Source: Flavihumibacter soli (GTDB taxonomy: Bacteria; Bacteroidota; Bacteroidia; Sphingobacteriales; Sphingobacteriaceae). From it: a DNA stretch of 64,000 bases. Location: contig NZ_JAAFZB010000090.1 of NCBI RefSeq assembly GCF_010692725.1, positions 62,001 to 126,000 of the forward strand. Reading direction: 5' to 3'. Shown here piece after piece: positions 1 to 64,000 of the stretch (the first letter of the stretch is position 1; every line of letters starts with the position of its first letter). Both the position numbers and the translations under genes were made by a program. The notes under the pieces were generated by a model. It ran no database searches and was not told the DNA's origin. It saw only the letters and a program-made list of their open reading frames with translations.

Positions 1-250
1 TTCCAGAGTTTGGCATATAAATTTTGTAATACGTAATTAAATCAAAATTTCACCCTTTTTCCGGGCGTTTTTTGGGTCTGCAAAAATACTCTTTATAGCC
101 GAAAATCAAACACTTAATGAAAAGATTTTTATCCCCCCTTTACAACTCGTAAAAAACTCCGTAGATTAAAAGGTTTGCCTGACTGATAACAAACTTAAGA
201 GCCAGTTAGGTGTTGTAAGTTTAAAATTAAGTCAAACTTAAAACCGAATC

Positions 251-502
251 ATGAAAACAGCTAGAAATCTTAGAACCATGAAGCCGAAGTCGGAAATCCT
301 GGTACCGTTTGCAGTAGCCTTACTCTTTATTTTTAACTCAGTATTATCATTTGCTCAGTCAGCTCCCGAAAAGGTAGAAGTTGACATTAATGCCGATGGA
401 GGCAGCGTATGGTATGGCCAGCCTTGGGTTTGGGCAGTAGGTATCGCAGTCTTCATTGTGCTTATTGTTGCTATCACAAGGAGTAACAGTAAGAATGCAT
501 AA
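251..502 (+). CDS. small secreted/membrane protein with C-terminal TM segment
   Basis: An 83-residue protein that I do not recognise by name. It has a hydrophobic signal-like stretch at about residues 16-35, followed by AQSAPE, which looks like a signal peptidase site. A short acidic segment and a Gly/Trp-rich stretch (VWYGQPWVW, 53-61) follow, then a second hydrophobic helix at about 60-75 and a short tail with one Arg and one Lys. The mature part is therefore a tiny ectodomain on a C-terminal anchor. The start could also be Met10 (278), which gives a cleaner signal peptide. A strong terminator lies 22 bp after the stop, so the gene is monocistronic at its 3' end. The layout recalls tripartite sorting tails handled by exosortases, and an exosortase-like gene lies about 4 kb away, but that link is inference only. 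Confidence 0.7.
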   Translation: MKTARNLRTMKPKSEILVPFAVALLFIFNSVLSFAQSAPEKVEVDINADGGSVWYGQPWVWAVGIAVFIVLIVAITRSNSKNA

Positions 503-523
503 TCACTCAAAGCGTTATTATAG

Positions 524-549
524 AAACCCCCGACACCGGGGGTTTTTTT
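524..549 (+). terminator. rho-independent terminator
   Basis: A five-C/five-G stem with a short loop (CCCCC gacac CGGGGG) is followed by a run of seven T. It ends the 83-residue membrane protein gene. Confidence 0.85.
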
Positions 550-709
550 ATGTTTTAATCGGCTAGAATATAATTTTGTGTTAGCGCGGGCCCTCGAATA
601 CTCGCAGGACGCGAATGAGGCATATCCTGGATATCGGAAGTAGAAAGAGGCCCGAACTATTGTGCATTATTACAATTGTTTAAGAAACATTAAATACGGT
701 TCTTTGGTC

Positions 710-1639
710 ATGATGAAAATTCTGGTAACTGGAAGCAATGGATTGCTCGGTCAGAAATTGACGGAAATAATATTATCGAATCCTGAACTGCAGCTTGTAG
801 CAACCGGGAAAGGGCCAGACCGCTTTCCGCAGGATGGTAAGTACGATTATGCCGAACTGGACGTAAGTGACGGTATACAGGTTGAACAAGTGCTTCGTCT
901 CCACCGGCCGGATGTTTTAATTCACGGCGCGGCAATGACAAATGTTGATGAATGTGAAAACAGGAAAGATGAATGCTGGATTGCAAATGTTGACTCGGTA
1001 AAAAACCTTATTGTTGCCTGTGAAAAGTTAGATATTCATCTGATCCACTTATCAACGGATTTCATATTTGACGGGGAGGCCGGACCTTACACCGAAGAGG
1101 CCGAACCACACCCTCTAAGCTATTACGGCCTTACCAAACTAGAGGCTGAGAAGCTTATAAAGGCATCGTCGGCTTCCTGGACTATCTTAAGGACCATTAT
1201 TGTTTATGGTATTGTAAATGATATGAGCCGTTCCAATATTGTTTTGTGGGCAAAGAATGCCCTTGAAAAGGGGGCGCCAATTAATGTTGTAAATGATCAA
1301 TGGAGAATGCCGACTCTTGCTGAGGACCTGGCAGCCTGCTGCGTATTGGCAGCCAGGAAAAAAAAGCAGGGAGTATACAATGCGTCCGGTAAGGACATGA
1401 TGAGCATTATTGAGCTTGTTGAGAAGGTTGCGGATTATTGGAATCTGGATAAATCCCTGATCAACCCAATCAGTTCAGCAAGTTTAAACCAGGCAGCCCG
1501 CCGACCAAAACGGACAGGGTTTGTGCTGGACAAGTCGATCCGGGAGCTTGGGTATACGCCTCATTCCTTTCAGGAAGGTCTTTTCATCCTCGACCAGCAA
1601 TTAAAAAAAGGTGCAAACAATTCAGAACCAGGGGCCTAA
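710..1639 (+). CDS. SDR-family sugar-nucleotide reductase, RmlD-like (dTDP-4-dehydrorhamnose reductase family)
   Basis: NAD(P)-dependent short-chain reductase of the RmlD type. In the named family this reduces dTDP-4-dehydrorhamnose to dTDP-rhamnose; the actual substrate here is unknown because no rmlA/B/C genes are adjacent. The N-terminus carries the Rossmann GxxGxxG motif (TGSNGLLGQ), followed by HGAAMTNVDECE and STDFIFDG, as in RmlD. The catalytic YxxxK is YYGLTK. The open frame extends up to 662, but the first 16 residues are not family-like. The tandem Met at 710/713 places the Rossmann strand directly at the N-terminus, so 710 is used, giving about 309 residues, the usual size. No neighbour appears to share its pathway. 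Confidence 0.85.
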   Translation: MMKILVTGSNGLLGQKLTEIILSNPELQLVATGKGPDRFPQDGKYDYAELDVSDGIQVEQVLRLHRPDVLIHGAAMTNVDECENRKDECWIANVDSVKNLIVACEKLDIHLIHLSTDFIFDGEAGPYTEEAEPHPLSYYGLTKLEAEKLIKASSASWTILRTIIVYGIVNDMSRSNIVLWAKNALEKGAPINVVNDQWRMPTLAEDLAACCVLAARKKKQGVYNASGKDMMSIIELVEKVADYWNLDKSLINPISSASLNQAARRPKRTGFVLDKSIRELGYTPHSFQEGLFILDQQLKKGANNSEPGA

Positions 1640-1681
1640 TGTCTTTTTTAAAATAATTTAGGCAAAATTAAAAAGAAAACA

Positions 1682-1689
1682 TATTTTTG
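1682..1689 (+). promoter_or_regulatory. promoter -7 element of tRNA-Arg
   Basis: TATTTTTG matches the Bacteroidota TAnnTTTG element and ends 15 nt before the tRNA. A TTTA that could serve as the -33 box lies 21 nt upstream (1657-1660). Confidence 0.55.
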
Positions 1690-1704
1690 CAATCCGTTTG
1701 AAAA

Positions 1705-1778
1705 GCACCTGTAGCTTAATTGGATAGAGCACCTGACTACGGATCAGGAGGTTAGGGGTTCGACTCCCTTCAGGTGCA
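1705..1778 (+). tRNA. tRNA-Arg (anticodon ACG)
   Basis: A complete cloverleaf: acceptor GCACCTG/CAGGTGC, D arm GCTT...GAGC, anticodon stem CCTGA/TCAGG around loop CTACGGA, and T arm AGGGG TTCGACT CCCTT. The anticodon ACG reads CGU/CGC/CGA arginine codons after deamination of A34. The discriminator is A and the 3' CCA is not encoded. Confidence 0.96.
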
Positions 1779-1809
1779 CAAGCACAACCCCGCGAAGGCG
1801 GTATTCAAT

Positions 1810-1841
1810 AAAGCCTTTTCGATATTCGAAGAGGCTTTTTT
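1810..1841 (+). terminator. terminator after tRNA-Arg
   Basis: AAAGCCTTTTCGA and its imperfect complement TTCGAAGAGGCTTT form a long A-flanked stem followed by T6. It separates the tRNA from adk. Confidence 0.75.
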
Positions 1842-1860
1842 AAATTTTAACCAAATTAGA

Positions 1861-2433
1861 ATGCTGAACTTAGTATTATTTGGCCCACCGGGCGCCGGTA
1901 AAGGAACCCAATCCCAAAAACTGATTGACAAGTATAATTTGGTTCATCTTTCAACGGGTGACATATTAAGGGCTGAAATTTCTCAGGGCACTCAATTAGG
2001 TACTGAGGCAAAGCAGCTGATGGATCAGGGAATACTGGTGCCGGATGAGGTTGTAATTGGTATGATCAGCAATAAACTCGATTCTAATAAGGATGCTGCT
2101 GGCTTTATTTTCGACGGATTTCCCCGCACGGTTGCCCAGGCTGAAGCTCTTGACGGGTTGCTGAAAAGCAAAAATTCTGAGATATCATGCATGATAGCCC
2201 TGGAGGTAAGTAATAGTGAACTTCTGAACAGGCTGCTATTGCGAGGAAAGGACTCAGGCCGCCCGGACGACGCGAATGCCGAGATTATAGCCCGTCGCAT
2301 TGAAGAATATAATAACAAAACAGCACCTGTTGCCAACTACTATAAGGCACAGGATAAATTTTGCAGCATCAATGGTATAGGAAGCATTGATGACATTTTT
2401 ACATCAATAAGTACTGTAATCAACGATCTTTAA
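1861..2433 (+). CDS. adk: adenylate kinase
   Basis: Adenylate kinase, which catalyses ATP + AMP to 2 ADP in the cytoplasm. The P-loop GPPGAGKGT is at residues 8-16, followed by the NMP-binding STGDILRAE, the DGFPRT segment, and the C-terminal GRPDDANAEIIARR arginine-rich segment. At 190 residues it is the short form, without the zinc-type LID insert. The frame is open from 1774, but the upstream part overlaps the tRNA and its terminator. The ATG at 1861 puts the P-loop where family members have it. It is followed by a terminator and then obgE, a pairing common in Bacteroidota. Confidence 0.96.
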   Translation: MLNLVLFGPPGAGKGTQSQKLIDKYNLVHLSTGDILRAEISQGTQLGTEAKQLMDQGILVPDEVVIGMISNKLDSNKDAAGFIFDGFPRTVAQAEALDGLLKSKNSEISCMIALEVSNSELLNRLLLRGKDSGRPDDANAEIIARRIEEYNNKTAPVANYYKAQDKFCSINGIGSIDDIFTSISTVINDL

Positions 2434-2456
2434 CAGAACTATTGATTTGAAAGGCT

Positions 2457-2487
2457 AAAGCGGGTGAGATCTTCTTCCGCTTTTTTT
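2457..2487 (+). terminator. terminator after adk
   Basis: AAAGCGG ... CCGCTTT stem with a loop of about 13 nt, then a T-rich tract. The T tract runs directly into the -7 element proposed for obgE. Confidence 0.6.
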
Positions 2488-2494
2488 AATTTTG
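2487..2494 (+). promoter_or_regulatory. promoter -7 element of obgE
   Basis: TAATTTTG matches TAnnTTTG and lies 51 bp before the obgE start codon. No clear TTTG -33 box is visible at the expected distance. Confidence 0.4.
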
Positions 2495-2545
2495 CACCTT
2501 TCAATCACGTTTTCCATAAGTACATTTCCACCTTATTACTACCTT

Positions 2546-3541
2546 ATGTCTCAGGGCTCCAATTTTGTAGATTATGTTAAAATATGTTGCCGGTCCGGGC
2601 ATGGCGGCCCCGGCTCCTCACATTTACACCGTGATATTTTAACTTCGAAAGGCGGGCCTGACGGCGGCGATGGCGGCCGGGGAGGCCATATCATACTCAA
2701 AGGCAACAGTCAACTGTGGACGCTACTGCATTTGAAGTACCGTAAACATATTATTGCCGAAAATGGTCTAACCGGATCAAGTGGAAATAAGTCAGGCAGA
2801 ACCGGAGCGGATGAGATCCTGGAGGTTCCGCTGGGTACAATCGCCCGCAATGCTGAGACCGGCGAGGTAGTGTTTGAGATTACCAAGGACGGCGAAACAA
2901 AGATCCTGACCCCTGGGGGCCGGGGTGGACTGGGCAACTCTCATTTTAAAACTTCGACCCAGCAGACCCCGCGTTACAGCCAGCCGGGTGAACCGGGTAG
3001 GGAAGAATGGATGATCCTGGAACTGAAGATCCTGGCTGATGTAGGATTGGTGGGATTTCCAAACGCAGGAAAATCGACGCTGCTCTCGGTAGTTTCCGCC
3101 GCGAAACCGGAAATTGCAGATTATGCATTCACCACGCTGGTTCCTAATCTCGGAATTGTTTCTTACCGGGATAACAAATCATTTGTTATGGCCGATATTC
3201 CGGGCATAATTGAAGGCGCTTCGAAAGGTAAGGGCCTCGGAATCCGGTTCCTACGGCATATCGAACGAAATTCGGTATTACTCTTCCTGATTCCCGCTGA
3301 TACCAGCAAAAGCATTCAGGAGGAATATGATATTTTGCTAAATGAGCTTAAGGAGTATAATCCGGAGTTGATGCATAAACCACGAGTACTGGCTATCAGT
3401 AAGTCGGACTTGCTGGATGATGAGTTGAAAAACGAAATGAAAACCGATCTGCCTGATCTTCCTTATGTATTCATTTCGTCCGTAGCGCAGAAAAACCTGC
3501 TTGAATTAAAGGATCTGCTTTGGAAATCAATAAACGCCTAG
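2546..3541 (+). CDS. obgE: GTPase Obg/CgtA
   Basis: Ribosome-associated GTPase of the Obg family, involved in 50S subunit maturation and stringent signalling in characterised relatives. The N-terminal Obg fold is rich in glycine ([12 protein letters not shown]), followed by a G domain with P-loop [10 protein letters not shown]3 [10 protein letters not shown] and G4 in the variant form SKSD. Its length of 331 residues is normal for a form without the C-terminal OCT domain. The frame opens at 2492, but [13 protein letters not shown] at 2546 aligns with the conserved N-terminus, so that start is used. It converges with the acetyltransferase gene, whose end is only 9 bp away. Confidence 0.95.
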
Positions 3542-3550
3542 GCGGGACAC

Positions 3551-4105
3551 TTAAGATATAATTCGTTCCCCGATCTTAATTGCCGGATTTCCCTGATAGA
3601 TAGCGTAGGGATCGGTGTTCTTTGTTACAATCGTGCCCAGCGTAACTATGCCGTGTGAGCCGATCACTATTCCCGGACTGACAACTGCACCCGCACCAAT
3701 CCAGGCACCGTCTTCAATAATAATGGGGCTAACAAAAAGGTCGAAAGTTGTTTTCTTATAATCATGGTTTCCGGTCATGAGCATGCAGCGCTGTGAAAGG
3801 CAAACATTTTTCCCAATGGTTACGTGCGCCAGATTCTCAATTGTACTCCCTTCGCCCAGCCAGGCATAGTCACCAATACTTAGTTTCCACGGATATTTAA
3901 TGTTAACAAAGGGCTTAACCCTAATTTCTTTGCCTGCCTTGCAACCGAACAGCTTTAACAAGGTAACGAGCACCGAACTAAACGGCATTAAGCCTGAACG
4001 AAAAAACACAGTGCTAATGAGATACCAGCAGTAAGTCTTAAAGGCACTCCCCCCTGAATTATAGTCTTTTTTATCAAAGTCTTTGCGTAGCTGGGTCTTA
4101 TTCAA
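3551..4105 (-). CDS. WcaF-like hexapeptide-repeat acetyltransferase
   Basis: A 184-residue left-handed beta-helix acyltransferase resembling the colanic acid acetyltransferase WcaF. It probably transfers an acetyl group from acetyl-CoA to a sugar of a surface polysaccharide. Hexapeptide repeats run from about residue 70 to 165 (IGDYAWLGEGSTI, IGKNVCLSQRC, IEDGAWIGAGAVV, IGSHGIVTLGTIV). The likely catalytic His is in TGNHDYKK, and the C-terminal YQGNPAIKIGER is typical of the family. It is the last gene of a three-gene minus-strand set and starts 12 bp after the exosortase-like gene, which supports a role in the same envelope glycan or anchoring pathway. Confidence 0.85.
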   Translation of the reverse strand: MNKTQLRKDFDKKDYNSGGSAFKTYCWYLISTVFFRSGLMPFSSVLVTLLKLFGCKAGKEIRVKPFVNIKYPWKLSIGDYAWLGEGSTIENLAHVTIGKNVCLSQRCMLMTGNHDYKKTTFDLFVSPIIIEDGAWIGAGAVVSPGIVIGSHGIVTLGTIVTKNTDPYAIYQGNPAIKIGERIIS

Positions 4106-4117
4106 AGCGTTTCCCGA

Positions 4118-4702
4118 TTATAAAGTTTTAGCTATTATCTTCTTGTCGTTGCCATAGTTTATCCAGAAATATATGCTGGTTAGCAAGATAGCGTATAATA
4201 AGAAATTGAACAGGATGTGATGATCAACCACTGATCTCAACGATGAGGTCCGCCAGAACAAAGTGATCAATATAAACCGGGCGACATTCAGGACCTGTAT
4301 GAGAAGTAAGCCGGCCGGTATGAAAACCAGCTTGTTTTTAAGCGTTTTCTCCGGCCATGCAATAACAAATGCCACAAAAAAACTCATGACGCCAAAACCA
4401 AGGCAGGAGTACACAACATTGATGCCCCCCGCATTTAATGCATGAAGGGTGGTGTCTGAAACGAAGATCTCGTATCCGAAAAATTTAAGGATTGCTGCGG
4501 AGATCGATATGAGCAGTATCCGAAAGCCCCTGATATAGTTTAGATTCTGGTCGAGAAATGCGCTGTAATAGTTGCCCGGCGCGGTAATACCCATGTAAAA
4601 GATATTAAAGTAATAGAGCAGGGTAAATAAACCAAGGAATATAACTACAAAGCGGTAGGACGGATTATCCCAATATTGCTTAAAACTCAGACTACCGGCC
4701 AT
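4118..4702 (-). CDS. exosortase-family membrane protein (Xrt type)
   Basis: A 194-residue integral membrane protein with about five or six hydrophobic helices. It carries the exosortase/archaeosortase catalytic pattern: Cys100 in VVYSCLGFG, Arg142 in LNVARF, and His161/162 in VDHHILFN near the last helix. Exosortases are membrane cysteine transpeptidases that cleave C-terminal sorting signals and help attach proteins to surface glycans. Bacteroidota carry several subfamilies (XrtF, XrtN, XrtX, XrtY), and I cannot assign one by eye. Its start overlaps the glycosyltransferase end by 11 bp, which indicates translational coupling. A glycosyltransferase upstream and an acetyltransferase downstream fit a glycan-linked anchoring module. 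Confidence 0.8.
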   Translation of the reverse strand: MAGSLSFKQYWDNPSYRFVVIFLGLFTLLYYFNIFYMGITAPGNYYSAFLDQNLNYIRGFRILLISISAAILKFFGYEIFVSDTTLHALNAGGINVVYSCLGFGVMSFFVAFVIAWPEKTLKNKLVFIPAGLLLIQVLNVARFILITLFWRTSSLRSVVDHHILFNFLLYAILLTSIYFWINYGNDKKIIAKTL

Positions 4703-5552
4703 TTTTCTTTTCTTTCAGGATCTCTTCAATTTTTACGTCTACAATAATACGGAACCAGAAGCCTTGCAGGAAATGGAAAAGTATGCCCCTGCGACCGTCA
4801 AGTATTCCCAGCTGAAATATCATCCGGTAAGTAAAATAAAAAAAAGGACGGATAAAACGGGGTAATTTCCACCATAAATTTTTCAGCCATGCTGTACGTT
4901 CATCGGGACTGCCCATCAGGTCAGGCCTGATGGTCTGAATCCGCAATTTATTCATCCGTTCGATTTCCTCGTGTGCCAGCAGGTCACTGTACCGGTTATG
5001 CTTACTTATCCAGAAGCTGATCTCATTTTCTTTAAGATTCTCTTCCAGGATATGACCCTTTTGCCAGATCAGTGTTTTTCCGGGAACCACAAACCGGTGG
5101 TCCATATTTTCATGCAGATCAGAAAACCCTTTTCCCGTGCGGAACATCTTAAGAAGGTACTTGGGATAGTATCCACCAAATCTGAGCCACCGGCCCTTGA
5201 AATAGTTTTTCCGGTTAAAATAGATCCCATCTATATCCTGATGAGCTGAATCCTGAAAGTGTTGAAGTTGTTGATACAGTTCCGGAGTGACGATCTGATC
5301 GGCATCCAGGCATACCAGCCAGGGAGTACGGAAATTAAATGCTTTTAAGGCCGCATCCCACTGCTTGGGGTGGTTTTCAAATTGATTGAAACTCGTTTCA
5401 ACACCGTAAATGCCGCAAATACTGAGGGTATTGTCGGTGCTTCCGGAATCGAGGATAAATGTTTCGGCATTCAGATCCTTAACCGATTCAAGCAGGCGTG
5501 GTAAATGTTCCTCCTCGTTAAAAGTCAGAATAACAAACGAGAAGTCAGGCAT
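4692..5552 (-). CDS. GT2-family glycosyltransferase
   Basis: A 286-residue GT-A fold family 2 glycosyltransferase similar in layout to WaaE/KdtX-type enzymes. FVILTFNEEEHL at the N-terminus starts the nucleotide-binding domain. ILDSGSTDNT lies at about 34-42 and the metal-binding DxD (LDAD, 82-85) follows. The C-terminal half (WLKNLWWKLPRFIRPFFYFTY) contains a hydrophobic stretch suggesting membrane association. It transfers a sugar from a nucleotide donor, but the acceptor is not visible. It leads the operon with the exosortase and WcaF-like genes. A -7 element lies 31-38 bp upstream. Confidence 0.88.
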   Translation of the reverse strand: MPDFSFVILTFNEEEHLPRLLESVKDLNAETFILDSGSTDNTLSICGIYGVETSFNQFENHPKQWDAALKAFNFRTPWLVCLDADQIVTPELYQQLQHFQDSAHQDIDGIYFNRKNYFKGRWLRFGGYYPKYLLKMFRTGKGFSDLHENMDHRFVVPGKTLIWQKGHILEENLKENEISFWISKHNRYSDLLAHEEIERMNKLRIQTIRPDLMGSPDERTAWLKNLWWKLPRFIRPFFYFTYRMIFQLGILDGRRGILFHFLQGFWFRIIVDVKIEEILKEKKNGR

Positions 5553-5582
5553 TCGGGGAGTTAGTTGTCAGGTTCATTCGAT

Positions 5583-5590
5583 CAAATATA
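5583..5590 (-). promoter_or_regulatory. promoter -7 element of the GT2-exosortase-acetyltransferase operon
   Basis: On the minus strand this reads TATATTTG, a TAnnTTTG match. It lies in the 57-bp gap between the helicase stop and the glycosyltransferase start. This implies that the operon can be transcribed separately from the helicase gene. Confidence 0.45.
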
Positions 5591-5609
5591 AGGGAAACGC
5601 ATTAATCTG

Positions 5610-8600
5610 CTAAGCAGTTAATTCATCTCTTTGAACACCATTCCCGAGTAAACCCAGGAGTTCTGCCTTTGAAGAAAGATTTAATAATGTATCGCCTGTT
5701 TTGATCAGTGCATCTACACGGTTTACTTTGGTCTGCTGCAACTTCATGATCTTTTCTTCAACGGTGTCGGGACAGATCAAACGGACGGCGACCACGTTCT
5801 TCTTCTGACCGATGCGATAGCACCGGTCGATTGCCTGGTTTTCAACCGCGGGGTTCCACCAGGGGTCAACCAGGTAGACATAGCTGGCTTCCGTCAGGTT
5901 GAGCCCGGTGCCGCCTGCTTTTAGGCTTATTAGAAACACCCGGACATCCGTTTCATTTTGAAACTCATTTATTGCCGCTTCCCTGTTTTTCGTTTTACCC
6001 GTTAAATAAGCATACCGGATGGCTTTTTCATCGAGCTTCTCCTTGATCAGGTCAAGCATACCTACAAATTGGGAGAACACCAGGATCTTGCTGCCTGCAG
6101 ATTTATCTTCAATGTGCATGAGGAGCGTATCTATCTTGGCCGAGGTAGCGGAAGCAGGCCCTTTTTCGCCCGCCAGAACAGGCGCATCGCATACCTGCCG
6201 CAGGCGTGTTATGCCCTTCAAAACATACATAGAGGTTTTAGAAAGGTCATCGTCAGTTTTCGAGGAAACGAATTCACGAAATTCCTTTTCATAGGCATTA
6301 TAGATCTTCCTCTGTTCAGGCTGCATTTCACAGTATACTACCATTTCGATCTTTTCAGGTAACTCAGTTGCAACCTCGCCCTTGGTGCGGCGCAAAATAA
6401 AGGGAGCTACTTTTTCCCGGAGTTCCAATGCCCGCTTTTTAACTCCAAATTTATCGATGGGAGATGAGTAAACATCCCGAAACCATTGGAGGCTTCCAAG
6501 CAAGCCCGGGCAGGCAACTGACAACTGTCCGTAGAGGTCGAAGGTATTGTTTTCAACAGGCGTCCCCGTGATCACGATTTTACTCCGCGACTTAAGCACG
6601 CGGGCCGCCATATTTCGTTGTGACTGGGGGTTTTTGATATTCTGCGACTCATCAAAAAACACATAATTGAAATTGAACTCTCTGAAATGAGCCAGATCGG
6701 ATATTAGTGTTCCGTAGGAGGTAATGATTACGTCAAAATTGCCGAATTCCGAAGTGCTTTTTGTCCTTGCCGGCCCATAGGCTGTATGGACTTTTAGCGA
6801 TGGGGCAAACTTTTCAAATTCAGCCTGCCAGTTAAAAATCAGTGATGTGGGAACGATAACCATGCTGGTGGTCATGCCTCGTTTTTCAAGTTGCGAGTTT
6901 AGAAAAGCAATAATTTGCAAAGTTTTTCCCAGGCCCATATCGTCAGCCAGGCAACCCCCGAAATTTAGATCGTCAAGACAGTTTAGCCAGTTTAATCCCA
7001 GCTGCTGATAAGGACGAAGGATCCCGCTGACTGATGAGTTTACATTGGACACTCCGTTCTTCTTGAAATTGGCCAAGGTTCTTTCATAGCTAATAAGCTC
7101 GGACTTTACTTCTTCTGATAATAAGGCTTCATCATACATTTTCGCGATTGAAGCGAAATTAACGCGCGGCGTCCGCAATGTATCTTCAACGATTTCACCG
7201 GCGGCAAACCAGCTTGTGAACTTTTCAATCCAATCGGAGGGTATAATGCCCATAGTCCCGTCGTCAAGACGGACAAATTTACTTTTGCCCTTAATCGATT
7301 GACGAAGCTGCTTAAGCGAAGCTTTCTTCTTCCCAAACCGGAGCTCAATATTCGTATTAAACCAGTTAAGACCGCTGGTCACCTGTACAGAAACTTTAGC
7401 GGTCTGAGGATTCAGCTTTTGCGTTGTAATTTCATCAAAACCCAATATGGTAATTTCTGCAGCGTCCCAGTCGTCGAAAGCTTTTAGGAACCAGCTTTCA
7501 TCCAAAAATCTTTTTTTGTGCAGGTAGAAATACTGTAATGGGTTGTCCAGTTGTTCAACAAAATCAGGATTTTGTTTTAATAATAATGCAATAAAACGGT
7601 CTTCTTCCTGGCCGTCACGCTTTACGATATATTCTTTCCCCTTTTCATCACTGGAGATGATCTGCCGCTTTGTCCGCACAGGTATCTCAACGTCACCGTA
7701 CCTGATAACAGGGACAATGGAGATGTGCTGAGCAAAGTCGGACAGATAGATGATCTTTTCGAAGGGGGAGCCAAAATCTGATTTTTCAAGTTGTGTTGAA
7801 GATGCCTCCTGAATATAATTATGCGAAATGGTTATGCTGTTTTCCAGCTCATTCAGAACCGTATTCCGAAATTCCCGGAATTTGGACTGATGAATAATTA
7901 ATTTCCGGCCCTTTCCTTTCATCAGCTCAGCAAGGATGAGCAAGGCAGGGGATCTAACGAGGAAAAGACAGTCGTCTGCCTGGATAAAATGATTGAACCG
8001 GATTTGCAGGTCACCGGGAGAGGTCACCCGGCCGTTGATCTTCAGATTCGCTGTTAATTCATAAAATTGCTTCTTTAGCGAGATATTTAGTGAAACTTCT
8101 TCTTTCAGAACCGCAAGCTTAACAGGGCTTATTGACGAGGACGAAATGTTTTCAGATACATCGCTGTTATGCAGGTAGACCGGAATTCCGGAAGGGTTTT
8201 TTATAAGCGCTGTTAAGAAGGCAATGTCTTCGGCATTTTTCTTAACATCGATATTGCTTTGAAACCTGCTGACAGCGGTAAAAAATTTTATAGCCTGCGG
8301 ATCTTCCGTTTTCCAGATCTCATCGAGAGGGTTAACCGGTATAAATGGATTTTTTGGCTTCCCGTCTTTACTTGTCCTAGCCTCAACCAGATCAATAAAA
8401 AGGTGCCGGTAGTATTTATGCTGACGAAGAACGATGTATAAGGAGCATGATTCATCAGCTTTCCCGGCTGCGGGCGGCGGACTGTAGCTGACCAGCTTGC
8501 GCCTTATTTCATTAAGACTTCCTGGTTTTACGGGAAGTAAGGACGGATCTTTGGGGGCTATGCTGATCTCCCCGTTTTTGTGAACCACATGAAAGTGAGC

Positions 8601-9029
8601 TTCCAGATCCGGTTCCTTTTCCATTCCAAAGTCCGTGGAATACTTTCGGATCTTCTCCAGGCGCAATTTGTCATCAAAAAAGATCCTGAGGTCTTCCCGT
8701 TTCAATATATTGTAGAGCGTTTCGTACTGATGTTCGCAAATGGTGTCGCTGCCGTTTTTACAGGCGCAGGAAGTGATGAGTCTGTTGCCCTGGCCGAATA
8801 CCACAACGCCTGGAAATAGGCGGTCAGGAGCAGCATTGATAAAAATACCTGAGTTCAGGGATATCTCCTGTGGAATGATGTTTGGGTTAACCCTTATTTC
8901 CGGGAGTTCCTTTCCATGCAGCCTGGCGAGTGTAATTTCGCTGATCTCCTGGAAATTACCGGTGATCACAAACGCAGTTTTACTTAAAGCCGGATGAAGG
9001 TTACCTTTATCGTTCATATGTGCTATCAA
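5610..9029 (-). CDS. SNF2-family DNA-dependent ATPase with N-terminal SWIM zinc finger
   Basis: A 1139-residue Swi2/Snf2-type helicase-like ATPase. A SWIM zinc motif (Cys88-x-Cys90 ... Cys98-x-His100) is near the N-terminus, followed by about 550 residues of accessory region. The ATPase core starts near 680 with Walker A DDMGLGKT, motif II FDES (in place of DEAH), motif III VITGTPVENN, and lobe 2 with SQFVGMLD, SLKAGGTGLNLT and WWNPAVENQAIDRCYRIGQ. Such proteins remodel nucleoprotein or translocate on duplex DNA, and the bacterial role is poorly defined. The start may be Met1 or Met5. A possible -7 element (TAGTTTTG) overlaps the stop codon of the upstream mlaD-like gene. Confidence 0.93.
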   Translation of the reverse strand: MIAHMNDKGNLHPALSKTAFVITGNFQEISEITLARLHGKELPEIRVNPNIIPQEISLNSGIFINAAPDRLFPGVVVFGQGNRLITSCACKNGSDTICEHQYETLYNILKREDLRIFFDDKLRLEKIRKYSTDFGMEKEPDLEAHFHVVHKNGEISIAPKDPSLLPVKPGSLNEIRRKLVSYSPPPAAGKADESCSLYIVLRQHKYYRHLFIDLVEARTSKDGKPKNPFIPVNPLDEIWKTEDPQAIKFFTAVSRFQSNIDVKKNAEDIAFLTALIKNPSGIPVYLHNSDVSENISSSSISPVKLAVLKEEVSLNISLKKQFYELTANLKINGRVTSPGDLQIRFNHFIQADDCLFLVRSPALLILAELMKGKGRKLIIHQSKFREFRNTVLNELENSITISHNYIQEASSTQLEKSDFGSPFEKIIYLSDFAQHISIVPVIRYGDVEIPVRTKRQIISSDEKGKEYIVKRDGQEEDRFIALLLKQNPDFVEQLDNPLQYFYLHKKRFLDESWFLKAFDDWDAAEITILGFDEITTQKLNPQTAKVSVQVTSGLNWFNTNIELRFGKKKASLKQLRQSIKGKSKFVRLDDGTMGIIPSDWIEKFTSWFAAGEIVEDTLRTPRVNFASIAKMYDEALLSEEVKSELISYERTLANFKKNGVSNVNSSVSGILRPYQQLGLNWLNCLDDLNFGGCLADDMGLGKTLQIIAFLNSQLEKRGMTTSMVIVPTSLIFNWQAEFEKFAPSLKVHTAYGPARTKSTSEFGNFDVIITSYGTLISDLAHFREFNFNYVFFDESQNIKNPQSQRNMAARVLKSRSKIVITGTPVENNTFDLYGQLSVACPGLLGSLQWFRDVYSSPIDKFGVKKRALELREKVAPFILRRTKGEVATELPEKIEMVVYCEMQPEQRKIYNAYEKEFREFVSSKTDDDLSKTSMYVLKGITRLRQVCDAPVLAGEKGPASATSAKIDTLLMHIEDKSAGSKILVFSQFVGMLDLIKEKLDEKAIRYAYLTGKTKNREAAINEFQNETDVRVFLISLKAGGTGLNLTEASYVYLVDPWWNPAVENQAIDRCYRIGQKKNVVAVRLICPDTVEEKIMKLQQTKVNRVDALIKTGDTLLNLSSKAELLGLLGNGVQRDELTA

Positions 9030-9104
9030 TGACCTAAGGCAGCTTATACCGTGGAAATTTCAGAAGGTTAATTACAATCAGAATGTATTTACAAAATGAC
9101 CGGG

Positions 9105-9112
9105 CAAAACTA
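9105..9112 (-). promoter_or_regulatory. possible -7 element of the SNF2 gene
   Basis: The minus strand reads TAGTTTTG, a TAnnTTTG match, 76 bp before the helicase start and overlapping the end of the upstream mlaD-like gene. No convincing -33 box was found. Confidence 0.25.
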
Positions 9113-10111
9113 GTGCTCCTGCGCTTGCCGCTTCTCCTCTTCTTTGGCCTTGTCTTTAAAATAGCCTCTTAATAAAAAGTTACTCTGCATAGCCTCCATA
9201 TTCTCATCCAACTTCTTACTGCTCGTTTGAAGATTTTGCATGATCGCTTTTATCTGATCCGCTGTCCCCTGATCATTCAATAACAGGCCTACTGCATTGT
9301 CAGGCTTTGTTAATTTGGAAGATGCCTGGTTAAGGTTTTCGGTAAGTACAGAAGCAGACTTAGCGGTTTTCTGTAATTCATTTACTGATCTTTGAAGTTG
9401 TGCAAACACGGCTGTATCTGTCAGGAGTTTATCCGCTAAGCCACCTTTGGTGTTTAGGGTATGCGTAAACGCATCCAGTTCCAGAGCCATTTTATTGGCT
9501 GAAGCGGTCGTGTTACGAAGATTCACGACAATCGTCTTAAAATTTTCAGCGATCTTCTCATCGGCAAGCAAGGCGCCGGCGGTGCCCTTGCCTTCTACCA
9601 GGTTTTTCGCCAATACTTTAAAGTTGGAAGTTATATCCACGAGGTTCTCATTATTCACCTGCAGGGTTTTCATTATCTCATCGGTCGACAGCGTAGTGTT
9701 CACCTGCAGACGGTCACCATCTTCTACAAATGGAAACTTCGCACTGCCGCTGGTAAGAACGATGATCTTGTTTCCGATCAAACCGTCAGAACTAATACTC
9801 GCCTTCGCGTCTTTATGGATATACCGGTGCGTCTCCTCTTCAATATTCATAAAGACCTGCACCTGGGATGATCCGTAAAACTGGATCTTCTTGATCGTTC
9901 CAACCTTTACTCCCGAGTACCATACATTATTTCCGGTTTTAAGACCCTGAATGTCGTCGAATACGACGTTGACACTGAAGCTCTTTACGAACAGTTTTTT
10001 CTGACTGCCCAGTGTGAAAATGGCTACGACGAGGATGATAAGGCCTATCAAAATGAATAGCCCTACTATTGCTTTTCGCTTGTTGTCTGTTCCCTGCATG
10101 ATATTATTCAA
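9110..10111 (-). CDS. mlaD: MlaD/MCE-domain lipid transport protein
   Basis: A 333-residue MCE-family protein, the periplasmic substrate-binding ring component of a Mla-type ABC phospholipid transporter. A single N-terminal membrane helix (about residues 15-35, IVGLFILIGLIILVVAIFTL) anchors it. One MCE domain follows (about 40-120; VNVVFDDIQGLKTGNNVWYSGVKVGTI). The C-terminal half is a long helical region typical of MCE tails. It overlaps the ATPase gene by 8 bp and is the third gene of mlaE-mlaF-mlaD. Neither mlaB nor mlaC is visible nearby. The direction of lipid transport cannot be read from the sequence. Confidence 0.9.
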   Translation of the reverse strand: MNNIMQGTDNKRKAIVGLFILIGLIILVVAIFTLGSQKKLFVKSFSVNVVFDDIQGLKTGNNVWYSGVKVGTIKKIQFYGSSQVQVFMNIEEETHRYIHKDAKASISSDGLIGNKIIVLTSGSAKFPFVEDGDRLQVNTTLSTDEIMKTLQVNNENLVDITSNFKVLAKNLVEGKGTAGALLADEKIAENFKTIVVNLRNTTASANKMALELDAFTHTLNTKGGLADKLLTDTAVFAQLQRSVNELQKTAKSASVLTENLNQASSKLTKPDNAVGLLLNDQGTADQIKAIMQNLQTSSKKLDENMEAMQSNFLLRGYFKDKAKEEEKRQAQEH

Positions 10112-10877
10112 TAAAATTATATTCGTAAAACGGCTTCACCCGTTCATCATCTGTGTTAAATACTTCTTCGAAGGTTCCCTGCCGTTCAAATTTGCCGTCC
10201 AGGAGCATCGCAACCCGGTTGCCCACCGCTTTTGCGCAGGTAAGATCGTGCGTGATTACAATAGAACTGGTGTGAAAACGCTCCTGCACTTCGTTGATAA
10301 GGCTATTGATCTCCAGGCAGGTGATTGGGTCCAATCCCGCAGTAGGCTCATCATAAAGCATGATTTCCGGCTGCAGTATCAGCGTTCGCGCGATGCCAAT
10401 TCTCTTTCGTTGCCCGCCCGAAAGTTCGGAAGGCATCTGGTTAATGGTATGAAGCAGGCCGACCGCATCCAGCACTGTTTCTACCGCTTTCTGGACCTCG
10501 CCTTTAGTTAGATGTCTCTGATTACGTACGAGCGGGAATTTCAGATTTTCAGCCACCGTCATACTGTCATACAAAGCGCTGTTCTGGAAAGAAAATCCAA
10601 CTTTCAGTCTCAGGGCCAGTAATTCCTTATAGCTTATATGCTCAACGTGCTGATTGAGTACAATCACATCGCCGGCATCCGGTGTTAACAAGCCTACGAT
10701 AATTTTAATGAGGACGGATTTACCCGTACCTGATTTACCAAGCACTACGAGGTTTTCACCTCTGTATAATTCCAGGTCAACTCCTTTTAATACCTCGAAA
10801 TTACCGAAGGCCTTATAAAGATTCCTGATTGTAATTACCTCTTCTTTACCGCTTTCTGTGGGTTTTCTGCTTTCCAT
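10104..10877 (-). CDS. mlaF: Mla-type ABC transporter ATP-binding protein
   Basis: A 257-residue ABC ATPase that powers the MCE/MlaE lipid transporter from the cytoplasmic face. Walker A is GKSGTGKSV (about 52-60), the signature is LSGGQRKRIGIAR, and Walker B is IMLYDEPTAGLDPIT, followed by the switch His in VITHD. It sits between the permease (4-bp gap) and the MCE protein (8-bp overlap), so the three genes are translationally coupled. Length and motifs are complete. Confidence 0.93.
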   Translation of the reverse strand: MESRKPTESGKEEVITIRNLYKAFGNFEVLKGVDLELYRGENLVVLGKSGTGKSVLIKIIVGLLTPDAGDVIVLNQHVEHISYKELLALRLKVGFSFQNSALYDSMTVAENLKFPLVRNQRHLTKGEVQKAVETVLDAVGLLHTINQMPSELSGGQRKRIGIARTLILQPEIMLYDEPTAGLDPITCLEINSLINEVQERFHTSSIVITHDLTCAKAVGNRVAMLLDGKFERQGTFEEVFNTDDERVKPFYEYNFIE

Positions 10878-10881
10878 AAGA

Positions 10882-11691
10882 TCAGGATCTGAATAAAGCG
10901 AAGAACTGTACTGAAATGACTTCTTCTATAAATATCAGGAACATCCCGATAACAACAGAGGAGTTTGCCGCCTTCCCGACTCCCTCCGTTCCTTTAGATG
11001 AATTATATCCCTGGTAACAGCCGACAATTCCTATTGTAAAACCGAAAAGGACTGCTTTAAGGGTAGAGGCTATAATGTCAAGAAACGTGATTGATTCTAA
11101 AGCCATCTGGAAGAATAAGGTGGCACCTGTTCCTTCGCTTAGCCACACATTCAACAGGGCCCCAAGCATACCGACAAGGCCGGTGTAGAAGGTTAAAATT
11201 GGGATTGTTATCGTGGAAGCTAATACCCTTGTAGTCACAAGAAATTTAAAAGGATTGGTTGCTGAAACTTCCATTGCGTCTATCTGCTCTGTAACCCGCA
11301 TCGAACCGAGCTCTGCCCCTATACTTGATCCGACTTTCCCTGCTGCGATCAGCGAGGTCAGGAGGGGAGCCAGAGTTCTGAGTAATGCGATAGCCACCAG
11401 AGATGGCAGCCATGAGGTTGCACCAAACTCCGCTAAGGATGGTCTTGATTGTTTTGTAAATACCATTCCGGTAATAAACCCCGTCGTAGATATCAGCAGC
11501 AGCGAGCGATAACCAATATCATAACACTGTCGTAGTAATTCCTTCCCTTCATATGGCGGAAGGAATGCTTCTTTAAAGAACCTCAGTACAAATTGGTAGA
11601 CCTCATATAAGGTTAAAAACATCCTGGTTAATTTGCCGGGGCTTTTCACCTCTTTCTTTAACACAGTTGAAGTTTCAGGATTTTTGTCCAT
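10882..11691 (-). CDS. mlaE: MlaE-family ABC permease
   Basis: A 269-residue MlaE/YrbE-type permease with about five hydrophobic segments. The N-terminal amphipathic region (YEVYQFVLRFFKEAFLPP) precedes the domain typical of the family: TGFITGMVFTKQ, LAPLLTSLIAAGKVGSSIGAELGSM and TEQIDAMEVS. It is the first gene of the lipid-transport operon and is preceded by a -7 element 71-78 bp upstream. It forms the membrane channel on which the MCE ring sits. Confidence 0.94.
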   Translation of the reverse strand: MDKNPETSTVLKKEVKSPGKLTRMFLTLYEVYQFVLRFFKEAFLPPYEGKELLRQCYDIGYRSLLLISTTGFITGMVFTKQSRPSLAEFGATSWLPSLVAIALLRTLAPLLTSLIAAGKVGSSIGAELGSMRVTEQIDAMEVSATNPFKFLVTTRVLASTITIPILTFYTGLVGMLGALLNVWLSEGTGATLFFQMALESITFLDIIASTLKAVLFGFTIGIVGCYQGYNSSKGTEGVGKAANSSVVIGMFLIFIEEVISVQFFALFRS

Positions 11692-11761
11692 TGATGAGCG
11701 TTAGTGCAGGTGAAACTGAATGTGAAACTCCCCCTGCAATTTTCGTGCATTTATTGAAGCG

Positions 11762-11769
11762 CAAAGATA
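11762..11769 (-). promoter_or_regulatory. promoter -7 element of the mla operon
   Basis: The minus strand reads TATCTTTG, a TAnnTTTG match, 71 bp before the permease start. The -33 box is not evident. Confidence 0.45.
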
Positions 11770-11886
11770 ATATCAAATTTTAAAGGCCGACAGTTTTGTG
11801 CTGTCATTTCAAATTTTTACAATAAGCCATCATTCGGTATAATTATCTGCCCGAAATAAATTCACGCTGATGCTGATTTAAATGCC

Positions 11887-12912
11887 CTATTTCTTTTTCC
11901 ATTTCCAGAGCAAAAATCCCGTGATGGACAGGAGTGGAGCGGAAAGTCCTACAAGACAGAAAAATAACTTGATGAACAGGTTGCCGTACTCAATGAAATG
12001 AATACCCCTGACCAGACTGGATAGTGATCTCGTGATTTGAAGCTCACTGATTTTCCCGGAAATGGCATCCACGCTGATTGTATTATAGAATTTGCTATAA
12101 AAATAAGCCTGATCGCTAAGCCTGCCCGCGAATATGACAGGGTTGCCCGGCGCTGTCGGGAACCGGATGTAGGAAGGGGTAAATTGTGGCTGTTTAACTG
12201 CAAGTTCTTTCAGCGTTGAATCAATTGAAATAGTAACAGATGGGTTGCTTAAGGGTGCTGTTTTCTGAGCTTTAAGTCCATTCTTGACAACCTCATAACT
12301 AATGACCGTACCGGTCAGGGCCATAATAAGATTGAAGATCAGTGCCCATACTCCGATATACCGGTGAAGAGAAGAGGATACTGACCGTTTGTGTTTGGAT
12401 ATAAATCGCGTTCTGAAAGTCAGAACTTTAAAAAGAGCTTTACGGTAGACAACCAGGCCGGTTATTAAGGATATAATGAAAAGCAGCCCTGCGAGGAAAA
12501 GAATGATCTCACCAATGATGCCGGAGTGTAAGGAATAGTGCAGCTTCAATATCCAGAATACCCTGCTATCTTCCTGTTTTGTTACCTTGATGATCTTACC
12601 TTCGGAAGGATGTACAAAGATCACCAGGCGATCATCCGGGCGGCGTAACTGGAATACAAGTGACTTTTTCGGATCGGAAGAGAACTGCAGAAGACGTGTA
12701 TCCCAGCCAGGGTATGATGTAATTACAGTCTGTAACGCTCTGTTAATATTAACCGGGTTACCGCTGTTAACCGACCTGGCCGCGCGATTTTCTAAACTTT
12801 CAAGTTCCTCGTGAAAAGCAAGTATGGAGCCGGTGAGGCCCAGAAGCAGGATGAAAAAGCCGGCGATAAGCCCGCTCCATTTATGGAACTTATAGATCCT
12901 TCTCGTACTCAT
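11887..12912 (-). CDS. PepSY-associated TM protein (possible siderophore-iron reductase)
   Basis: A 341-residue membrane protein of the PepSY_TM family. It has an N-terminal helix (FHKWSGLIAGFFILLLGLTGSILAF) with the typical HKW motif, a PepSY-type periplasmic region, a central pair of helices (IGEIILFLAGLLFIISLITGLVVY; HRYIGVWALIFNLIMALTG) and a C-terminal helix ending in basic residues. The conserved His residues resemble heme- or metal-ligating positions in family members proposed to reduce ferric siderophores at the inner membrane; that role is inferred. It lies 92 bp downstream of a siderophore-type TonB receptor on the same strand, but a strong terminator separates the two. Confidence 0.85.
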   Translation of the reverse strand: MSTRRIYKFHKWSGLIAGFFILLLGLTGSILAFHEELESLENRAARSVNSGNPVNINRALQTVITSYPGWDTRLLQFSSDPKKSLVFQLRRPDDRLVIFVHPSEGKIIKVTKQEDSRVFWILKLHYSLHSGIIGEIILFLAGLLFIISLITGLVVYRKALFKVLTFRTRFISKHKRSVSSSLHRYIGVWALIFNLIMALTGTVISYEVVKNGLKAQKTAPLSNPSVTISIDSTLKELAVKQPQFTPSYIRFPTAPGNPVIFAGRLSDQAYFYSKFYNTISVDAISGKISELQITRSLSSLVRGIHFIEYGNLFIKLFFCLVGLSAPLLSITGFLLWKWKKK

Positions 12913-12959
12913 TTACAGGGTATTGCATAACTTTGTTATCCTGATTTACTTCAGTTTAT

Positions 12960-12986
12960 AATAAAAAGGCACCCCGAAGGGTGCCT
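12960..12986 (-). terminator. terminator between the TonB receptor and the PepSY gene
   Basis: On the minus strand AGGCACCC-TTCG-GGGTGCCT is a perfect 8-bp stem with a stable TTCG tetraloop, followed by T5. It lies just after the receptor stop codon, so most receptor transcripts should end here. Confidence 0.85.
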
Positions 12987-13003
12987 GGCAAATGTACTGA
13001 ATA

Positions 13004-15358
13004 TCAGAACTGGGCAGATACACCCAGGGTAAAACTCATTCCTCTGCCTTTTACATAGTATTGATCAATGCTGGGCCACAACGATCTCGATGGGAAATAA
13101 TCGGCGTTAAGCAGATTTTCGATGCCCAGCTTAAGCTTCGTAGATTGACTAACACTAAAAGAAGAGGAAAGATTAATCATATTGTAGGAATCTACTTTTC
13201 CTTCATAGGTTTTATACATGCCGGTGGTAGGGTTGATGGCAAAGCGCTCACGAGCCCCGGAGGCAATAAAGTCTGTCCGGATATTCCACTTTTTAACAGG
13301 AGTATAGTTCAAATAAGCAGTGTATTTCGGCGGGGCGATCCGCTCACCACCTAACCAGGTATCTTCGGTATCGTTATATTTATCATTATTATTTCCGTCC
13401 CGCTTGCCTTCTACGTAGCTGTAACTGGCTCCAAGAGTTAAGTTTTTGGAAGCAATAAAATCAGCGGCCAGTTCGAAACCATGTACACGCTCTGGCTGCC
13501 TTGCGATAACATAGAAACCATCCTGCTCGATAAAGCTTGAACCGAGTTCAGACTTACTGATGTATGCTGACGCTTCAAAACGGAAGGCTTTGAACTCACT
13601 CGCGAAACCTGCTTCATAATTGTTTATTATAACAGGCTCTGTCTGGATCACGGAGATGTCATTAACCCTTGCTGCTCTCAGAAGCAAACCAAGATCGGCC
13701 ACCGAGAAACCCTGAGAAAAGTTAACATATGGTTTGAAGAAATCATAGCGGTTATAGCGCAGTCCGCTGTTGAATACAAGGTTATTATACTTGATTTCAC
13801 CGCCTTTAACATCGACACTTGCTCCGAAGGTCTTGGTTTGTGCATTATATGGCTTCAACGTGGTATAATCCTCAACCCCGATACTCATGTTTTCGTATCG
13901 TAAGCCACCGTTTATCACCAGGTCATTAAAGAGCGTACCCTGCAACTGTAAAAACGGGGCTTTACTCAACATGTCCATTTTAGGAACCCATGTCCGTCCG
14001 TCAAGCAGCGGCTGTGAAGTAACATCGTTTAAAATATCAAGACCATATGTTATGTCAGCGGCAAGGCCAGGTTTGGAAATTAGGGGTGTATTTAAGTCTG
14101 CACGAATTCCTTTTTTGGAGGATTGAATGGTTGACTGACCGCCGTTTTCAAACTGCGTGCTGTAAAAGAACAGTGTATTGAAGTCCTGTAAATAAGCATT
14201 CACAGTTAAGCTCGTCTGGCCGACTAATTTATCATTAGAGTATTTCAAAAGACCATTATGATTCCATCGCGTGCCCGGCGCACTGCCCGGTGTAGTGCCT
14301 TCCACCGCCTCGGTTTTCCTTCCATCTTTACGGCTACCCATGGCTTCAGCCAGGTTAGTTTCTTCAAGACTACTGAAAAAATTGTAGCTAAGCTGAATCC
14401 GTTGGTTGGCGTTTAACTGATATCCAAGCTTTGTGAAAGCATTATATATCGTATTATTACTTAAACCATACGTTGGTCCTACGATATCACCCTCTGCATC
14501 TTTTACTACGCCCGTTTTTTCGTAACTGCCGCTAACGGTATAGTCTAACTTTCCCGCGGTGCCGAATACCGACTGATTCAAGCGGCCGCCAATAGTTCCA
14601 GCCGGGTTAACAAGCGATCCCGTCGAAGCAAGCTCAGTCTTAAAACCTATTTTCGGTGAATTCTTGTTTGTTCGTGTGATATAATTGATTATTCCCCCGG
14701 CTGCACCATTACCGTAGATTGAATTAGCGCCTTTAATTACCTCAATGCGTTCTATAACGTTCGGATCGATCGTACGCATATCCACCGACCCGTTTCTTAA
14801 AGGCGTGGATTGAGAAACTCCGTCAACAAGGATCAGCACCTGGCGCCCCCTTAAAGTCTGGCCCCAGTTACTGCTCGAACCCGAAGACAGGCCCAGGCCC
14901 GGAACGGTTACAGCAAGTATATCGCTGACATTATTGTTAACTGTCTGGAGGTCCTGTATCGTTTTGGTATTAACTACGGAAACAGCAGAAGTGAAGTCCT
15001 CTTTAAGCTGTTCTTTCTTGCGGGAAGTAATGACGATTTCTTTCAAAAATGAATTTTCACTCTGTTTTAAGATCACAGCCATTTCCTTGCTCTCTCCGCC
15101 TTGAAGAATAACGGTTTCTTCATGCAATAAAAAACCTGTTGCGGAAATACTCAGCTTGTAGGTGCCTGCAACTATTCCATCGAACTTAAATTCTCCTGAT
15201 GAATTGGCTGTTGTCGTTTTATGACCGTTTAACTTCACTGTCGCATAACTTACTGCTGACCCATCGGCGCTTTTTACCGTACCTGATATCGCCGGCGTTT
15301 GCGCCATAACTACCGCGGCAGAGCAAATAACAAATAATAAAAGGAAAATTCGTTTCAT
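13004..15358 (-). CDS. TonB-dependent siderophore receptor
   Basis: A 784-residue outer-membrane receptor. A Sec signal peptide ends at VMAQ, followed by a carboxypeptidase-regulatory-like domain (ISGTVKSADGSAVSYATVKL, about 24-105). The plug domain starts near 110 (VITSRKKEQLKED, LVDGVSQ, IEVIKGANSIYGNGAAGGIINYITR). A 22-strand-type barrel ends in a C-terminal Phe (GVSAQF). The plug resembles siderophore (FhuA/FpvA-like) receptors. The promoter region carries a consensus promoter overlapped by Fur-like palindromes, and the next gene is a PepSY_TM protein. All this supports ferric-siderophore uptake; the ligand is unknown. Confidence 0.92.
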   Translation of the reverse strand: MKRIFLLLFVICSAAVVMAQTPAISGTVKSADGSAVSYATVKLNGHKTTTANSSGEFKFDGIVAGTYKLSISATGFLLHEETVILQGGESKEMAVILKQSENSFLKEIVITSRKKEQLKEDFTSAVSVVNTKTIQDLQTVNNNVSDILAVTVPGLGLSSGSSSNWGQTLRGRQVLILVDGVSQSTPLRNGSVDMRTIDPNVIERIEVIKGANSIYGNGAAGGIINYITRTNKNSPKIGFKTELASTGSLVNPAGTIGGRLNQSVFGTAGKLDYTVSGSYEKTGVVKDAEGDIVGPTYGLSNNTIYNAFTKLGYQLNANQRIQLSYNFFSSLEETNLAEAMGSRKDGRKTEAVEGTTPGSAPGTRWNHNGLLKYSNDKLVGQTSLTVNAYLQDFNTLFFYSTQFENGGQSTIQSSKKGIRADLNTPLISKPGLAADITYGLDILNDVTSQPLLDGRTWVPKMDMLSKAPFLQLQGTLFNDLVINGGLRYENMSIGVEDYTTLKPYNAQTKTFGASVDVKGGEIKYNNLVFNSGLRYNRYDFFKPYVNFSQGFSVADLGLLLRAARVNDISVIQTEPVIINNYEAGFASEFKAFRFEASAYISKSELGSSFIEQDGFYVIARQPERVHGFELAADFIASKNLTLGASYSYVEGKRDGNNNDKYNDTEDTWLGGERIAPPKYTAYLNYTPVKKWNIRTDFIASGARERFAINPTTGMYKTYEGKVDSYNMINLSSSFSVSQSTKLKLGIENLLNADYFPSRSLWPSIDQYYVKGRGMSFTLGVSAQF

Positions 15359-15378
15359 CTCTATTTTTAAATTTCGCG

Positions 15379-15411
15379 CAAAGCTAAATCTTATTTAGAA
15401 TAAGTCCAAAT
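15379..15411 (-). promoter_or_regulatory. promoter with overlapping Fur/DtxR-like palindromes, TonB receptor
   Basis: On the minus strand there is a full Bacteroidota promoter: TTTG (15407-15410), a 20-nt spacer, then TAGCTTTG (15379-15386). Two overlapping palindromes fill the spacer: CTAAAT-CTT-ATTTAG (15384-15398) and ATTTAGA-ATAAG-TCCAAAT (15393-15411, one mismatch). A repressor bound here would block polymerase. The arrangement fits iron repression by Fur or a DtxR-type protein; the regulator's identity is inference. Confidence 0.65.
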
Positions 15412-15594
15412 AGTTATAGGAAATTAAACAATCTCTTTATGCGATTAGACTTCCGCAAACTTTTTCGGAAAGTTCATTTAAACTTCATGTTGACACATCA
15501 CTTTTACATTATTGAATAACTCACACCAAAAAATATGAACGATATAATAACGATCCCCGGCCTGCCACGCTTCTTTAAAATGGAGATTTAAAAG

Positions 15595-16362
15595 ATGAAA
15601 ACGATCTTATCTCTATGTCTTCTTTTCTTGTTAAGCAGCTCAGTTATTTCATGTAAAGATTCCGGCTCTTCCACAGTAACCCGCTTCAATGTAAAAATGA
15701 CCGACGCTCCAGGAAACTATGACGCTTTGTATTTAAGTCTGAAGGAAGTTCAGGTGTTGACATCAGAGGGGCGACGTAACCTGGAGGTAAAGTCCGATCC
15801 TTTTGATATTCTTCGTTTCCGTATGGGAAAAGACACTCTTATCGCCGCGGAGGATATTTCTTCCGGTGAATTGCAGGAGATTCGCCTGGTTCTGAACGAA
15901 ACCGGGAATGCGATAGTTGTAGATGGCGAAACACACGAACTTAAAACTCCTTCAGGCCAGTCCTCCGGAATTAAGATAAAAGTTAATGATGAACTGGTAG
16001 GCGGTATCGCTTATACTTTAACTCTCGATTTTGACGCGGCAAAGTCAGTGGTACACACCGGCAATGGCAAATATATTTTGAAACCGGTCATCCGGGCGAT
16101 TCCCCGGGCTGTTTCAGGTGCACTTACGGGGACAGTAAGCCCGGTCGCTTCGAACCCAAAGGTTTATGCAATAACGGGTCTGGATACAGTTGGTGCAGTT
16201 GCTGATGCAAACGGCAGATTCTTTTTTCCCGGAATTTCAGAAGGAAATTATAAAGTTAATATCGAACCTGTAAGCCCCTTCAAACCATTAACTATTGAAA
16301 ATGTCGAGGTCACGAAATCATCAGTTAAAGATTTGGGAATAATAATCATAACCCCGCTATAG
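15595..16362 (+). CDS. DUF4382-domain lipoprotein
   Basis: A 255-residue lipoprotein with a signal peptide and lipobox (SSVISC, Cys20), so it is probably anchored in the outer or inner membrane. The region from about 30 to 170 has the DUF4382 pattern (FNVKMTDAPGNYDALYLSLKEVQV ... LDFDAAKSVVHTGNGKYILKPVIR). A small carboxypeptidase-regulatory-like beta domain follows at about 175-255 (GALTGTVSPVASNPKVYA ... DANGRFFFPGISEGNYKVNI). Its function is unknown; such proteins are common, often as single genes, in Bacteroidota. It is transcribed alone and followed by a strong terminator. Confidence 0.85.
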   Translation: MKTILSLCLLFLLSSSVISCKDSGSSTVTRFNVKMTDAPGNYDALYLSLKEVQVLTSEGRRNLEVKSDPFDILRFRMGKDTLIAAEDISSGELQEIRLVLNETGNAIVVDGETHELKTPSGQSSGIKIKVNDELVGGIAYTLTLDFDAAKSVVHTGNGKYILKPVIRAIPRAVSGALTGTVSPVASNPKVYAITGLDTVGAVADANGRFFFPGISEGNYKVNIEPVSPFKPLTIENVEVTKSSVKDLGIIIITPL

Positions 16363-16424
16363 GATTTGCGTAAAAACACTTGCACTGGTTGTTTTTTGGT
16401 TTTAGGTGAATGATCAGGCAATTG

Positions 16425-16456
16425 CAATCCTCCGGACTGATCCGGAGGATTTTTTT
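16425..16456 (+). terminator. terminator after the DUF4382 gene
   Basis: AATCCTCCGGA-CTGA-TCCGGAGGATT is a near-perfect GC-rich stem with a short loop, followed by T7. Confidence 0.9.
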
Positions 16457-16657
16457 GATATACAGAGCCTGATCATAGTGCTTTCAAATCTGTGAGCCGA
16501 TTGTCTGGATGTTCCAGCCTGGCCGGTTCAGGCACAAACATTAGTCAATATTTTGAAACCGAAGCGATCGCTTGCCGTATACCACAATTGCATTCCCTTG
16601 TAAGTGAAGCAATTCAATCTTAATTCTGTACAAATTCATCTATAACTGCCGCTCTCT

Positions 16658-19555
16658 GTGTTAAATATTAATAGTGCTGAAGCAATCTTTAATGCTTTAC
16701 CAACTCCCTGTCTTGTTTTACTCCCCGATGCACCACTCTATACAATAGCACACGTTAACGAGGCCTACTGCGCAGCCACGCAAACCCGCGCAAACGAGCT
16801 TTTAAATAAACCGGCATTCGAGGTTTTCCCTGCGAACCCAAAGGATCCGGGCCCATCCGGAATTGAAAGCCTGAAGTCATCTTATGAACAGGTCCTTTCA
16901 ACAAAAGAATCACATAAACTCGACGTTCTGAAATATGATATACCTGTTCGGGGAACCGACGGGTTTGCCGAAAGGTATTGGAGATTTGAAAATTCGCCGG
17001 TACTCGATGAACAGGGAAATGTGCAATATATAATTCACAGTGTCACAGATATAACCGAACAAGTCCTTGCGGAAGAGAAGGAAAAAACCACCCGTGATGA
17101 GCTGGCCAGGAATCGGGAACACTACCAGTCTTTGTTTGATCATCATCCCGATGCGATATACTCATGCGATCTCGGCGGTAACTTTATGAGCGCCAACAAA
17201 AGATCAGCAGAGCTTTCGGAATGCCCGCTGGAGGATCTGCTTCACAGCCCATTTGCGCCGCTGATCCCCCGCGATGATATTGCCAGGGTGAATGACCACT
17301 TTACAAATGCTTGTACCGGAGAGATCCAGAATTACAACACGGGGTTTATAACTGTTAAAGGAAATTACAGGATCCTGAACGTAACGAATTTACCCATAAT
17401 TGTGCACGGGCAGATCATTGGAGTTTACGGGATAGCCAGGGATGTGACCAGGGAATTACACGCCGATCAGAAGCTTAAGCATAGTAAGGAGCAGCTGCGA
17501 AAAATAATGGACTTTTCCCGGGATATCATTTGTATTGTAGACGCTGATGGCAGGTTTGTGAAGATGAGTAAGGCGTCTGAAGTTATATGGGGGCAGCCGC
17601 CGGAAAGCCTTGAAGGCAAACTCATTTTCGATCTGATTCATGAGAATGATCGCGAGACTACAAGAAACGAAGTTGCTGCAATTATACAGGGTAATGATAC
17701 GACCAGGTTTCTGAACCGCTGCCTGCGCAAAAATGGGGAAATTGCAACCATGAGCTGGTCGGCATACTGGGACCGCGACGACGAACTGATGTACTGTGTT
17801 GGGCGGGATATCACCGAGTATATTACCGTCACGGAGAAGATAAAGAATAATGAAAGGCGCTTCCGGACGCTCATTAAGAACAGCTCCGAAGGCATTTCGC
17901 TCGTCACAGAAAGCGGTTCCATTATCGAAAGAAGTTTCTCCGCAATGAAGATACTGGGTCTCCATGCTGCAGAGGAGCAAAAGACATGGCAGGAGATCAT
18001 ACACCCTGACGATGTTGAGCTGGGGAAGAAAACGATGTCCGACATTCTTGCAGACCCTGACACCTGCAGGATTATCGAATGCAGACTTGCAAACTCAGAT
18101 AAATGGGTTGAGTTTACATTCCACAATCAGCTTCATGATGACGCGGTCAAGGCGATTATCATCAATTCCAGGGACATCACGGAGAAAAAAAGGACCTCGG
18201 GCATTTTAAGATCATCTGAGGAACGATACCGTAATCTCTTTTACAACAATCCGCTGCCGATGTGGATCTACGATACGAATACGTTTAATTTCCTGGAGGT
18301 GAACCAGGCTGCGGTTGAAAAGTATGGTTATACCGAGGAAGAATTTCTTAAAATGACCATCAGAGATATCCGGCCCTCCCAGGACGCTGAACTTATTGGC
18401 AAGATAAAAGGAAGGCAGACAAAATATGGCCTTCGTTATGATGGACACTGGCGTCATCTCAAGAAAAACGGAGATATGTTGTACGTAGACGTAACAAGCC
18501 AGGTGATAGATCACGGCGGCTGTGAGGCTACCTTGATCCTGGCAAATGATATTACTAAAAGAGTACGCGCCGAGCAAGCCACCCGCACCAGTGAAGAAGT
18601 AAGAACTCTGATCATGAATGCCGCTCTGGATTCCATCGTATGTATGGACAAGGATGGGCTGGTCACCTTATGGAATTTGCAGGCAGAAAAACTTTTTGGC
18701 TGGAAGAAGGACGAGATCCTTGGTAAGAATCTTGTGGACTTTATTATTCCTGAGCAGTTCAGAGAACAGCACATGGATCAGCTGAGAAATTACAAGGAAA
18801 CAGGGGAGTGCAGCAGCATAAATAGCCTTACCGAGTTACACGCCCTAAAGCGCGATCAGACCGAATTCCCAATCGAGTTGGTGGTGGTACCAATCAAGCA
18901 GGGAGGGGCCAGTCTCTTCTGTGCCTTTATCAGGGATATCACAGAACGGAAGCATTATATTACTGCCCTGGACCGTAGCGAGAAACGTTATAAAGCGATG
19001 GTGCAGGATGGTTCTGACCTGATCAATATCCTTGATCATGAGGGTAATTACAAATATGCCAGTCCTGCCTCGGCGGCTATGATCGGCATGAACCAGGAGG
19101 AGGTCATCGGTAAGAGTGCTTTTGAATACATCCATGAAGATGACCAGGAGATGATCGCTGAGGCCCTTGGATCGCTTTCAGATGCAAAAAGGGTTAGTTC
19201 ATCACCCTATCGTTTTAAGGACCCGGGCGGTGAGTATCGCTGGCTGGAATCAATCGGGACTAACCTTCTGGATGATCCCGCAGTGGAGGGAATTGTTGTC
19301 AATTCCCGGGATATCACCGACAGGATCAATCACATCCAGGCTATTGAAGCGCAGAATACGAAATTACGTGAGATAGGATGGATTCAGTCGCACCTTGTGA
19401 GGGCACCATTAACACGTATTATGGGCCTGGCAGATGTAATTGCCAATTATTCGGATGAAGATATAGATACACGCGAATTGCTGAATTTAATCGTTACCTC
19501 TGCCAATGAACTGGACGTAGTGATTCGGGATATCGTTAAGAATACAAAAGAGTAA
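16658..19555 (+). CDS. seven-PAS sensor protein ending in a HisKA-like helix, no ATPase domain
   Basis: A 965-residue cytoplasmic protein with no membrane segment. Seven consecutive PAS/PAC modules can be counted by their repeated S-box openings and RDIT-type ends (ITDITEQ, IARDVTRE, GRDITEY, SRDITEK, ANDITKR, IRDITERK, SRDITDR). The C-terminus carries an H-box-like helix, WIQSHLVRAPLTRIMGL (His912), and a second helix, and stops at about residue 965 without N, G1, F or G2 boxes. It can therefore be a phosphoacceptor or signalling partner but not a complete kinase by itself. The start is GTG at 16658; an in-frame stop 15 bp upstream leaves no upstream ATG. No response regulator is adjacent. 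Confidence 0.85.
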   Translation: MLNINSAEAIFNALPTPCLVLLPDAPLYTIAHVNEAYCAATQTRANELLNKPAFEVFPANPKDPGPSGIESLKSSYEQVLSTKESHKLDVLKYDIPVRGTDGFAERYWRFENSPVLDEQGNVQYIIHSVTDITEQVLAEEKEKTTRDELARNREHYQSLFDHHPDAIYSCDLGGNFMSANKRSAELSECPLEDLLHSPFAPLIPRDDIARVNDHFTNACTGEIQNYNTGFITVKGNYRILNVTNLPIIVHGQIIGVYGIARDVTRELHADQKLKHSKEQLRKIMDFSRDIICIVDADGRFVKMSKASEVIWGQPPESLEGKLIFDLIHENDRETTRNEVAAIIQGNDTTRFLNRCLRKNGEIATMSWSAYWDRDDELMYCVGRDITEYITVTEKIKNNERRFRTLIKNSSEGISLVTESGSIIERSFSAMKILGLHAAEEQKTWQEIIHPDDVELGKKTMSDILADPDTCRIIECRLANSDKWVEFTFHNQLHDDAVKAIIINSRDITEKKRTSGILRSSEERYRNLFYNNPLPMWIYDTNTFNFLEVNQAAVEKYGYTEEEFLKMTIRDIRPSQDAELIGKIKGRQTKYGLRYDGHWRHLKKNGDMLYVDVTSQVIDHGGCEATLILANDITKRVRAEQATRTSEEVRTLIMNAALDSIVCMDKDGLVTLWNLQAEKLFGWKKDEILGKNLVDFIIPEQFREQHMDQLRNYKETGECSSINSLTELHALKRDQTEFPIELVVVPIKQGGASLFCAFIRDITERKHYITALDRSEKRYKAMVQDGSDLINILDHEGNYKYASPASAAMIGMNQEEVIGKSAFEYIHEDDQEMIAEALGSLSDAKRVSSSPYRFKDPGGEYRWLESIGTNLLDDPAVEGIVVNSRDITDRINHIQAIEAQNTKLREIGWIQSHLVRAPLTRIMGLADVIANYSDEDIDTRELLNLIVTSANELDVVIRDIVKNTKE

Positions 19556-19972
19556 TGACCCGATGACCTCATAGTTTATTTAGGACTGCTTGTATAATAA
19601 TCCGGGTCGGAGACAGTTAGGGGACTTGTTGGGACCATGTTAAGGTTAGTCCGCTAATTTAGCGGACTAACCTCTAGATGACCTAAGCAAATGCTTAACA
19701 AAACGAAGCCCTCCAGGTACCGAATCTATTCAGCTGGATCGGCGGGACATTCGGGATAACGCACCGTTTTCCATGAAATTTTACTAACTTGCATCACTGC
19801 AATTACTGTTGCCTGTAAGGCGATGGCTAATATTCCTCTTAAAAGCTTTTCCCAGGAACCTGTGGTGGGAATTATTGCTTTCAACCTGCTTATCTGAAAG
19901 GCGGGAAAATTTTTCTGATCTCATTAAATGATCAGCTAAAACACTTAATCCAATAAAATAAAAAACATAAGT
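19556..19972. other. 417-bp gap with a perfect palindrome
   Basis: No convincing gene was found; the longest ATG frame noted encodes 24 residues. The gap contains a 29-nt palindrome (separate entry) and a small TGATC/GATCA inverted repeat at about 19916-19933. The remainder looks like ordinary AT-rich intergenic DNA. Confidence 0.6.
19644..19672. repeat. perfect inverted repeat, 14-bp arms
   Basis: The arms GGTTAGTCCGCTAA and TTAGCGGACTAACC are exact complements around a single central T. No T tract follows on either strand, so a plain terminator is unlikely. It lies about 90 bp after the PAS protein gene and 300 bp before the GIY-YIG-like gene. Confidence 0.85.
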
Positions 19973-20629
19973 ATGTCAATTAAAGAAGAATTAACAAGGT
20001 CGCAAGTTGCATTTCTTGAAAAACATAAGATCGCTGAAGATTCACTGATCAATGCCAACGGAGGCGGAATGACTGAGGAGTTAAGGCAAAGGATGATTGA
20101 CGAAGAAAAGATCGTCGCATATAACAGTTCCGAGTGTACGGTTAATAGCAATCATCGTTTTGTTACCCAGGATGGTCATTGCCCGCAGTGCATTAAGGTA
20201 AGCTTGCAGAATGCATTGGAGGAATATGAAGATGGTTATGTTTACATTATCGGGTCTGTAAAGGCCGGGCTGGTGAAGATTGGGCTAACCACTGAAATCG
20301 TCAAGCGTGTCAAATCATTAAACGGTACCGCCTCGCGATTTGCCGGATGTGATGATTGGGAAATGCTGTTTTATGCAAAAACAACTAAGATCGGTAAGAC
20401 CGCCCGTCTGATCCGGGAGAAACTAGAGAATTATCTGGATAGGCGTCAGTACACTAAAATTGATAAGCCACAGAAAACGGCCGAATTGTTCAGGTGCTCT
20501 TATAATAAGGCCCGTCAGGCTTATATCGAGGTACATAATGAACAGATGCTGGAATTCACTCAGAAAGTCGAAAAGTTTGGGATAATTGACAGTTATCAGT
20601 TCAGAAATCTGATAGCCACTACGGTTTAA
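19973..20629 (+). CDS. GIY-YIG-like protein (T5orf172/MUG113 type)
   Basis: A 218-residue protein. From about residue 84 to 170 it shows the T5orf172/MUG113 variant of the GIY-YIG nuclease fold: GYVYIIGSVKAGLVKIGLT, then VKRVKSLNG. A Cys pair (SECTV at about 49-51 and GHCPQC at about 63-66) upstream suggests a small zinc-binding module. The N-terminal 45 residues are helical and charged. The fold cleaves DNA in homing and repair enzymes, but this subgroup also occurs in phage and uncharacterised chromosomal proteins, so nuclease activity is only possible. It is monocistronic, with a strong terminator downstream. Confidence 0.75.
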   Translation: MSIKEELTRSQVAFLEKHKIAEDSLINANGGGMTEELRQRMIDEEKIVAYNSSECTVNSNHRFVTQDGHCPQCIKVSLQNALEEYEDGYVYIIGSVKAGLVKIGLTTEIVKRVKSLNGTASRFAGCDDWEMLFYAKTTKIGKTARLIREKLENYLDRRQYTKIDKPQKTAELFRCSYNKARQAYIEVHNEQMLEFTQKVEKFGIIDSYQFRNLIATTV

Positions 20630-20663
20630 GCATTCCGGAACTTTCCTGTAAAGGCACCGTGTT

Positions 20664-20717
20664 AAGCCACTCTTAATTAGGTTATTCTATTATCATAGGC
20701 CTAAAGAAGAGTGGCTT
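20664..20717 (+). terminator. long terminator hairpin
   Basis: AAGCCACTCTT pairs perfectly with AAGAGTGGCTT, with an inner TTAGG/CCTAA stem, followed by T6 on the plus strand. It ends the GIY-YIG-like gene. Confidence 0.85.
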
Positions 20718-20773
20718 TTTTCTGTAAAATAGTTTTTTTTGAACTGATGTATCCGCGCAGCGCTTAAATCCTA

Positions 20774-21343
20774 TTAAAAACTCAGACCAAGGCTAAAAGT
20801 GAGACGCCGGAACTTGTACTCTTCCATGATCGCCATGTTAGGGTGAGGGCCGAAATAATCGAAAATTATGGTTGACATTGGCTGATAAATTTCGGCTTTC
20901 TGTTGCCTGAAGCCCAACGCAACATTAATTTTTGATCTGCTTTTAGTCTTTATCCGAAGCCCGATAGAAGGATTGATTATGACCCCGCCCTCGTATTTAA
21001 CATCATCTTTCCGGCGCTGCAGCCAGGTGAATCCATAACCTCCGTTAAGGCTAATAACCGGTGACACCGTGTGCGCCCTGAACGGATTCCATTTAAAGCC
21101 GGCAGATAAAGGTAAGATGATCACCTGATTATAGAGGTCAATGCCTGTGGTAATGCCTGCGTCAAGGTTCCATTTTCGGATAGTAACTCCGTTAAACGTT
21201 TGCGCACTGAAGGAAGTGGCTGAGGGGGTTCCGATCAGAACTCCCGCATCTGTCTGATTGGTGTACGGCATCCGCTGTCCCTTCGCTGCCAGTGTTACCA
21301 GCAGCAGCGTGATCAGGGTAAGAGCCTTTGGATAAGTACTCAT
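20774..21343 (-). CDS. predicted small outer-membrane beta-barrel protein
   Basis: A 189-residue protein with a Sec signal peptide (ALTLITLLLVTLAAKGQ). The rest alternates polar and hydrophobic residues like an 8-strand barrel, with Gly-rich turns (SLNGGYGFTW, PSIGLRIKTKS) and a C-terminal aromatic (LTFSLGLSF), as expected for BAM substrates. No specific family is recognised. Its start overlaps the stop of the LVIVD lipoprotein gene by 4 bp, so the two are coupled and may act together at the outer membrane. Confidence 0.7.
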   Translation of the reverse strand: MSTYPKALTLITLLLVTLAAKGQRMPYTNQTDAGVLIGTPSATSFSAQTFNGVTIRKWNLDAGITTGIDLYNQVIILPLSAGFKWNPFRAHTVSPVISLNGGYGFTWLQRRKDDVKYEGGVIINPSIGLRIKTKSRSKINVALGFRQQKAEIYQPMSTIIFDYFGPHPNMAIMEEYKFRRLTFSLGLSF

Positions 21344-22590
21344 AGGGTATTGCTTAAAGCCAGGTGGCTGATAAGCTTTAGCTTTGAAGGATCTGTATAG
21401 TTATACTGGTATATGCCGCGATTCCCGGTAACGATCAGGGATTTCGGACCCGCAATGACATCGGCGGCGTCTATGTTAGTGACTGACGACAGCTGCTTCC
21501 GACCTATGGCCTGGACGTCATCGCTGTTGAAGACCTTAAGACCGTATTGGCCTTCACAAATGAAGAGGCTGGAACCTGATATGGTTAATCCGTAGGGTTT
21601 TTCCATTGGAAAGGAGGAAACGAGAACCGGGTTAGACGGATTCTCAATATTTAAAACCTGCAGGACGTTAATGCCCTGCTGGCAGAAGTTATCAGAGCGG
21701 AGGGTGACATATGCATACTTATCCTGTACCACCACCGGGTCGCAGCTGGTAACATGACGATAGGTTGAAAGCTTAACTGGCGCAGAGGGTACGGTCGCAT
21801 CATAAATATGCATCCCGGTAGTTGAACCGATGAATAATTTATTATCATAAGGAAAGATCGTCTCAATACCGCCTCCAAGATCAACGGTGCTTGAATACCG
21901 GGGATTATCTGCCTGCGAGACGTTAAATAATTTTAGCTGATGCTGACTGACAGTATACAGATTATTGTTCATCAGGGTGAAGCGTGCTGTTGATCCGCCT
22001 GTACCATAAACCTGTTTGCCTGTACTGTTGGATACGGGAGTTCCTGCGTCATATTCGTAATAACCGGCGGGATAGACATCGCCTCTGACAACCTCAGTGA
22101 TAACGGTGTCCTTATATCCGAGGATCAATCCTCTGGCCTGGTCGATATATTGATTATCAAAAACATTCTCTACCCGTTTAACCTGGCGGATATTCGAAGG
22201 ATCTGTGACATCGAATGCCAGGAGGTCTACATAGTTATCGGCATAAAGGATGTTACTGTTAACGGCCAGATCAACGTTTCCGGCGATACTGATGAATTTG
22301 ATGAAACGCGGGTTCCCGGGATTCGTGTTGTCTACGATGTGTATTCCCTTGTTGACCTCGGTGATAAAAAGGAAATTGCCGAATAGGTAGATCTTTCCGG
22401 GCGAGGACAGAGGTTGAGGAGCCTGCAGGAAATCTGACTCCGCACGAAGCTTGGCCACAGAAATATAGACAGGCACCATCGTATGAAAAGTCCTTGTTCT
22501 GATTACTTCATCCTTGCAGTTTGTGAACAGCATTAAGGATAAAATAAATAAGGATGTCACAAGGCGGGCGGGGAACCGGGAGGTTTTCAT
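21340..22590 (-). CDS. LVIVD-repeat beta-propeller lipoprotein
   Basis: A 416-residue lipoprotein: signal peptide with lipobox LFTNC (Cys25), then repeated blades of the LVIVD type. Each blade has a pattern such as NFLFITEVNKGIHIVDNTNPGNP, LLAFDVTDPSNI, LKLFNVSQADNP, MHIYDATVPSAP or INVLQVLNIENPSNP. The repeats suggest a beta-propeller exposed at the cell surface or in the periplasm. No catalytic signature is seen; binding or scaffolding is the likely role. It is the first gene of a two-gene unit with the small barrel protein. Confidence 0.85.
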   Translation of the reverse strand: MKTSRFPARLVTSLFILSLMLFTNCKDEVIRTRTFHTMVPVYISVAKLRAESDFLQAPQPLSSPGKIYLFGNFLFITEVNKGIHIVDNTNPGNPRFIKFISIAGNVDLAVNSNILYADNYVDLLAFDVTDPSNIRQVKRVENVFDNQYIDQARGLILGYKDTVITEVVRGDVYPAGYYEYDAGTPVSNSTGKQVYGTGGSTARFTLMNNNLYTVSQHQLKLFNVSQADNPRYSSTVDLGGGIETIFPYDNKLFIGSTTGMHIYDATVPSAPVKLSTYRHVTSCDPVVVQDKYAYVTLRSDNFCQQGINVLQVLNIENPSNPVLVSSFPMEKPYGLTISGSSLFICEGQYGLKVFNSDDVQAIGRKQLSSVTNIDAADVIAGPKSLIVTGNRGIYQYNYTDPSKLKLISHLALSNTL

Positions 22591-22709
22591 GTGAATGAAA
22601 TTAAGATTTATGACATTACGAGGCGAGTGACCAAAACGCTACATGCCTGGTCTGATAAAATATTTTAATTAAAGGAAATTGAGCATCTTCAGCTTTTAAA
22701 TAAAATCAT

Positions 22710-24584
22710 ATGCGGAAATCTTTTACATTATTTTGCTTCTTCGTACTCTGCCTGCCGGGTGTTCATGCACAGGAAAAGTCCATAATCACCGACTCTAAAA
22801 TAGACCGTGTCATTGTATTTTTGCAAGGTGCGCAGCTTGAGAGAAGCGGCCGGACATCGCTGCCTGCGGGCACTTCTTCTATCGTTTTTAAAGGACTGTC
22901 TCCTGAGATCGAGGAACAGAGCATACAGGTGAAAGGGGAGGGCAATTTTACCATTCTTTCAGTCAGGCGTCAGAGTAATTTCATCGATGATCACACCCTG
23001 ACGGATGAACTGGTGACATTGCATGAACAGAACCGTGTTCTTTACGATAAAACAAGAATTGCCGAGGACCAGATATTGATCTTAAAGAAGGAAGAAGAAA
23101 TGCTGGCCAGCAATCAGAACGTTGGCAACGCAGGCTCAGGTCTCGACATAAATAAACTACGGCTTGCGCTGGATTTTCAAAAGTCCCGCTTAACGGATAA
23201 TAAGTTTCAGCAGATCCGTCTGGGAAGGGAACTTGGCACCCTGAGAGATCAGGCCAGGAAGCTGAGTGCCCAGATAGGTGAATTAAGCGGCGAGAGTAAG
23301 AAGACCACCAGTGATATAGTAGTAACTGTCTCAGCTAAGGCACCTGCAGAGGCCCGCCTCACATTTAGTTATCTGGTTAAAAATGCTACCTGGTATCCGG
23401 GTTATGATCTTCGGGCAAGCGGTCTTAACAAACCCATAGATCTGGTATACAGGGCAAATGTTTCACAGCAGAGCGGTGAGGAATGGAAAGACGTAAACCT
23501 GGTTCTTTCATCGGGGAACCCCTCCAGAAGCGGCAACCGTCCTGAACTGAAGGTGTACCAGGTAGGATATAATATTGTGCGTTATCGGGCGGGCGAGAAT
23601 ATTACCAAGGTCTTTGGCCGAATTAAAGATAGTGCCGATGGGAGCAGTCTCCCGGGTGTTTCGATCCGGGTCAGAGGCACATCCATCGGCAGCGTCTCTG
23701 ATGCGTCAGGCAATTATTCCATACAGATTCCCTCTCCGGATGCGATCCTGGAGTATAAATACATTGGTTATGAATTCGCCGAACGATTAGCAAATTCAGC
23801 CCAAATAAATGTTGATCTAACAGCCTCACAGCAAACATTAAGTGAAGTGGTTGTAACTGGTTATGCACAGAAAAGGATTTCGGGAGAATTGGAGGGAAAA
23901 GTAGCAGGCGTTAACATCAGGGGACTAAGCTCCGCTCCGCAGTCCCAGACTTTAGAGGTGCAGGCCCAGGAAAGCCAGACAACCGTGCAGTTTGAGATCA
24001 AACAACCTTACAGCATTGCCGGCGATGGTAAGCAACTGGCAGTGGAAATAGGGCAGCATCAGCTGCCGGCAGACTATAAATATCACGCCGTGCCAAAATT
24101 AAGTAGCGATGCCTGGTTAACTGCCACGGTGACCGGTATAAATGAATTGAATTTATTGAGCGGTGAAGCCTCGATATTTTTTGAGGGTGCCTATCTTGGA
24201 AAGACCCTGATCAACGTAGAAAATACCAATGATACGCTTGCTGTTTCACTGGGGGCTGACAAAGGTGTCACAGTTAAGCGAATTAAGCAGAAAGAGCAGA
24301 ACGCACAATCCTTCATCGGTTCAAATCAGCGCGCCACGCGTACTTACCTGATAGAAGTATATAATCATAAGTCACAGCCTGTTAATATTATTATTGAAGA
24401 TCAGTTACCCGTTTCAACCAGTTCGGAGGTTACAGTAGAGAGCCAGGAGCTTTCCGGCGCGCAGCTGGATGAGAATACAGGTAAGCTGATATGGAACCTG
24501 CAGGTATTACCGGGGGAGAAAAAAGGAAAGCTGTTAAAATATCAGGTGAAGTATCCGAAGAACCGGCCCGTAATTTTGGAATAA
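22710..24584 (+). CDS. MuiA-family (DUF4139/DUF4140) protein with inserted carboxypeptidase-regulatory domain
   Basis: A 624-residue secreted protein with signal peptide (VLCLPGVHAQ). The N-terminal DUF4140-like part (VIVFLQGAQLERSGRTSLPAG) is followed by a coiled coil (about 100-200) and the start of DUF4139 (AEARLTFSYLVKNATWYPGYDLRA; VLSSGNPSR). About 100 residues are then inserted at roughly 298-400: a carboxypeptidase-regulatory beta domain (GRIKDSADGSSLPGVSIRV) and a SusC-like linker (LSEVVVTGY). DUF4139 resumes to the end. The name comes from a protein reported to inhibit mucoidy; its molecular role is unknown. No membrane helix apart from the signal peptide is seen. Confidence 0.85.
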   Translation: MRKSFTLFCFFVLCLPGVHAQEKSIITDSKIDRVIVFLQGAQLERSGRTSLPAGTSSIVFKGLSPEIEEQSIQVKGEGNFTILSVRRQSNFIDDHTLTDELVTLHEQNRVLYDKTRIAEDQILILKKEEEMLASNQNVGNAGSGLDINKLRLALDFQKSRLTDNKFQQIRLGRELGTLRDQARKLSAQIGELSGESKKTTSDIVVTVSAKAPAEARLTFSYLVKNATWYPGYDLRASGLNKPIDLVYRANVSQQSGEEWKDVNLVLSSGNPSRSGNRPELKVYQVGYNIVRYRAGENITKVFGRIKDSADGSSLPGVSIRVRGTSIGSVSDASGNYSIQIPSPDAILEYKYIGYEFAERLANSAQINVDLTASQQTLSEVVVTGYAQKRISGELEGKVAGVNIRGLSSAPQSQTLEVQAQESQTTVQFEIKQPYSIAGDGKQLAVEIGQHQLPADYKYHAVPKLSSDAWLTATVTGINELNLLSGEASIFFEGAYLGKTLINVENTNDTLAVSLGADKGVTVKRIKQKEQNAQSFIGSNQRATRTYLIEVYNHKSQPVNIIIEDQLPVSTSSEVTVESQELSGAQLDENTGKLIWNLQVLPGEKKGKLLKYQVKYPKNRPVILE

Positions 24585-24633
24585 GTACAATTTTAGATAC
24601 GAATTACGATTTCAGATTTACAAATTATAAAAA

Positions 24634-24672
24634 AGAAAAAGCTCATTCCCGGTTGCGGAATGAGCTTTTTTA
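24634..24672. terminator. bidirectional terminator
   Basis: AAAAAGCTCATTCC-ggttgc-GGAATGAGCTTTTTT: a perfect stem with A and T flanks, so it works in both directions. It separates the convergent MuiA-like and zinc-ribbon genes. Confidence 0.9.
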
Positions 24673-24693
24673 TTAGGCGAGATCATCTTGGTT

Positions 24694-24960
24694 CTAAAAA
24701 TCAAACAGATCATTCAGGAATGACTTTTTCTTTTTGTGGGGGTTCCTTTTGTAGTAGTCATCATCGTATTCATTATAACCATAACGTTTGTAATCTGATT
24801 CATAATTCTCCTTTTTAGAATAATGGTCTGCCGAACGTTCAATGATCTTTTCGAGTTCGCCCCGGTCTAGCCAGAGACCCCGGCAACTAGGACAGTAGTC
24901 GATTTCGATGCCTTGCTTATCTGAAATCGCTAAAGTTGTTTGGCAATTTGGACACTTCAT
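24694..24960 (-). CDS. TFIIB-type zinc-ribbon protein
   Basis: An 88-residue protein. The first 40 residues are a zf-TFIIB zinc ribbon: CPNC at 3-6, then CPSCRGLWLDRGELEKI at 23-39. The second half is very rich in Tyr, Asp and Lys (KRYGYNEYDDDYYKR), ending in KKKKSFLNDLFDF. It is probably a small cytoplasmic metal-binding or nucleic-acid-associated protein; no function is known to me. It is monocistronic. Confidence 0.85.
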   Translation of the reverse strand: MKCPNCQTTLAISDKQGIEIDYCPSCRGLWLDRGELEKIIERSADHYSKKENYESDYKRYGYNEYDDDYYKRNPHKKKKSFLNDLFDF

Positions 24961-25164
24961 ATTTTTGTGATTTAGTTTTATTTAAAACGTTAAATGTTCG
25001 ATTGCGATATTAAATAGCCCGTTCATTGTAAATTAATGAATTCCTTTTGGCAGTTAAGCCCGATGTAACAGATTTGTAACATTGGTGGCAACAGTATTGC
25101 CCTTAAGGCGTTAATGAACAAGATCACTATATTCGAAAAAATTTTAATGTTAAAACCCTATCAA

Positions 25165-25698
25165 ATGAATCTTTCAAAACTAAAACTTGCCAACTTTATC
25201 TTAGCGCTGACAACCGTCGTAGTCTTATTTGGAGCGTGTAAAGCAAAAAAAGCTGTAGTTGCCGAGCAGCCACCTGTTGTTGAACAGGAAAAACCTGCTC
25301 AGCCAGCGCCCGTTGAGGAGAAGGAAGTGGCAGTTGCCCCGACTCCAGCTCCGGAAAAGATGCCCGATTTTAATTACAGCAACATTCAGTTCGAATTCAA
25401 TTCATCTATCCTGAAAACTGCATCGTATGCGGTGCTTGACCAGATTGCCGGTGAGATGAAAAAATATGATACGGTAAGATTTAATATCGAAGGTCATGCT
25501 TCCCAGGAAGGTACCGACCAGCGTAATATGACTCTTTCTGTTGACCGTGCAAATGCTGTTAAAGCCTATTTGATCAATGCAGGTGTGAACGGTGAAAACC
25601 TGACCAGCGTTGGATTCGGAGAAACTAAGCCGGTTGCTTCTAACGCGAACGAAGAAGGCCGTGTGCTGAATCGTCGTGTGGAGATAAAAAAGAACTAA
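25165..25698 (+). CDS. OmpA-family lipoprotein
   Basis: Peptidoglycan-associated outer-membrane lipoprotein. Starting at Met 25165 gives a clean signal peptide with lipobox LFGAC, followed by a Pro/Glu/Val-rich linker (about 35-75). The C-terminal OmpA-like domain (about 85-177) has NIQFEFNSS, FNIEGHASQEGTDQRNMTLSVDRA and GFGETKPVASN ... LNRRVEI, which bind diaminopimelate in this family. The frame is open from 25114, but the extra 17 residues would spoil the signal peptide. It is about 177 residues long and followed by a strong terminator. Confidence 0.9.
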   Translation: MNLSKLKLANFILALTTVVVLFGACKAKKAVVAEQPPVVEQEKPAQPAPVEEKEVAVAPTPAPEKMPDFNYSNIQFEFNSSILKTASYAVLDQIAGEMKKYDTVRFNIEGHASQEGTDQRNMTLSVDRANAVKAYLINAGVNGENLTSVGFGETKPVASNANEEGRVLNRRVEIKKN

Positions 25699-25725
25699 TT
25701 TAATATCATCAACAGGTTCTAAAGA

Positions 25726-25757
25726 ACAAAAAAGCGGGTATCAACCCGCTTTTTTTT
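25726..25757. terminator. bidirectional terminator
   Basis: AAAAAAGCGGGT-atca-ACCCGCTTTTTTTT: a GC-rich stem flanked by A6 and T8. It serves the OmpA gene (plus) and the VOC gene (minus). Confidence 0.92.
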
Positions 25758-25765
25758 GCCATTAA

Positions 25766-26134
25766 TTATTCCTGGAGTATGCTCAGGATATTGCCAAAGG
25801 GATCTTTAAACCAGGCTATCAGTGGACCCTCGCCGCGCATAATCCCCTTTTCATCAGTCTTCAGGTCAGGCTCATTATAGCTTTCAAAGACCACACCTTT
25901 AGCAACAAGGTAATCTACCGCTTTTTCGATGTCATCAACCGGGAAATTTAAAACAGTGAAGCTCGCGGGGGTATGGTTGGATTTGGGATAGAGCATCACT
26001 TTTTTTTCGGCTCCGAGGCTAAGAGCATATTCATCCAGGGAAACTTCCATCTCTAAAATCCCGGAGTAGAACTGTTCAGCCTTTTTCAGATCGCTTACTG
26101 AAAAACTGCTAAAGACTTTTGATTGCTTAATCAT
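25766..26134 (-). CDS. VOC (glyoxalase/dioxygenase superfamily) protein
   Basis: A 122-residue single VOC module: [23 protein letters not shown] at the N-terminus and [20 protein letters not shown] at the C-terminus, the usual beta-alpha-beta-beta-beta repeats. Superfamily members bind a metal and act as glyoxalases, dioxygenases or antibiotic-binding proteins. Substrate cannot be assigned. It lies 41 bp downstream of the DinB gene and may be cotranscribed with it. Confidence 0.85.
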
Positions 26135-26175
26135 GGTTCTTTAATTTATAGTTTGTTATTCTCCTGGCAGACTAT

Positions 26176-26697
26176 CTAATTTTGCAGTTCCTGCTTTGCT
26201 GTCACGATCTGCCGGATATTTTTCACTTGCCGAATATGTCGCTGCGTATGATACAGAATGAAATGAAGCCACTCAAGTCTTGTATATTCTCCGGACCCCG
26301 GAAGAATAAATCCGAGGCAGATTTGCGAAAGGTCGAGTCTCTGCGATGTGCTGATGATCCTGTCAACAGTGCTTTGCAGCGAGCTTAGGAGACCTTCTTT
26401 GGCGATCGGAGTTTTCGCCGGCACGATGAATCCCGGGGCCTGCATCTTAATATCAAAATTCAGCATGACCTGTTTTATCTCGTTAATTTTTTCACCCGGA
26501 TCTCTGTCGGTGTTTTTTACCGGTTTCTCCAGGATATCGACCACTCCGTAGGATTTCCGCAAATGCTCTCCGACCTGGGCTGCTGTCCAGCTTCCCTCGA
26601 AGGGAATCATATTGAGTTCTGTCTCCGTAAGGGACGACAAAATCTGTATAAGTTCGTCGGTTGTTTCTTTTACCTGTGTCAGGATATCGGTCATCAT
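26176..26697 (-). CDS. DinB-family protein
   Basis: A four-helix-bundle DinB/YfiT-like protein of 173 residues if started at the Met-Met pair at 26697; the frame is open to 26781, but those extra residues are a hydrophobic stretch foreign to the family. The metal-binding His pattern is visible: the first His in AAQVGEHLRKS, then LEWLHFILYHTQRHIRQV. Family members are metal-dependent hydrolases or thiol transferases; the substrate is unknown. It lies upstream of the VOC gene on the same strand. Confidence 0.85.
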   Translation of the reverse strand: MMTDILTQVKETTDELIQILSSLTETELNMIPFEGSWTAAQVGEHLRKSYGVVDILEKPVKNTDRDPGEKINEIKQVMLNFDIKMQAPGFIVPAKTPIAKEGLLSSLQSTVDRIISTSQRLDLSQICLGFILPGSGEYTRLEWLHFILYHTQRHIRQVKNIRQIVTAKQELQN

Positions 26698-26803
26698 AAT
26701 GGCTTTATTATGATAAAGGTAGAGAAATAAGAAATTATTAAGCAGGGCGGACAACGTCAAAAATAGGGCTGTTTCCGACAAACTCTTTGATCATATACCG
26801 GAG

Positions 26804-27100
26804 TTACATCACCTGTTTTAAGATCTCCCGTTCCGAATGGCGTACATTCGCCTTGAACCTCTCGTACCAGTCTTTCCACGCGGCCGCTCCCAATTCCTTT
26901 TTGAGATCGGCTTCATACGCTGTCAGGGTTTCGTACGGAAGTTCAAGGATCAGCCGGTAGCCCTCGCCTGTAAAGTCTGTTAGTAATCTGCTACCCTGAG
27001 GCTGCAGCAGCAAATGCTTTTGCATGGCTTCGTCGATCAGCGCCCTGGCTTCGCGATAACGGCCGAACTGCAGATGAAAGATCTCCCTTATAATGAACAT
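26804..27100 (-). CDS. small conserved protein, ferredoxin-like/NIPSNAP-like fold
   Basis: A 98-residue protein when started at MFIIREIFHLQFG (27100); the frame runs to 27169 but the upstream part lies in the promoter region of sufB. The pattern (FHLQFGRYREARALIDEAMQ ... YRLILELPYETLTAYEADLKK ... WYERFKANVRHSEREIL) suggests a dimeric alpha/beta barrel of the kind seen in NIPSNAP or ABM proteins. No catalytic residues can be named. It is divergent from sufB. Confidence 0.65.
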   Translation of the reverse strand: MFIIREIFHLQFGRYREARALIDEAMQKHLLLQPQGSRLLTDFTGEGYRLILELPYETLTAYEADLKKELGAAAWKDWYERFKANVRHSEREILKQVM

Positions 27101-27204
27101 AATCAATCGTTTACCATCTGAACAATCCCGATTGCAATAGTGTTTACCAAAGGCCATTTTTTGGATCACACTTCTGTTTGTACTTTTTTGTATATATTGA
27201 TTTG

Positions 27205-27212
27205 TATCTTTG
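27205..27212 (+). promoter_or_regulatory. promoter -7 element of the suf operon
   Basis: TATCTTTG matches TAnnTTTG. TTTG motifs occur at 27177-27180 and 27187-27190, but at 24 and 14 nt spacing, not the ideal 19-21. Transcription would start near 27217, which favours the sufB start at 27253. Confidence 0.5.
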
Positions 27213-27252
27213 CGCTATGAAACCAGAGATCTATCAATCCCCTAAGAATGAT

Positions 27253-28704
27253 ATGAACGATGAGCTCAGCACGATCGAAAAGACCGTTCTAAGTGACTAT
27301 AAATATGGCTTTGTTACCGATATCGAGGCTGACGAAGCTCCGCCCGGATTGAATGAAGACATTATCCGCTTTATATCTGCCAAAAAGAATGAGCCCGAAT
27401 GGATGCTTGAATGGCGATTAAAGGCTTTTCGTCACTGGTCGCGCCTTGCCGCTGAGGAACCGAAGTGGGCTAACATCGAATATCCGCCAATCAGTTACCA
27501 GGACATTATATATTATTCAGCCCCTAAGCAGAAAGTTAAACCTAACAGCCTTGAGGAGATCGATCCGGAACTGCGGAGAACTTTTGAGAAACTGGGTATT
27601 TCCCTCGATGAGCAGAAGCGATTAAGCGGGGTTGCCGTGGATGCGGTTATTGACAGCGTATCTATCGGAACATCGTTTAAAGAGCAGCTGGGTGAAATGG
27701 GTATCATTTTCTGTTCAATGACCGATGCTATCCAGGAACATCCGGACCTGGTAAGGAAATATCTCAGCTCTGTTGTCCCGATCACGGATAATTATTTCGC
27801 GGCATTGAATTCGGCTGTATTCACCGATGGTTCGTTCTGCTACATCCCAAAGGGCGTTCGTTGCCCGATGGAGCTGTCGACTTATTTCCGGATCAATGCG
27901 GAAAATACAGGCCAGTTTGAGAGGACGCTGATCATCGCTGAACAGGGAAGCTATGTCAGCTACCTGGAAGGCTGTACTGCCCCCATGCGCGATGAACATC
28001 AACTGCACGCTGCGGTCGTGGAACTGATAGCGCTGGATGATGCTGAGATAAAGTATTCAACTGTGCAGAACTGGTATCCCGGCGATAAGCAGGGCAAAGG
28101 AGGCATCTATAATTTTGTTACCAAGCGCGGGATTTGTAAAGGGAATAACTCCAAGATCTCATGGACACAGGTAGAAACCGGTTCAGCAATCACCTGGAAG
28201 TATCCAAGCGTGATCCTTAAAGGTGATAATTCCACCGGCGAATTCTATTCAGTAGCCGTAACGAATAATTACCAGCAGGCCGACACCGGAACCAAGATGC
28301 AGCATCTCGGGAAAAATACGAAGAGTCGCATCGTATCCAAAGGCATATCAGCGGGATTTAGTAATAATAGCTATCGCGGACTGGTTCATGTCGCAAAAAA
28401 TGCAGTAAATGCCCGCAATTACTCGCAATGCGACTCGCTTTTGCTTGGAGATAAATGCGGTGCACATACCTTTCCCTACATAGAAGTAAAGAACAACACT
28501 TCCGTAGTGGAACATGAAGCTACTACTTCGAAGATTGGTGAAGACCAGATCTTTTATTGTAACCAGCGTGGGATTGATTCGGAAACAGCCGTAGCCCTGA
28601 TAATTAACGGATTCGCCAGGGAAGTCATGAATCAACTGCCAATGGAATTTGCGGTCGAAGCGCAGAAATTACTTGCGGTGAGCCTGGAAGGTAGTGTGGG
28701 GTAG
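27253..28704 (+). CDS. sufB: Fe-S cluster assembly scaffold SufB
   Basis: SufB, the core of the SufBC2D scaffold that builds iron-sulfur clusters in the cytoplasm. Conserved stretches are visible along its 483 residues: [106 protein letters not shown] and [21 protein letters not shown]. The open frame begins at 27178 with further Mets at 27217 and 27253. The -7 element ends at 27212, so the 27217 ATG would be at or next to the RNA start; 27253 also gives the usual family length. It leads the sufBCDSE operon. Confidence 0.95.
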
Positions 28705-28709
28705 TTTGA

Positions 28710-28757
28710 TAATGTGGTAATATGCTAATGTGGTAGTATGTTAATGTGGGAATGGCA
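28710..28757 (+). repeat. three tandem 16-bp repeats between sufB and sufC
   Basis: Three diverged copies of a 16-bp unit begin TAATGTGG (28710, 28726, 28742), directly after the sufB stop. They lengthen the sufB-sufC spacer inside an otherwise tight operon. Confidence 0.8.
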
Positions 28758-28794
28758 AATTGATTAATGAATGATGATTAAATGAGATAATGTT

Positions 28795-29559
28795 ATGCTG
28801 AAGATTCAGAATTTACAGGCGGGAATAGAAGGAAGGACAATATTAAAGGGTATTAATCTTGAAATAAAAGCGGGTGAAGTGCATGCAATCATGGGTCCTA
28901 ACGGCTCCGGCAAAAGCACGCTGGCATCCGTTATTGCCGGTAAGACCGATTACGAAGTGACGGAGGGTCGGATCGAGTTTATGGGTAAAGATCTGTTGGA
29001 TATGCTACCCGAAAAGAGGGCTGGAGAAGGCTTATTCCTGGGCTTTCAATACCCGGTTGAAATACCCGGTCTGAGCACAACTAATTTTATTAAGACTGCC
29101 GTCAATGAATTGCGCAAATACCGGGGTGAGGAGCCCCTGGATGCGGTCGCTTTCCTAAGACTAATGAAGGAGAAGATGGCCCTGATGGACATACAGCAGC
29201 CCTTGCTGAGTCGTTCATTGAATGAAGGTTTTTCGGGTGGCGAGAAAAAAAGGAATGAGATCTTCCAGATGGCGATGCTGCAGCCCAAACTTGCGATCCT
29301 TGACGAAACGGATTCCGGCCTTGATATTGATGCCATCCGGATTGTAGCTAATGGCGTTAACAAGCTTCGCAGTAAGGATAATGCGGTTCTCCTGATAACC
29401 CATTACCAGCGATTACTTGATTTTATTATTCCGGATTTCGTGCATGTTCTTTATAACGGCCGGATCGTCAAATCGGGAACCAAGGAACTTGCCCTTGAAC
29501 TGGAATTGAAAGGTTACGACTTCATTAAAAATGATCTGAATATCGCTGAGACGGTCTGA
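28795..29559 (+). CDS. sufC: Fe-S assembly ATPase SufC
   Basis: SufC, an ABC-type ATPase that drives conformational change of the SufBC2D scaffold. Walker A GPNGSGKST (about 36-44), signature GFSGGEKKRNEI, Walker B LAILDETDSGLDIDA and switch His LLITHYQR are complete. Its length of 254 residues is typical. It follows sufB after a 90-bp gap that contains tandem repeats and precedes sufD by 24 bp. Confidence 0.96.
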   Translation: MLKIQNLQAGIEGRTILKGINLEIKAGEVHAIMGPNGSGKSTLASVIAGKTDYEVTEGRIEFMGKDLLDMLPEKRAGEGLFLGFQYPVEIPGLSTTNFIKTAVNELRKYRGEEPLDAVAFLRLMKEKMALMDIQQPLLSRSLNEGFSGGEKKRNEIFQMAMLQPKLAILDETDSGLDIDAIRIVANGVNKLRSKDNAVLLITHYQRLLDFIIPDFVHVLYNGRIVKSGTKELALELELKGYDFIKNDLNIAETV

Positions 29560-29583
29560 GGCACTGGATATAATACAGAGAGA

Positions 29584-30894
29584 ATGGATACGATAGAATA
29601 TTTAACCGGCCAGTTTCATGAATTTCCGCAGGACAGTATTGACCGCGGACTTGACATCTTACGGCAGGATGCATTTAACGCGTTTAATACCATGGGTATT
29701 CCTGGCATGAAGCATGAGGAATGGAAATATACCCGGATCAATAAACTCTTCAATACGGATTATTCTCTTTCAGCGGATCCTGCGGATCATTCCGTTAGCA
29801 CTTCTGACTTGGGACCATACCGCCTTCCGGGGAATAAAGATGCTAATGAGCTTTTCTTTATCAATGGCCGGTTCGCTTTTGATCTGTCTGTCATTCAATC
29901 CGCCGGCCTGCAGGTACTGCCAATATCAACTGCTTATAATGGTGAGCATCGTGATGTCATTGCAGAAAATCTTAGCCATAGCAGCCGCTATCTTAAGGAT
30001 GGGATTAATGCCCTCAACACGGCTTTCTTACAGCACGGTGTGTTCATTCAGGTTGGCAGAGGTTTAATACTTGAACATCCGGTCTACATTTACAATATTA
30101 CTGACGCCCGGACAGCTAATATCTTTTCGCAACCCCGCTCGCTGGTCAATATCAACGAGGGAGCGCAGGTTCAGATGGTCGAGACATTTATCACGTTCGG
30201 CATGAACGAGAGTTTCACTAACCAGGTAATGGAGGTAGTAGTTCAGCAGGATGCTGTTGTTGAATATTACAAAATTCAGAACGACGCAAGTCATACAAAT
30301 CAGGTTAGCACTACACACTTCAGGCAGACGGCAAAAAGTTACGTTCATACGGTTACTATTTCATTGAATGGGGGGATAGTTCGGAACAACCTGAATATGG
30401 TGATGGATGCAGAGCATTGCGAGTCGCATTTATATGGATTGTATTTCCAGCAGGGTAAAAGCCATATCGATAACCATACTATCGTCGATAACGCGATGCC
30501 TAACTGCCTGAGCAACGAATTCTATAAGGGTATTCTGGACGGCAACTCGAGCGGTGTTTTCAACGGTAAGATCTTTGTTCAACGCGACGCGCAAAAGACC
30601 AATGCATATCAATCCAATAAGAATGTTTTGTTATCGGAGGAAGCGAGCGTTAATACAAAGCCGCAGCTGGAAATATTTGCCGATGACGTTAAATGTTCCC
30701 ATGGCTGTACTGTTGGCCGCCTGGACGAAGAGGGGCTTTTTTACCTCCGTTCGCGGGGCATCAGTGAAAAGATCGCGCGCTCTTTACTCCTTCATGGTTT
30801 TGTTGTTGACATTCTGGATAAAATAAGGCTGGCAGTCATACGCAATTATGCTGATCAGCTGATTTCTGAACGATTAGAATTTGATATATCATGA
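29584..30894 (+). CDS. sufD: Fe-S assembly protein SufD
   Basis: SufD, the SufB paralogue of the SufBC2D complex. It is 436 residues long with an N-terminal helical region (HEEWKYTRINKLF, a SufD signature) and a right-handed beta-helix core. The C-terminal stretch includes PQLEIFADDVKCSHGCTVGRLDEEGLFYLRSRG, whose Cys/His residues are typical of SufD. Its stop overlaps the sufS start by 4 bp (ATGA), indicating translational coupling. Confidence 0.95.
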   Translation: MDTIEYLTGQFHEFPQDSIDRGLDILRQDAFNAFNTMGIPGMKHEEWKYTRINKLFNTDYSLSADPADHSVSTSDLGPYRLPGNKDANELFFINGRFAFDLSVIQSAGLQVLPISTAYNGEHRDVIAENLSHSSRYLKDGINALNTAFLQHGVFIQVGRGLILEHPVYIYNITDARTANIFSQPRSLVNINEGAQVQMVETFITFGMNESFTNQVMEVVVQQDAVVEYYKIQNDASHTNQVSTTHFRQTAKSYVHTVTISLNGGIVRNNLNMVMDAEHCESHLYGLYFQQGKSHIDNHTIVDNAMPNCLSNEFYKGILDGNSSGVFNGKIFVQRDAQKTNAYQSNKNVLLSEEASVNTKPQLEIFADDVKCSHGCTVGRLDEEGLFYLRSRGISEKIARSLLLHGFVVDILDKIRLAVIRNYADQLISERLEFDIS

Positions 30895-32135
30895 CAGAGA
30901 CGCAAATCCTGGAAAATAAGCTCGATGTCTATGCAATCAGGCAGCAGTTTCCAATACTAAGCCGGGACGTTAAGGATAAACCCCTCGTTTATTTCGATAA
31001 TGCGGCGACCTCCCAGAAACCGCGGGTGGTTATAGATGCGCTAAGCAATTATTATCAGCAGTATAATGCGAATATTCACCGCGGTATCCATACGCTTGCA
31101 GAGGAAGCGACAATGGCCTTTGAAGCAACGCGGGATTCAGTGCAGGCTTTTATTAATGCTTCTGAAAGGGAGGAAATAATTTTCACAAGGGGAACTACCG
31201 AAGGGATTAACCTGGTTGCCTATACCTGGGGCCGGCAGAATATCGGTGAGGGGGATGAGATCATTGTATCGGTTATGGAACACCACTCGAATATTGTTCC
31301 CTGGCAGATACTATGCAAGGAGAAAAAAGCGGTCTTAAAAGTAATTCCTGTAAATGAAGAAGGGGACCTGATTGTTGAAGAATATCAAAAGCTGTTAAGC
31401 GACCGGACAAAGCTTGTTTCGATCGCGCATGTATCCAACGCACTCGGGACGGTAAACCCTGTCCGGCGGATCATTGAACTTGCCCATGACGCCGGAGCAC
31501 TGGTCGTGGTAGACGGGGCGCAGTCAGCTGTTCACCTCGATATTGATGTTCAGCAGATGGATTGTGATTTCTTTGCCTTTTCTGCTCATAAACTGTACGG
31601 TCCTACCGGAACGGGTGTACTTTATGGCAAAAAACGGTTACTGGAAAGCATGCCTGTTTTTTTAGGCGGCGGAGAAATGATTAAAGAGGTTTCCTTTGAA
31701 AAAACTACCTATGCTGATCTGCCATATAAATTTGAAGCAGGTACTCCAAATATTGCGGACACAATTGCATTTAAAGCTGCACTTGAATTCACCAGCTCTA
31801 TCGGCAAGCAAAGGATCCGCGATCATGAAATGGAATTACTGAGTTATGCGACGTCGCGACTGACGGAAATACCGGGGCTAAAGATCATTGGTCAAGCTAA
31901 AGAAAAGATCAGCGTGATTTCATTCATAATCGATAAGCTGCATCACCAGGATATTGGAATTCTATTGGATAATCAGGGAGTAGCACTTAGGACCGGCCAC
32001 CATTGTACGCAGCCTCTAATGCAACGATTTGGAATTTCAGGAACCACCCGTGCTTCGTTCGCGATATATAACACGAAAGATGAAATTGATATAATGATAA
32101 GTGGTGTGAAGAAGGCAATTAAAATGTTATCCTGA
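30891..32135 (+). CDS. sufS: cysteine desulfurase SufS
   Basis: A group II cysteine desulfurase that supplies sulfur for Fe-S clusters. It is a PLP enzyme of 414 residues. Cofactor lysine Lys234 is in FSAHKLYGPTG, and the conserved His in MEHHSNIVPWQ stacks on PLP. Catalytic Cys372 is in the short RTGHHCTQP loop, as in SufS rather than IscS. It is coupled to sufD by a 4-bp overlap and is followed 3 bp later by sufE, its sulfur-acceptor partner. Confidence 0.96.
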   Translation: MTETQILENKLDVYAIRQQFPILSRDVKDKPLVYFDNAATSQKPRVVIDALSNYYQQYNANIHRGIHTLAEEATMAFEATRDSVQAFINASEREEIIFTRGTTEGINLVAYTWGRQNIGEGDEIIVSVMEHHSNIVPWQILCKEKKAVLKVIPVNEEGDLIVEEYQKLLSDRTKLVSIAHVSNALGTVNPVRRIIELAHDAGALVVVDGAQSAVHLDIDVQQMDCDFFAFSAHKLYGPTGTGVLYGKKRLLESMPVFLGGGEMIKEVSFEKTTYADLPYKFEAGTPNIADTIAFKAALEFTSSIGKQRIRDHEMELLSYATSRLTEIPGLKIIGQAKEKISVISFIIDKLHHQDIGILLDNQGVALRTGHHCTQPLMQRFGISGTTRASFAIYNTKDEIDIMISGVKKAIKMLS

Positions 32136-32138
32136 TCT

Positions 32139-32582
32139 ATGAATGAGCAAAGAACAATAGCAGAAATAGAAGCCGAGATAATCGATGAATTTTCGCTGTT
32201 TGATTCCTGGGATGATAAATATGAATACATCATTGATCTTGGTAAGAAATTGCCCCCATTGGATGATAAATATAAGATAGACGAAAACAGGGTGAGAGGT
32301 TGTCAGTCGACAGTGTACCTGGTTGCAGAGAGCAGTAACGGAAGAATTTATTATGAAGCGGATAGTGATGCTGTGATCGTGAAAGGTCTTATCAGTATGC
32401 TGATCAGGGTACTATCAGGTCAGCCGGCCGAAGCAATAATCGACGCAAAGCTGGACTTTGTTCGCGAGATCGGGATGATGACCCATCTGGCGCAGACACG
32501 CTCCAATGGTCTACTGGCAATGATCAGGCAAATAAAGAATTATGCACTTGCGCATAAGATCAAAAATGAAACAACAGTATAA
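32139..32582 (+). CDS. sufE: sulfur acceptor SufE
   Basis: A 147-residue SufE protein that takes persulfide from SufS and passes it to SufB. Acceptor Cys55 is in RVRGCQSTVYL, and the preceding KLPPLDDKYKIDENRVRG is the usual approach to it. The C-terminal helices (EIGMMTHLAQTRSNGLLAMIRQIK) are typical. It lies within the suf operon, 2 bp before the DUF59 gene. Confidence 0.95.
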   Translation: MNEQRTIAEIEAEIIDEFSLFDSWDDKYEYIIDLGKKLPPLDDKYKIDENRVRGCQSTVYLVAESSNGRIYYEADSDAVIVKGLISMLIRVLSGQPAEAIIDAKLDFVREIGMMTHLAQTRSNGLLAMIRQIKNYALAHKIKNETTV

Positions 32583-32584
32583 AA

Positions 32585-32896
32585 ATGGACAATGGCGAAT
32601 TAAAAGGAAAAGTAATTGAATGTTTGCAGACCATTTATGATCCGGAAATTCCTGTGAACATTTACGAGCTCGGACTGATCTATGAAACCGAAATTCTTCC
32701 TATCAATAATGTGCAAATTGTTATGACCTTAACATCACCTGGTTGCCCTGCAGCGCAGGTTATTCCCGTAGAAATAGAGCATAAAGTTAAACAGATAGAG
32801 GGAGTAAATGAGGTTTATGTTTCTGTGGTGTGGGATCCGCCATGGGATAAAAGTATGATGTCTGAAGCGGCGCAGCTGGAATTAGGATTTTTATAA
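32585..32896 (+). CDS. DUF59/MIP18-family SUF-associated protein
   Basis: A 103-residue DUF59 (PaaD/MIP18-like) protein as found at the end of many SUF operons (often called SufT). Conserved features are TIYDPEIPVNIYELGLIYE, MTLTSPGCPAA with a conserved Cys, and VVWDPPWDKSMMSEAAQLELGF. Relatives help mature Fe-S proteins, but the mechanism is not settled. It is cotranscribed with sufE and ends the operon core. Confidence 0.92.
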   Translation: MDNGELKGKVIECLQTIYDPEIPVNIYELGLIYETEILPINNVQIVMTLTSPGCPAAQVIPVEIEHKVKQIEGVNEVYVSVVWDPPWDKSMMSEAAQLELGFL

Positions 32897-33037
32897 ACAG
32901 AAGCGACAATTCCATAATTGCATTTTTAAATTCGCTGAACTATATTCCAGCAATTAGCAGAACAATTACAATTAGTACACAATTTATTATCTCTAAAATT
33001 TAATGTATCCGGTCTTATATTTAATGCCCAAAACCTC

Positions 33038-33517
33038 ATGAAGATCACAGCACAGGAAGAGTATGGACTCAGGGTGTTGATACGCATTGCAGCTAATAAA
33101 AGCAATGCCGGGCTGAGCATTCCTCAGCTGACAGAACTCGAAGGCTTAAGTGTCCCGTATGTTGCCAAGCTAACCCGAATTCTTCGAATGGGAGGGTTTA
33201 TTAACAGTACACCGGGCCACAAGGGAGGGTACATTCTCGCAAGGCCTGCAGCGCTGATAGGAATTAAGGAGGTGTTAAAGGTATTAGGTGGAGTTTTGTT
33301 CAGCGATGACTTTTGCAATAATCATTCAGGAACTTTAAAGCTCTGCTCAAACTCGGTTGATTGTTCTTCACGCTCACTGTGGAATTTAGTTCAGATAACA
33401 GTTGATCAGCTGCTTGACAAGATCAGTCTTGATGATCTCGTACATTCAGAACAGGAGTCGTCTGAAATTCTAAAACAGCTTACACAACCCAAGGTGGCAC
33501 TAAGCGGTAGCTTTTGA
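33038..33517 (+). CDS. Rrf2-family Fe-S-type transcription regulator
   Basis: A 159-residue Rrf2/IscR-like regulator. The winged helix occupies about 1-80 (AQEEYGLRVLIRIAAN, SIPQLTELEGLSVPYVAKLTRILRMGGFI, GHKGGYILARP). Three cysteines, Cys93, Cys103 and Cys109, follow in the position of the IscR cluster ligands (92, 98, 104), though the first spacing is longer. It could therefore bind a [2Fe-2S] cluster and sense Fe-S status. It lies 141 bp after the DUF59 gene on the same strand and probably regulates the suf operon; the operator was not identified. Confidence 0.85.
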   Translation: MKITAQEEYGLRVLIRIAANKSNAGLSIPQLTELEGLSVPYVAKLTRILRMGGFINSTPGHKGGYILARPAALIGIKEVLKVLGGVLFSDDFCNNHSGTLKLCSNSVDCSSRSLWNLVQITVDQLLDKISLDDLVHSEQESSEILKQLTQPKVALSGSF

Positions 33518-33528
33518 GTTTTTTGTAA

Positions 33529-33559
33529 ATAAAAAAGGGCCTGTCCCCGGATCGCCCTG
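33529..33559 (-). terminator. terminator of the AT-hook-like gene
   Basis: On the minus strand AGGGC ... GCCCT (5-bp stem, GC-rich loop) is followed by T6. It lies 25 bp after the stop of the 91-residue gene. Confidence 0.45.
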
Positions 33560-33583
33560 TATCCCTTGCTCGATACTTAAATC

Positions 33584-33859
33584 CTACTCGCCTAATTGAT
33601 CCGGGGAAACTTCGGTCTCGACTACTTTTATTTTAGGTTTCCTTCCTCTTTTTGCACCTCCTGGTTTGGCAGCACGTCTTCTTTTTGGTGCGGCAGGACC
33701 TTCAGTTTTTGGCTTCCTGCCTCTTTTTGCAGGAGTTTCGGTTACGGCAGATCCTTCCAATGCGTTTAATGCGTTCTGAGCAGATTCAAGATCTTTAGTT
33801 AATTGTGCCACTTTTTCTTTTAGAAAGTTGACTACATCTTGCTGTGTTACTTTTGCCAT
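33584..33859 (-). CDS. small basic protein with two AT-hook-like motifs
   Basis: A 91-residue protein. Residues 5-40 form a likely coiled coil (VVNFLKEKVAQLTKDLESAQNAL). The middle and end are rich in Lys, Arg, Pro and Ala with two copies of KRGRKPK (about 45-51 and 70-76), the core of an AT-hook, which binds the minor groove of AT-rich DNA. It resembles histone-H1-like bacterial DNA-binding proteins. The last 15 residues are acidic. A role in nucleoid structure or gene control is plausible but unproven. Confidence 0.75.
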   Translation of the reverse strand: MAKVTQQDVVNFLKEKVAQLTKDLESAQNALNALEGSAVTETPAKRGRKPKTEGPAAPKRRRAAKPGGAKRGRKPKIKVVETEVSPDQLGE

Positions 33860-34203
33860 TTTAAATTATGTATTGTGTATGGCAATTTAGCATTTGTAAT
33901 TTAAATTTAAATACTGCGGATCTGATGAGCACGATGTTGTGAATATTTTCAATTGTTAGAAAGATACCGTTGTTATATAGCGGGAATTAAATTCAATAGC
34001 CAATTTTTTTAAGCTTGTAAGTGCTGATATTTATCTTGTTACAGCAATTTTAAGTTGAGATTTTTAAAAGGACGTCATTAAAAGAATAATTCCGTAAATT
34101 ACATAATCACCCCTTTCGGGGGATGAAAGGCAATAATAAAAAACATTAATTTGTATTTAATGCCGGAACTCTTTCCCAACCGCCAGGTTTAAAATCTGAA
34201 TGA
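33860..34203. other. 344-bp divergent intergenic region
   Basis: This separates the AT-hook-like gene (minus) from the sensor kinase gene (plus). It is AT-rich and contains a 19-bp conserved element at 34106-34124 (separate entry). No gene or clear TAnnTTTG box is seen. Confidence 0.6.
34106..34124 (+). promoter_or_regulatory. conserved 19-bp element, copy A (upstream of the kinase gene)
   Basis: ATCACCCCTTTCGGGGGAT. It shares ATCACCC-N5-GGGGGAT with copies at 38049-38067 and 38800-38818. It ends 79 bp before the kinase start. It is likely a regulator binding site; its partial dyad symmetry suits a dimeric LuxR-type regulator. Confidence 0.65.
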
Positions 34204-37203
34204 ATGTTCAATTCGAGACTTCATATTAACCCGGGAGAAAATATTCCTAAAATAGTTATCCTGGCAATCTTCATTCTCTGCTGCAGTCAGAAGCTGTTAG
34301 CCCAGCGGTTTAATTTTACTCAATATAATATAGAAGACGGCCTTATCCAATCGCAGGTACGGGCATTGGCTCAAAGTCCGAGTCATCACCTTTGGATAGC
34401 TACTCAGGGGGGCATTTCCCGTTTCGACGGTACACAGTTTCATTCCTTAACCCGAAGTGAGAATGGTCTGGCAGGTATGGTCATTACGAGTGTGGTATCA
34501 GATAACAAAGGCAGGATCTTTATAGGTACTCAAAATGGCTTATCTGTTCATGACGGAGAGAATATTCGAAATTACAGGGTTCCATTAACAACAGATGAAG
34601 GGAAACAGGAATCTTATATCCATGGACTGATAAAAGAAAAGCACGGGAGAATTTACGGACTTATCAATGACAAAGCATTTGTATTTGCGGAAAACAAAAT
34701 TCAGTTAGTGAAGCCTGTGGCATTTTCTGATAGTTCGGTAACAGCATTAACAACAGATCATGCAGGAAATGTCTATGCGGCTGTATATGGGAAAGGAATA
34801 TATAGCTTAAAAGGAAACATCTGGAAACAGGAATTTTCTGATACTGCCAGATCTTTAAAAATCAGACAAATAATGTTTGACCGGAACAACCCGAATGACT
34901 TATGGGTATTGACTCACCAAAATATTTTCATCGTTGAAAATAAAAAACGAAAGCCTTTTAAGAACAGCATTCTGGATGCCAGTTCTAACTTTTTTTTATC
35001 TATCGAACAAGACAAAAAATCAAATATATGGTTGGGAACAGTCAGCGGTGCTTACTGTATATCGCCCCGAAAAACAACTTTTTTTAATTCCCGAAATGGC
35101 TTTACCGATAATGCCATAAACCAGATTTTCCGTGACGCCGAAGACAATATTTGGTTTGCGACAGAAGGTGCCGGAATTTATAAGTATGATGGTGATAAAA
35201 CCATGATATTGGATAAGGGTCAGGGTTTGGACAATGAGATTGTCATGGGATTCGCAATGGATCGCAAAGGGGAAATGCTGATACAATCATTTGGCAATGG
35301 TATGGTAAAAAGGGAAAAGGACAAACTTAACAGGGTGAAGCTTCCTTTGCCTGATTCAGTCCCCTACCGTATAGGCCACATTTATAATGATAAGGACAGG
35401 AATGTTTGGATTGGTACGTTTGGTACAGGATTATGGATGTACGATGGCGAGCGGTTTAAGAACTTTCCTTACCGGGAGGGTAAGATTCCCAGAGTAATCA
35501 GGTATATTATTCAGGATAGGGATGGTGCAATATGGTTAGCAACCCCAACAGGCTGTTATATTTATAAAAGCGGAACTTTCACCCACATAGCCAATTTTGA
35601 CCACCCTACGGCCTCTCTTCTTGAAATTGGAGCGGATTCAATCCTCGCGAATACCGGAGACGGAAATTTCCTTATTACCGGCAAAGGCAGGCGAATTGAT
35701 TCAATCGCGAGAAAGGAACTAATGAACACAGATATATACGCATGGATAAAGTATAAGAACAAGGTGGTTATCGGGACAGGGGAATACGGGATCTTTATCT
35801 GGGATCTGCGTAATAACTCTTTTAAAAATTTGAAGAGAAACAATGGTCTCTATTCAAATACGATCTATAGTCTGATTGCCGATAAAGAGGGTTTTATATG
35901 GGCGGGGACCGGACGTGGCATTAATAAGATCAGTTTTGATGAAGCCACAGACAGCTATAGGATCCGGGGTGCTGAATATTCACGTAGGATGGTCGTAGAA
36001 TGCAATCAGCACGCGATGTTTATCGATAATCAGAATAAGCTCTGGGTAGGCACCACCAAGGGTGCACTTATATTCGATCTGGGGTCGCAGTCAGTAGTTA
36101 AAGAACGGCCACATATAGTATTGCAGTCTGTTAAACTGTATTCTTCAATCATCAAAAAGCAAAAGCAGTATTTTAGTAGTACTGATGGATTTTCCTTACC
36201 CCGGGATTTGCAGCTAGCCTACAGTAAAAATCATATAAGTGTTAATTTCAAAGGCATCTATCTGACCGGTCCATCGGATGTCATGTATCAGTACCGATTA
36301 ATCGGGCTTGATGATACCTTTTCAAATCCAACATCAAACTCAAGTGTTAACTATCAGGCACTCGCCCCGGGCGATTACGTGTTCGAAGCAAGAGCATTGA
36401 CCCCTCTGGGAATAATCTCGGACAATGTCATTAAGTTTCCTTTTACCATACGGCCCGCTTTTTACCAGACCCTTACTTTCCGCTTTGCAGTGATTATGTT
36501 ATTTGTACTGGCAGCGATCGCATTGCAGGCTTATCTGCATAAGCGTAAAACTCAGCAGTTACAATTAATAGAGAACCTTAAGCGTGACGAAAGGCTGAAA
36601 GCAAGACAGCAAACCGCGGAAGATTTTCATGATGACCTTGGAAACAAGTTAACCCGTATTTCTATCTTATCAGACATCCTGAATACGAAGCTTAATGGTG
36701 AACACCAGGAAGAGAAACACCTGATTCATCAGATAAAGGAAAACGCATCTTCACTTTACCGGGGAACCAAAGATATCTTGTGGGCCCTGGATCCGAAAAG
36801 TGATAACCTGTTTGAGATCATGTGCCACATTTCGGAATTCGGTATTGATCTTTTCCAGGATACTCCGATAGTCTTTAATATAAATGGTGTTAAAGAACAT
36901 CTTTCAGCAGTTAAATTTCCGATGGAGTACAGCCGGAATGTAAGCATGATATTCAAAGAATCTCTCAATAATATACTTCGGCATTCAGAAGCAGATCTGG
37001 TAGACCTTACCGTAGCAGAGAGTGAGCATATAGTGCAGATAAACTTGACTGATAACGGAAAAGGATTTGACGAAAATGAAGTAAACAAAGGTCATGGCCT
37101 GAAGAATATTACTTTACGAGCTAATAGAATAGGGGCTCAGCTTACGATAGACGCCTCAAAAGGTAAAGGTTCAGCCATTAGACTCATCATCAATAAAACC
37201 TGA
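34204..37203 (+). CDS. sensor histidine kinase with Reg_prop propeller and Y_Y_Y domain
   Basis: A 999-residue membrane sensor kinase. A signal peptide ends near AQRFNFTQ. The periplasmic part is a double-type propeller of Reg_prop repeats (about 35-640; DNKGRIFIGTQNGLSVHD, DAEDNIWFATEGAGIYKYD and so on). A Y_Y_Y domain follows (about 685-755; YQYRLIGLDDTFSNP ... YVFEARA), then one TM helix (about 760-780). The phosphoacceptor is His809 in EDFHDDLGNKLTRI, of the HisKA_3 kind, and the HATPase ends in GHGLKNI and GKGSAIRL. It pairs with the LuxR-type regulator 1 bp downstream and probably senses a glycan or fragment handled by the nearby SusC/D; the ligand is unknown. Confidence 0.92.
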   Translation: MFNSRLHINPGENIPKIVILAIFILCCSQKLLAQRFNFTQYNIEDGLIQSQVRALAQSPSHHLWIATQGGISRFDGTQFHSLTRSENGLAGMVITSVVSDNKGRIFIGTQNGLSVHDGENIRNYRVPLTTDEGKQESYIHGLIKEKHGRIYGLINDKAFVFAENKIQLVKPVAFSDSSVTALTTDHAGNVYAAVYGKGIYSLKGNIWKQEFSDTARSLKIRQIMFDRNNPNDLWVLTHQNIFIVENKKRKPFKNSILDASSNFFLSIEQDKKSNIWLGTVSGAYCISPRKTTFFNSRNGFTDNAINQIFRDAEDNIWFATEGAGIYKYDGDKTMILDKGQGLDNEIVMGFAMDRKGEMLIQSFGNGMVKREKDKLNRVKLPLPDSVPYRIGHIYNDKDRNVWIGTFGTGLWMYDGERFKNFPYREGKIPRVIRYIIQDRDGAIWLATPTGCYIYKSGTFTHIANFDHPTASLLEIGADSILANTGDGNFLITGKGRRIDSIARKELMNTDIYAWIKYKNKVVIGTGEYGIFIWDLRNNSFKNLKRNNGLYSNTIYSLIADKEGFIWAGTGRGINKISFDEATDSYRIRGAEYSRRMVVECNQHAMFIDNQNKLWVGTTKGALIFDLGSQSVVKERPHIVLQSVKLYSSIIKKQKQYFSSTDGFSLPRDLQLAYSKNHISVNFKGIYLTGPSDVMYQYRLIGLDDTFSNPTSNSSVNYQALAPGDYVFEARALTPLGIISDNVIKFPFTIRPAFYQTLTFRFAVIMLFVLAAIALQAYLHKRKTQQLQLIENLKRDERLKARQQTAEDFHDDLGNKLTRISILSDILNTKLNGEHQEEKHLIHQIKENASSLYRGTKDILWALDPKSDNLFEIMCHISEFGIDLFQDTPIVFNINGVKEHLSAVKFPMEYSRNVSMIFKESLNNILRHSEADLVDLTVAESEHIVQINLTDNGKGFDENEVNKGHGLKNITLRANRIGAQLTIDASKGKGSAIRLIINKT

Positions 37204-37204
37204 T

Positions 37205-37837
37205 ATGAATACCGACGAAACAATCAGAATAGTAATTATAGAAGATGATGAAGTTATACGAAATGGTTATGCCTTTCTTATTGGCAAAGAGCCTGGCTTG
37301 TTCGTTGTTAATACTTATGCCTCATTTGAACTCGCGATTAAAACTGTACAGGCAGATGACCCCGAGGTTATCCTGCTTGATATCGAACTTCCGGGGATCA
37401 ATGGAATAGAAGCATTACCTAAGTTAAAAAAGATACTCCCATCGGCATATGTTCTGATTTTGACAGTCTACGATTCAGAAAAATTAATATTCGATGCCCT
37501 CGCAAACGGGGCGTCCGGCTACCTGACTAAAAATTCGAGTGCATCAAAGATTGTTGAATCTATTCGCGAGGTAAAAGAAGGCGGGGGACCCATGAGTATT
37601 AATATTGCGAGAATGGTGGTTAAATCTTTTTTGCGAAACCCGGATTCACCCCTGTCAAAACGCGAGACGCAGATACTGGAACTCATCGGACGCGGTGAAA
37701 GCAGGAGTCAGATAGCTAAAGAACTCTTCATTGATCTGGAGACTGTCAGAAGCCACATAAAGAATATTTACATGAAATTGGATGTAAATTCCAGGGCCGA
37801 CGCTCTTAAAACAGCCCGGCTGAACAAACTTATCTGA
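37205..37837 (+). CDS. NarL/LuxR-type response regulator
   Basis: A 210-residue response regulator. The receiver domain (1-120) has acidic pocket IIEDDE and phosphoacceptor Asp59 (VILLDIELPG), then TVYDSEKLIFDALANGASGYLTK. The C-terminal LuxR helix-turn-helix (about 145-205) reads LSKRETQILELIGRGESRSQIAKELF ... VRSHIKNIYMKL. It starts 1 bp after the kinase stop, so it is the cognate partner. The 19-bp elements upstream of the kinase, PepSY-like and susC genes are its best candidate targets. Confidence 0.94.
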   Translation: MNTDETIRIVIIEDDEVIRNGYAFLIGKEPGLFVVNTYASFELAIKTVQADDPEVILLDIELPGINGIEALPKLKKILPSAYVLILTVYDSEKLIFDALANGASGYLTKNSSASKIVESIREVKEGGGPMSINIARMVVKSFLRNPDSPLSKRETQILELIGRGESRSQIAKELFIDLETVRSHIKNIYMKLDVNSRADALKTARLNKLI

Positions 37838-37861
37838 ATCACCCTGCTACCCCAAGGTGAT
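37838..37861. repeat. ATCACC/GGTGAT inverted repeat after the response regulator gene
   Basis: ATCACC and GGTGAT, 6-bp arms 12 bp apart, begin at the base after the TGA stop. The left arm continues as ATCACCC, the same half-site as in the 19-bp elements. It could be a diverged operator or a weak terminator stem; there is only a short T run downstream. Confidence 0.45.
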
Positions 37862-38048
37862 CGCTGTTTTCCTGGCGTTCGGTTATTCTTAAAAGAAACG
37901 AAAATACCCTTCACGGTAATCAGTTTCTGCTCCCTTAATTTCCATTGATTTATTTTCTTCCGCTGCTAAAAGCGACGTTAAAAAGGCGACCTAAGGTGTC
38001 TTTTAGCGTAATTCTAATGTTACAAAAAACAGGTGTACGGCAACCAAA

Positions 38049-38067
38049 ATCCCCCTCTAAGGGTGAT
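38049..38067 (-). promoter_or_regulatory. conserved 19-bp element, copy B (upstream of the PepSY-like gene)
   Basis: On the minus strand ATCACCCTTAGAGGGGGAT. It matches copies A and C in both conserved blocks but is inverted relative to them. It lies 142 bp before the PepSY-like gene. Confidence 0.65.
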
Positions 38068-38209
38068 GCAGCGGCATTTTTGCGTCCGTAATTTTATCAT
38101 GTAAATGAAAAACAAGGAGGCTGCTCCCCGGACGATACTGTCAATTGCAATTTGATTTTTGAACAGCATTAAACCGTTTGAATGCATTACATAATTAAAC
38201 ATATACATC

Positions 38210-38728
38210 ATGAAAACATTAATCATCTTTCTTCTTTGCGGTTGCATGTTATCCGCAAATCAGGCTTTCGCTCAAAAACAAAAAAGCGAAATGTTACCGG
38301 TAGTAACGATCTCAGCAGGCAGCAATGTAAGTCAGGTAGTACATGATGCTTTTCTTGATCGGTTTAAAAACGCTGAGGATCTAAGGTGGTTCCAGGTGAA
38401 CAAGAACTACCTGGTTAAATTCATTATGGAAGACCAGGAGCATCATGCAGCTTTCAATAAGAAGGGCGATATGCTCTATCATATAGCGTACGGCGTCGAA
38501 AAAAATCTTCCACCTTCTGTATTAGTGGGAATCAAATCGCAGTATGATAACTATAAGATTGGAAGAGTATTCAATATAGACCGTGACGGCCGGAATGTTT
38601 GGATAGTTAACCTGGAAAGTGCCAAGAATTTCGTCATAACAGGAGTTGAAAATAATGTCATAAGCGAGATCACACGTTTTAAAAATGCAAGCGCTGGCGG
38701 TTACAGTGCTGTGAGTGATGCGAATTAA
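38210..38728 (+). CDS. secreted PepSY-like protein
   Basis: A 172-residue exported protein with signal peptide ending ANQAFAQ. The mature part has two PepSY-like repeats (VVHDAFLDRFKNAEDLRWFQVNKNYLVKFIMEDQEHHAAFNKKGDMLY and a shorter second one, IGRVFNIDRDGRNVWIVNLE). Related BLIP-like or PepSY-like proteins bind other proteins in the periplasm; no enzymatic motif is seen. It lies between the two-component genes and susCD and carries its own copy of the 19-bp element upstream, so it is probably part of the same regulon. Confidence 0.75.
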   Translation: MKTLIIFLLCGCMLSANQAFAQKQKSEMLPVVTISAGSNVSQVVHDAFLDRFKNAEDLRWFQVNKNYLVKFIMEDQEHHAAFNKKGDMLYHIAYGVEKNLPPSVLVGIKSQYDNYKIGRVFNIDRDGRNVWIVNLESAKNFVITGVENNVISEITRFKNASAGGYSAVSDAN

Positions 38729-38799
38729 TATTTGAACCGCTGATTAAGCATCAAACAAGTAATATGATTGTTACCGATTTCCGTTGTCAAGGCTTTTAA

Positions 38800-38818
38800 A
38801 TCACCCTGTTAGGGGGAT
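38800..38818 (+). promoter_or_regulatory. conserved 19-bp element, copy C (upstream of susC)
   Basis: ATCACCCTGTTAGGGGGAT. It shares ATCACCC-N5-GGGGGAT with copies A and B. It lies 121 bp before the susC-like start and 46 bp before a large inverted repeat in the leader. Confidence 0.65.
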
Positions 38819-38864
38819 GTTCAAAGTTTTCAAACGATGTAAATTTAATACAACATAGCCCAGC

Positions 38865-38902
38865 ATAGTCCGGCATATGGCGTAAAACCTATGCCGGACT
38901 AT
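38865..38902 (+). repeat. 13-bp perfect inverted repeat in the susC leader
   Basis: The arms ATAGTCCGGCATA and TATGCCGGACTAT are exact complements around a 12-nt loop. It ends 37 bp before the chosen susC start. There is no T tract after it, so it is more likely an operator or mRNA structure than a terminator. Confidence 0.8.
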
Positions 38903-38939
38903 CGTTCATATGGACTTAGTAACGCTAATCCAGATCGTT

Positions 38940-41900
38940 ATGAAAAGAAAAATTACAATTCTTCTTCTTCTTGTGATATTCTTTGGTAGTAGGGCTTTTG
39001 GCCAGGTAAGCTCAGTTTCGGGTAAAGTAACAGATGCCAGAGACGGGCTTCCCTTACCGGGTGTCAGCATTGTGGTTCAGGAGGTACCTTCTGCAGGAGT
39101 GCAATCGGATGGCTCAGGTAACTACCGGATCAATTTACCGGCGAATGCGAGGAACCTGGTTTTTAAATATATCGGCTATCAGCAAAAGGTGATACCGGTG
39201 AATTCTGAAGTGATCAACGTCGTAATGGAAGAAGACACAAAGCAGTTGTCGGAAGTCGTTGTAGTTGGATACGGTACACAAATAAGAGAGAATCTCACCG
39301 GTTCTATTGCAAAGGTAAATGCGAAGGACATTCAGGATCAGCCCGTACAATCGTTTGAATCTGCAATCCAGGGGAAGGCCGCTGGTGTATTCGTTTCTTC
39401 GGGGTCCGGTAAAGTGGGGCAGGGTATCACGGTCCGCGTCAGGGGATCGTCGTCAGTGACTGCCGGCAACCAGCCGCTGTATGTGATCGATGGAATTCCG
39501 GTGACATCTGCCAGCCTGGGTGATGATGTTAACTTCGATCCAAGTAATCCTATGGCTGATATCAATCCGAATGATATTGAGTCTGTGGAAGTTCTGAAGG
39601 ATGCTTCCGCGTCTGCTATTTATGGATCGAGAGCATCTAACGGCGTCATACTGATCACTACCAGGAAAGGACGGCAGGGAAAGACGGAATTTAATTTCAG
39701 CTATTTCACAGGGGTAAGTGAACCTGCCGTAAAACGGAAGTTTCTTAATTCTGCTCAGTACGTCGAATTATATAACGAATCCGCTGTTAATGCCGGGAAA
39801 TATGACTTCGCAAACGATATTCAATTATTTGGATTTCCATTCGCTTCCGAAGAGGAGGCCATCGATACGTACGTCGGCTATCTCGAGGAAAACTTTGATG
39901 CCTTCTCCGCCGGAACAGACTGGCGTAACCTGGCGGTAAATACCGATTGGCAGGATGAATCTTTCCGTTCCAGCGCTAGCAATAGCCAGTATGAGATTTC
40001 CGCTACCGGGGGTAATGAGAAAACACGCTTCTTTACTTCGGGATCGTTTTCAGACCAGGAAGGCATTTATATAAAAAACGCATTTACACGTATCAGCGGC
40101 AGGCTAAACCTGGATCACTCAGCTACCGATAAACTTTCCTTGGGCGTAAATCTTTACCTTTCCAAAAGCGTGAATGATAGGGTAACAGATGATAATGCTT
40201 TTTCAACACCTGGTCAGATGGTCGCTCTGCCACCGATTCAGCCGGTAATTGACCCATCGACCGGCAGACTGAGTACTACAGGGCCTTACTATAACGGATT
40301 GATCGAAGCCCGGGATGCTTTTTTCAAAACCACAGTCTACAGGAATGTTTCAAGCGCTTATGCATCATACAAGTTTTTGCCCTACCTGAATCTAAGGACT
40401 GAGTTTGGAGTCGATATACTAAACCAGGCAGAAGATGGATATCAGGGCCGGGAAACACAAGGAAATCCCTCCGGAAACGGAAATTACAGGTCGGCGAATT
40501 CACTCAACTATACTACCAATACATTTCTGAACTTCGTCAAGGATTTTGGACTGAGGCACAACCTGGAAGCCATTGCCGGATTCTCCTTCCAGAAACAGGA
40601 TCTTAAAACTTCACAGGTAGTTGGTGAGGGCTTTCCATCTGATGATTTTAAAAATTTAGCGAGTGCTTCTGATATTACTTTTGGTTCCTCATTTGGTACT
40701 GACGAAGCGTTGGTATCTTACTTTGCGCGAGCGAATTATCGGTTTAATGACAGGTACCTGTTCGCTCTTAGCGCCCGTTATGATGGCTCAAGTAAGTTCG
40801 GTGCGAACAACCGCTATGGTTTCTTCCCGGCTGCTTCTGCGGGCTGGATCCTCAGTAAGGAGAGTTTCTTGAGCGACTCTGAATGGCTGAGCTTCCTTAA
40901 AGTGAGACTAGGTTATGGGTTCACAGGAAATTCAAGCATTCTGGATCACCAGTCACTCGCCCTGTTCGGTGCTTCAACTTATCCTAATTTACCAGGGTAT
41001 GTACCGACACAAGTGGCTAACCCTGATCTGAAATGGGAAAAGACCGGATCATTTGACGCCGGTCTGGAATTCGGACTATTTAACAACCGCCTTACCGGTG
41101 ATCTCTCTTATTACAACAAGCAAACCGAGGATCTCCTTCTCAATGTGAACGTGCCTTCGACTTCCGGTTTTGCTACTGTTCTGAAGAACGTTGGATCACT
41201 TGAGAATACAGGTCTGGAGCTTACGTTAAGTTCTCAGAACCTGGTGGGTGCTTTCAAGTGGAATACTGATTTTAACATCTCCCGCAATAAAAACAAGATC
41301 AAGGATTTGGGCGGACAGGTAATTCTGGGTACAGGGAGAGGACCTCAGAGAGCCATTGAGGGATACCCGATAGGTGTTTTCTTTACTGCTAAATATGCGG
41401 GCGTCGATTCTCAGAACGGGGATGCCCTCTATTACCTTGAAGACGGAACAACCACCAATGATTATAACGCTGCTTTCCGGCAGGTGGTAGGTGATGCAAA
41501 TCCTGAGTTCAGTGGTGGTATTACCAATAACTTTAGTTTCAAAAACTTTGATCTTAATTTCTTCTTTCAATTTGTCTCCGGGAACGACATCTACAATGGT
41601 GCGGGGATATATCAATCGGTAAATGCTGATTTTTGGGATAATCAGACCTCTGACCAGCTTGGAAGATGGCAGAACCCGGGTGATATAACGGATATTCCGC
41701 AAGCGCGGTTCCTGATGTCGAACGGTACGCGAACTTCTTCACGCTGGCTGTCGGATGGCTCTTATATTCGTTTGAAGACCAGTACAATCGGTTATACTAT
41801 ACCGGGCAGTAAGGTTAAGAACCTCTTCAGTAGTGCCCGGGTGTATGTTTCCGGGTATAACCTTTGGACAATAAGCGATTATGCGAACGGTGATCCTGAA

Positions 41901-41999
41901 GTAAATACGACCACTATTTCAAACATTGACAACGGTGTGGATTTCTATACAGCTCCGCAGCCACGTACTATCACTTTTGGTGTTAATTTAAAATTTTAG
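38940..41999 (+). CDS. SusC/RagA-family TonB-linked outer membrane protein
   Basis: A SusC-like nutrient importer of about 1019 residues. The start at 38940 (MKRKITILLLLVIFFGSRAFGQ) gives a proper signal peptide; the frame is open from 38910. A carboxypeptidase-regulatory domain follows (VSGKVTDARDGLPLPGVSI), then a TonB box-like LSEVVVVGYGTQ. The plug has LYVIDGIPV and the SusC signature VEVLKDASASAIYGSRASNGVILITT. The barrel ends in a C-terminal Phe (FGVNLKF). It forms the transport complex with the SusD-like lipoprotein 10 bp downstream. The substrate is unknown; no glycoside hydrolase is adjacent. Confidence 0.95.
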   Translation: MKRKITILLLLVIFFGSRAFGQVSSVSGKVTDARDGLPLPGVSIVVQEVPSAGVQSDGSGNYRINLPANARNLVFKYIGYQQKVIPVNSEVINVVMEEDTKQLSEVVVVGYGTQIRENLTGSIAKVNAKDIQDQPVQSFESAIQGKAAGVFVSSGSGKVGQGITVRVRGSSSVTAGNQPLYVIDGIPVTSASLGDDVNFDPSNPMADINPNDIESVEVLKDASASAIYGSRASNGVILITTRKGRQGKTEFNFSYFTGVSEPAVKRKFLNSAQYVELYNESAVNAGKYDFANDIQLFGFPFASEEEAIDTYVGYLEENFDAFSAGTDWRNLAVNTDWQDESFRSSASNSQYEISATGGNEKTRFFTSGSFSDQEGIYIKNAFTRISGRLNLDHSATDKLSLGVNLYLSKSVNDRVTDDNAFSTPGQMVALPPIQPVIDPSTGRLSTTGPYYNGLIEARDAFFKTTVYRNVSSAYASYKFLPYLNLRTEFGVDILNQAEDGYQGRETQGNPSGNGNYRSANSLNYTTNTFLNFVKDFGLRHNLEAIAGFSFQKQDLKTSQVVGEGFPSDDFKNLASASDITFGSSFGTDEALVSYFARANYRFNDRYLFALSARYDGSSKFGANNRYGFFPAASAGWILSKESFLSDSEWLSFLKVRLGYGFTGNSSILDHQSLALFGASTYPNLPGYVPTQVANPDLKWEKTGSFDAGLEFGLFNNRLTGDLSYYNKQTEDLLLNVNVPSTSGFATVLKNVGSLENTGLELTLSSQNLVGAFKWNTDFNISRNKNKIKDLGGQVILGTGRGPQRAIEGYPIGVFFTAKYAGVDSQNGDALYYLEDGTTTNDYNAAFRQVVGDANPEFSGGITNNFSFKNFDLNFFFQFVSGNDIYNGAGIYQSVNADFWDNQTSDQLGRWQNPGDITDIPQARFLMSNGTRTSSRWLSDGSYIRLKTSTIGYTIPGSKVKNLFSSARVYVSGYNLWTISDYANGDPEVNTTTISNIDNGVDFYTAPQPRTITFGVNLKF

Positions 42000-42009
42000 G
42001 AGGCTGACC

Positions 42010-43410
42010 ATGAAGACATACTTAAAAAAAGCAGGTGCAGTTCTGGCAGCTTTGTTCCTCACCGCCTCATGCGACAAGGAACTGGATAAAGTTAAACCAC
42101 AGCAATCTATTGATTCAGATGTAGCCTTACAAACCTCCTCAGGCGTTATCAATACCCTATTTGGCGCCTATAGCACAATCGCCTATGGAGTAACGGCGAC
42201 CGCAGGAACACTCGGAACCTTATTCGGGACCAATTATAATGTGATAGGTGAGTTATTTGCGAATAGCGGTGATTTGAACTGGAGTGGATCCTTCGCACCC
42301 TACCGGGATATCAATAATAAAAATGCGACAGCAACAAATGGCAACGCCGCCAATGACTGGGCGGCGGCCTACAACGCCATAAACATCTGTAATAACGTAG
42401 AGGCTAGTATTGATGTCGTGGAACCGGACGTTAAAGATCAGATCCTTGGGGAGGCAAGATTCATCAGAGCCATAACTTATTTTGAATTGATCCGCTTTTA
42501 TGCTCAGCCATGGACAGGAGGACCCGGAGCAGCCAATACGCAGCTTGGCGTACCCCTGGTAATCACTCCTACTACTTCTGGTGAGAATCTGGATGTCAGT
42601 AGAAACACGGTATCTGAAGTGTATGCACAGATCATTACAGACCTTACTTCCGCGGAGTCACTTCTAAACGAAACAATGCCAGATGGCCGAGCAACGAAAT
42701 ATGCTGCCGCGGCATTTTTGTCGAGGATATATCTGGCACAGGGAGACTGGCAAAATGCTGCCGCTACAGCCGACAGGGTGATTACCTCGGCTAAGTATAG
42801 CCTTGTTCCTGAAATTGGTCAGGCGTTTAACAACCCGGCGAATTCAGTCGAAGACGTATTTGCGATTCAGCAGAACGCCCAGAGTAATGCAGGTACTACG
42901 AATTCAGGCATAGTTACATTCTATGCGAGTTTGCCAGGGATCGGAAGGGGAGACATTGATATCAGTGACAATCACTTGCTGATCTATGAAGCCGGGGATG
43001 CCCGAAAAGATTTATTCTATGTGGGAACAGGCGATAAGCCCGGCTCTTTGAGGTCGTCTAAATGGGTTGAAAGGTTTGCCATCATTCCGATCGTTCGCCT
43101 TGGGGAAATGTATTTAACCCGTGCGGAAGCCAACTTTAGGAATGGCCAATCCATCGGTGCTACCCCTTCTGACGATGTTAACTTCATACGGGCCCGTTCA
43201 CATCTTGCGCCGATCACTATTAACAGCATTGACCAGGTACTTCTGGAACGCAGGAGAGAACTGGCCTTTGAAGGCGATAGCTATAATCTCGTTAAACGAA
43301 CTCAGCAGAATGTAGGGGGGAGGCCTTATAACGATCCAAAGCTAATATATCCCATTCCTCAGTTTGAGCTGGACGCCAATCCTAACCTGGTGCAGAATCC
43401 TGGCTATTGA
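42010..43410 (+). CDS. SusD/RagB-family nutrient-binding lipoprotein
   Basis: A 466-residue outer-membrane lipoprotein with lipobox LTASC (Cys21). The SusD fold is recognisable by YNAINICNNVEASID, ILGEARFIRAITYFELIRFYAQPW, YAAAAFLSRIYLAQGDWQNAAATADRVI, FAIIPIVRLGEMYLTRAEANFR, LLERRRELAFEGDSYNLVKR and the C-terminal LIYPIPQFELDANPNLVQNPGY. It caps the SusC barrel and captures substrate. It is cotranscribed with susC (10-bp gap) and followed by a small secreted peptide gene. Confidence 0.95.
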   Translation: MKTYLKKAGAVLAALFLTASCDKELDKVKPQQSIDSDVALQTSSGVINTLFGAYSTIAYGVTATAGTLGTLFGTNYNVIGELFANSGDLNWSGSFAPYRDINNKNATATNGNAANDWAAAYNAINICNNVEASIDVVEPDVKDQILGEARFIRAITYFELIRFYAQPWTGGPGAANTQLGVPLVITPTTSGENLDVSRNTVSEVYAQIITDLTSAESLLNETMPDGRATKYAAAAFLSRIYLAQGDWQNAAATADRVITSAKYSLVPEIGQAFNNPANSVEDVFAIQQNAQSNAGTTNSGIVTFYASLPGIGRGDIDISDNHLLIYEAGDARKDLFYVGTGDKPGSLRSSKWVERFAIIPIVRLGEMYLTRAEANFRNGQSIGATPSDDVNFIRARSHLAPITINSIDQVLLERRRELAFEGDSYNLVKRTQQNVGGRPYNDPKLIYPIPQFELDANPNLVQNPGY

Positions 43411-43498
43411 CGCGTGAGTATTGTCAGCATAATGACCAGACAGCAACAGATGATAGCATTTGATATAAAATCAGGATATGAATTAAAGAAAATGTGAT

Positions 43499-43699
43499 AT
43501 GAAATACTTGGTGTTTTTTCTTGTCCTCAGTTCTGTTAACCTGTTCTCTTATACCGGGCATTCGACAGTGGTTTATCTACAGTCATCGAAAGCGAAGAAT
43601 GTTAAGCTTGCGAAATCGAAAGCCGTGAAAATAACTAAGAAATGTCCGGTAGAGGTGAAGAAGCTGAGCACCCCGACAACAGCAGTTCGTAACCGCTAA
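43499..43699 (+). CDS. putative small secreted lysine-rich peptide
   Basis: A 66-residue frame. The first 22 residues form a signal peptide (YLVFFLVLSSVNLFSYTGHS). The mature part of about 40 residues is basic with repeated AK/SK pairs (SKAKNVKLAKSKAVKITKK) and one Cys. It lies 88 bp after the susD stop on the same strand. I recognise no family. It may be a real small protein or a chance frame; the signal peptide is the main support. Confidence 0.4.
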   Translation: MKYLVFFLVLSSVNLFSYTGHSTVVYLQSSKAKNVKLAKSKAVKITKKCPVEVKKLSTPTTAVRNR

Positions 43700-43718
43700 G
43701 GTTTTGCATGAGGTAAAC

Positions 43719-43828
43719 CTGGGGATGGTTATTGAATAACCATTCTCCAGACTTGTCAGTATGAATGGTTTCATAGGCCTGTCGACGACAAAAGGGAACT
43801 TAATGTGTTTCCCACAACCGACAAGCCT
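43719..43828. other. cluster of intergenic stem-loops
   Basis: Two structures lie downstream of the small peptide gene. One is at 43719-43750: CTGGGGATGGTTATT-G-AATAACCATTCTCCAG, near perfect. The other is nested at 43775-43828: AGGCCTGTCG/CGACAAGCCT outside (one mismatch) and GGGAA/TTCCC inside (43794-43813). No T tracts follow. They could be a structured RNA, a bidirectional transcription boundary or an mRNA 3' end. Confidence 0.55.
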
Positions 43829-43888
43829 CGGTCACAAACACTGAGAGGTTAGATAAATATATGGATATCTGAACAGCAAAAGTCCGGT

Positions 43889-44341
43889 CTATTGCTTGTC
43901 GTTATTTATCTCAATCCAGTAACCATCCGGATCCTGAAAGTAGATCTGCTTTACTCCGTCAGGTCTTACCGTCGGTAATTTTGAGTCACCCTTCCAGTTA
44001 GTAAAGGGTATTTTATTCTTTTCCAGATTATTGATAAAGACTTCTATGGAAGGAACGCTGAAGCACAGATGCCGGTCTTTTATCTGCTCCATTCTTTCAG
44101 GGGCTCCGGATATCAGGTGCAGTTGGCCCGCCTGCCCCATTGTGAACCAGGTATGTTTACCGTCCTTAAAGGGTTCTGGTATAGTGTCAAGGCCAATAAT
44201 GTTTCGGTAAAAATCACTGCTGTTCTGCAGGTTATGTACATACACCGCGATATGATTTAGGACGGGTTTATTATCGTTTTGAGCCATAGTAAATCTCGTG
44301 CTGAATAACAGAATGATCACGCAGAGGACAGTTCTTTTCAT
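43889..44341 (-). CDS. exported VOC (glyoxalase-like) protein
   Basis: A 150-residue VOC protein with a signal peptide (VLCVIILLFSTRFTMAQ), so it acts outside the cytoplasm, unusual for this superfamily. The VOC module reads LNHIAVYVHNLQNSSDFYRNIIGLDTIPEPF ... HLCFSVPSIEVFINNLEKNKIPF ... VKQIYFQDPDGYWIEIN, with candidate metal ligands His29 (NHIAVYV), His in HLCFSV and Glu in WIEI. The substrate is unknown. It is monocistronic. Confidence 0.85.
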   Translation of the reverse strand: MKRTVLCVIILLFSTRFTMAQNDNKPVLNHIAVYVHNLQNSSDFYRNIIGLDTIPEPFKDGKHTWFTMGQAGQLHLISGAPERMEQIKDRHLCFSVPSIEVFINNLEKNKIPFTNWKGDSKLPTVRPDGVKQIYFQDPDGYWIEINNDKQ

Positions 44342-44494
44342 AGATAATTATTAAGGTAAGGGAGGAATGTTGGACACCTTTGCGAACGAATATAAGCAAT
44401 ATCTGCTATGTAACGATTTTGAAGCTGAAGAAGTCAATATCAGATTTACTGCCTTTTCTCGTTAACTTTATAAAAGGATCAATGTGAATCTTTT

Positions 44495-44980
44495 ATGAAA
44501 AAATATTTCATAATACTTTGCCTTTTCTTTCCGCTGAGCCTTTTTGGTCAGACAGTTTCTCTCCTTACGGTAAATCAGCTTGATAATCGTTTATCTGTCG
44601 GAAAGGACACTGTTTATCTTGTAAACTTCTGGGCCACATGGTGTGCCCCCTGCATCGAAGAGTTACCCCATTTTGAGAAACTGGCTGATACCATGAACGG
44701 AAAACCGGTTAAGGTTCTTTTAGTGAGCTTGGATTTTAAGTCAAAGCTTGAAACGGTGGTCAGGCCGTTTGTCAAAAAGCTACAGATTAGTAACGAGGTC
44801 TACCTGCTCAATGAGAAAAGTCAGCAGGATTATATCGACAGGATCGATAAAAATTGGTCGGGCGCGATTCCTGCAACTTTAGTTGTGAACACTAAACGCA
44901 GGATACGGACGCTGGTCGAGAAGGAACTGACATACGATGAATTATTAAACCTCTATAAAACAAACATAAGCGATGAATAA
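44495..44980 (+). CDS. TlpA/ResA-like thioredoxin-fold protein
   Basis: A 161-residue periplasmic thiol-disulfide oxidoreductase with signal peptide (LFFPLSLFGQ) and active site WATWCAPC (CxxC), the TlpA/ResA type. ELPHFEKLADTMNGKPVKVLLVSLDF follows, as in reductants used for cytochrome c maturation or for reducing secreted proteins. The cis-Pro region is GAIPATLVVN. It overlaps the next thioredoxin-fold gene by 8 bp, so the two are coupled and probably act in one pathway. Confidence 0.9.
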   Translation: MKKYFIILCLFFPLSLFGQTVSLLTVNQLDNRLSVGKDTVYLVNFWATWCAPCIEELPHFEKLADTMNGKPVKVLLVSLDFKSKLETVVRPFVKKLQISNEVYLLNEKSQQDYIDRIDKNWSGAIPATLVVNTKRRIRTLVEKELTYDELLNLYKTNISDE

Positions 44981-45599
44981 GATAATAGCAGCATTATTTC
45001 TGTTAGTGCAGATCGGTACATCTGCGGGTGCACAGGTAAAAAGTTATGAACCGGGAAGCCTGGTGAGTGATTTTAAATTAAAAAATGTTAATAACAAGCA
45101 GGTGTCCTTAGCCGATTTCTCCGGTGCTAAGGGTTATATCATTGTGTTCACATGCAATACCTGTCCATATGCGAAGGCTTATGAGCAGAGAATTATCGAT
45201 CTTCATAACAAGTATGCAGAAAAGGGGTATCCTGTGATAGCCATCAACCCCAATGATCCGGAAGTTTCACCTGGTGACTCATTCGCAGCAATGCAGGAAC
45301 GGTCGACTTCAAAAAAATATCCCTTCCCTTATCTTATAGATCAGGATCAGACTGTGACACGGCGCTTTGGCGCCACCCGTACACCGCACGTTTTCCTGGT
45401 TGATAAAACCAACGAAGGGAATAAAGTAGCATATATCGGTGCCATCGATAATGACACGGAAGATAACAACCCTGACAAGATTAGATATGTTGAGAAAGCC
45501 ATCGGCGCCTTAATGTCTGAGAAGGCTCCTGAAACAACCGTAACCAAAGCGGTAGGGTGTACTATTAAATGGAAAAAGGGAACTGGAACTTCTCTCTAA
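44973..45599 (+). CDS. redoxin-family (AhpC/TSA-like) exported protein
   Basis: A 208-residue exported thioredoxin-fold protein. The signal peptide ends at SAGAQ. The redoxin domain reads PGSLVSDFKLKNVNNKQVSLADFSGAKGYIIVFTCNTCPYAKAYEQRI, with a CNTC (CxxC) active site, and later FGATRTPHVFLVDK (cis-Pro) and GAIDNDTEDNNPDK. This subgroup is common in Bacteroidota and is related to thiol peroxidase/ResA proteins. It is coupled to the TlpA-like gene by an 8-bp overlap. Confidence 0.9.
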   Translation: MNKIIAALFLLVQIGTSAGAQVKSYEPGSLVSDFKLKNVNNKQVSLADFSGAKGYIIVFTCNTCPYAKAYEQRIIDLHNKYAEKGYPVIAINPNDPEVSPGDSFAAMQERSTSKKYPFPYLIDQDQTVTRRFGATRTPHVFLVDKTNEGNKVAYIGAIDNDTEDNNPDKIRYVEKAIGALMSEKAPETTVTKAVGCTIKWKKGTGTSL

Positions 45600-45619
45600 A
45601 GGTTTACGATATTAGCGAA

Positions 45620-45644
45620 CCTCCGGGAAGCTTCTTCCCGGAGG
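45620..45644. terminator. strong intergenic hairpin between convergent genes
   Basis: CCTCCGGGAAG-CTT-CTTCCCGGAGG: an 11-bp perfect stem, extended by AGCG/CGCT with a bulge. It lies between the redoxin gene (plus) and the hybrid kinase gene (minus). No T tract is present, so it may act as a boundary or mRNA 3'-end stabiliser. Confidence 0.5.
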
Positions 45645-45659
45645 CGCTTAAAGAATGCC

Positions 45660-48600
45660 TTACAATACTGGATGAAGGTCGTTTACTTCCGTTGCCTGCT
45701 GACCCTGGCTTATCAGTATCAGGGTATCCATTAGAAGCGACAGTTGTAACGGCTTCGATATATAGTGATCCATGCCTGCCCTGAAGCAGTCTTCTTTATC
45801 CTCTACCATGGCATTCGCAGTCATAGCAATTATTTGTGGCTGTCTCAGAAATTCAGACCGGATCAATCTTGTAGCTTCCAGTCCATCCATTTCAGGCATC
45901 TGAACATCCATAAGAATAACATCGTAGTTCTGCACCTTTAAGCGCTCAATAACCTGCTTGCCGTCAGTTACCAGGTCGGCTTTGTAACCCAGGCGCTCAA
46001 GGATCTTCCTGATCAGCATCTGGTTCGTCATATTGTCTTCAGCAATCAGGATATCGAGGGGATATTGCAATGCAAAATCGGCTGACAAAACACCTGAAGC
46101 AAACTGCTTAGTCTGCGGCGACAAGGCCTGCTCTTTCTCCAGTGCCAATTGTATAAGCTTTCCTAAATGCTGCTGCTTGGCAGGCTTTGTAAGGACCGAG
46201 TTGAACAAAAACGGATACTTCGTCTTGGTTTCATCTCCGATCGAGCTTAGTAAAATAATAGGCAATGAAGGATATTCCTTCCGGATAACGGTGCTCAATT
46301 CCACACCGTCCATTTCCGGCATCTGCATATCGGTCAGTACTAATTCAACCGTATTTTCGCGAAGATAATCGAGTGCTAATCTTCCGGATGCATATTGAAC
46401 CGGGATAAGTCCCCACTGTTCCATCTGGACATTCAGGATGCGAAGATTGGTCGCATTGTCATCGATGATCAGCACGCGTTTGCCTTTGTGGTCTGTAAGA
46501 TCAAATTTATTGAAGACTATAACAGGCTGATCGCTGACAGTGGCAACGATATTGAATGAGAAAACAGATCCCTGGCCTTCCTCGCTCTCCACGGTTATCT
46601 TTCCACCAAGCAGCTCTACCAGGCGTTCACAGATCACCAATCCTAAACCTGTACCGCCATATCGACGGGTGGTAGAAGAGTCGATTTGTGAGAATGCTTT
46701 AAACAGGCGGTCAATCTTGTTTTTAGAAATTCCGATGCCGGTATCTATTACTTCAAACCGGAGATTCACCTTCCCATCATCATCTACGCCGAGGGCACTC
46801 ACACGGAGGAAAATTTCACCTGATGCAGTGAACTTCATGGCATTACCGATCAGGTTGATCAGGATCTGCCGAAGACGCAGGCTATCCGTCTTTAACTGGG
46901 CCGGTATCATCGGATCAATCTGGTAAACCAGGTCAATGCCACTTTTCGCTGCTTTCGCGGAAAACAGATCCATCACCTCTTCAATCAGTTGACGAAGTAC
47001 AAAATCATGAGGATCAAGATCCAGATTGCCCGACTCGATCTTTGAAAAATCCAGGATATCATTGATGACGCTTAATAAGGCTTCACCGCTATGTCGTATC
47101 GTGTCCGCATATTCATGCTGCTCGGCATCCAGTTTTGTTTCGCATAATAATGACGCCATTCCCAGTACGCCGTTCATCGGAGTACGTATCTCATGGCTCA
47201 TTGTGGCAAGGAATATACTTTTCGCCTGATTAGCTTTTTCGGCTTCCTCTCTTGCTTTTGCTTCGTGCTCCCGTTGCTCGATGAGTTCTTCGTTCAGAAC
47301 CTGTAGCTGATTTGACTGCAGATTTAATTCTTCCGTACGTATAGAGACCAGTTTCTCAAGTCGATCCTTCTGGCGATGTATGGCCTGAATTCTCCGGCGA
47401 TACAGGAGATAAATGCTGCCTGAAACAGAAATTATCATAAGAATGCGGAACCACCAGGTTTTCCAGAAAGGCGGAGTGATGATTACTTCTACTGAAGTGA
47501 TTTCCGTTGACCAGACCCCGTCTGCATTTGCCGCTTTCACTTTAAATACATATTCTCCAGGATCAAGATTTGTGTAAGTGGCAGTTCTTTTAGTTCCTAC
47601 AAAATTCCATGCCTGGTCAAAACCCTCCAGTATATATGCATAATCGTTCCGGTTTGGAACAGTGAAGTTTAAAGAAGCAAATTCAAACTGTAGAACAGAC
47701 TGGTTATACGGCAGAGTGATGCTCTTGGTAAGGCTGATTTCCTGTTTAAGTACGGAGTTCGGACCTGCCACAACAGGCCGGTTAAACAGCATGAAGTTTG
47801 TTAATACCACTCGTGCCTCTATGGACGACTTCATAGCTTTAAGTGGATTAAAATGATTATATCCCTTATTCCCTCCGAAATACATGATCCCGTCTGTTGT
47901 TAGAAGGGCGGCTCTTGCCAGAAACTCCAGTCCCTGTAAACCGTTGTCAACGGTGAAATTACGGAACCTGTAGTTTACAGGGTCCATCCGGCTTATTCCG
48001 CTATTCGTGCTAATCCATAACAGACCTCTGGCGTCCTGAAGAACGCTGTTAATCACATTGTTCGGCAGGCCATCCTTCTGGTCAAATATTTTAAAGTCGT
48101 TTGTTTTCGGTTCATATAAGGCTAAGCCACCCCCAGAGGTGCCAACCCAGATCCTGCCATCCCTGTCGCCGCTGATCGAAAGGATGATATCACTCTTAAG
48201 CTTTGAATTGGTCTGATCATATCTGCGGAAGTTTTTCGTTGCAGGATTATATATACTGAGACCTCCAAAGTAGGTTCCTACCCAAATATTGCCTGTCTGA
48301 TCTTCGTACAGTGCCTGGATAAAGTCATTGCTTAAACTCCCGGGATTGTTCTTCTGGTAAGAAAACTTATGGATCAGGCCGGTTTTATGATCAATCACGT
48401 TGAGGCCATTACCATTTGTACCAACCCATATGTTCCCTGCCCGGTCCTCAAGGAGGGTATATATTGTGTTCCCTGATAAATTCGTTTCTCCGGTACCGCT
48501 TTCAAACAACCTGAATTTTCCTGTCTCCGGATCATACTCACTAAGACCGCCACCGTAGGTACCTAACCAGAGCTTCTTGCTTTTTTTGCTGTATATCATG

Positions 48601-49877
48601 GATTGGATGATATTGTTAGCCAAACCGCCGCGATTACCCGTAGACTTGATGTGTTCGTGTTTTTTACTACCCTTTCTTACTAAATTAAGTCCGCCACCAT
48701 CGGTACCAATCCAGATATTGCCATTCTCATCCTCGGCGAATGATGTTACTACATTCGCCGAAAGACTGCCTGGATCAGTAGTATGAGAGCGGGTATGCTC
48801 AAAGAAGTTAATGCTTCCCACATATTTATTGATGCCGCCAGAGTAGGTGCCCACCCACAAGACACCTTGATTATCGTGATACAATGAGGACACGGAGTTA
48901 TTGCTTAAGCTAAACTCATCTCCCTGGTCCATACTGAAGTTGGAAAATATTTCCCTGCTGGTATCGAAATATTCTACCCCGCTTTCTGTGCCCAGCCAAA
49001 GGTTGCCCTTCCCGGCATCGATGATCGTGGATATATAGTTATCACTCAGGCTCCGGTTGTTACCCTCCTGATGCATATAACGTTTGAAGTCTCCGGTTAC
49101 AGGATCCATTCTGTTAAGACCACGGCTTTCGGTACCAACCCATAAATAACCTTTGGAATCTTCGTAAATGGTTTCAATACTGTTACTGCTTATAGTGTTC
49201 GGGTTTCCGGGCATGTGCAGAAATGACCTCAACTTCTTTGTCCTGTGATTGTAACTGTACAATCCATTGCCGGTACCAATCCAAAGATTTTTTTTGCTGT
49301 CCTCGTATATATCAAATATGCTGGCATCGCTGATCACGGAAGAAATATCCATTCGGGTAACTTTACCAGTCTTACGGTTAAATAAATTGATGTTGCGGTA
49401 AGTGCCGACCCACAAATTACCATAGCTGTCTTCCATCAAGGAAAGAACAGCAGGGTTGCTTAGCGTTTCCGGATTTTTACCGTCGTGCGTATAGGTGACA
49501 AACGAATCAGATTCGCGGTCGTACCTGCTTAATCCTCCGGTGATGGTGCCCAGCCACAGATTCCCGGCCTTATCTTCGTAGAGACTTAAAATATGATTGG
49601 AAGGCAGACTTCGGGGATTCTTAACATCGTTTCGGTAGATTTTGAAATTATAACCATCGTAACGATTCAGTCCATCGCGGGTACCAAACCAGAGGAACCC
49701 GTAACGATCCTTCAGAATACAACGTACGGAGCTCTGTGACAGACCTTCAGCAGTGGTTAAGTGACTAAACTTAATCCCGGCAGGTTGGCCTTGAGCGGAT
49801 GCCGGCAGGAAGTATATAAAGCTGACTATCAGCCACGGAAGTATAAAATAAGCCGGGGTTGTCCCTTTTGTTAACAT
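45660..49877 (-). CDS. hybrid sensor histidine kinase with Reg_prop propeller and two receiver domains
   Basis: A 1405-residue membrane hybrid kinase. A signal peptide (residues 1-28, LPASAQG) is followed by a large propeller of Reg_prop repeats (about 35-715; [19 protein letters not shown] and many more) and a Y_Y_Y domain (about 745-805). A TM helix (about 815-835), a coiled coil, HisKA (His near 893 in [15 protein letters not shown]) and an HATPase domain follow. Two receivers come last: LIIDDNATN ... [11 protein letters not shown] and IAEDNMTN ... [11 protein letters not shown]. Unlike classic hybrid two-component systems there is no AraC DNA-binding domain, so it must signal through a separate partner. 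No polysaccharide genes are adjacent. Confidence 0.93.
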
Positions 49878-50065
49878 TTAGTACACGTTATAATAAGCCG
49901 TTTACGCAAATCCGGTGGAAAAGTTAATCTAATCATAAGGATTGATTAAGCTTTTTTCCATTTACTTTAATAGCCAAGCGTACAATACTGCAGGAGTGAA
50001 TTTCGGTGGAAATTTAAGAAGAGGGCCGAGACGAATTGAGTTTGTCTGATATAGTATGGGTTCAG

Positions 50066-50110
50066 TTCAGGCAGCACTCATTACGCTATTTAATGGAGTG
50101 ACCGCCTGAA
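50066..50110. repeat. imperfect inverted repeat upstream of the hybrid kinase gene
   Basis: TTCAGGC ... GCCTGAA (7-bp arms) enclose an inner CACTC ... GAGTG pair. It lies between the end of the M23 gene and the hybrid kinase start, both on the minus strand. No T tract follows. It may be an operator or an mRNA end structure. Confidence 0.5.
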
Positions 50111-50128
50111 GTGGAGTGTCAAACCTGA

Positions 50129-50962
50129 TTAGATCCTTAAAAACTGTTTCGGATTAAGCGGCTTATCATTCAATCTTACTTCATAGTGTAAATGCGGACC
50201 TGTAGACCGGCCTGTGGTACCGATATTTCCAATAGGTTTTCCGGCAGGCACTTTGTCACCAACCTTTACTTTTATTTTCGATAAATGCGCATATAAGGTC
50301 TGGTACTTATTGGCATGCAGAATACGTACGCATTTGCCATAGCCGCGGTACCATCCGGCTCCAATAACAACTCCTTTTGCCGTACTTTTTACCACATCGC
50401 CTTTACGGCCTCTGAAGTCCAGTCCGCCATGAAATTCTCTTCCCGAGTTTGTAAACGGGTTCGGGCGGTATCCATAGCCTGAGGCTTGGTTACTGAAATA
50501 CGGATAACCTAAAGGAACTGCTTGTATCTGCTTCATCAAAGAATTCAGATAATCATTATACATTATAACTTTCTCTTTATCGGTCAGTGTCGTCTCCTGA
50601 TCTTCGCCGCCAACCCCGGTGTCAAATGATCTGACACCACGTTTCTTTAAATAGGTGCTGATGTTCTTCAGCTTGTCGTCAATACCGTCGATATAGACTT
50701 CGATATTATTACTGTCGTTTTTAGCGGGGATCTGAACCTTAAGTTTTTGCACTTCATTCTTTAAATGCAGATTAACCGCTTTGTCCTTACGGTTTTCAAC
50801 TGAAAGCTTATAAATATGGCCAATCAACAGGCCAAAGGATACGAGGAATAATGCGATGTAGTATTTAAGCCTTTTAAGATGTTTTGTCTGTATTTGAAAA
50901 GACCTTGTTTGCTGTGACCCTGTAACGATAATTGTGCTGACGCACTTTTTCTTTTTACTCAT
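50129..50962 (-). CDS. M23-family peptidoglycan peptidase, membrane anchored
   Basis: A 277-residue LytM/M23 endopeptidase acting on peptidoglycan cross-links in the periplasm. The N-terminus is cytoplasmic with one TM helix (about 32-48, YIALFLVSFGLLIGHIY). A coiled coil and linker run to about 150. The catalytic domain has zinc ligands HGGLDFRG (HxxxD) and HLHYEV (HxH), plus the conserved LYAHLSKIKVKVGDKV and GTTGRSTGPHLHYE. All catalytic residues are present, so it should be active. Two perfect stem-loops lie 20-80 bp upstream of the start. Confidence 0.92.
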   Translation of the reverse strand: MSKKKKCVSTIIVTGSQQTRSFQIQTKHLKRLKYYIALFLVSFGLLIGHIYKLSVENRKDKAVNLHLKNEVQKLKVQIPAKNDSNNIEVYIDGIDDKLKNISTYLKKRGVRSFDTGVGGEDQETTLTDKEKVIMYNDYLNSLMKQIQAVPLGYPYFSNQASGYGYRPNPFTNSGREFHGGLDFRGRKGDVVKSTAKGVVIGAGWYRGYGKCVRILHANKYQTLYAHLSKIKVKVGDKVPAGKPIGNIGTTGRSTGPHLHYEVRLNDKPLNPKQFLRI

Positions 50963-50981
50963 TGAATTAAAATTTTCACTT

Positions 50982-51042
50982 GTAAACAGCGTTTCGATCT
51001 GCTGTTTACCCTGCTCGTAACAGGAATATGGGTTTCCTGTTA
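50982..51042 (-). repeat. two adjacent stem-loops in the M23 gene leader
   Basis: GTAAACAGC-N10-GCTGTTTAC (50982-51009) and TAACAGGAA-N7-TTCCTGTTA (51018-51042) each have perfect 9-bp arms, separated by 8 bp. They lie 20-80 bp before the M23 start codon. Confidence 0.75.
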
Positions 51043-51249
51043 ATGATGCTTCCCGTCCTATATTTCCTGAATGATAAGCAATTCTCCCATATAAAGATCA
51101 GTGATATGACCAGTGTTAATATCACTAATGCGCTTAATAACAAGTCATTATACGACTCGTTCCGTTCAGGGTTACAAAAGTCCGGAAAATGCAGCCCGTG
51201 AATATCAAGTGAACGTCACGATTGAATAATAATATATCTGCTGTCAGAA

Positions 51250-51257
51250 CAAACGTA
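51250..51257 (-). promoter_or_regulatory. possible -7 element of the M23 gene
   Basis: The minus strand reads TACGTTTG, a TAnnTTTG match. A TTTA lies 16 nt further upstream. It would give a leader of about 280 nt containing the two stem-loops. Confidence 0.35.
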
Positions 51258-51430
51258 TTCCGGGCTGCAATCATAAACCCGTTTTTTGCACGATTTAATT
51301 GATTTGAAGTAACCCTGAACCTTCATAAGGTCTCCAGCCAAACTCAGGATGTGGTGCTCTTACATGGCGTGTCAGCGGCAGCTGCTTGTCGGGGCAAATA
51401 ATATGGTAGGATTGAATAAGCGCTTTTTTC

Positions 51431-52126
51431 TTAATCCGTTAAAGGCTCAGAATAATTCTTTGACCTGTGATATACCACGGCCAGTTCCTCAGTTAAGATC
51501 TGGTTGATCTGGTCCGCGTCATTGTAAACTGCGAGATGTGTGCCGCCTTTAATCACATGATCAGCATTCACCAGGCTAAGGGGAAATACCCTGTCATTCT
51601 CGCCATGGATGTGCACATGGGGGAGGAAGACCTCCGTATTTTTCCAGCAGCTTATTTCCCGGAGAGCCCATTTTAGAAAAACGGGGTTTGTATGGTCAAG
51701 GAAGGAGACCAGCAGTTCACGGGCGGACTTATCGGCCGGACCAAGAAACCAGTAAAGGAAGGGCAGCGAAACCCTGAGAATTTTCCGCGGAGCAATCCTG
51801 TAGATCTTTAACTTGCCTGCAAGCCGGTATAATGCAGGAAGTTCTGCTGAAGTCTTAACAGTTGAAAATAATATAAGCTTCTCCGGTTTCAAAAACTTGC
51901 AGATCTCGGCTGCGACCAGACCTCCAAATGAAAGCCCTGCCAGCATAAAGGGTTTGCTGGTATCTATCTTGCTTGCTAACCTTTCGGCATAGGATGCTAT
52001 GTTCTCACTTTCGTCGACAGTTTCCCATGGTATATGCCGTATTTCGTAACCTTCCGGAAGGCAGAGCTTTCCAAAGATCCGTTCATCAGCCCCAAGGCCG
52101 CTTATAAAGTAAATGATCATTTTCAT
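51431..52126 (-). CDS. alpha/beta hydrolase
   Basis: A 231-residue alpha/beta hydrolase. The nucleophile elbow is GLSFGG (Ser near 65), the acid is likely Asp in HGENDRVFP and the catalytic His is in GGTHLAVYND. The short cap region (KLKIYRIAPRKILRVSLPFLYWF) is basic and hydrophobic. It has no signal peptide, so it is cytoplasmic. The substrate cannot be assigned. A -7 element lies 65 bp upstream, and the gene stands alone. Confidence 0.88.
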   Translation of the reverse strand: MKMIIYFISGLGADERIFGKLCLPEGYEIRHIPWETVDESENIASYAERLASKIDTSKPFMLAGLSFGGLVAAEICKFLKPEKLILFSTVKTSAELPALYRLAGKLKIYRIAPRKILRVSLPFLYWFLGPADKSARELLVSFLDHTNPVFLKWALREISCWKNTEVFLPHVHIHGENDRVFPLSLVNADHVIKGGTHLAVYNDADQINQILTEELAVVYHRSKNYSEPLTD

Positions 52127-52190
52127 GGTCTTGTATACCGGGGGTTACCGGCCTTTCCGTTAAAGGAAATGGTCAGGCAATAATGAGACG

Positions 52191-52198
52191 CAAAGATA
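52191..52198 (-). promoter_or_regulatory. promoter -7 element of the alpha/beta hydrolase gene
   Basis: The minus strand reads TATCTTTG, matching TAnnTTTG, 65 bp before the start codon. No clear -33 box is seen. Confidence 0.45.
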
Positions 52199-52395
52199 CG
52201 GCTTATAGATGCTGAATGCAGCAGGAGCAGCCGGTGTGACGTTCCTGATAGACCCGGCTTAATTGCCCCTTTCACGCAAAAGACTCGTGCGTTGCTTCCA
52301 ATGCTTATTTTATTTTTTGAAACCTTAAAATAGATTTTTAGTAAACTGTACTCAATTGCAATATTTGCCGTTAATTATAAACCAGCAGAGCAGTT

Positions 52396-54198
52396 TTGAG
52401 AACTAAATTATTGACACACAGCATATTATTTAAAGCTGTTCTTATCATACTGTTTATATCGACGGGTAGCTTCAAGTTTGCCCATCACGGGACGATATTA
52501 AACCCTGAAACTCGCCAGGCTCCGGCAGTACTCCTGAATAATGAATCAGGTATTGTCCCCTTTAAAGATCTCTCCCAAAGACGGATAGTCAGCATAAATG
52601 CCGGCTCCGACTATTCAGTCGAATTCAATGCGATGCTCGGGAAATACTCAGAGATAAGCAGCATTCATGCCCAGGACATCAAAAGCATACAGCAGCTAAG
52701 TCAGTTTAATACCTTCATTTTTCTTGTAAAGGATGGAGATCTCCTTCCGAAAACCATTGACCTTATACTGGCGGCTGAGAAAAGTAAGCAGGTTATCGTG
52801 GCCTGTTTTGGTAATACCGCTGCCCTTGCAGCTCTCGACCCGATCAGCAGCCCGGTGATCTGGAATCCTGAGCATACTGTGGCATCAGTTGAGCAAACGG
52901 CACAGATCATTTTTGGTGGCGAAGCAGCGTCAGGTACACTGAACCAGAATGTAAGTTCGAAATTTATCAACGGGTCAGGCTTTAGTACCGTGAGAACCCG
53001 ACTGCGATATATTGATCCGGAAGCTTTCGGAATAAGCCAGGCCAGGCTCGGAAAGATCGATGCGATCGTTAATGATGCGATACGTCAGCATGCTACCCCA
53101 AGTGCCGTTGTAATGGTAGTGAAGGACGGTAATGTGATCTTCAATAAAGCCTATGGCCATCACACCTATGATGAAAATGATATTCCTACAAGGGTCGATG
53201 ATATATATGATCTCGCGTCGGTCACCAAGATCGCGGCTACGACTATAGCGGCCATGCGGTTATACGATCAGAATAAACTTGACCTCGATGCCGGGCTGGG
53301 AACCTACCTGGAAGACGTCAGGGCAACTAACAAGAGTGAGATTCCCCTTCGGGATGTGCTGCTTCACCAGGCCGGCTTTGTAAACCTGGATTTCTTCAGC
53401 TATCTGAAACCGCAGGATCACAGTACGGATTCGTCCGAACTGTACTCAGCAAAGATCGCAGACCATTATTACCTCCGCAACAATTACTATAAGGACGTAA
53501 TGTGGGAAAAGATGCTTAGAACACCATTACCCACCCGTGGGCGCTATGTCTACAGCGACATCAGCATGTATGTCATGAAAGAGGTAATAGAAAAACAGAC
53601 CCTCCAGCCATTGGATCAGTACATGAGCCACGAGTTTTACAGTTCGTTAGGCATGCGCACGGCAGGGTTTAATCCTATAAAGCGATTCGCTAAGGACAGG
53701 ATCGTGCCGACCGAGATGGATGGCTATTTCCGGAAAACACTGCTCCAGGGGATAGTTCACGATTCCGGTGCCTCCCTCGCAAACGGTGTGGCAGGCCACG
53801 CAGGCCTGTTTGCCAGTGCGAACGATCTGGCCATACTCAATCAAATGCTCCTGAACGGCGGTTCTTACGGGGGAGTTGAATACATCAGGCCCGAAACGGT
53901 CAGTTTATTCACTTCCAGCCAGTCGAATGTAAGCCGGAGGGGCCTCGGCTTCGACAGGGGAAACGGAACCGGATATCCGTCCGATCTGGCATCTCCTGAA
54001 AGCTTTGGCCACACTGGTTATACCGGCACCTGCGTGTGGGTTGATCCAAATGAGAAGCTGGTCTATATTTTCTTATCCAACAGGGTCTACCCCTCAGCTT
54101 CGAATAAACTAAACAGTCTTAGGGTACGGGCACGTATACAGGATGCCATTTATGAGGCTATAAGTGGCAGTCAGGAAAATTTCGCACAGGCGAGATAG
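52396..54198 (+). CDS. serine hydrolase (beta-lactamase fold) fused to an orphan GH3 C-terminal-like domain
   Basis: A 600-residue exported protein. The start is TTG at 52396; an in-frame stop 18 bp upstream excludes any other. A signal peptide (about 1-30) is followed by a GH3 C-terminal-like domain (about 45-185; AVLLNNESGIVPFKDLSQRRIVSINAG ... VIVACFGNTAALAAL) and then a class C beta-lactamase/DD-peptidase-type domain (about 205-595). The latter has SxxK (Ser275-V-T-Lys278), YSD in the YxN position and HTGYTG in the KTG position. In Bacteroidota the usual relatives of about 1000 residues carry a full GH3 N-acetylglucosaminidase domain ahead of this; here that catalytic domain is missing. 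A role in cell-wall turnover is inferred. Confidence 0.88.
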   Translation: MRTKLLTHSILFKAVLIILFISTGSFKFAHHGTILNPETRQAPAVLLNNESGIVPFKDLSQRRIVSINAGSDYSVEFNAMLGKYSEISSIHAQDIKSIQQLSQFNTFIFLVKDGDLLPKTIDLILAAEKSKQVIVACFGNTAALAALDPISSPVIWNPEHTVASVEQTAQIIFGGEAASGTLNQNVSSKFINGSGFSTVRTRLRYIDPEAFGISQARLGKIDAIVNDAIRQHATPSAVVMVVKDGNVIFNKAYGHHTYDENDIPTRVDDIYDLASVTKIAATTIAAMRLYDQNKLDLDAGLGTYLEDVRATNKSEIPLRDVLLHQAGFVNLDFFSYLKPQDHSTDSSELYSAKIADHYYLRNNYYKDVMWEKMLRTPLPTRGRYVYSDISMYVMKEVIEKQTLQPLDQYMSHEFYSSLGMRTAGFNPIKRFAKDRIVPTEMDGYFRKTLLQGIVHDSGASLANGVAGHAGLFASANDLAILNQMLLNGGSYGGVEYIRPETVSLFTSSQSNVSRRGLGFDRGNGTGYPSDLASPESFGHTGYTGTCVWVDPNEKLVYIFLSNRVYPSASNKLNSLRVRARIQDAIYEAISGSQENFAQAR

Positions 54199-54298
54199 AT
54201 CGATCCTATGGCTGCAACACCCTCCTGAAACCTTCTCCCTTTTGCCGTGTTTGTTCCTTAAGGTGACAATTTAGCGTACCTGATCAATAGACACTTGC

Positions 54299-54640
54299 AT
54301 GGCATTAACGGATGAAGAGTTTCGCGAAGAATTTAAACCGCTGCGGATACCTCCCGCTTATCCTGAAAACGGCACTTTAGAGGATAAAATACTTTTTGCA
54401 CTTGCCGCCGCGGGCGAAGCAACCTCGGCGGAAGTTTGTCAGAAACTGACCGACCTTGAACAAGGTTTAGGGAAAAAAGATCTTTCAGAGGTAGTGGATA
54501 ACTATTTAAAGCAGCAGTTTGATAAAGGCCTTATCAACGGAGGGAAAAGAAACGCTGAGCTAGTTTTTAATCTGAACAAGATCACCCATGCCAATGAAGG
54601 ATCAGTGGATCCGGATCTGCTTGCACCGGGACTTGATTAA
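54299..54640 (+). CDS. conserved hypothetical protein, winged-helix-like
   Basis: A 113-residue cytoplasmic protein. The centre (LEDKILFALAAAGEATSAEVCQKLTDLEQGLGKKDLSEVVDNYLKQQFDKGLINGG) looks like a winged helix-turn-helix: three helices, then a short hairpin. It has no known family that I can name. The first 25 residues include a Pro-rich stretch (RIPPAYPENG). It stands alone, converging with the lipoprotein gene 16 bp away. Confidence 0.65.
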   Translation: MALTDEEFREEFKPLRIPPAYPENGTLEDKILFALAAAGEATSAEVCQKLTDLEQGLGKKDLSEVVDNYLKQQFDKGLINGGKRNAELVFNLNKITHANEGSVDPDLLAPGLD

Positions 54641-54656
54641 CCCGCTTCGTGCTGTC

Positions 54657-55619
54657 CTACCTGATCTGCAGTTTTAGCCGGAACAGTCGGGTGCCACCTT
54701 TGTCATCGTCGGAAACAAGAATGATAGTGGTCCTGCCGGCTTCGTCAGTTTTTAAACTGCAGACCGATTCAATCTTCTGGCCTTCAAAATCAGGATGAAT
54801 TGCCTGCAGGTCAATCCAGGCGTCCGGGCTTAAAGGATGATCAGATAATTTATCTGAGATGTTATAAATCAATCCCAGGCTGCTTTGCCCGATCTCCCCG
54901 TCATCATATGCCGAAGCCGTATTTTCTGTAGATGTAGTGAGCAGCAAAACATCTTCCTTTTCCAGATAACTCATCCCGGAAATACCTGCTCCGGGTGGTA
55001 AGTTGAGGTGACTTATTTTAATGGCCAAGCCTTCAGCGAAATTAGCTTCCGGACTTTGTATAAGGTAATTCTGGGGACTGGAAGAATTGCCTCTGCTGCC
55101 TAGCAACAGGATATTCTTCACCACTGCTGCAGCTTCTATATTTAGTTCCGGTATCCCGGCCTTTCGTATCTGCTTGTAGAAGTTGCCAAGATCTACACGC
55201 TGAATATTGCGGTTGCCAGCGTCCAAACAAAAGGCACTATCCCTTTGCGGCGACAGGGAGCCGGAACTGAATAGCCAAAGCTTTGTACCCTGCCGTGTCT
55301 GCAGCCATTCGGATGCCTCAATATCTGCTTTACCTGCTTTATTGATTCGCCCTTCTGTATGGCTGAAAAGTTGAACCTCCTCAATAATGTTGAAGGCACT
55401 ATCGATGATCAGTAATCTGGAAGCGTCATCACCCATCAGGTAAATCTGATCGTCATGAACACTGAGTGTTGAACCGGAGGGATAGCCATCCAGTTGCTGC
55501 GACCCTGTAAATTCGACTTTCATGACTTCATTTGTGTTTTGAACTTCCTGGTTACAACCTAGTAATGTGGTGATCGCCAGTAATGATACCTGAAAAAAGT
55601 GGTTTTTGACAAAGGGCAT
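54657..55619 (-). CDS. predicted beta-propeller lipoprotein (DUF6929-like)
   Basis: A 320-residue lipoprotein with lipobox TLLGC (Cys22). The mature part shows repeated propeller-like blades (GSTLSVHDDQIYLMGDDASRLLIID, LEKEDVLLLTTSTENTASAYDDGEIGQSSLGLIYN, GQKIESVCSLKTDEAGRTTIILVSDDDKGGTRLFRLKL). The last resembles the C-terminal blade of phytase-like or SdiA-regulated-like propellers. The substrate is unknown. It lies 32 bp downstream of the DUF488 gene on the same strand. Confidence 0.7.
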   Translation of the reverse strand: MPFVKNHFFQVSLLAITTLLGCNQEVQNTNEVMKVEFTGSQQLDGYPSGSTLSVHDDQIYLMGDDASRLLIIDSAFNIIEEVQLFSHTEGRINKAGKADIEASEWLQTRQGTKLWLFSSGSLSPQRDSAFCLDAGNRNIQRVDLGNFYKQIRKAGIPELNIEAAAVVKNILLLGSRGNSSSPQNYLIQSPEANFAEGLAIKISHLNLPPGAGISGMSYLEKEDVLLLTTSTENTASAYDDGEIGQSSLGLIYNISDKLSDHPLSPDAWIDLQAIHPDFEGQKIESVCSLKTDEAGRTTIILVSDDDKGGTRLFRLKLQIR

Positions 55620-55651
55620 AAATTCTTTTAATTCTGACAGAATACCAGGAG

Positions 55652-56191
55652 TTAAACTTTTTTGTCGTCTTTCACATTCTGCTTATCCTGCTGGCTCAGA
55701 TATACGGAAGTGAAGGGATGCTCAATGACATGATCCTTTTTCATGATATGCATCACTTTCCAGCCCTTAGCTTTTAAGTGATCCGAGATGAGGGCCCGGT
55801 GACATCGCCACCAAACAGCTTCAGAACACATATACGCTGTTCGTTTAACCAAAGCTAATCCTGTTAATTGTAAAATGCCCTCCCGGAAGTCTTCCGTTCC
55901 CATATGATCCGCGTATCCTCTGAAGGCTTCATTCCTCCAGGCAGTATGGGGGGAATCAGGTCTGGGCTTGCGACGGCCCCCAAGTTCTGGGACAGCTAAG
56001 TAGTCTATGCCCCCTTTAGCCAGTGACTCTTTAAGCTCCTGCTTATTGAAGTGCGGAAATTTTCGGGAACCTGGAAAATGCCGCACGTCTGCCAGCAGTT
56101 TTATCTCAAATGACCGGAATATCGACAGGAACTCTTCGATGCTCCGTGTAGAGTGCCCGATGGTCCATATCGCCGGTTCAACTATTTTCAA
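55652..56191 (-). CDS. DUF488-family protein
   Basis: A 179-residue DUF488 protein. Hallmarks are TIGHSTRSIEEFLSIF at the N-terminus, DVRHFPGSRKFPHFNK, and the Cys/Trp/His motif MCSEAVWWRCHRALI near 117-131. The family is widespread and its biochemical role is not established; the conserved Cys and Arg-His suggest nucleotide or nucleic-acid binding. It has no signal peptide. It may be cotranscribed with the propeller lipoprotein downstream. Confidence 0.9.
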   Translation of the reverse strand: MKIVEPAIWTIGHSTRSIEEFLSIFRSFEIKLLADVRHFPGSRKFPHFNKQELKESLAKGGIDYLAVPELGGRRKPRPDSPHTAWRNEAFRGYADHMGTEDFREGILQLTGLALVKRTAYMCSEAVWWRCHRALISDHLKAKGWKVMHIMKKDHVIEHPFTSVYLSQQDKQNVKDDKKV

Positions 56192-56313
56192 ATCGTTTAA
56201 TTCTATTGTGCCCCGGTGGATTAAACAGGCAGCAGGTTGATAAGTTCTGCTTGGATAATTATTTTACCTCGTGCCTCCCTGAAGTTTAAAATTGTTTGAT
56301 GTGAATGTTTATA

Positions 56314-56994
56314 CTATTTATTGGTCAGCTCATTAAGATTTTGGGAATACGCTTCGCTAACGGGGACTTTCCTGTCTGTTATCGTTAACTGGTGACGCTC
56401 GATCCTATCGATCTTATTGGCCGCAACCAGGTAGGAGCGGTGAACCCGGATAAACTTTTCTCTCGGGAGCAGATCAACGGCCTCGTTAAATGTACTTCGC
56501 GAAAGAATGTTCTTGTCTTTCAGAGCAAAGGTCACATAGTTCCCGGCAGCCTCCAGGTAGAGGATCTCATCAAACAGCACTTTGATTTGTTCGAATCCTG
56601 TTTTGATAAAGACATGATCGCTGACCTCCGAACTGTTCCGGTAGTTGTATAGTTCGAATGCCTTGTTGCAGCCTTTAATGAAGCGTGCAAGCGAAAAAGG
56701 TTTCAGCAAATAGTCCACAGCATCCAGCTCAAAGCTGGTGACTGCATGTTCCGAATAAGCGGTAGTGAAGATCACCATCGGCTTTTTGCTGAGGCTGTTG
56801 AAAAAATCAATTCCCGAAATGTCGGGCATTTTAATGTCAAGGAAGATCAGGTCGACTGGTTCCCGCTGTAAATATTCGATAGCCTTAAATGCATCCGTAA
56901 AATCGGCTTTCAGGTCAAGAAAGGGAACCTTCGACGCGTGGGAGCGAACCACTTCGAGCGCAATAGGTTCGTCGTCAATAGCAATGGCTTTCAT
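56314..56994 (-). CDS. LytTR-family response regulator
   Basis: A 226-residue response regulator. The receiver has acidic pocket IDDEP, phosphoacceptor Asp53 (IFLDIKMPDISG) and FTTAYSEHAVTSFELDAVDYLLKPF. The LytTR DNA-binding domain (about 125-222) has FIKTGFEQIKVLFDEILYLEAAGNYVTF and RVHRSYLVAANKIDRI. It starts 21 bp after the sensor kinase stop and is its partner. The putative target, the TonB receptor upstream of the pair, is unproven. Confidence 0.94.
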   Translation of the reverse strand: MKAIAIDDEPIALEVVRSHASKVPFLDLKADFTDAFKAIEYLQREPVDLIFLDIKMPDISGIDFFNSLSKKPMVIFTTAYSEHAVTSFELDAVDYLLKPFSLARFIKGCNKAFELYNYRNSSEVSDHVFIKTGFEQIKVLFDEILYLEAAGNYVTFALKDKNILSRSTFNEAVDLLPREKFIRVHRSYLVAANKIDRIERHQLTITDRKVPVSEAYSQNLNELTNK

Positions 56995-57015
56995 TGTGGC
57001 CTTCAGATTTAAGCT

Positions 57016-58575
57016 TTATTCCAGTTCGATTGTCAGGTGAACAAAAAACTCTTTACCGGTTTCCCTGATAATTAGTTCGTGTTTACCAGGATACAGCAGG
57101 CGAAGCCGCTGCCTGACATTCGCCAGGCCAATACCGCTCTTGTTTTTTTCAGGATCACTGTCAGGTTTCAAATGTATGCTGTTATGTACATCGAAATCGA
57201 GCTTATTGCCTACCGTTTGCAGTGTGATCTTAATATGTGACGGCTCCCTCAGGCTGATCCCATGCTTGAAAGCATTTTCAACAAATGGGATTAGCAGCAT
57301 CGGGGAGATTTTCAATGGATTTAACTGCTCGTCTATAACCGCCTGAATCACCACTTCGGGGCTCGTAACAGTTCGCAGCTGCTGCAGGCTGATATAATTG
57401 TTCAGGTAATCGATTTCCCGGGTAAGAGAGATCTTATCCTGCATATTTTCCTGCAGCATAAAGCGCATCATGTCACCAAGTTTCTCAATCCCTTCGCTGG
57501 TGCGATCCGCTTTTTCCTGCAGGGCCGTTCCGTAGATGGTATTGAGTGCGTTGAACAGAAAATGCGGGTTGATCTGGGACCGCAGAAAGTCAAGGTCAGC
57601 ATTTGAACGGCCCAGAGCGGTTCGCAGAACAGTGATCTCATCCTTTCCCTTAAGCTGCTGTTTATAGAGCAGCCATGAGATCGGTGCGGTTATCAGCAGC
57701 TGGAAGGCAATATTGAACATGTTGATAGCTGCGGTGATACCGTCTTTAAACAGGAACAGGTACAATATTAAGCTGACCGGCAGCACAGCGATAAGCAGAA
57801 TTGGTAACATTCCAAGCAGGTAGGAGAGGAAGGGCTTCTTTTTACCCAGTGACCGCGGTATCAGCTCAAAGAAGGAATACATGTATAAGCCGATCCCGAA
57901 GGGAATGATAATTCCCCAAATGGCAATTACTGTCCGGTCGGCGCCAGTAATTAACAGCACAAACACGCTGATCATCCACAAAACAACAGCGGTCAGACCG
58001 TCACGTGTGATCATTTTATACTTTGATTGGATCGTTTCTGAATTAACAAGCAGGAATTCCCCCGCGTACCTGATGACTGCATAGAAGCCATACATGAGTA
58101 TCAGCCACGCACTATAAATAAAAGCGTTCTGAAAAATGTAGTTGTAAGCAAGCTGGAGGGACTCATACTGAACCAGCAGGTGATTTTTGATCCAGGTATC
58201 CGTGATCCCAACTGCAAGGCCTAATGACAGGTAGATCAGGATGATCAGGAATATATTTTGAATGATACCCTGCTTTCTGATCATGGAGGGCACTATACTG
58301 AAGTTTAGCAGCAGGAATGCAAGGTACAGTGTGGTACATCGGATCAGTTGCGGAAAGAAATAATGCTGAAAGTAGTTAAACGTGAGATGGGCGTCCTGGA
58401 TCTGCTGCCTGTTGGGCGTCCAGATATCCTGACCTTCATTTGATACTGCACTTGCGAGCAGGGAGAACACAACGAAGACGTAAATCGTCGTTGCTGCCCA
58501 GAACTCGATGCGTGCAAGATTCCCCGGGCGGTTAATAAAATCTTTCATTTTGTGATCAATTATAAGCATTGACAT
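57016..58575 (-). CDS. LytS-type sensor histidine kinase
   Basis: A 519-residue kinase with about eight N-terminal TM segments (residues 20-305). His_kinase domain follows: LRSQINPHFLFNALNTIYG (His near 337), then HATPase with IPFVENAFKHGI and SGIGLANVRQRLRLLYPGK. It pairs with the LytTR regulator 21 bp downstream. The longest frame starts at 58575; Met10 at 58548 (MKDFINRPGNLARIEFW) is an alternative. A seven-copy heptamer repeat lies immediately upstream, at the translation start region. Confidence 0.9.
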   Translation of the reverse strand: MSMLIIDHKMKDFINRPGNLARIEFWAATTIYVFVVFSLLASAVSNEGQDIWTPNRQQIQDAHLTFNYFQHYFFPQLIRCTTLYLAFLLLNFSIVPSMIRKQGIIQNIFLIILIYLSLGLAVGITDTWIKNHLLVQYESLQLAYNYIFQNAFIYSAWLILMYGFYAVIRYAGEFLLVNSETIQSKYKMITRDGLTAVVLWMISVFVLLITGADRTVIAIWGIIIPFGIGLYMYSFFELIPRSLGKKKPFLSYLLGMLPILLIAVLPVSLILYLFLFKDGITAAINMFNIAFQLLITAPISWLLYKQQLKGKDEITVLRTALGRSNADLDFLRSQINPHFLFNALNTIYGTALQEKADRTSEGIEKLGDMMRFMLQENMQDKISLTREIDYLNNYISLQQLRTVTSPEVVIQAVIDEQLNPLKISPMLLIPFVENAFKHGISLREPSHIKITLQTVGNKLDFDVHNSIHLKPDSDPEKNKSGIGLANVRQRLRLLYPGKHELIIRETGKEFFVHLTIELE

Positions 58576-58577
58576 GG

Positions 58578-58626
58578 TATTTAGCGGTTAGTATTTAGAA
58601 TTTAGTATTTAGTACTTAGTATTTGA
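58578..58626. repeat. heptanucleotide tandem repeat upstream of the LytS-like kinase
   Basis: Seven 7-bp units, three of them exactly TATTTAG with variants CGGTTAG, AATTTAG, TACTTAG and TATTTGA. They end 3 bp before the longest-frame start codon of the kinase and lie downstream of the TonB receptor stop, filling most of that 75-bp gap. Confidence 0.85.
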
Positions 58627-58650
58627 ATGGGATCCGGTTCTTAATGCTGG

Positions 58651-61095
58651 TTATAAACCACCATTGCCCTGCGAGATGTCATCATTTTTAATCCCGCGTT
58701 TGTTCTTTTTAATATTATCCTTTAAAGCACCAAAGCGGTAATTCAGGCTGGTATTAAATGACCTCAAATAGGTTTCGGAATAGGATTCCTGCATAAAATC
58801 CAAACCGGTCGTATGATTTATGGCTGTCCTGTATTTGGTGAAGGGGTTATTGACGGCTGCTGAGAATGTCAGCTTTTCACCCAGCATATTTTTACTGAAA
58901 CTGAATGACGAGCTTACGAAGGAATTTGAACCGCCCTGCAGATTCAGATTCCGGCCCTGTAAGTTAGCGCTGGAGTTGAGGCGCCAGCCTTTCTCCAGCC
59001 GATATGACCCGGAGGCGGACAAATTGGGCATTAAACCCTTGTTCCTGACCAGGCTGCCACTAACAGTTCCTTCTATCCAGCCATAATTTAGCTGGCCGTT
59101 TAAACTGTAATTGAAACGTGGATTTATAGGGTGATTGACATTGAAATTAAGAGACATAAGTCTCGCTTTCCCGGTATTGCCAAAGGTTGTACGTGTAATA
59201 TTGGTTGTGTGATCGAAAGTGGAGATCGGCATAACCAGGTCGTTGATGAACATAAAGCCAAGGCCCGTGTTCACCGATACCTTTTTTAACCGGCTGTAAC
59301 CAAGCTGAAGCATCGTGCCCGTAGTTGGACGGATATTGGGGTTGCCGGCTGTTTCAAAGTTAGGATTTGATCGGTCGACAAAAGGGTTCAGACGGTATAT
59401 TCCCGGCCTGTTCATCCTTGTGGTATACCCGAAGTTAAGGCTGCTCTTATCTTTAAATTTACGGTTAACAGAAACCGAAGGAATAACGTTAAAATAATTC
59501 TGTTCAACTATTGAAGCTGCGGAAATAAAGTCTGCGTTGATTACTGTCTGCTCAACCCGAACCCCGGCTTTGAACCCCCATTTGCTTAAATTGTATTGGT
59601 AGGTGTTGTAAATCCCGATTACATTCTGCGTGTTATTGAATTTGTTGCTGCGGGTCGGATCTGTTATGAAGCCATCAGTTTCACTTAGTGAACGATATTC
59701 AAAATCACTGTTATTAGTCCTGAAAATACCTTTTACCCCGGCTTCTATATTCAGCTTTTTAATCGGATGCACATAATCAACCTGGAATGTTTGTTCGGCA
59801 GACGAGCCCTTATTATCCTGCTGATAGTCGCTGGGGTTATAGTTCACGGGATTGATCACTGCAAGATCATTATACTGATTATTGGCATATTCAAAGAACC
59901 GGTATGAGACGGTGAGCAAGCGATTCTTGTCGGCTTTGAACCCAAGCTGGTAGTTAAGGGCGAGGTCTAAACCTGTTCCCTGTCCATTTTTATCGTCGGT
60001 AAGGTCATAACCCTGGAGAACTGAATTATCACCGTTAAGTACAGAAAGCTGGCTTCTTATCCCGTTAAAGTCGTTCCCATTAATATTAAGCTGGGTTGAT
60101 ATCAGGTTCAGGCTGTCTAACTCATAGCTTATTTCAGAGTTGAAATATCCACTGCGGCTATCCTGCTCCAGTCCCCCGATTTGCTGCAGACTTGTCGGGG
60201 CATCCCCAAAAGTTCTCCGGCTGTTTGAACTTTCCGTTAAGGGTGAGTTGTGTATGCTTGCTCCGCCATTAACAGACAATCCAAACTTACCGGCCTTTAA
60301 TGTGTATGAACCGCCGATGCCGGGGCCGCCTACCGGGAAGCGTTCACTGAGATTGACCGAACCGTTGTAACCGTTCGCTATCTTTTTGTTGGTTATGATG
60401 TTAATGATACCTGCCAGGCCTTCCGCATCATACTTTGCGGGTGGCGTAGTGATAACTTCTATCTTTTCAATACTAGAAGCCGGCATGCTCCGGAGAATGT
60501 CCTTTGCGTTCCTTTCCATCATGCTGGAAGGCTTGCCATTGATCAGGATCTTGAAATTATCGTTGCCTTTCAGACGAATGTTCTCTTCCGCGTCAAGCGA
60601 AAGGAGTGGGACCTTTTTCATCATATCCAGAACACTATTAACCTTGCTTTCCGGGTCCGCCTGTAGGTCATAGGTAAGGCGGTCGACTTCCTGTTTAAGC
60701 AACGGCCTGTCCGCCATGACCACCACCTCTTTCAATTCAGCCGATGAAGGGTTCAGAAATATAGTTTGAAGGTCGCTCTGGGGTTTATCACCAGTAAGAT
60801 CAGTGGGAATGAGTTTAGGTTTATAACCAACACTGGCTATCGATATTAAATATTTTCCCGGTTTCAGGTTCTGAAAAGTGAATGATCCGTCAGATTTTGT
60901 CAATGACGCATTTACAGCAGGCTGATCTTTAGATATTTTCAAATTTATGGTGACGTAATCGAGTGGCTTACGGGAAACTGAATCTGCAACGATACCGCTG
61001 ATCCGGTAGGAGGGTAAAGTCTGCGACTTTGCATGGAATGACAGGAAGATGAGGATAGTAATCAGTGCTCTCATAGCTAACGATTTAATGATCAA
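58651..61095 (-). CDS. outer-membrane beta-barrel receptor with carboxypeptidase-regulatory domain (OMP_b-brl_3-like)
   Basis: An 814-residue outer-membrane protein with signal peptide (IFLSFHAKSQ). A carboxypeptidase-regulatory domain runs from about 30 to 115 (ISGIVADSVSRKPLDYVTINL). A plug-like domain follows (VVMADRPLLKQEVDRLTYDL ... VLDMMKKVPLLSLDAEENIRLKGNDNFKILINGKPSSM ... KIEVITTPPAKYDAEGLAGIINIITNK). The barrel continues to the end, with RPGIYRLNPFVDRSNPNFETAGNPNIRPT as in the OMP_b-brl_3 group. Ligand and energy coupling are unknown. It shares strand and neighbourhood with the LytS/LytTR pair, which may regulate it. Confidence 0.9.
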   Translation of the reverse strand: MIIKSLAMRALITILIFLSFHAKSQTLPSYRISGIVADSVSRKPLDYVTINLKISKDQPAVNASLTKSDGSFTFQNLKPGKYLISIASVGYKPKLIPTDLTGDKPQSDLQTIFLNPSSAELKEVVVMADRPLLKQEVDRLTYDLQADPESKVNSVLDMMKKVPLLSLDAEENIRLKGNDNFKILINGKPSSMMERNAKDILRSMPASSIEKIEVITTPPAKYDAEGLAGIINIITNKKIANGYNGSVNLSERFPVGGPGIGGSYTLKAGKFGLSVNGGASIHNSPLTESSNSRRTFGDAPTSLQQIGGLEQDSRSGYFNSEISYELDSLNLISTQLNINGNDFNGIRSQLSVLNGDNSVLQGYDLTDDKNGQGTGLDLALNYQLGFKADKNRLLTVSYRFFEYANNQYNDLAVINPVNYNPSDYQQDNKGSSAEQTFQVDYVHPIKKLNIEAGVKGIFRTNNSDFEYRSLSETDGFITDPTRSNKFNNTQNVIGIYNTYQYNLSKWGFKAGVRVEQTVINADFISAASIVEQNYFNVIPSVSVNRKFKDKSSLNFGYTTRMNRPGIYRLNPFVDRSNPNFETAGNPNIRPTTGTMLQLGYSRLKKVSVNTGLGFMFINDLVMPISTFDHTTNITRTTFGNTGKARLMSLNFNVNHPINPRFNYSLNGQLNYGWIEGTVSGSLVRNKGLMPNLSASGSYRLEKGWRLNSSANLQGRNLNLQGGSNSFVSSSFSFSKNMLGEKLTFSAAVNNPFTKYRTAINHTTGLDFMQESYSETYLRSFNTSLNYRFGALKDNIKKNKRGIKNDDISQGNGGL

Positions 61096-61197
61096 TTATT
61101 GTTAGGCAATGATAAGCAGGCGTATTTCTCCGTATTAATTAATGTGATGGAAGGCCTTAAAAATGTGATGAGTTGGCCGGATGAGGCAAAAGGGAGA

Positions 61198-61251
61198 GAG
61201 AAAAAAGTTTTTAGGCGCTCAGCAGGGAGGATAGGAGGATAATCCCTGAGC
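61198..61251 (-). terminator. probable terminator of the PAS kinase gene
   Basis: On the minus strand GCTCAGGGA ... TCCCTGCTGAGC forms an imperfect stem (61217-61251), then GCCTAAAAACTTTTTT. It lies about 20 bp after the kinase stop. Confidence 0.5.
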
Positions 61252-61273
61252 CCAGGCACAACCACCTGGATGC

Positions 61274-63991
61274 TTACACAGCGGAGCTGTCCGGTAATTC
61301 AATAGTAAACTCAGTGCCCTCCCCGGGAGAGCTGTTAATGCGGATATTACCACCTAAGAGCTGCACCTGGGTTCTAACCATATACAAGCCCATTCCTTTT
61401 CCAGGTACCTGCGAATGGAAGCGGTTATACAATCCGAAGATTTCATTACCGTGCTTTTCAAGATCAATACCGATTCCATTGTCTTTATAATTTAGAATGA
61501 CAGTCTTTCCATTCAAATGAGAGGAGATACTTATTGCAGGCGTCAAACCGGGTTTACGGAACTTAATGCTGTTGTTAATCAGATTATAAAAAATGCTGTG
61601 GAGGTAAGTTCTAAGGCTTACCGTTCCGTTTATTTCTTTAAAGTCTGTGAATATTTGGACGGAATGTTCATCTATAAGGTTCTGAATGCTTGATTTAATA
61701 CCTATTATAAGTTCCTCAAAATCGATAAAGATTTTTCTTTCCGTTACTTCCCGGCTGGCCTGTAAAATGTCGTTCAGATCCCTGATCACGGAATCCAACT
61801 GCTCAACGCTTACTGTTAATATCCTTTCAAAATTCAGGCGTGCATCATGTTGCAGGTTATCATTTTTGAGAATATTGCAGATCCCAAGAATGTTTGCGAC
61901 AGGAGCGCGCAGATTGTGGGAAACAATGTACGTGAATTGCTCCAGGTCCTGGTTTCGATGCATCAGATCCGCTGAGATCTTTTCGCGATGAATCTCATCT
62001 ACCTTTCTCCGGCTGATATCCTCTATGGAAATGACAACACCAAGGAACGTGTTTGAATCAATAACGGGGAACAACTTGATCTGGTACCAGTTACGGGAGC
62101 CGTCTGGCTGCTCATAGGAGCGCTCAAATTCTGATGGTTTTCCCTGCCGTAATTCTGATATAATTGTTTCGAGCCGGCCTGTTCTATTGGAAGAAACATA
62201 GGATAAAATGTTTTTGTCTTTTTCTAATGTTATCTTAAATTCTCTTTTCCCGAAGTCAACCGCGACCTGGTTAAAGGTAACCGATTCAAAATCTTTATTG
62301 AAGAGGACATAGCCCACGTCTGTGATATTTAAAATGGAGTGCAGGTTAGCACGCGAGCGGACGATCTCTTCTTCATTCTTCAAGCGCTGGGTTATGTCAT
62401 TGCTAAGGGTGAGACGCACGGCCTGACCCCCATAGTTAATGTCCTGAACAAGGACGTGAACAAACACGAAGGACCCGTCTTTCTTTTTATGCTTTCTGAT
62501 TCCCAGGTCGACGGGCTGAAACATGTCCTTGTTAAAATTTTCAATCAGCAGACCGATATCTTCCTCAGGCTTCAGATCCTTTAAAGTCATATTCAGTAGT
62601 TCGTCTTTGGTATAGCCATAAAGTGCACAGGCTGCATCATTCGCCCCGACGATTAACATGTCTTCCCGGGAAGCCATAAACATGGGCAATGGGTTACTAT
62701 CAAACAGTAATTTGTACTTCTGTTCTGACAGGCTAAGTTCCTGTTCGGCCTGGCGTCGTCGGGTAACATCAATAGCTGAGGCCATAACACATTGCTGGCC
62801 TTCCCAGGTGAACGAAGTACCAGTCATGTAGACCGGGACCGTACTGCCATCTGTCCGGATAAACTCCGTTTCGATGCTCGCTACGATACCAGATTGGTGC
62901 AGATCCTGAACAATGGCTTTGACCCTTTCGCGATCCTTTGGAATTATAAAACTATACGGCAAAGAGTAGATTATTTCCTCCGGTGACCAGCCGGTAATTT
63001 GTTCAAAATTTTCATTCCATTTAAATAACCCTCCTTCCATGTTTCTTATCATAAAAATTCCGGGCAGTGTTCTTATGATGGTTTCTGAAAGTGTTTTTTC
63101 CCTGATCAGCATCTGTTCAGCCTGCTTTTTATCAGTAATATCCAGCACCGATCCAATGATCGCAGGCCGGCCACGATATTGGGTGGTGTTGCCAAATATT
63201 TCAATGACATTCTCACTTCCGTCTTTTCGGCAGCCTCTCACTTCATAATGAACACTGTCTTTAAGTCCGTCCAAACGGGCTTGAATATTTTCGAGTGTGA
63301 TGTGCCTGTCTTCTTCGGCTATCACATTTTCAACCGGCAGAGAATTGATGAGCTCCTGCGGAGTATAGCCGAATATTTCCGCGAATCTCCTGTTCACATA
63401 CTGATATTTCCCATCCTGTGTAATGTAAAAACCAACCATTGATTTTTCGGCCAGGTCCCGAAATTTAGATTCTGATTCCAGTAGTTCTGCCTCGATCCTT
63501 TTTCTTTCCGTTATATCTCTTACTATCGCAAAAATTCTGTTTTCAGTGGATTTCTTTACATTAACGTCAACCCACACCACGGATCCATCCTTTCTCCGCA
63601 TTGGCCGTTCGTTAGAGATGTGCTCACCTGTCGTCAATGACGTATACTTGAGAGGATCGAGCTTCATATTCTCAGGATCGAAAAAGGAAGATATATGTGC
63701 CGACAGAATTTCACTTCTGGAATAACCAAGCAATGCACAGAGGCTTGCATTTACATCGCGAATACTTCCGTCTAAATCCCCGATTATGATAGAGTCGGAG
63801 ACTTGCTCAAACAATTGCCTGTACAGGCTTTCTTCTTCCCTGATCTCGTCTGCAGCCTTTGGTTTGCGGCGAAAAAATAACGAGACTAAGAGTACTCCAA
63901 TTCCCAGACCGGCGATAAAGATGAAAAGGTCTAAAGGGGATATCATCCCTAACCAGATCAGATTTCTAAAGTCGGCCATTATAACAACCAT
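61274..63991 (-). CDS. five-PAS membrane histidine kinase
   Basis: A histidine kinase of up to 905 residues, close to the window edge. The start may be Met1 (63991), Met5 (63979) or further upstream outside the window. One N-terminal TM helix (LFIFIAGLGIGVLLVSLFF) is followed by five PAS/PAC modules (ends IVRDITERK, VLDITDKK, AIDVTRRR, SNDITQRL, IEDISRRK). HisKA follows (YIVSHNLRAPVANILGI, His near 691) and a full HATPase with YNLINNSIKFRKPG, NGIGIDLEKHG and GKGMGLYMVRTQVQLLGGNI. It has no receiver or output domain and no adjacent regulator. It is followed by a probable terminator. Confidence 0.88.
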   Translation of the reverse strand: MVVIMADFRNLIWLGMISPLDLFIFIAGLGIGVLLVSLFFRRKPKAADEIREEESLYRQLFEQVSDSIIIGDLDGSIRDVNASLCALLGYSRSEILSAHISSFFDPENMKLDPLKYTSLTTGEHISNERPMRRKDGSVVWVDVNVKKSTENRIFAIVRDITERKRIEAELLESESKFRDLAEKSMVGFYITQDGKYQYVNRRFAEIFGYTPQELINSLPVENVIAEEDRHITLENIQARLDGLKDSVHYEVRGCRKDGSENVIEIFGNTTQYRGRPAIIGSVLDITDKKQAEQMLIREKTLSETIIRTLPGIFMIRNMEGGLFKWNENFEQITGWSPEEIIYSLPYSFIIPKDRERVKAIVQDLHQSGIVASIETEFIRTDGSTVPVYMTGTSFTWEGQQCVMASAIDVTRRRQAEQELSLSEQKYKLLFDSNPLPMFMASREDMLIVGANDAACALYGYTKDELLNMTLKDLKPEEDIGLLIENFNKDMFQPVDLGIRKHKKKDGSFVFVHVLVQDINYGGQAVRLTLSNDITQRLKNEEEIVRSRANLHSILNITDVGYVLFNKDFESVTFNQVAVDFGKREFKITLEKDKNILSYVSSNRTGRLETIISELRQGKPSEFERSYEQPDGSRNWYQIKLFPVIDSNTFLGVVISIEDISRRKVDEIHREKISADLMHRNQDLEQFTYIVSHNLRAPVANILGICNILKNDNLQHDARLNFERILTVSVEQLDSVIRDLNDILQASREVTERKIFIDFEELIIGIKSSIQNLIDEHSVQIFTDFKEINGTVSLRTYLHSIFYNLINNSIKFRKPGLTPAISISSHLNGKTVILNYKDNGIGIDLEKHGNEIFGLYNRFHSQVPGKGMGLYMVRTQVQLLGGNIRINSSPGEGTEFTIELPDSSAV

Positions 63992-64000
63992 AGGAAGACG

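Follow-up and report, generated by a model that had tools for sequence, protein, structure and literature searches.

Exosortase Y operon of Flavihumibacter soli: a neighbouring glycosyltransferase and a candidate peptide-sized substrate

The stretch of DNA analysed here, in the following called the window, comprises 64,000 nucleotides of Flavihumibacter soli (contig C90, 62001-126000) out of a genome of 4.44 Mb in 96 contigs. Three open reading frames follow each other on its minus strand: a family 2 glycosyltransferase (GT2) of 286 amino acids (5552-4692; PF00535, 54.1 bits), a membrane protein of 194 amino acids with an ATG start (4702-4118; NF046083) and a WcaF-type hexapeptide-repeat O-acetyltransferase (AT) of 184 amino acids with a listed TTG start (4105-3551; NF007797). 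The three-gene operon described in the first-pass annotation, consisting of glycosyltransferase, exosortase and acetyltransferase, was thus recovered in full. The reading frames of GT2 and the membrane protein overlap by 11 bp (4702-4692), which fits the translational coupling proposed for this pair, and the stop codon of the membrane protein is separated from the start of AT by 12 bp. On either side the operon is flanked by an obg-like gene (2492-3541, plus strand) and a SNF2-type helicase gene (5610-9029, minus strand), both named by reading of their sequence. With these neighbours, a position of the operon inside a polysaccharide locus is ruled out.

A promoter of its own had also been attributed to the operon. 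The 57-bp gap behind the SNF2-type gene holds a weak promoter-like box TATATTTG (5590-5583, minus strand) of the consensus form TAnnTTTG. This form is found 47 times in the window compared to 52.5 expected occurrences, and upstream of GT2 in three of eight inspected loci of the family (L008, L012, L014). A sigma-70-like site is located in the same gap (5613-5585), the scan of the region yielding 3 sites versus 4.7 in shuffled sequences. The promoter signal ahead of GT2 cannot be told from chance. The only match of an Rfam search was a tRNA.

Identity of the membrane protein was examined with profile models of the exosortase subfamilies. With 188.6 bits it exceeds the curated cut-off of 160 of the NCBIfam exosortase Y (XrtY) model NF046083, and the general exosortase/archaeosortase signature is passed as well (39.2 bits, cut-off 23). 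XrtX (64 of 170 bits), XrtF (44 of 90), XrtH, XrtG and archaeosortase D stayed below their NCBIfam cut-offs; the XrtN model is absent among the seven models that matched. Scores under both cut-offs rule out an assignment to XrtF or XrtX. The earlier reading as an exosortase is thereby borne out, and judged by its profile the enzyme is of a known kind, NCBIfam exosortase Y. Its nearest named relatives stem from a Pedobacter metagenome bin (68% identity) and from Daejeonella oryzae (63%).

The predicted catalytic residues Cys100 (codon 4403-4405, minus strand) and Arg142 (codon 4277-4279, minus strand) are present in 79 of 79 rows with a residue at these positions in an 81-row alignment, two rows of which were mis-trimmed, and in 13 of 13 rows of a smaller set. 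Within the histidine pair (codons 4217-4222, minus strand) His162 is likewise invariant (79/79), whereas His161 is replaced by Leu in one row (78/79), making His162 the better candidate for the catalytic His. Conservation of Cys100, Arg142 and the histidine pair, as read initially from the single sequence, therefore extends to the alignment for Cys100, Arg142 and His162. In ArtA of Haloferax, Cys173, Arg214 and Arg253 are described as critical for activity (excerpt of PMC9263693); Cys100 and Arg142 are probably the counterparts of Cys173 and Arg214. The AlphaFold2 model of the exosortase (mean pLDDT 93.4) exhibits a polytopic membrane protein with long helices at residues 14-40, 56-74, 103-115, 121-149 and 161-182, the hydrophobicity of which was judged by eye. 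A sequence search of the PDB gave no match at E ≤ 1, and a fold search with the model against solved structures gave none at E ≤ 0.001.

The acetyltransferase passes the cut-off of the NF007797 WcaF family (209.2 bits, cut-off 192) and does not reach that of the equivalog for WcaF of colanic acid (TIGR04008; 131.4 versus 326.3 bits). Its previous designation as WcaF-like is hence appropriate at the subfamily level, but not in the sense of the WcaF equivalog. Among 80 named XrtY loci, AT is located directly downstream of XrtY in 61 and is absent there in 19.

In the same 80 loci GT2 is fused with XrtY to one reading frame in 36 cases and located directly upstream in 39, adding up to 75 loci with GT2 in one of the two arrangements and five without it in that place. 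Two of these five (L163, L170) contain neither GT2 nor AT beside XrtY. At locus L126, GT2 is found 733 bp upstream of XrtY with a PID-like gene on the opposite strand in between, and L116 contains another GT2-like reading frame not picked up by the GT2 profile. Fused and separate states are interchanged 9 times on the tree, at least 5 of these changes being forced by well-supported branches; the trees are short-search trees with SH-aLRT as their sole support. Including the window, 77 GT2 sequences fall into a group of 64 (33 fused), a group of 12 (2 fused) and one single sequence (fused). Average likeness between the two groups is 38%, and fused members occur in both. The near-constant occupation of the partner slot by one of two enzymes, together with repeated fusion, suggests that GT2 and XrtY act on one substrate.

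To find the substrate of the exosortase, the genome was searched with the PID-CTERM model NF046080. One match was obtained (contig C91, 128978-128907, minus strand; 38.8 bits, cut-off 26), and a profile of variant tails found the same reading frame and nothing else across this genome. Read from an ATG common to a relative (L037), the precursor comprises 86 residues (C91, 129146-128886, minus strand) and is composed of a signal peptide, the stretch QCDPHLDPFCEEPIPLD (heuristic cut; about 20 residues up to PLDGG), GG, a hydrophobic helix and a basic end. As both profiles match at this one place, the signal-peptide protein at 251-502 of the window was ruled out as substrate. The two PID-type tail profiles revealed no group of several sorted proteins in the genome. 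Short proteins sharing a sorting tail had been expected throughout the genome; the tail does exist but occupies one place, and its recurrence is observed across XrtY genomes, not within this one.

Further PID loci permit a description of the mature product. Our searches returned 79 of them, which do not represent all hits, with unequal numbers per genus and one gene of genome G400 included twice (L101 and L241). In 69 loci the signal peptide could be cut, by a heuristic that prefers Gln and with a few motifs misplaced (e.g. L044, L223, L226). The mature stretch preceding the motif has a median length of 22 residues and reaches 54 residues or more in eight of the 69. Gln is the first residue in 41/69; exactly two Cys are contained in 41/69 and no Cys in 19/69. 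With such a tiny stretch ahead of the motif, the sorted molecule would in most loci be a peptide and not a protein domain.

Presence of the PID tail was compared with that of the enzyme in related genomes, where an XrtY match denotes a hit of the XrtY model at E ≤ 0.001 and catches other exosortases too. Such a match is present in 30 of 60 relatives (12 over the XrtY cut-off), and PID was detected in 19 of these 30 and in none of the 30 without. In 399 genomes of the family, for which at most 8 XrtY candidates per genome were scored, 188 gave an XrtY match (157 over the XrtY cut-off). PID occurred in 51 of the 188 versus 3 of the 211 without a match, i.e. 51 of the 54 PID genomes have one (Fisher p 2e-15, uncorrected for phylogeny). 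The Flavihumibacter genome itself is counted in both sets. Rescoring of all candidates in the three PID genomes without a match (G075, G306 and G400) gave no XrtY match at E ≤ 0.001. The tail of G400 reads AIDGG in place of PIDGG, which is what a relic might show. A hidden XrtY in this genome was ruled out, its weak match being located in a reading frame read as cardiolipin-synthase-like.

An NF046080 match is missing in 137 of the 188 XrtY-match genomes. A variant profile (A2), built from 6 tails of which one (L126) was found by a pattern script, was applied to 45 of these 137 and revealed a tail in 35 at E ≤ 0.05 and in 29 at E ≤ 0.001, leaving 10 of the 45 with no variant tail at E ≤ 0.05. 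In 35 genomes without XrtY, the known PID exceptions G306 and G400 included, two were found at E ≤ 0.05 (G400, G034) and none at E ≤ 0.001. Most of the variant-tail reading frames inspected in one genus (g15, probably Mucilaginibacter) are tiny and end in CPLDTWV-like tails, and in another (g14, probably Pedobacter) five variant tails were located on reading frames of 126-182 residues.

The neighbourhood of the PID gene points to a second sorting system. In this genome the PID gene shares 50 bp with the 3' end of a gene for a type A cargo of the type IX secretion system (T9SS) with 1120 amino acids, the C-terminal Por_Secre_tail of which passes both cut-offs (PF18962, 43.5 versus 27; TIGR04183, 32.9 versus 23). 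Overall, 14 T9SS type A cargos are encoded in the genome at E ≤ 0.001, three of them around the PID gene. Called by a profile of 8 tails, a T9SS-tail reading frame was found directly upstream and on the same strand in 40 of the 79 PID loci versus 2 of 1363 control genes (p 3e-53, uncorrected for kinship), the controls being genes from the surroundings of named XrtY loci and from the window (simple ORF picker) and not random positions. The tandems show gaps of -52 to 139 bp and are distributed over 12 genera and 5 families. With the same profile, 38 of the 79 loci have no T9SS neighbour and one more has it on the opposite strand; L054 and L239, which yielded no PID reading frame, are counted as without, and so is L042, though over the NCBIfam cut-off. 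In genus g14 a T9SS cargo precedes PID in 5 of 25 cases.

Scored with Pfam, the sorting domain is over the cut-off in 6 of 6 complete cargos and in 7 of 10 additional upstream proteins; L035 and L042 fall short of it, at least one of them narrowly, and L038 shows no such domain. With NCBIfam, 9 of 10 upstream proteins are over the cut-off (L038 below). In two further families (L039, L045) SprB repeats are present in the cargo as well, and the PID gene is followed by an exosortase-like gene. A partner-specific peptide-binding domain in the T9SS cargo was ruled out, as 10 partners share a large region with 8 cargos that do not lie directly ahead of PID.

Genes for polysaccharide synthesis were found on contig C82 of the same genome, where XrtY_assoc_Wzy (NF046084; 692 bits, cut-off 420) and the XYAG1 glycosyltransferase (NF046085; 542 bits, cut-off 400) occur together with further glycosyltransferases and two FkbM-type methyltransferases. 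The operon, the Wzy/XYAG1 cluster and the PID gene are thus situated on three contigs. With the polysaccharide genes on another contig, the operon is no glycan-building locus by itself. The first-pass annotation had suggested that a modified surface glycan might be made and attached by it, which remains plausible as far as the conserved and repeatedly fused GT2, AT, Wzy and XYAG1 fit this role, but does not hold for the three genes alone. Closer linkage is seen in other genomes. Two loci of a more distant set (L198, L208; genomes G014, G388) carry AT, GT2, PID and exosortase consecutively within a glycosyltransferase cluster, and in genome G300 (L205) a Wzy-like protein, read by position and likeness, GT2, XrtY, AT and PID are found within 10 kb.

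From these observations we propose, with about even confidence for and against, that the operon supplies the enzymes of an XrtY system with one tiny substrate, the peptide of which is cut and joined to an acceptor whose synthesis involves GT2, AT and the unlinked Wzy-like cluster. According to its sequence, the PID precursor would be exported and lose its signal peptide, the C-terminal helix would be held in the inner membrane and about 20 residues would reside in the periplasm. Cleavage by XrtY near the P-[IL]-D motif via Cys100 can be expected from the family. The new C-terminus of the peptide would then be transferred to an acceptor made with GT2 and modified by AT, as suggested by the conserved neighbourhood and the repeated fusion. 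As acceptor, a lipid-linked glycan from the XrtY-associated Wzy/XYAG1 cluster on the other contig appears likely, potentially resulting in a peptide-capped glycan. The large T9SS cargo encoded directly ahead is associated with the PID gene by position and would be the likely surface partner of the peptide.

Alternatively, GT2 might be a peptide glycosyltransferase that modifies the PID precursor, perhaps at Cys, in the cytoplasm, whereupon XrtY would release or re-anchor the glycopeptide and no polysaccharide would be attached. This is unlikely in our estimation, yet several results are in accordance with it. In the model of a GT2-XrtY fusion (L181, pTM 0.62) the top six fold matches in the PDB are the peptide S-glycosyltransferases ThuS and SunS (best ThuS, 6.1e-10), the GT2 of the window has GmaR as its nearest PDB sequence match (5.8e-7) besides SunS (3.2e-5), and exactly two Cys are present in 41 of the 69 mature peptides. 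The glycan-acting enzymes WrtF (from 2.6e-8), RmlT (from 5.7e-8) and TarP (from 3.0e-7), however, follow close behind in the fold search, so that the fold leaves the role on peptide or glycan undecided. Moreover, Cys is absent from 19 of the 69 peptides, and a plain glycopeptide would not need the Wzy polymerase and XYAG1 present in the genome. A further reading, which we regard as improbable, is a mooring of the capsule to the cell by two sorting systems of Bacteroidota together: XrtY, often as one polypeptide with GT2, might cap a glycolipid or an exopolysaccharide with a peptide of about 20 residues that is rich in Pro/Asp, often contains two Cys and probably has a pyroglutamate end, and the giant T9SS protein translated immediately ahead of this peptide might grip the tag at the cell surface.

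The tandems with T9SS genes, closely spaced at 40 loci in 12 genera and 5 families, could also indicate that the PID peptide helps the neighbouring cargo in folding, secretion timing or anchoring. XrtY would then only remove the membrane anchor and the glycan genes would serve the anchor of the cargo. In Flavobacterium johnsoniae, T9SS mutants and xrtF mutants both lost sand colonisation, biofilm and zorbs (available sections of PMC10936215; XrtF, not XrtY). Nevertheless, we consider such a helper quite improbable, because most T9SS cargos lack a PID partner (one PID versus 14 type A cargos in this genome), the PID neighbours represent no distinct cargo type and nearly half of the PID loci (38/79) are without T9SS neighbour by the 8-tail profile. 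Least probable among the explanations considered is a released peptide, e.g. a signal or surface-active compound, with XrtY as protease only. The tiny mature region would suit this function, and so would the Gln start in 41/69, a number favoured by the heuristic, as expected for an N-terminus capped by pyroglutamate (for the Q-rule on N-terminal Gln/pyroglutamate see the excerpt of PMC5837995). The GT2 fusion, AT and the co-occurring Wzy-like cluster would be left unexplained, though.

The enzyme, the tail, Wzy and XYAG1 are already known as NCBIfam families. A literature search, partly judged by title, found no paper on XrtY, XrtX or PID-CTERM, and the titles and abstract openings retrieved with exosortase, glycosyltransferase and fusion give no sign of a GT2-exosortase fusion. 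On this basis, the peptide-sized substrate, the fused glycosyltransferase and the tandem with type IX cargos are taken as new. A glycosyltransferase repeatedly fused to an exosortase points towards the acceptor-making enzyme, and the small size of the substrate, about 20 residues, would allow mass spectrometry to read it as a whole, adduct included. Further, the T9SS/PID tandem ties together two surface-sorting systems of Bacteroidota.

XrtA systems sort many proteins per genome. Similar to the exosortase described here, the PEP-CTERM/EpsH (XrtA) system comprises an integral-membrane Cys enzyme, a tripartite C-terminal signal and a link to exopolysaccharide genes (excerpt of PMC11980579). It differs in that here one tiny substrate was detected, its motif is P-[IL]-D and not PEP, and the exosortase is unlinked from the polysaccharide locus. 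In a paper of 2020, the acceptor compound of exosortase substrates was described as unidentified (available sections of PMC7468200).

The closest tested precedent is ArtA. In Haloferax, loss of HvPssA or HvPssD blocks the cleavage of an ArtA substrate, the genes being unclustered there. Several Methanosarcina carry artA next to pssA and pssD, so that lipid-making enzyme genes adjoin the sortase gene in some species (excerpt of PMC7157517). The acceptor proposed for archaeosortase A is archaetidylethanolamine, whereas GT2 suggests a glycan or glycolipid in the present case. Within Bacteroidota, the PorU sortase of the T9SS likewise joins the new C-terminus of a secreted polypeptide to a glycolipid (A-LPS; available sections of PMC7468200), but is a gingipain-family protease acting on type IX C-terminal signals. 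T9SS and exosortases have been brought together before, by a speculative comparison (PMC7468200) and a phenotype in common (PMC10936215), as far as the available sections of both papers go.

Among the known systems, the NCBIfam exosortase Y set itself corresponds closely, NF046083, NF046080, NF046084 and NF046085 all being above their cut-offs in this genome. The names of these NCBIfam families, however, mention neither a dedicated, frequently fused GT2 nor AT, a substrate of peptide size or a tandem with T9SS cargo.

Tails resembling PID-CTERM (PID), the C-terminal tail of the presumed substrates of exosortase Y (XrtY), are carried in Pedobacter-like genomes by ORFs of 126-182 aa (loci L228, L229, L231, L235 and L240), and in genomes G118, G146 and G170 such an ORF and XrtY are located on one contig. 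These longer ORFs would represent a second kind of candidate substrate. A PID-like gene with the motif AIDGG is also present in genome G400, where the XrtY search detected none. This single gene, entered twice as L101 and L241, lacks a signal peptide in the ORF as listed and may be a relic. In the window, a small protein of 83 aa (251-502, plus strand) exhibits a signal peptide, a C-terminal helix and a basic end as read from sequence; the Pfam search gave no match for it, and neither NF046080 nor the profile built from six variant tails matches.

Near the PID gene of L204 (genome G088) lies a divergent exosortase-like ORF, which scores 38 bits against the XrtY profile built for this analysis. 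Numerous short ORFs resembling one another were observed in its surroundings. At L163 and L170, XrtY occurs alone, without the partner glycosyltransferase (GT2) or acetyltransferase (AT) gene; judging by sequence, the genes adjoining it encode glyceraldehyde-3-phosphate dehydrogenase and phosphoglycerate kinase.

The 3' part of a tRNA gene (window 1705-1778, plus strand) runs into an adk-like ORF with a GTG start listed at 1774. Due to this overlap, the true start of the adk-like gene is probably located further downstream.
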